From: Nitrospirota bacterium
GTDB lineage: Bacteria; Nitrospirota; Nitrospiria; Nitrospirales; UBA8639
Direction: 5' to 3'
Assembly: GCA_029879555.1 (NCBI GenBank)
Contig: JAOUQB010000030.1
Span: 1-13,647 of the forward strand
DNA: 13,647 nt
In this document: piece after piece, positions 1-13,647 of the stretch
Numbering within the stretch: the first letter of the stretch is position 1
How the letters are laid out: each line of letters starts with the position of its first letter
The notes under the pieces: generated by a model
Database searches by the model: none
What the model was told of the DNA's origin: nothing
Seen by the model: only the letters and a program-made list of their open reading frames with translations
Position numbers and translations under genes: made by a program

Positions 1-547
1 ACTTTTTCCGAACCAGTAAAGGAGCAACTGGCGTGCCGACGATTTGGGAATGCGGATGAATGAGGGATGTTCCGGCTCGTTCACCATGATTCTTAAACAA
101 CACAATACTTTTCACCTGAGGATCCTGCTTCAGCGCACAATAGCGGTCATGACAGGCTTGCAACACCAATTCAACATCATTCGTCGCCATACGGGAAAGA
201 CTCTGATTATGTTGAGGCGTTTCAATGATCACTTCATGATGTCCAACGCCTCCCATCTCTCGAAAGAAATGGCCATCTTCCCTTCGATAGGGTTCCACAT
301 TCAGCCCAACGGCGGCATATTTATTCGGAACAACCCTGACACGCCAATCGAGTAGAGAGTCGTGGGGATAGTGAAGAATATCTGGTGGGGTCAGGCTTTC
401 TTGTCCGGGACAAAAGGGGCAGGCCGGATCATGCGTCGGCAATGCAGATTCTGGGAGGGGTTTTTGAAAGTCATCAGGACGCTTGCCTCGATCCGTGGCA
501 ATAATCACCCAATCTTTTGTGGTCGGATCTTGCCGAAGAATAGACAT
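1..547 (-). CDS. galT: Galactose-1-phosphate uridylyltransferase (GalT), N-terminal half, cut by window edge
   Basis: Cytoplasmic enzyme of the Leloir pathway that exchanges UMP between UDP-glucose and galactose-1-phosphate. Only the first 182 residues are in the window; the family is usually about 330-350 residues, so the C-terminal half lies to the left. I translated the minus strand directly: it opens MSILRQDPTTKDWVIIATDR, has a zinc-type CPFC pair (Cys43, Cys46), the VPNKYAAV segment (73-80), GHHEVIIETP (102-111) and the catalytic HPHSQ motif at 164-168, where His166 would be the uridylylated nucleophile, as in E. coli GalT. An in-frame TGA lies four codons upstream of the ATG at 547, which fixes this start, although the ribosome-binding site is weak. 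HPHSQ rather than HPHPQ fits the non-enterobacterial GalT branch. A related nucleotidyl-sugar phosphorylase of the same fold is the main alternative. Confidence 0.9.
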   Translation of the reverse strand, partial: MSILRQDPTTKDWVIIATDRGKRPDDFQKPLPESALPTHDPACPFCPGQESLTPPDILHYPHDSLLDWRVRVVPNKYAAVGLNVEPYRREDGHFFREMGGVGHHEVIIETPQHNQSLSRMATNDVELVLQACHDRYCALKQDPQVKSIVLFKNHGERAGTSLIHPHSQIVGTPVAPLLVRKK

Positions 548-606
548 GAAATTATTCTGTCAACCGAACAACCCACTGAGATCCGCTCCCGAATCCACCC
601 TGCCCT

Positions 607-825
607 TCACAACTGCATTTCAGCCATTCTGGTGGGAGGATAGATTGTGGATGGACAAATTTCACCTTGAGGATCATCGCTAGCCTCGGGGCAATGTTCT
701 ACAGCACAGCCGATTCCCGTGTTGCAAAACGCATCACATGTATCATGGCTAGCTGATCCCCATGAGGGGGTGGATCCAAAAAAATTCTCAATTGAGACCG
801 GGAGGATCTTCGTGATCTTCCCCGG
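607..825 (-). other. Cysteine-rich open frame without a start codon, possible gene remnant
   Basis: Between galT and the hypothetical gene at 788-1180, one minus-strand frame stays open for 72 codons and ends at TGA 607-609. Its first codons overlap the end of the neighbouring gene in another frame. The visible product contains CDAFCNTGIGCAVEHC followed by an ICP motif, that is five cysteines in about 35 residues. There is no ATG, GTG or TTG at a sensible place and no ribosome-binding site. It may be the tail of a lost secreted or metal-binding protein, or chance. I do not recognise a family. Confidence 0.15.
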
Positions 826-1180
826 TTAAGGCTTCAGCCTCTTGTTTTTCTAATTCCTCAAGATCCGAAAGCACAGCATGCAGCAACTGCCGTCGTTGTT
901 GAAAGGCTTTTTGCGGAAGATCCTGGCTTAAGGATTCCTGCGCAGATTCTGGCATATTCACAAGCGCTTCGGCTTCTCCCATCGAGGCCAGAGCGTACGT
1001 TTCCACATATTCATGCGTCTCACCAAATGTTTGTCGCAATAGCTGTTCGGTTTCTTCATCGAACTCGGCCCAATCCTGAGCGTTCACTGGGGCATGACCA
1101 AGTTTTTCAATTTTTTTGAGTTGCGCTTGAAACTGATCAGAATGTTGCAACGGAGAAAATGATGCATTCACGTTCGTCAT
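788..1180 (-). CDS. Hypothetical acidic protein, 130 residues
   Basis: I do not recognise a family. The product is soluble-looking, helical and rich in Glu, Gln and Leu, with no signal peptide, membrane segment or cysteine. A helical middle (about residues 34-75) is followed by a likely coiled-coil stretch, QQRRQLLHAVLSDLEELEKQ, at 94-113, and the tail is very acidic (GEDHEDPP). The frame is open upstream to 1222, but the ATG at 1180 is chosen because it is preceded by a strong AAAGGAG with six bases of spacing. The gene is isolated: nothing on the same strand is close upstream, and galT lies about 240 bp downstream. No function is proposed. Confidence 0.7.
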   Translation of the reverse strand: MTNVNASFSPLQHSDQFQAQLKKIEKLGHAPVNAQDWAEFDEETEQLLRQTFGETHEYVETYALASMGEAEALVNMPESAQESLSQDLPQKAFQQRRQLLHAVLSDLEELEKQEAEALTGEDHEDPPGLN

Positions 1181-1418
1181 GTGAGCTCCTTTCCATTCTT
1201 CTGAAGATAATATGGCAAGCAATTCAGCATCTATCTTTGAAATCCATTTATGTTAATCAGCAAAACTGATGCCCTCTATATCTCATAGGAAAGATATCTT
1301 GGATTTCCTCGCCCGTCATCCAAAACAAGCTTTAGCCAGAACCTATTGGGAGTGTTGAATAATTATAATTTCCAAAGGCATATAGGCCCCCCATCACGTT
1401 GGATATCAGAGGCCTCGG
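1181..1418. other. Intergenic, no gene recognised
   Basis: AT-richer stretch upstream of the hypothetical gene. Apart from the ribosome-binding site at its left edge, the only structure I see is a perfect 10-bp palindrome AAGATATCTT at 1291-1300, which could be an operator or chance. The promoter of the minus-strand gene should lie here, but no convincing -35/-10 pair stands out. Confidence 0.5.
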
Positions 1419-1536
1419 GGCGGTTCAAAAAAGTTCGTCCAGCAAGGCCACAGCCATTTTTGCGCGCAGAGCGTACTTCCAGTACGTGAGCACGGGAAAA
1501 TGGCGAGAACGCCGCTGGCGGCTTTTTTCAACAGCC
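1419..1536. repeat. MITE-like nested palindromic element, 118 bp
   Basis: Ends are imperfect terminal inverted repeats: GGCGGTTCAAAAAAG at 1419-1433 and its near reverse complement CTTTTTTCAACAGCC at 1522-1536 (13 of 15 match). Inside are nested palindromes: GCCATTTT pairing with AAAATGGC, a perfect CGTACT-TCC-AGTACG arm, and GCCGC-TG-GCGGC followed by T6. No coding capacity. The layout resembles small non-autonomous elements scattered in many environmental genomes; from memory, similar GTTCGTCCAGCAAGGCC...TTTTTCAACAGCC sequences recur in Nitrospira. A copy-number search would settle it. Confidence 0.6.
1511..1528 (+). terminator. Rho-independent-type hairpin inside the MITE-like element
   Basis: GCCGCTGGCGGC forms a perfect 5-bp GC stem with a 2-base apex (in practice a 4-bp stem and a 4-base loop) followed directly by six Ts on the plus strand. 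No plus-strand gene reads into it, so it is probably part of the repeat rather than the end of a local transcript. Confidence 0.4.
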
Positions 1537-1550
1537 CCCTATTCATTTTC

Positions 1551-1660
1551 TGGCATACCCGCTGTGGTATAGAGATTACCCCCTGCAGCTATTGGCCGGG
1601 ACAAGTATCCATCGTTGAGTTGACTAATTTTGGATTCCCGTTTCCGCGGGAATGGCAAAA
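1551..1660. repeat. REP-like repeat, degenerate copy (R1)
   Basis: Aligns over its length with the repeat at 5010-5164: a GGCATACCCG start (for GTCATCCCCG), the CCCCTGCAGCTATTGGC core, then GTATCCATC, and finally GGATTCCCGTTTCCGCGGGAATGG. It is the most diverged of the copies; the inner inverted pair is partly lost, but the terminal ATTCCCG-TTTC-CGCGGGAAT hairpin is intact. Confidence 0.55.
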
Positions 1661-1947
1661 CAGCAAATCTGATGGACAGGCCACACTAAAATAATGACAG
1701 CCTCTCGACAATCCGAAGGTCCTACCCTTCATTATTTCCTCCCCAGGGAAATCTCTGTCGTTTTACTCTACACCCCTCCAGGCTAGGAATGGAGCCATTT
1801 TCCGCATCTTCCCTATCGGAATTTTTCATCTTTTCCAAGAAAATCCCATGAAAGCAAGAGCATGCGAGCACGCCACCTTCATGGCATAACTTTCGCTACA
1901 CTTTTCCTTATCGAAGAACATTGTCGGGGATGAAGAAAGAGGGTGCG
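1661..1947. other. Intergenic, nothing recognised apart from a presumed promoter region
   Basis: Leader region of the plus-strand SpoIIAA-like gene. No repeat, RNA gene or convincing promoter hexamers were found. A CTAGGAAT half-site lies near 1783, but it lacks the second arm seen at the four shared operators of this window. Confidence 0.4.
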
Positions 1948-2313
1948 ATGTATCACGTCTTGAGTGAAAGTGAAAATGGGAATGTCGGAATCAAGATTCA
2001 ACGGAAATTGACCCAGGATGATTATAGATTATTAATATCCTACATAGACCGACTCAAACAAGAAGTCGGGCCGATCAGATTGCTGTGGGATATGACTGAA
2101 TGTGAAGGGCTGAATAGTCAAGGATTATGGGAAGAATTAACGAAACAACTTCACCAATTTCATGAGATTCCACAAGTCGCCGTCGTGGGCGAGCGCCACT
2201 GGATGGATTGTGGCACGAAAGTCTTTCATCCTTTACTCAAGACCTCGGTGAAGTATTTCACACCCGATCAACTGGATACGGCATGGAGGTGGGTAAAGGG
2301 GGAAGACATATGA
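1948..2313 (+). CDS. SpoIIAA-like (STAS-fold) protein, 121 residues
   Basis: Matches the pattern of the SpoIIAA-like family (PF11964): an N-terminal strand with a gene-specific start, then GIKIQRKLTQDDYRLLISYI, the core strand IRLLWDMTECEGLN, an amphipathic helix (GLWEELTKQLHQFH), the strand QVAVVGERHWMD and the closing VKYFTPDQLDTAWRWVKG. Length is typical for the family. These proteins have the STAS fold of anti-sigma-factor antagonists but mostly unknown partners; no conserved phosphorylatable serine can be asserted here. The frame is open from a TTG at 1921 and has an ATG at 1930, but ATG 1948 has the better AGAGG ribosome-binding site and fits family starts. It is the first plus-strand gene of a short block, 159 bp ahead of the nucleotidyltransferase, which has its own promoter. 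Confidence 0.8.
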   Translation: MYHVLSESENGNVGIKIQRKLTQDDYRLLISYIDRLKQEVGPIRLLWDMTECEGLNSQGLWEELTKQLHQFHEIPQVAVVGERHWMDCGTKVFHPLLKTSVKYFTPDQLDTAWRWVKGEDI

Positions 2314-2369
2314 ACAATCAACCACTCCAACCTTTCAACACCACTCCCTGGGAATTTTTTCCTGGGTAG

Positions 2370-2412
2370 CTAGGGAAATTCCTAGTTACGATTTTCTCAC
2401 GAATACCATATA
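2370..2412 (+). promoter_or_regulatory. Shared operator plus -10 element (site A), upstream of the nucleotidyltransferase gene
   Basis: CTAGGGAAATTCCTAG (2370-2385) followed by TT, exactly 19 nt, then CATATA (2407-2412). The same arrangement, with identical spacing, occurs at three other places in this window. A start point near 2419 would put the palindrome centre at about -41.5, the position of class II activators overlapping -35. Just upstream, CCTGGG occurs twice (2361-2366 and near 2347), perhaps as extra half-sites. The binding protein is inferred, not known. Confidence 0.6.
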
Positions 2413-2472
2413 CCGTCTGTTTATGAGCGCTCATCCCCCCTTTGATATCTGATCTAGGGAAAGGAACAGTGT

Positions 2473-3453
2473 ATGATGAAACCCTCTCAATCCAAAAGCG
2501 TGTGGTCCGTTATTCTTGCGGGAGGTGAAGGAGAACGAACGCGTCCCTTTATTCAACAATGGTTGGGGTGTTCTCAACCAAAACAATATTGTACGTTTGT
2601 CGGAAATCGATCCATGCTTCAACACACGTTAGACCGAGCCGATCGAGTGGGTATGCCGCATCACAAAGTCACCGTGATCGCGGAGCACCATCAGCCCTAT
2701 GCCCGCGAGACTTTCAATGAAAACCACCAGGGACACGTGGTGATTCAGCCTCAGAATTGCGGTACCGCTGCCGGAATTTTCCTTCCCCTCACCTATGTGC
2801 GGGCCAAAGATCCCAAGGCCACAGTGGTGATTTACCCCTCAGATCATTTTGTGTTTCCTGAAGATCGATTTGCAGAGACCGTTCGCCGAGCCACACGTGC
2901 CATTGATGTCCTTCAAGATCGCATCCTCCTCCTAGGTGTGCGTCCGACCCATCTGGAATTAGACTATGGGTGGATGAACGTCGGTGCTATCCTGGGAAGG
3001 CAGGGCAATTCCTGCCTTCGACAAGTCCAGTCATTTATGGAAAAACCTAGCCCACTCGAAGCCTTACAAGCCATGTCGAATGGCGGGCTGTGGAATACCT
3101 TAGTGATGGTGGCGAAAATCGAGACGCTGTGGTCCTTGGGATGGCAATGCCTCCCGGCTATCATGGAACGGTTTGAACGATTCGAAAAAACCATTGGTAC
3201 CGTTCAAGAAAGTCAAACGCTTTATCAGTTGTATCAAGACATGCCTCGTATGAATTTCTCGTCCGACCTCCTCCAACACGTGCCCGAACGCCTCGGCGTC
3301 ATTGAATTGGAAGAGGTACTCTGGAGCGATTGGGGAAGGCCCGAACGGATAAAAGAGACGTTGGACATTTTGGGGAAAAAGCCGGCATTCCCTTCGGAAA
3401 TACTGACAACCCCAGCTGTCGTTACCACTTCATCTTTGGAGGTGATGTCATGA
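2473..3453 (+). CDS. Mannose-1-phosphate guanylyltransferase-like nucleotidyltransferase
   Basis: Predicted cytoplasmic sugar-phosphate nucleotidyltransferase, most likely making GDP-mannose from GTP and mannose-1-phosphate for exopolysaccharide or LPS. Seen: the nucleotide-binding loop LAGGEGERTRPF (15-26), PKQYC (36-40, as in ManC PKQ), NCGTAAGIFLP (95-105), the metal-binding YPSDHF (121-126), FMEKP (188-192), GGLWNT (204-209, for the usual GxxWNxG) and WSDWGRPERI (294-303). At 326 residues it has the catalytic domain only and no C-terminal isomerase domain of bifunctional ManC. Start ATG 2473 has AAAGGA upstream. It overlaps the next gene by four bases (ATGA). Expression is probably controlled by site A. 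The loop has RTRPF where most family members have RLxPL, so substrate specificity is not certain. Confidence 0.8.
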   Translation: MMKPSQSKSVWSVILAGGEGERTRPFIQQWLGCSQPKQYCTFVGNRSMLQHTLDRADRVGMPHHKVTVIAEHHQPYARETFNENHQGHVVIQPQNCGTAAGIFLPLTYVRAKDPKATVVIYPSDHFVFPEDRFAETVRRATRAIDVLQDRILLLGVRPTHLELDYGWMNVGAILGRQGNSCLRQVQSFMEKPSPLEALQAMSNGGLWNTLVMVAKIETLWSLGWQCLPAIMERFERFEKTIGTVQESQTLYQLYQDMPRMNFSSDLLQHVPERLGVIELEEVLWSDWGRPERIKETLDILGKKPAFPSEILTTPAVVTTSSLEVMS

Positions 3454-3779
3454 GAGAATCTGTTGCATCGGCCCACGATCAGAAAGAACCAAAGCGCCAA
3501 GCTCCCGTAGGCCGCCAGGACAAGATGGTCTTAAACAAAAAGGAAAACAACAAGTCAACTAAAAAAGCCGGTCGGCCAAAAATGCCAAAAGCCCCAAGTA
3601 TGACCATCTCAGATCCGGTGTGGCGGGATAACCTGTCGACAAACGACACCGTGGATCCACGCATTGCAGAACGAGCCTATGAATTGTGGCAGCACCGAGG
3701 AGGTCATCACGGGCAGGATCTGGAGGATTGGCTGGCCGCTGAACGCGAGGTACTGTCCGAAGAAGAATGCTCTTCTTGA
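3450..3779 (+). CDS. DUF2934 family protein, 109 residues
   Basis: The C-terminal part, RIAERAYELWQHRGGHHGQD followed by LEDWLAAEREVL (about 71-102), is the signature of DUF2934 (PF11154), a small domain of unknown function. The N-terminal 65 residues are lysine-rich and probably disordered, with a GRP core in KKAGRPKMPK (38-47) that resembles an AT-hook, which could suggest DNA contact (inference). The frame is open from further upstream, but ATG 3450 is chosen because it is preceded by GGAGGTGA with good spacing and overlaps the TGA of the nucleotidyltransferase gene (ATGA), so the two are translationally coupled. No signal peptide or membrane segment. Confidence 0.75.
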   Translation: MRESVASAHDQKEPKRQAPVGRQDKMVLNKKENNKSTKKAGRPKMPKAPSMTISDPVWRDNLSTNDTVDPRIAERAYELWQHRGGHHGQDLEDWLAAEREVLSEEECSS

Positions 3780-3851
3780 TGGAAGAGAAACTCACCTTTC
3801 AACTTCCTCTTTCCTCCTCATGTGAGATCTAGCAGCGATTCATCTTCTTAT

Positions 3852-3959
3852 CGTCATCCCTGCCATCACAGAGTTTGCCCCCCTGCAAACATGGGCAGGA
3901 ACGAGAAGTCATTGGACAAGCTAGAATAGATTCCCGATTAAAAATGTCGGGAATGACAG
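3852..3959. repeat. REP-like repeat (R2)
   Basis: Begins GTCATCCCTGCC and ends with the hairpin ATTCCCGATTAAAAATGTCGGGAAT followed by GACAG. The middle, TTTGCCCCCCTGCAAACATGGGCAGG, corresponds to TTGCCCCTGCGGCTATTGGCAGG of the copy at 5010-5164. It lies between the convergent DUF2934 gene and the CxxC pseudogene, so it may also end transcription from both sides. Confidence 0.6.
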
Positions 3960-4023
3960 AGGAAGGCCCGGAAATTCAGGTTGGGAAAATGCTGAAAGGG
4001 GAGGACGAAAAGATGCTGAAACT

Positions 4024-4238
4024 CTAAAATAATGAATGAGGGAGTCCTGCCCCTACCCCCAAAACTTTTATGGGATCGGGGATCACGGCACCGCATTCCC
4101 GACACACCAGATTTCCAGATGGTTTAGCTTTTTCATTGTAATGATAATCTACCTTCGCTGATGCACCAAACCCTTCGCCTTTGTCGGTGTGGATGTGCCG
4201 TTCATTCCATTGACGCGTCCGGCCTTGTTTGCATTCAT
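4024..4238 (-). pseudogene. Frameshifted paralogue of the small CxxC protein (copy 1)
   Basis: Starts ATG AAT GCA at 4238 and reads MNANKAGRVNGMNGTSTPTK..., parallel to the intact copy at 5296-5481 (MNADKTGRVNKINGTSTRTK). Near 4152-4160 one base is missing relative to the intact copy (GCGAAGGTAGATT against GCGTATGATGGATT), giving a premature TAG in frame. After the shift the homologous sequence resumes: YHYNEKAKPSGNLVCRECG, then AVIPDP, and runs to a stop at 4024-4026. It lies 13 bp downstream of the receiver gene at 4252-4758, as expected of the second gene of that operon. A sequencing error is the alternative to a true loss. Confidence 0.7.
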
Positions 4239-4251
4239 AGATATGCTTTCT

Positions 4252-4758
4252 TCAAGATTCTTCCCCAATTAAAGAAGTGCCTTCCACGTCTTGATTTGCA
4301 AAAATCGTCGTGCACACATTTCGGAGAAAAGATAGGGAAAACGGCTTACTCATAAAACCTTGCGCACCTTCCCTTTGGGACAGGTCCGGCTTCTTCACCC
4401 CACCGGACATCATCACTACCGGTATCGGATTCCCCAACCACCGTAACTCATCCAGCATCGTCAGTCCATCCATCACCGGCATATCCATATCCAGCAGAAT
4501 GCCATCGACCTTGTGTATGGCTAAGACATCCAAGCCTTCACGCCCATTTTTCGCCAGAAACACATCAAAACCCCAGAGGTCAAGGGCGTCGTGGAGCATC
4601 TCTAATACCGACGGATCATCATCCACAACAAGTATGGTGGGTAACAGTGTTTTCATCACCACATCGTTCAACTGCCGTTGCGGATTACTCTTAAGCGTCA
4701 AATCATCCGCATAGCCTCGCGGAATGGGCCGCTTGAAAATTGAAGACAGCTGAATCAT
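4252..4758 (-). CDS. CheY-like receiver-only response regulator (copy 1)
   Basis: A single receiver (REC) domain with no output domain, 168 residues. After about 38 residues of leader comes TILVVDDDPSVLEML with the acidic pocket at 46-48, the phosphoacceptor Asp90 in GILLDMDMPVMDG, the Ser of MMSGG (118) and the conserved Lys138 in SKPF. It should take phosphate from a histidine kinase and signal by protein contact; partner unknown, though the five-PAS kinase nearby is a candidate. The ATG at 4758 has AAGGAGG seven bases upstream. It is followed 13 bp later by the CxxC pseudogene and preceded by shared operator B. Clearly paralogous to the receiver at 5545-6081 (same DELRWLG, KPFSL and DGILLDM segments), part of a duplicated module. 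Confidence 0.88.
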   Translation of the reverse strand: MIQLSSIFKRPIPRGYADDLTLKSNPQRQLNDVVMKTLLPTILVVDDDPSVLEMLHDALDLWGFDVFLAKNGREGLDVLAIHKVDGILLDMDMPVMDGLTMLDELRWLGNPIPVVMMSGGVKKPDLSQREGAQGFMSKPFSLSFLRNVCTTIFANQDVEGTSLIGEES

Positions 4759-4832
4759 GTGTCGCCTCCTTGCTGAATCCCTTGCATCAATTCAAAATTT
4801 GATTGATGGATGAAGGGGGAGCATGCCCCTAG

Positions 4833-4875
4833 AATATGAAATTGTGAGCAATAGGTGAACTAGAGAAATCCCTAG
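4833..4875 (-). promoter_or_regulatory. Shared operator plus -10 element (site B), upstream of receiver copy 1
   Basis: Read on the minus strand: CTAGGGATTTCTCTAG (4875-4860), TT, exactly 19 nt, then CATATT (4838-4833). Same geometry as sites A, C and D. The start codon is 74 bp further on. A CTAGGGG half-site directly follows the -10 element. Confidence 0.6.
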
Positions 4876-4898
4876 TTTTTTCTTAAAAAGCTCCTCAG

Positions 4899-4997
4899 TC
4901 AGGAAGATGCGGCAACAGGGAGGGAAGCGGGTTCAACCAGACAACGTGAAAGAGACCACCTGGCGAAATAGGCATTCCCGGAGGTTGTGGGGGAGAT
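4899..4997 (-). pseudogene. 3' remnant of a NarL/LuxR-type response regulator gene
   Basis: The last 25 codons read GNAYFARWSLSRCLVEPASLPVAASS and align without gaps to the end of the regulator at 6219-6887 (SNADLTKFALSHGLVEPASS...), in the same frame and ending at almost the same place. The shared GGTTCAACCAG block is identical in DNA. Homology fades at about 4997, and the REP-like repeat starts at 5010, so the 5' part of the gene has been lost at or near that repeat. It sits just upstream of operator B, as the intact regulator does relative to operator C. Confidence 0.65.
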
Positions 4998-5009
4998 CCC
5001 TTCTATTTT

Positions 5010-5164
5010 GTCATCCCCGCGGTTAGTGAGCTTGCCCCTGCGGCTATTGGCAGGGGCGGGGATCCATCTGAAGAAAATGGCCCTGGATTCCCGCCTCCGT
5101 GCCTGCGCGTCGAACCGCTTCATTGCGTAGACATGGGAATGTCAAAAATGGACGGGAATGACAG
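5010..5164. repeat. REP-like repeat (R3)
   Basis: GTCATCCCCGCGGTTAG..., an inner inverted pair GCCCCTGC/GCAGGGGC (TTGCCCCTGCGGC and TTGGCAGGGGCGG), then GATCCATC, CTGGATTCCCGCCTCCG and a GGGAATGACAG end. Closely matches the reverse complement of the repeat at 7875-7976 over about 90 bp. An extra segment near 5100-5135 (GTGCCTGCGCGTCGAACCGC) lengthens this copy. It abuts the truncated regulator remnant. Confidence 0.7.
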
Positions 5165-5295
5165 AGAGCGGCGAGAATGAAAGAACATAGTGGGAGAAGA
5201 TCAAAAAGAGACAGAGCGAGAATGGAAAAGAGAAAAAGAAAAATGTTCTGGAATTGTCAAATATTTTGTTGACTCGCGACCCTATCCTAGAAATT
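5165..5295. other. Purine-rich intergenic stretch
   Basis: The plus strand from about 5180 to 5255 is strikingly purine-rich (AAAAAGAGACAGAGCGAG type). It lies downstream of the intact CxxC gene and upstream of repeat R3. I see no gene, RNA or terminator hairpin in it. Confidence 0.4.
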
Positions 5296-5481
5296 TTACA
5301 GGAGAATTTTCACCGGATCAGGAATCACGGCGCCGCACTCCCGACACACCACATTTCCAGTGGATTGACCTTTTTCATTGTAATGAGAATCCATCATACG
5401 CTGATGCACACAACCATTCGCCTTTGTCCGTGTAGATGTTCCGTTTATTTTATTGACGCGTCCGGTCTTATCCGCATTCAT
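5296..5481 (-). CDS. Small CxxC (zinc-ribbon-like) protein, 61 residues (intact copy 2)
   Basis: Small basic, hydrophilic protein: MNADKTGRVNKINGTSTRTK, a central VHQRMMDSHYNEKGQSTGN and a C-terminal VCRECGAVIPDP with one CxxC pair (Cys44 and Cys47, counting from this start). The single CxxC-GAV knuckle resembles half of a zinc ribbon, so it may bind metal as a dimer or with the nearby histidines (inference); I cannot name the family with certainty. The frame is open up to 5532, but ATG 5481 is chosen because AAGGAG lies eight bases upstream and because the same ATG-AAT is the start of the paralogous copy at 4024-4238. It follows the receiver gene 5545-6081 by about 63 bp and is probably co-transcribed from promoter C. 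Confidence 0.65.
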   Translation of the reverse strand: MNADKTGRVNKINGTSTRTKANGCVHQRMMDSHYNEKGQSTGNVVCRECGAVIPDPVKILL

Positions 5482-5544
5482 AGACATTGCTCCTTCAACG
5501 TTTATTGTTACCTCGTGGTGAACCATTTCCATCCCCCCGGTTAT

Positions 5545-6081
5545 TTACCCACCGTTGTTGGGGCTCGCGAACGAAGCCACAGCCGAATGAGCATCTGAAT
5601 GGGCATCATGTGCAGGACGATGAAAGACCCTGGCGCAAATTTTTCGGAGAGAGGGCAGCGAAAACGGCTTAATCGCAAAGGCTTGTGCGCCTTCCTTCAC
5701 AATTCGTCGGAGAGTCGAGACATCCTCACCGGACATGACCACAACGGGTGTCTGATACCCTAACCACCGCAACTCATCCAACATCGTCTGTCCGCCCATC
5801 ACAGGCATGTTCATATCAAGCAAAATGCCATCGACTTTTTGTTTGCGTAAGGCATCCAAACCTTCTTGCCCATTTGACGCCAGAACCACGTCATAGCCCC
5901 AGTTGGTGAGGGCATCCCTGAGCATCTCGGCAACAGACGGATCATCATCCACAATAAGGATAGTAGGTGACAGCGCCCTGACTGCTGAATTATCAGGAGA
6001 CCAGCGTTTTGTTCCCCTTTCTGGCTTCAGGAGATGGTTTAAAGACGTCGCCCCTTTGGAAGATGAAGATCGATGACTCAT
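5545..6081 (-). CDS. CheY-like receiver-only response regulator (copy 2)
   Basis: A single REC domain of 178 residues with a 38-residue Ser/Lys-rich leader. Acidic pocket in ILIVDDDPSV (45-47), phosphoacceptor Asp89 in GILLDMNMPVMGG, Ser117 in MSGED, Lys138 in IKPF. The tail after residue 152 is histidine-rich (HRPAHDAHSDAHS) and absent from copy 1. The frame is open to 6225, but the ATG at 6081 has GGAGGGAGG just upstream, and promoter C lies inside the longer frame, so the short start is right. It is followed by the intact CxxC gene. There is no output domain, so it would act by protein contact or in a phosphorelay with the kinase further along the strand (inference). Confidence 0.88.
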   Translation of the reverse strand: MSHRSSSSKGATSLNHLLKPERGTKRWSPDNSAVRALSPTILIVDDDPSVAEMLRDALTNWGYDVVLASNGQEGLDALRKQKVDGILLDMNMPVMGGQTMLDELRWLGYQTPVVVMSGEDVSTLRRIVKEGAQAFAIKPFSLPSLRKICARVFHRPAHDAHSDAHSAVASFASPNNGG

Positions 6082-6151
6082 GATTGCCTCCCTCCTGCAT
6101 ACCCTTGAATTAATCAATTGATTACCTAACTTCCTTGGGAGAATGCTTGAG

Positions 6152-6194
6152 GGTACGAAACAAGGAGGAGAAAGATAACTAGGAAAATCCCTAG
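6152..6194 (-). promoter_or_regulatory. Shared operator plus -10 element (site C), upstream of receiver copy 2
   Basis: Read on the minus strand: CTAGGGATTTTCCTAG (6194-6179), TT, exactly 19 nt, then CGTACC (6157-6152), a weaker -10-like hexamer. The start codon at 6081 is 70 bp downstream. The palindrome is one base different from site B in the left half and spacer. Confidence 0.6.
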
Positions 6195-6218
6195 TTTTTG
6201 CTAAAAACCCCAGCTCAA

Positions 6219-6887
6219 TCAGCAAGAAGATTCAATCGGGGATGAGGCTGGTTCAACCAGCCCATGGGACAGGGCAAACTTGGTCAGATCGGCATTCGAC
6301 TGGAGGTGTAATGTTTCAAGAAGTTTGGTTTTATGAAAGTCAACGGTTTTCACGGAAAGGTCAAGGATCACGGCAATTTCCTTCATGGACTTCCCCTCGA
6401 CAATCAGCTGCAACACTTCTCTCTGGCGAGGAGTCAGGTGCTTGAGCATGGACACCTGGTTTCGGGACCCAAATTCTAGCGGTATCTGGTCATCGAGAAA
6501 CACCAACGGGGTGAGATACGTTCGCCCTTGAATCACCGTATGAATGGCCTCCACCAGTTCGGAAGCCGCACTGCGCTTGAGCAGATAGCCGGAGGCCCCT
6601 GCCTGGAAGGCCTCTTTTGCATAGGCGACATCCGCATGCATGGTGAGAAAGATGACTTTCGAGCCAACCAATCGCTTGAGCTGCCGGCATGCTTCAAGAC
6701 CATGCAACAAGGGCATCGTCATATCAGTCACAATGACATCTGGGGTCAGCTCCTGGGCCGCAGCCACCAGAGCACGACCATCTTCCACTTTTCCCACAAC
6801 ATCGAATTCCTCGTCCAAGATTTTCTTCACCCCTTCTAACACCATCGGGTGATCATCGGCTAACAAGATACGAATGCGGTTCATCAT
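6219..6887 (-). CDS. NarL/FixJ-type response regulator (REC + LuxR HTH), first of two
   Basis: Transcription factor of 222 residues. REC domain at about 4-120: acidic pair Asp11-Asp12, phosphoacceptor Asp55 (VIVTDMTMP), Thr82 (FLTMHAD), Lys104 (YLLKRSA). LuxR-type HTH at about 148-212: LTPRQREVLQLIVEGKSMKE, then the recognition-helix region SVKTVDFHKTKLLETL. All catalytic residues are present, so it should be phosphorylated and bind DNA as a dimer. The ATG at 6887 (or the adjacent second ATG) has a modest AAAGG upstream. It is driven by operator site D and may bind these sites itself (inference). Receiver copy 2 starts 137 bp downstream with its own promoter. A truncated sister copy is at 4899-4997. 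Confidence 0.92.
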   Translation of the reverse strand: MMNRIRILLADDHPMVLEGVKKILDEEFDVVGKVEDGRALVAAAQELTPDVIVTDMTMPLLHGLEACRQLKRLVGSKVIFLTMHADVAYAKEAFQAGASGYLLKRSAASELVEAIHTVIQGRTYLTPLVFLDDQIPLEFGSRNQVSMLKHLTPRQREVLQLIVEGKSMKEIAVILDLSVKTVDFHKTKLLETLHLQSNADLTKFALSHGLVEPASSPIESSC

Positions 6888-6969
6888 AAGCCGTTGCCTT
6901 TAATCGAAGATGAGGAGGGGGTCATGAACGCGTCAGCCAAACCAATCATTCGTCAAACTTGGGATCAAG

Positions 6970-7012
6970 GATACAGAATTCAAAACTGCCACTAAACTGG
7001 GGAAAACCCTAG
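6970..7012 (-). promoter_or_regulatory. Shared operator plus -10 element (site D), upstream of the first NarL-type gene
   Basis: Read on the minus strand: CTAGGGTTTTCCCCAG (7012-6997), TT, exactly 19 nt, then TGTATC (6975-6970). One arm is CCAG instead of CTAG. A further CCTAGGGAGC block lies about 20 bp upstream (around 7027-7036), a possible second site. The start codon is about 82 bp downstream. Confidence 0.55.
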
Positions 7013-7173
7013 TCGAAGAAGAAAAGCTCCCTAGGATGGGGCTTCCTTAGAATTATTCTGCCTTCGTCTTACCGGCAGGTTCCCGTTGTGCCACGGCAGG
7101 TCCTATCTCTGACATCCCTGACAGTTCTGGCAGAGAGCATTTTTCCTCTAACTTCTTCGGCTCGAAATCACCA

Positions 7174-7818
7174 TCATTCCGAAGAAACGATACCATGGGC
7201 AACCGCGTATTTGGTCAACTCGACCGTCGAATGCAAATTCAACTCCCGCATAATCTTCGTCTTATGAAACTCCACCGTCTTGCTCGAAACATTGAGAATG
7301 TTCGCAATATCCTTTACCGCCTTGCCCTCTGCCACGAGCTGCAACACTTCTCGCTGGCGCGGCGTCAAGGAATGTTTGTTCTCTGGGGCCCGCTCCAATC
7401 CGCCACAAAGGGGCAATAAGACCTCCTTTGCAATAACGGGCGTCACATAGAATTGATCTTTCAAGACGGCGTGAATGGCCAATATCAATTCCGTGGCAGC
7501 AGACCGTTTGAGCAGGTAGCCTGAAGCGCCAACCTGAAAGGCCTTTTTTGCATAGGTGGGATCAGCATGCATGGTCAGAAAAATAATCTTACAAGCCGGC
7601 AACAGTTTATGGAGTTGGCGAGCGGCATCCAGGCCATTGAGTTGTGGCATAGAAATATCCAACACGACGACATCAGGATTGTGCTCCTGCACCATAGTCA
7701 GAAGTGTTCGCCCATCTTCGGCCATACCAACGACATCGCACTCGTCCTCAAGGATCTTATACAATCCTTCCAGAACGAGCGTATGGTCATCAGCTAAAAC
7801 AATACGCGGACGTTTCAT
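7174..7818 (-). CDS. NarL/FixJ-type response regulator (REC + LuxR HTH), second of two, probable partner of the five-PAS kinase
   Basis: 214 residues. REC domain at about 4-120 with Asp10-Asp11, phosphoacceptor Asp54 (VVVLDISMP), Thr82 (FLTMHAD) and Lys104 (YLLKRSA). LuxR-type HTH at about 150-212: LTPRQREVLQLVAEGKAVKD and SSKTVEFHKTKIMREL. About half identical by eye to the regulator at 6219-6887, so an older duplication. The frame continues upstream to a GTG at 7845, but ATG 7818 (MKRPRIVLADDH) fits the normal family start, with GGGAAAA before it. It lies about 200 bp downstream of the kinase gene, on the same strand, with a REP-like repeat between them, and no shared operator precedes it; co-transcription with the kinase is likely. 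Confidence 0.9.
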   Translation of the reverse strand: MKRPRIVLADDHTLVLEGLYKILEDECDVVGMAEDGRTLLTMVQEHNPDVVVLDISMPQLNGLDAARQLHKLLPACKIIFLTMHADPTYAKKAFQVGASGYLLKRSAATELILAIHAVLKDQFYVTPVIAKEVLLPLCGGLERAPENKHSLTPRQREVLQLVAEGKAVKDIANILNVSSKTVEFHKTKIMRELNLHSTVELTKYAVAHGIVSSE

Positions 7819-7874
7819 GAATTTTCCCAATCCAACATTAACCACCCTGTTGTCAATTTCATGTATATTATTGC

Positions 7875-7976
7875 GTCATTTCCGCGGAGGCGGGAATCCA
7901 GGCTCTCTTCTCCTCGGATGGATCCCCGCCCCTGCCAACAACCGCAGGGGCAAGCTCTACACCCGCGGGGATGACA
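7875..7976. repeat. REP-like repeat (R4), inverted relative to R3
   Basis: Begins GTCATTTCCGCGGAGGCGGG and ends ACCCGCGGGGATGAC. Its reverse complement closely follows repeat R3: GAGCTTGCCCCTGCGG, TTGGCAGGGGCGGGGATCC and CCTGGATTCCCGCCTCCG are shared. It separates the kinase gene from its presumed response regulator and could attenuate or stabilise that transcript. Confidence 0.7.
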
Positions 7977-8017
7977 GTGTTTCATCCCTCACTCCATTAC
8001 GGTTCCCTTTTTCCTTC

Positions 8018-8638
8018 TCACTTCTCCCTTTTCACTTCCATCGTTGGCACCCAGACAATGATTTCCGTGCCTTGGCCTGGGGCAGACCTCAGATTATAGG
8101 TGCCTTGAACCGCGCGAACGCGTTCTTGCATGCTGATCAACCCTAATCCATGTTTTCCGCCTAGCATCGTCTCAACCGTAAACCCCTTTCCATTATCTGA
8201 AATGGACAATGTCAGGGCGTCATCTTTTCCGATTAGTTTCACGTCGACCTGAGTCGCTTGAGCATGCTTCGTCACATTCCTCAAACATTCTTGGGTCACG
8301 CGATAGAGACAGGACGCGATCTCCTGAGCTACGGAAAAAGGAACATCGGTTGCGACAAAAGAAACGGGAATGCCTTCCCATTTTGAAAAATCACTGATAA
8401 AGGCCTGCAAGGCCACTTCGAGGCCGAGATCATCTAATATAGAGGGATGGAGTTGGTAGGCAAGGCGCCGAACATCATCTGAAAGCAAAGAGACCGCATC
8501 ATAAAGTTTCTGCAAGGCTTGGTACGTCGGCGTTGATTGGCCCAATTCTTTTTGCACAGATTGAATAGTCAACGCCAACACGGCCAGTCGTTGGTTCATG
8601 TCATCATGGAGTTCCCGTGAGATTCTCACGCCGTTCAT
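8018..8638 (-). CDS. Histidine kinase transmitter part (HisKA_3 + HATPase_c), severed from the PAS part by a frameshift
   Basis: Carries the NarX-type dimerisation and phosphoacceptor helix RISRELHDDMNQRLA, where the His of the H-box is residue 11 of this frame, and the ATP-binding domain: N-box QECLRNVTKHAQA (116-128), G1 box DNGKGF (148-153), G2 box GLGLISMQERV (164-174), ending GTEIIVWVP. In this kinase class the H-box is normally preceded by AQEDERRR, and that sequence is found in the other frame at the end of the PAS protein (8604-10835). Removing one base near 8627-8628 joins them as DERR-RISRELHDD. As the sequence stands, this part could be made only by reinitiation at ATG 8638 or a nearby codon, and no good ribosome-binding site is present. 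Probable target: the regulator at 7174-7818. Confidence 0.8.
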   Translation of the reverse strand: MNGVRISRELHDDMNQRLAVLALTIQSVQKELGQSTPTYQALQKLYDAVSLLSDDVRRLAYQLHPSILDDLGLEVALQAFISDFSKWEGIPVSFVATDVPFSVAQEIASCLYRVTQECLRNVTKHAQATQVDVKLIGKDDALTLSISDNGKGFTVETMLGGKHGLGLISMQERVRAVQGTYNLRSAPGQGTEIIVWVPTMEVKREK

Positions 8639-10835
8639 CCTCTTGAGCGGTAATCAATTGTCCGCCAAGGGCTTGGAGCGCCTCATGGCTGTGTTGGAGT
8701 TCTCCTTCTCTGACTCGAAGGGCTTCTTCCACTTCCTTTCGCGCTGTAATGTCAAGGGCCACTCCCCCGAGTTGCACTTCTCCCCTCCTCCGGTGAACCA
8801 GAAATTTCATGACCCACCAGTAACGGACCTTTCCTGTTTCATCCAACGTCGTTTCCTCGGCTTCCAATACCTCCCTCGTTTTCAGAACTTCCTGATCATG
8901 TTCTTTGAATATTCGAGCCACTTCGGGGGGAAAGAGTTGCAAGTCCGTCTTCCCCAAACAATTTGCCTGTGAAAGATGTAATTTTTTTTCAAATTGTCGG
9001 TTCACATACACATACTGGCCCTTCTCATTTTTCAGAAACTTCACAGCCGGACTATGATTCATAAAAGCTTGAAACCGCTCTTCACTCTCTCGAAGAGCAT
9101 CTTCAGCCTTTTTCCGAGCTGTAATGTCTGCAAAGGTGACAACCACCCCTTCAACCTGATGATGAATATTCTTGATTGGTGAGCACGTATAGGCTACGGG
9201 AAAGCTCGTGCCGTCTTTACGCCATAAGATTTCTGTATCCACATGATGATAACTGCCGTTTGTTGCCGAGAAATACACCGGACACTCATCCCAGGGATAA
9301 GGAGTTCCATCCTTCCGTGTATGATGCAAGTGCGAATGGATGGCTCGACCTTCCACATCTTGGAAATTCCACCCAGTTAACACTTCAGCTGCACGATTAA
9401 AAAATGTCGTGTGGCCTTGATGGTCAATTCCGTATATCCCCTCCCCGGCAGAATCAAGGATCAACCTGTTCTGCGTTGCCAAACGTTGGCTGGCAAGTTC
9501 GGCCTGCTTTCGACGTGTGATATCAATCCCTGTGGCAATAATATTCTCTACTTCTCCCTGTTGGTCTTTTATGACCGTGTTGGACCAACTGATCCAGCGC
9601 ACCTGGCGATCGCGATCGAGCCATGCGTTTTCAAAGAAGGTTGGGAATTGTTTCCCTTGAAAGGAGGACAGAAGGCTCTTGACCTCTGGGGCATCTTCTC
9701 CGGAAACCACAGTTAGATCGAGAAAGGATTTTCCCTTCATCTCATCAATGGTTCGCCCGGTCACACGTTCACACACTTGATTGAACCGAACAATTCGCCA
9801 TTTGGGATCAAGGACCACAACCAGAGCCGCAGTGGCATCTAAAATGGTGGCCGTGAACTGTTGCTCTTTGGCCAGGGCTTCCTCCACCTTTCGACGCTCG
9901 GTGATGTCACGCAGAATAACCGTTAGTCGCTTTTGTCCTGCAAAATCGAACTGAGAGATCGAAGCCTCCACCGAGAATTCTTCTCCATCGAAACGCCGGG
10001 CAACCACATTCCCCAGCCGGCCCCCAGAACGAACCCTCTCTCCTGATTGCATAAATGCTTGGACATGGGCTTGATGGATTGGTCGAAATTGTTGGGGGAT
10101 GAACGGGTCAATCGACTTCCCGATGGCTTCAGAGGGAGGACACCGAAACATTTCCTCAGCCCCTTTATTGAACAGAACGACCCGCTCCTGCTCATCTATC
10201 GTGATAATGGCATCCATCGCCGTATCGAGCACATCGCTTAACCAGGCTTCTTGCTCCTTTTGCAACGCTTTTGCCAGCTCCTGCTCGGTGAGATCAAGCA
10301 ACGCCACGCGGATATTTAGTTCAGCATGGACACCGTCTTGGTCTTCAAAGAGACTTTGCAACCGAACAAGAAAGTGCTCGTGATTATGAGTGAGTCGCAG
10401 TATCCCGGAAACCTCCTTCAAGTTTCTCTGTACCAAATTCTGGAGATGAAGACGGAGCGTGGATTGATCGGCAGCTATCACAAAAGCTTCCAGCTTTTGG
10501 TGAATCAAATCCTTACGCTCCACCTGGAGAAGCTGACATGCCGTGAGGTTGGCTTCCAGGATTTCTCCACTGGTATTCAGGGTGAGAAACCCCACAGGCG
10601 CGAAGTCATAGAGATCGGCATAGCGATCACGAGCGTATTGGAGCTCCAGCTGCGTGCGGCGGAGCTCTTCATTTTGTATCTCCAATTCGATTTGGTGTAC
10701 TTGCAATTCATGCACAAAATGCTGAATCTCCGCCATGGACATCTTCTTCACCTGCATAGACGTCGTTTTGAGCGACTCTTCCGCCTTGCCCCGGAGCGCT
10801 TGGAAATCTGATAAAGGTTTCTTCTTTGGACTCAT
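8604..10835 (-). CDS. Five-PAS sensor kinase, sensory part; frame ends in the H-box by a one-base shift
   Basis: 743 residues with no membrane segment, so a cytoplasmic sensor. An N-terminal coiled coil (about 33-70, HELQVHQIELEIQNEELRRT) is followed by five PAS domains at about 72-185, 201-312, 328-441, 457-573 and 587-700; four of them end in the PAC-type DIT motif (RDITERRK, GIDITRRK, FADITARK, ALDITARK). A second coiled coil leads into QLITAQEDERR at 726-736, the normal entry to a HisKA_3 domain, and then the frame runs out as ENLTGTP-stop. The missing transmitter domain is in the adjacent frame at 8018-8638. The ATG at 10835 has only a weak AGGTAG upstream. An insertion sequence ends about 70 bp upstream and may have displaced the native promoter. 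Ligands cannot be inferred. Confidence 0.88.
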   Translation of the reverse strand: MSPKKKPLSDFQALRGKAEESLKTTSMQVKKMSMAEIQHFVHELQVHQIELEIQNEELRRTQLELQYARDRYADLYDFAPVGFLTLNTSGEILEANLTACQLLQVERKDLIHQKLEAFVIAADQSTLRLHLQNLVQRNLKEVSGILRLTHNHEHFLVRLQSLFEDQDGVHAELNIRVALLDLTEQELAKALQKEQEAWLSDVLDTAMDAIITIDEQERVVLFNKGAEEMFRCPPSEAIGKSIDPFIPQQFRPIHQAHVQAFMQSGERVRSGGRLGNVVARRFDGEEFSVEASISQFDFAGQKRLTVILRDITERRKVEEALAKEQQFTATILDATAALVVVLDPKWRIVRFNQVCERVTGRTIDEMKGKSFLDLTVVSGEDAPEVKSLLSSFQGKQFPTFFENAWLDRDRQVRWISWSNTVIKDQQGEVENIIATGIDITRRKQAELASQRLATQNRLILDSAGEGIYGIDHQGHTTFFNRAAEVLTGWNFQDVEGRAIHSHLHHTRKDGTPYPWDECPVYFSATNGSYHHVDTEILWRKDGTSFPVAYTCSPIKNIHHQVEGVVVTFADITARKKAEDALRESEERFQAFMNHSPAVKFLKNEKGQYVYVNRQFEKKLHLSQANCLGKTDLQLFPPEVARIFKEHDQEVLKTREVLEAEETTLDETGKVRYWWVMKFLVHRRRGEVQLGGVALDITARKEVEEALRVREGELQHSHEALQALGGQLITAQEDERRENLTGTP

Positions 10836-10909
10836 AGGCTACCTAAGAAATTTAAATCATTTCCTCATACATGATGGCCTCTCTCTCGTTCGCCCCCCTC
10901 TGTCATATA

Positions 10910-10918
10910 TGGACTCCC
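10910..10918. repeat. Subterminal inverted repeat of the IS, 3' (right) end
   Basis: TGGACTCCC, perfect inverted match to 12163-12171, three bases inside the inferred end. It continues CCCGTTTTG, against CTTTTTTAG at the other end after the shared part, so similarity weakens beyond nine bases. Confidence 0.65.
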
Positions 10919-11157
10919 CCCGTTTTGCAAGCAGGATCTCTTTCTGATGAGAGAGGGGTTGCGGTCATATATCCGGCTTCGTCGTGGAACCTCTTGTGTT
11001 CCGAGCCTTGATGGTTGTCGCGCGGCAGCTCCTCAACATGCCCACGGCTTACTCTTGCAGCCAATGACAGAAACCAGGGTTTGCTCCCGCGGGGGTGACC
11101 ACTCTTGCCCATCATCTTGTTCTCTCCTGCTACGCAATCCTTGGCGAGTACTCCTTC
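10919..11157 (-). ncRNA. Candidate bridge/seekRNA region of the IS
   Basis: Non-coding 3' end of the element between the transposase stop and the right inverted repeat. In the IS1111 group the guide RNA (bridge RNA or seekRNA) is encoded here, downstream of the transposase, whereas in the IS110 group it is upstream; here the 5' end is too short for it. I did not fold the RNA and cannot point to its loops, and the element may be dead, so this is a positional call only. Confidence 0.3.
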
Positions 11158-12089
11158 TTATGCGGCACGACAGACCTGGGTTGCGTCATACTCCTGAGCA
11201 CGGGACAGTACGGCGAAGGCCACGCGGGCATTCTTATTGGCCAAGGCCACCACGGCTTTATTCATCCCTCGGCGTTCGACCAAGCGGCGAACCCATCGGC
11301 TGGCCGGATCCTGCTTCTCGCGGCTATGCGTGATCACCGATCATGCCCCATGTAATGAGTAAGCTGCGGAGATAACGATCCCCCTGTTTACTCATCCCCC
11401 CTAGCCGGACTTTGCCGCCCGTGCCAGCATGCTTAGGGACCAGACCCAGAGCGGCGGCCACATGGCAACCATGCTGATACGCCTGCCCGGCCAGCTTCAC
11501 CCAGAGGGCGGACGCCGACAGGGGCCCAATCCGCTAACTCGGCCTCCTGCTCTGCCAGGAGCTGCCGCAACAAGGGCGTCCCGCGTTCGTCGGCCAAAAA
11601 GGTAGCGAGGACCTTCCTAAGGGCCGCGCGCCCTCGAGGCACCGCCACCCCATATTCGAGGAGCAGCCCATGCAGCTGGTTCACCAGAGCCGTCCGCTGG
11701 CGGAGCACACGACTACGCACGCGATGTAACGCTTGCACGTCTTGCTGCGCTTCCGTCGCGATCCCCACAACACGCATCCCCGGTTCTTGCACGGCCCGAC
11801 AGATCGCGCGGGCATCGGCCGCATCACTCTTATTGGTCTGCACCCACGGCTTCACATACTGCGGGGCGATGAGCCGTCCCTCGTGCCCCAACTTCGTGAG
11901 CTCCCGCGCCCAGTAATGCGCGCCGCCACAGGCTTCCATCCCCACCAGCGCTGGCGGATGATTGGCCAACCACGGCAGCATCTTCTTGCGCGCGAGCCGC
12001 TTCCGTTCCACGCCCTGAGTGGCCCCGTCTTCCACGTATATCTCAAACACCTGTTTGGCAATGTCGATCCCGATTGTTGTACGCGGCAT
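11158..12089 (-). pseudogene. IS110/IS1111-family transposase, inactivated by deletion and frameshifts
   Basis: The ATG at 12089 follows AAAGGAGGAG. The RuvC-like DEDD domain is intact: Asp9 (GIDIAK), Glu52 (GMEACGGAHYW), Asp89 and Asp92 (KSDAADAR). After LLAEQEAELAD (about 11530) the sequence jumps out of frame to GPLSASALWVKLAGQAYQHG, so the linker and the start of the transposase_20 domain (roughly 30 codons) are missing. The second frame continues HVAAALGLVPKHAGTGGKVR and MSKQGDRYLRSLLI, then breaks again at about 11335-11355. The third frame gives ITHSREKQDPASRWVRRLVE, ALANKNARVAFAVLS and ends QVCRAA-stop at 11158. At least two frame breaks and a deletion make it non-functional as read. 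Confidence 0.88.
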
Positions 12090-12162
12090 GATGACTCCTC
12101 CTTTTAGTTGAACGCTGGTGGGTGATCCTCCAGCTTGGTACACTTGATGCCGTCCTAAAAAA

Positions 12163-12171
12163 GGGAGTCCA
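12163..12171. repeat. Subterminal inverted repeat of the IS, 5' (left) end
   Basis: GGGAGTCCA on the plus strand, perfect inverted match to 10910-10918, seven bases inside the inferred element end at 12178-12180. Confidence 0.65.
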
Positions 12172-12217
12172 CACCATTATGCCCGACATCGCATATTGGA
12201 TATCTCTACCCTCCGCC

Positions 12218-12247
12218 GTCATGCCCGACATTTTTTATCGGGCATCC
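12218..12247. repeat. REP-like palindrome (R5), with a second, interrupted unit beside the IS
   Basis: GTCATGCCCGACATTTTTTATCGGGCATCC: arms ATGCCCGA and TCGGGCAT around a T-rich loop. The same hairpin type closes repeat R2 (ATTCCCGATT/...GTCGGGAAT). A second GCCCGACAT starts at 12181, directly at the IS end, and looks like the other half of a unit split by the IS. It lies 35 bp beyond the argF stop and could also serve as that operon's terminator. Confidence 0.65.
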
Positions 12248-12281
12248 ATCTTCAGATTCTTGCTGACGGTGCATCCGTTTG

Positions 12282-13220
12282 TTATTGAGAAATCTTTGCA
12301 CCAAGCAGTTTGACCAGAATGGCTTTTTCAATGTGAAGTCGATTTTCGGCCTGGTCAAAGACGACACTCTGCGACCCATCGATGACTTCGGCTGTTTGTT
12401 CATTGCCCCTCTGGGCTGGCAGACAATGCATGAAGATCGCATTGGGACTGGCCTGTTGCATGAGGGCCTCCGTCACGCGAAAGGGTTCAAGCATGTGAAA
12501 CCGTTTTTCGTGTTCTTCTTCGGGGATGTGGTAACTCATCCATGTATCCGTATACACCACGTCCGCATTGGCCACAGCCGATTGGGCATCATATACAATG
12601 GCAATGCTTCCCCCACTTTCTTGGGCAAAAGATTCAGCCTGCGCAAGAACTTCCGGTAATGGCTGATAGGCCGGGTCTGCCGGACAACCAACCGTCATCT
12701 GCATACCCATTTTTGAGCAGGCATGGAGAAGAGAATGGGTCACATTGTTATTCCCCTCACCCACATAGGCCAGGCGAAGGCCCTGAAGCGCTCCCTTGCG
12801 TTCTTGTATGGTGAGCAAATCGCCCAGGGCCTGACAGGGATGTTCATGGTCAGTCAATCCGTTAATGACGGGCACCCTGGCATAACGCCCAAGCTCTTCC
12901 ATATCGGCCCGTCGAAACATTCTAGCCATGATGCCCTGGACATAACGCGACGCCGTACGAGCGGTATCCGCAATCGTTTCCTTGCCTGATCCCAGCGGTG
13001 ACATTCCCAGATCGTAGTAAATACTGTGGCCGCCCATTTGCAACATAGCTGATTCAAATGAAACCCTGGTACGTAGCGATGGTTTTTCAAAAATCATTAA
13101 TAGTATGGAACCAGCTAACGCATGGTTATAGTGCTCAGGATGTTGTTTGATGTGGACGGCGGACGCAATGATCCCTTCCAGATTTTCTCGGGTCCAGTCA
13201 ATTAACGAAATCAGATTCAT
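12282..13220 (-). CDS. argF: Ornithine carbamoyltransferase
   Basis: Condenses ornithine and carbamoyl phosphate to citrulline (reversible), in the cytoplasm. 312 residues, normal length. Carbamoyl-phosphate loop FEKPSLRTRVSFE (44-56), MARMFRRADMEEL, HPCQALGDLLTI (the HPxQ motif), the Asp/Asn face VGEGNNNVTHS (153-163) and the ornithine-side HCLPAQRGNE near the C terminus are all present. Two departures from the textbook enzyme: SLRTR for STRTR (known in some lineages, e.g. Thermus-type enzymes, from memory) and TDTWMSYHIPEEEH where most have DxWxSMGQE. Start ATG 13220 has AAGGAG nine bases upstream. The carbamate kinase gene ends 14 bp upstream on the same strand, so the two form an operon; alone this does not say whether the enzyme works in synthesis or catabolism. 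Confidence 0.93.
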   Translation of the reverse strand: MNLISLIDWTRENLEGIIASAVHIKQHPEHYNHALAGSILLMIFEKPSLRTRVSFESAMLQMGGHSIYYDLGMSPLGSGKETIADTARTASRYVQGIMARMFRRADMEELGRYARVPVINGLTDHEHPCQALGDLLTIQERKGALQGLRLAYVGEGNNNVTHSLLHACSKMGMQMTVGCPADPAYQPLPEVLAQAESFAQESGGSIAIVYDAQSAVANADVVYTDTWMSYHIPEEEHEKRFHMLEPFRVTEALMQQASPNAIFMHCLPAQRGNEQTAEVIDGSQSVVFDQAENRLHIEKAILVKLLGAKISQ

Positions 13221-13234
13221 TCAACGCGTCTCCT

Positions 13235-13647
13235 TCAATCAGGAACCATATGAGTGCCAGTCCGGCCTTCAAATCCATCAAGCGCCTTTTCCGTGCTTGT
13301 GATGATAAACTCACATCCGCCATGCTCTAGAAAATAAATCCCGGCCTCGATTTTCGGTTGCATACTCCCCGAGCCGAAGTGACCTTCCGCCAAATACGTC
13401 TTCGCGTCAGCGACCGTGATCGTCTGCAGGTTTTCTTCAGAGGGGGAATTGAAATGGAGCTTGGCATGTTCCACTGACGTCAAATCCAAGATGCGCGCGA
13501 CCCCAATCGCCACGGCCAACTGACTGGAGGCCAGATCTTTATCCACGACCGCCTCAACGCCTTGCCAAATCTCGTCGGTTTCAGCACTGACGGGAATTCC
13601 ACCGCCACCCACGGCAATAACAATGACCCCATCATCAAACAGACGCT
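13235..13647 (-). CDS. arcC: Carbamate kinase, C-terminal part, cut by window edge
   Basis: Interconverts carbamoyl phosphate plus ADP with carbamate plus ATP. The 136 visible residues start before the window edge with the glycine-rich VIVIAVGGGGIPV, then GVEAVVDKDLASSQLAV (the conserved DKD), LHFNSPSEENLQTITVADAK, HFGSGSMQPKIEA (the GSMxPK motif) and FIITSTEKALDGFEGRTGTH, all typical of the C-terminal half of the roughly 310-residue family. The frame is open to the right edge, so the gene extends out of the window. It precedes argF by 14 bp. The pair allows ATP recovery from citrulline, or carbamoyl phosphate supply, depending on genes outside the window such as arginine deiminase. Confidence 0.92.
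   Translation of the reverse strand, partial: RLFDDGVIVIAVGGGGIPVSAETDEIWQGVEAVVDKDLASSQLAVAIGVARILDLTSVEHAKLHFNSPSEENLQTITVADAKTYLAEGHFGSGSMQPKIEAGIYFLEHGGCEFIITSTEKALDGFEGRTGTHMVPD

Follow-up and report, generated by a model that had tools for sequence, protein, structure and literature searches.

The staphylococcal response regulator NreC, also part of a two-component system, has a TAGGG-N4-CCCTA palindrome as its site, and the core of the operator described here, which stands before four genes of a Nitrospirales bacterium, would match that consensus; an earlier sequence-only reading held that no described regulator has this site, which may be too strong given NreC. Literature searches with four strings of the TAGGG-N4-CCCTA form found no match. 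In the passages concerned of PMC8139620, phosphorylated NreC binds a GC-rich palindromic region, NreB carries an Fe-S cluster, and the targets of NreC are nar, nir and narT. In contrast, the kinase at our locus is a multi-PAS protein and the genes behind the sites encode a response regulator (RRa), two receiver-only proteins (REC1, REC2) and a nucleotidyltransferase (NTP). We rejected membership of an NreC regulon on kinase and targets—the kinase is of PAS type with HisKA_3/HATPase domains, and none of nar, nir or narT lies behind a site.

In promoter layout, the locus resembles the acetate-utilisation system of Pseudomonas, as described in passages of PMC5715377: the ACTU motif of the LuxR-type response regulator CrbR is an imperfect inverted repeat that spans -52 to -36 and immediately precedes an RpoD promoter, and the CrbR regulon is small. 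The ACTU sequence at acs, TACTACCATCGTCGAAT, is unlike our sites; the CrbR kinase is of SLC5/STAC type, whereas Pfam finds no solute-symporter domain in either part of the kinase here; and those passages mention no half-site 22 bp upstream. Membership of CrbR/ACTU was rejected because the arms differ and the kinase has no SLC5-type domain. The ComA box of Bacillus subtilis, in the sections consulted of PMC4797271, is bound by a NarL-family dimer as a hexamer inverted repeat with an optimal spacer of 4, and ComA activity needs an extra degenerate element, which likewise has a counterpart here; however, ComA arms are of TTGCGG type and the extra element lies downstream as a direct repeat, whereas ours is an upstream half-site. 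RpuR/MctR, for which a direct repeat is described in the part consulted of PMC9100948, was unhelpful as a model.

Nitrospirales include hard-to-culture nitrite oxidisers, and a literature search gave no described response-regulator site for the order among the matches listed. The operator-promoter reported here is new, but of a known kind.

The locus and its genes

The window analysed is the whole of contig JAOUQB010000030.1 (13,647 nt) from Nitrospirota bacterium GCA_029879555.1 (Nitrospirales, UBA8639); the assembly searched is a draft of 3,219,086 bases, about 92% complete. On the forward strand, NTP (2473..3453; Pfam PF00483) encodes a mannose-1-phosphate guanylyltransferase-like nucleotidyltransferase, whose best NCBIfam match, TIGR01479, scores 90 bits, below the cut-off of 373. 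It is overlapped by a gene for a DUF2934 protein (3450..3779; PF11154), which is probably co-transcribed with it.

The other genes lie on the reverse strand. REC1 (4252..4758) and REC2 (5545..6081) encode proteins with PF00072 only, and the receiver D/D/S/K residues are present in REC1; one relative (L074) has a CBS-receiver fusion at the place equivalent to REC2. RRa (6219..6887) and RRb (7174..7818) encode NarL/LuxR-type response regulators with PF00072 (receiver) and PF00196 (GerE helix-turn-helix) both above gathering score. Their best NCBIfam match is the MctR-type equivalog NF052445, but at 162.2 and 178.5 bits, respectively, they fall below its curated cut-off of 300 and are non-members. 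The multi-PAS sensor histidine kinase (8018..10835) is split into two frames in the assembly (8604-10835 and 8018-8638); the parts are contiguous in four relatives (L066, L074, L080, L099). Relatives repeat the order kinase-RRb-[site]-RRa-[site]-REC...[site]-NTP.

Four copies of one probable operator

Re-reading the window bore out the four sites as first proposed: in each, 19 nt separate CTAGGG-N4-arm-TT from a YRTAYM hexamer downstream. Palindrome and TT occupy 2370..2387 on the forward strand before NTP (site A), and, on the reverse strand, 4858..4875 before REC1 (site B), 6177..6194 before REC2 (site C) and 6995..7012 between RRb and RRa, before RRa (site D). Sites A and D have equivalents in relatives, before NTP orthologues and at the same place between the regulators, respectively. 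Each palindrome is one mismatch from CTAGGG-N4-CCCTAG. The arm had been given as (T/C)CC(T/C)AG, which B does not fit (CTCTAG); YYCYAG fits all four. The pattern proposed for genome searches, CTAGGG-N4-YCYAGTT, is one base short and has zero matches.

With the pattern written as CTAGGG-N4-YYCYAG-TT, the assembly holds four exact matches, all on this 13.6-kb contig; 400 first-order simulations of the window contained not one. Allowing up to three mismatches gave 15 window matches (eight being the four sites counted on both strands) against 3.9 expected and at most 11 in 200 shuffles. It had been suggested that B and C could owe their likeness to duplication, and a repeat search of the window (minimum 24 nt) agrees: both lie within a tandem duplication, B inside the REC repeat, so they are not independent, while neither A nor D is joined to another site. 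Searches of the genome for a further regulon found nothing convincing beyond the four sites, either with two mismatches allowed (81 matches against 191 for the reversed control) or with a 72-bp model (eight matches at E<=1; those listed were the four sites themselves and, for three of them, a match on the antisense strand); the window sites belong to the training set of the model, so their own scores are no proof.

Promoter geometry

Relatives' sites move the -10 element. YRTAYM at 19 nt, proposed as the -10, occurs in one of 32 relatives' sites and is a property of the window; even its best offset in relatives, 18 nt, accounts for four. TAYNNN beginning 21 nt after the TT is found in 21 of the 32 (the next best offset gives 5), with TA-N3-T at that place in 14. 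The revised -10—TAY-N3, often TA-N3-T—thus begins two bases later than proposed. These counts cover only sites oriented by an orthologous downstream gene, take in palindromes that have one mismatch or none, and include no window site. In the register set by the 42- and 32-site counts, the revised -10 of A is TATACC (2409..2414, forward), with a predicted start at about 2420-2422; on the reverse strand, those of B, C and D are TATTCT (4831..4836), TACCCT (6150..6155) and TATCCT (6968..6973), with predicted starts at about 4823-4825, 6142-6144 and 6960-6962. The palindrome does sit at the distance of a class II activator, but its centre falls at about -43.5 rather than the -41.5 given before, because the -10 lies two bases later.

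In 22 of the 32 sites a second element, missed by the sequence-only reading, stands exactly 22 bp upstream: a CTAGGG half-site (at least 5/6), which at any other offset tested, from 7 to 64, appears in at most one. In the window, it is seen only at D (CTAGGG, 6/6; 7029..7034, reverse) and A (CTGGGA, 4/6; 2348..2353, forward), and is weak at B (3/6) and C (1/6). When 48 sites are aligned in a locked register, conservation falls on the palindrome, on the half-site with a T-tract at -22, and on TA(T) at the -10 place. These 48 are palindromes with up to one mismatch in the loci compared, leaving out L071:7306 (no clear orientation) and L106:10844; twelve lack an orthologous downstream gene and were oriented by the downstream reading frame and partly by half-site or -10 fit, so those rows are flattered. 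The 42-row alignment further omits L065 (two sites), L070, L075:5022 and L090:658, which fit poorly or are uncertain, and L080:10787, a near copy. Overall, the element is an inverted-repeat operator of dimer geometry, hexamer-N4-hexamer, whose distance to the -10 does not vary; the -35 hexamers next to the window palindromes (TTACGA, TTCACC, TTATCT, TTTAGT) are poor.

Distribution in relatives

Sequence comparison shows that Nitrospirales conserve this promoter architecture: in relatives the site stands before orthologues of RRa, the receiver gene and the nucleotidyltransferase gene. In the family, exact sites occur in 19 of 22 genomes with a close relative of RRb/RRa (counted at E<=1e-60) against 4 of 26 without, a contrast whose p-values overstate independence because the genomes are related. 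The 19 genomes hold 47 strand matches at 43 places, four matches being second-strand readings of the same place, against 13 for the reversed pattern; the 26 genomes hold four, against seven. Three regulator-bearing genomes have no exact match, although two of them (G033, G034) have model matches. Two of the 22 (G019, G022) carry regulators just 50-53% identical.

Nitrospiraceae gave 117 strand matches, four of which count a place again on its other strand, and an RRb-family gene is no more than 500 bp away from at least 28 of the 117, against about 0.2 expected on the assumption of four such genes per 3.8 Mb. The reversed control gave 46 matches by hand count, an excess of only about 2.5-fold, so chance may account for many of the Nitrospiraceae matches that are not near an RRb gene. 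Of 17 genes in a second Nitrospira clade, only 5 have a palindrome (up to two mismatches) within 600 bp. One relative (L070) has a perfect palindrome before the kinase gene, with neither half-site nor -10.

The candidate binder

Very probably, the shared palindrome is where the adjacent regulators bind to control a small set of genes. The proposal that a LuxR-type regulator of the window is the likely binder gains support from the co-occurrence and adjacency of the site with RRb in relatives, and RRb, which adjoins the site there, is our proposed binder. Among the 63 candidates that were scored, RRa and RRb alone in this genome match RRb at E<=1e-40. A regulator tree left out 12 of 63 regulator rows, ten without and two with a nearby palindrome. 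The two are indistinguishable as binders, because in Nitrospiraceae the site occurs with an RRb-like protein and in G015 the single close regulator is RRa-like and flanked by a palindrome on each side. Nor does the helix region [KR]T[VI][EDQ]FH[KR] single out the binder, since several regulators without a nearby site share it.

Proposed mechanism and alternatives

We consider it probable that the adjacent two-component system controls one small regulon through these four elements and that each is an activator-dependent promoter; site geometry, conservation, regulator co-occurrence and gene order are taken from sequence, and from them we infer the binder, activation and the kinase being cognate. 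The PAS-type kinase would phosphorylate RRb; an RRb dimer, possibly with its paralogue RRa too, would occupy AA-CTAGGG-N4-CCCTAG-TT, whose centre lies about 43.5 bp before the start and which reaches as far as the -35 hexamer. The half-site, 22 bp or two turns upstream, could hold a second protomer or dimer on the same DNA face. The promoters combine a fair -10 with a poor -35; bound regulator would bring RNA polymerase to them and so increase the expression of a small, mostly local regulon that would include RRa, together with the receiver-only proteins and the nucleotidyltransferase-DUF2934 pair. Autoregulation and a link to polysaccharide precursors had been suggested earlier; what stands is that RRa, a NarL-type gene, and the mannose-1-phosphate guanylyltransferase-like gene each have a site in front, conserved in relatives.

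The same binder could instead be a repressor, its palindrome abutting the -35 and blocking polymerase; the operator does touch the -35 region, and RRa sits behind its own candidate site. We think this unlikely: the adjoining -35 hexamers are poor, as at activator-dependent promoters, the operator ends short of the -10, the phased upstream half-site suits an activator, and CrbR activates from the same position in the passages of PMC5715377. Less likely still is a different, genome-wide transcription factor that binds CTAGGG-N4-CCCTAG and merely counts the regulators among its targets. Sites before PGA_cap, CBS, weakly PAS-like and cytochrome c genes in some relatives fit such a factor, as do the many Nitrospiraceae matches away from RRb genes; yet the source genome has just four exact sites, all beside regulators, family sites track RRb/RRa, and the Nitrospiraceae matches are partly adjacent to RRb-family genes and only modestly above their reversed control. 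That the palindromes are a dispersed repeat, a terminator or a mobile-element end is very improbable: the window does hold dispersed intergenic repeats (I1, I2), and a duplicated stretch (D6) contains B and C, but the repeat search (minimum 24 nt) joined neither A nor D to another site, the palindrome keeps its register with half-site and -10 from species to species, and the genome holds just four exact copies.

Within the activator reading, we tentatively put forward a receiver-rich, self-limiting circuit. Because three of the four window promoters make receiver proteins (RRa, REC1, REC2), activation by RRb might raise competing phospho-acceptors; RRa might share the RRb site, alone or as a heterodimer, the receiver-only proteins might reset the kinase by serving as phosphate sinks or as adaptors, and the sugar-nucleotide gene might be the metabolic output.

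The locus gives a precise, testable operator-promoter for a Nitrospirales two-component system, and its kept geometry predicts transcription starts that can be checked in ordinary community RNA data. The 72-bp model also finds further candidate members in relatives, with matches outside its training set in G029, G030 and G037.

A shared operator-promoter before four genes

The element shared by four genes of the window is real, and we regard it as a predicted operator-promoter, genuine and conserved in Nitrospirales, for a NarL-type two-component system. Operator-promoters of this kind are already familiar; the Nitrospirales member is new, and no description of it was found among the literature matches listed. 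The window is a single 13,647-base contig from a 3.2-Mb draft genome (605 contigs); among named relatives, the closest are MAGs that carry the labels Nitrospirales, Nitrospirota, Nitrospiria or Nitrospira. The contig's minus strand encodes a histidine kinase with several PAS domains (split over two frames), the NarL/LuxR-type response regulators RRb and RRa, and the receiver-only proteins REC2 and REC1; its plus strand carries a SpoIIAA-like gene, a nucleotidyltransferase gene, and a DUF2934 gene. The palindromes stand before the nucleotidyltransferase gene (site A, 2370, plus), REC1 (site B, 4875, minus), REC2 (site C, 6194, minus), and RRa (site D, 7012, minus).

As the sequence-only reading had proposed, these four sites share one palindrome: CTAGGG-N4-YYCYAG-TT has four exact matches in the whole assembly—all within the window contig—and none when the window was simulated 400 times with a first-order model. 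Allowing up to three mismatches raises the window's count to 15, eight of which are both-strand readings of the four sites, vs. 3.9 expected and a maximum of 11 in 200 shuffles. The right half as originally titled, (T/C)CC(T/C)AG, describes A, C, and D and is off by one base for B; the pattern offered for checking was one base too short. The suspicion that B and C are alike through duplication proved sound, both lying inside a minus-strand tandem duplication (window 4063-4888 and 5305-6207; 72-83% identical in pieces) that covers REC1, REC2, their promoters, and trailing DNA. Because B and C share this duplication, we count the four sites as three independent origins. The REC2 copy is followed by a 78-aa frame (5296-5532, minus) that contains a CxxC motif, and a similar small CxxC frame lies downstream of the receiver gene in one relative's locus, L067.

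Promoter geometry and conservation

The exact pattern is carried by 23 of 48 family genomes. Loci compared from relatives keep the arrangement kinase-RRb-[site]-RRa-[site]-receiver gene, with another site before the nucleotidyltransferase, and some are without one or other of the sites. In a register-locked comparison of 48 sites, the palindrome is kept as AA-CTAGGG-ATTT-CCCTAG-TT, flanked by CTAGGGA-N-TTTT upstream and TA(T) downstream. Because our own choice of orientation was to be avoided, we recounted 32 sites, with the window excluded and orientation taken from the orthologous downstream gene. An upstream half-site matching CTAGGG at five or more of six positions lies exactly 22 bp upstream in 22/32, and at other offsets from 7 to 64 in at most 1/32. 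TAYNNN starts 21 nt past the TT in 21 of the 32 (5 at the next best offset), as does TA-N3-T in 14 (6 at the next best offset, one base earlier). The YRTAYM -10 hexamer earlier placed at 19 nt is not borne out as the conserved element, with 1/32 there and 4/32 at 18 nt, where it is most frequent. One perfect palindrome, 122 bp before a kinase gene (L070:7794, genome G017), has neither the half-site nor the -10 found elsewhere.

At the revised -10 place all four window promoters have TA (TATACC, TATTCT, TACCCT, TATCCT), and the half-site matches at 6/6 positions for D, 4/6 for A, 3/6 for B, and 1/6 for C. Taking the predicted -10 hexamer as -12 to -7, the palindrome occupies -51 to -36, centred near -43.5, and a -35 hexamer at a 17-bp spacer begins with the TT but is otherwise poor. 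The palindrome may resemble that of staphylococcal NreC, which we take as a lead only. The LuxR-family response regulator CrbR depends on an inverted repeat spanning -52 to -36, immediately upstream of an RpoD promoter (PMC5715377)—compare -51 to -36 here. NarL-family ComA binds a hexamer-N4-hexamer and makes use of a further, degenerate element (PMC4797271).

Candidate binder

Site-regulator co-occurrence and adjacency counts make the RRb/RRa family the most likely binder, with RRb and RRa both candidates. Relatives of these regulators (E<=1e-60) occur in 22 of 48 family genomes, including G019 and G022, where they are just 50-53% identical. At least one exact site is found in 19/22 of these genomes (47 strand hits, 43 places; reversed-pattern control, 13) and in 4/26 genomes without such a relative (4 hits; control, 7); the co-occurrence (Fisher p = 1.3e-6) should be read with caution, as the genomes are kin. 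In an order-wide search of 235 genomes with a slightly relaxed pattern, genome group f3 (Nitrospiraceae, from the label of L102's genome) gave 117 strand hits at 113 places in 80 genomes, vs. 46 for the reversed control (hand count). For at least 28 of the 117, an RRb-family gene is no more than 500 bp away; about 0.2 would be expected, assuming four such genes per 3.8 Mb. In L190, L194, and L196 the reading frame of the kinase overlaps that of RRb, with the site downstream and, once more 22 bp before the palindrome, a CTAGT half-site.

In a second clade of Nitrospira regulators, weak palindromes accompany 5/17 genes. In a 51-row tree RRa makes up a supported clade (16 rows, 99/94), and the branching of RRb is unsettled there. 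Genome G015 has one close regulator only, RRa-like, with palindromes on both sides; the helix region is common also to regulators without a nearby site.

Extent of the regulon

The regulon appears to be small and largely local. A 72-bp model built from aligned sites finds only the four sites as strong matches in their own genome (E 2e-11 to 5e-9); these were in its training set, and the informative part is the lack of others. Sense-strand hits at E<=1e-5 number four each in G029 and G030, five each in G037 and G044, and two in G047, with G029:C1:459173, G030:C1:3062349, and G037:C41:17880 outside the training set. Regulon content may differ between species, because relatives (L060:8484-9473, L092, L063/L082/L087, and L090:63-497) have extra sites. 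These precede a PGA_cap capsule-type gene, a protein with weak likeness to PAS (below the Pfam cut-off), and, less certainly, a CBS protein. Another less certain site precedes a cytochrome c gene; it and the CBS site were omitted from the alignment as poor fits. The receiver gene of L074 is a CBS-receiver fusion. In a freshwater-type Nitrospira, a 91-aa frame after a site (L195:2779-3054), with no Pfam match, is a candidate target in that genome.

Other features of the window

The kinase frame changes at 8600-8640 (minus), separating the PAS part from the HisKA_3/ATPase part; the two are contiguous in L066, L074, L080, and L099, and the split may be an assembly error or real. Further minus-strand frames look like an IS110-type transposase (11433-12143), ornithine carbamoyltransferase (12282-13220), and the end of carbamate kinase (13235-13645). 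Two dispersed inverted intergenic repeat pairs are present—5009-5077/7908-7976 (69 nt, 87%) and 3926-3966/12209-12249 (41 nt, 83%)—and one copy sits between the kinase and RRb.
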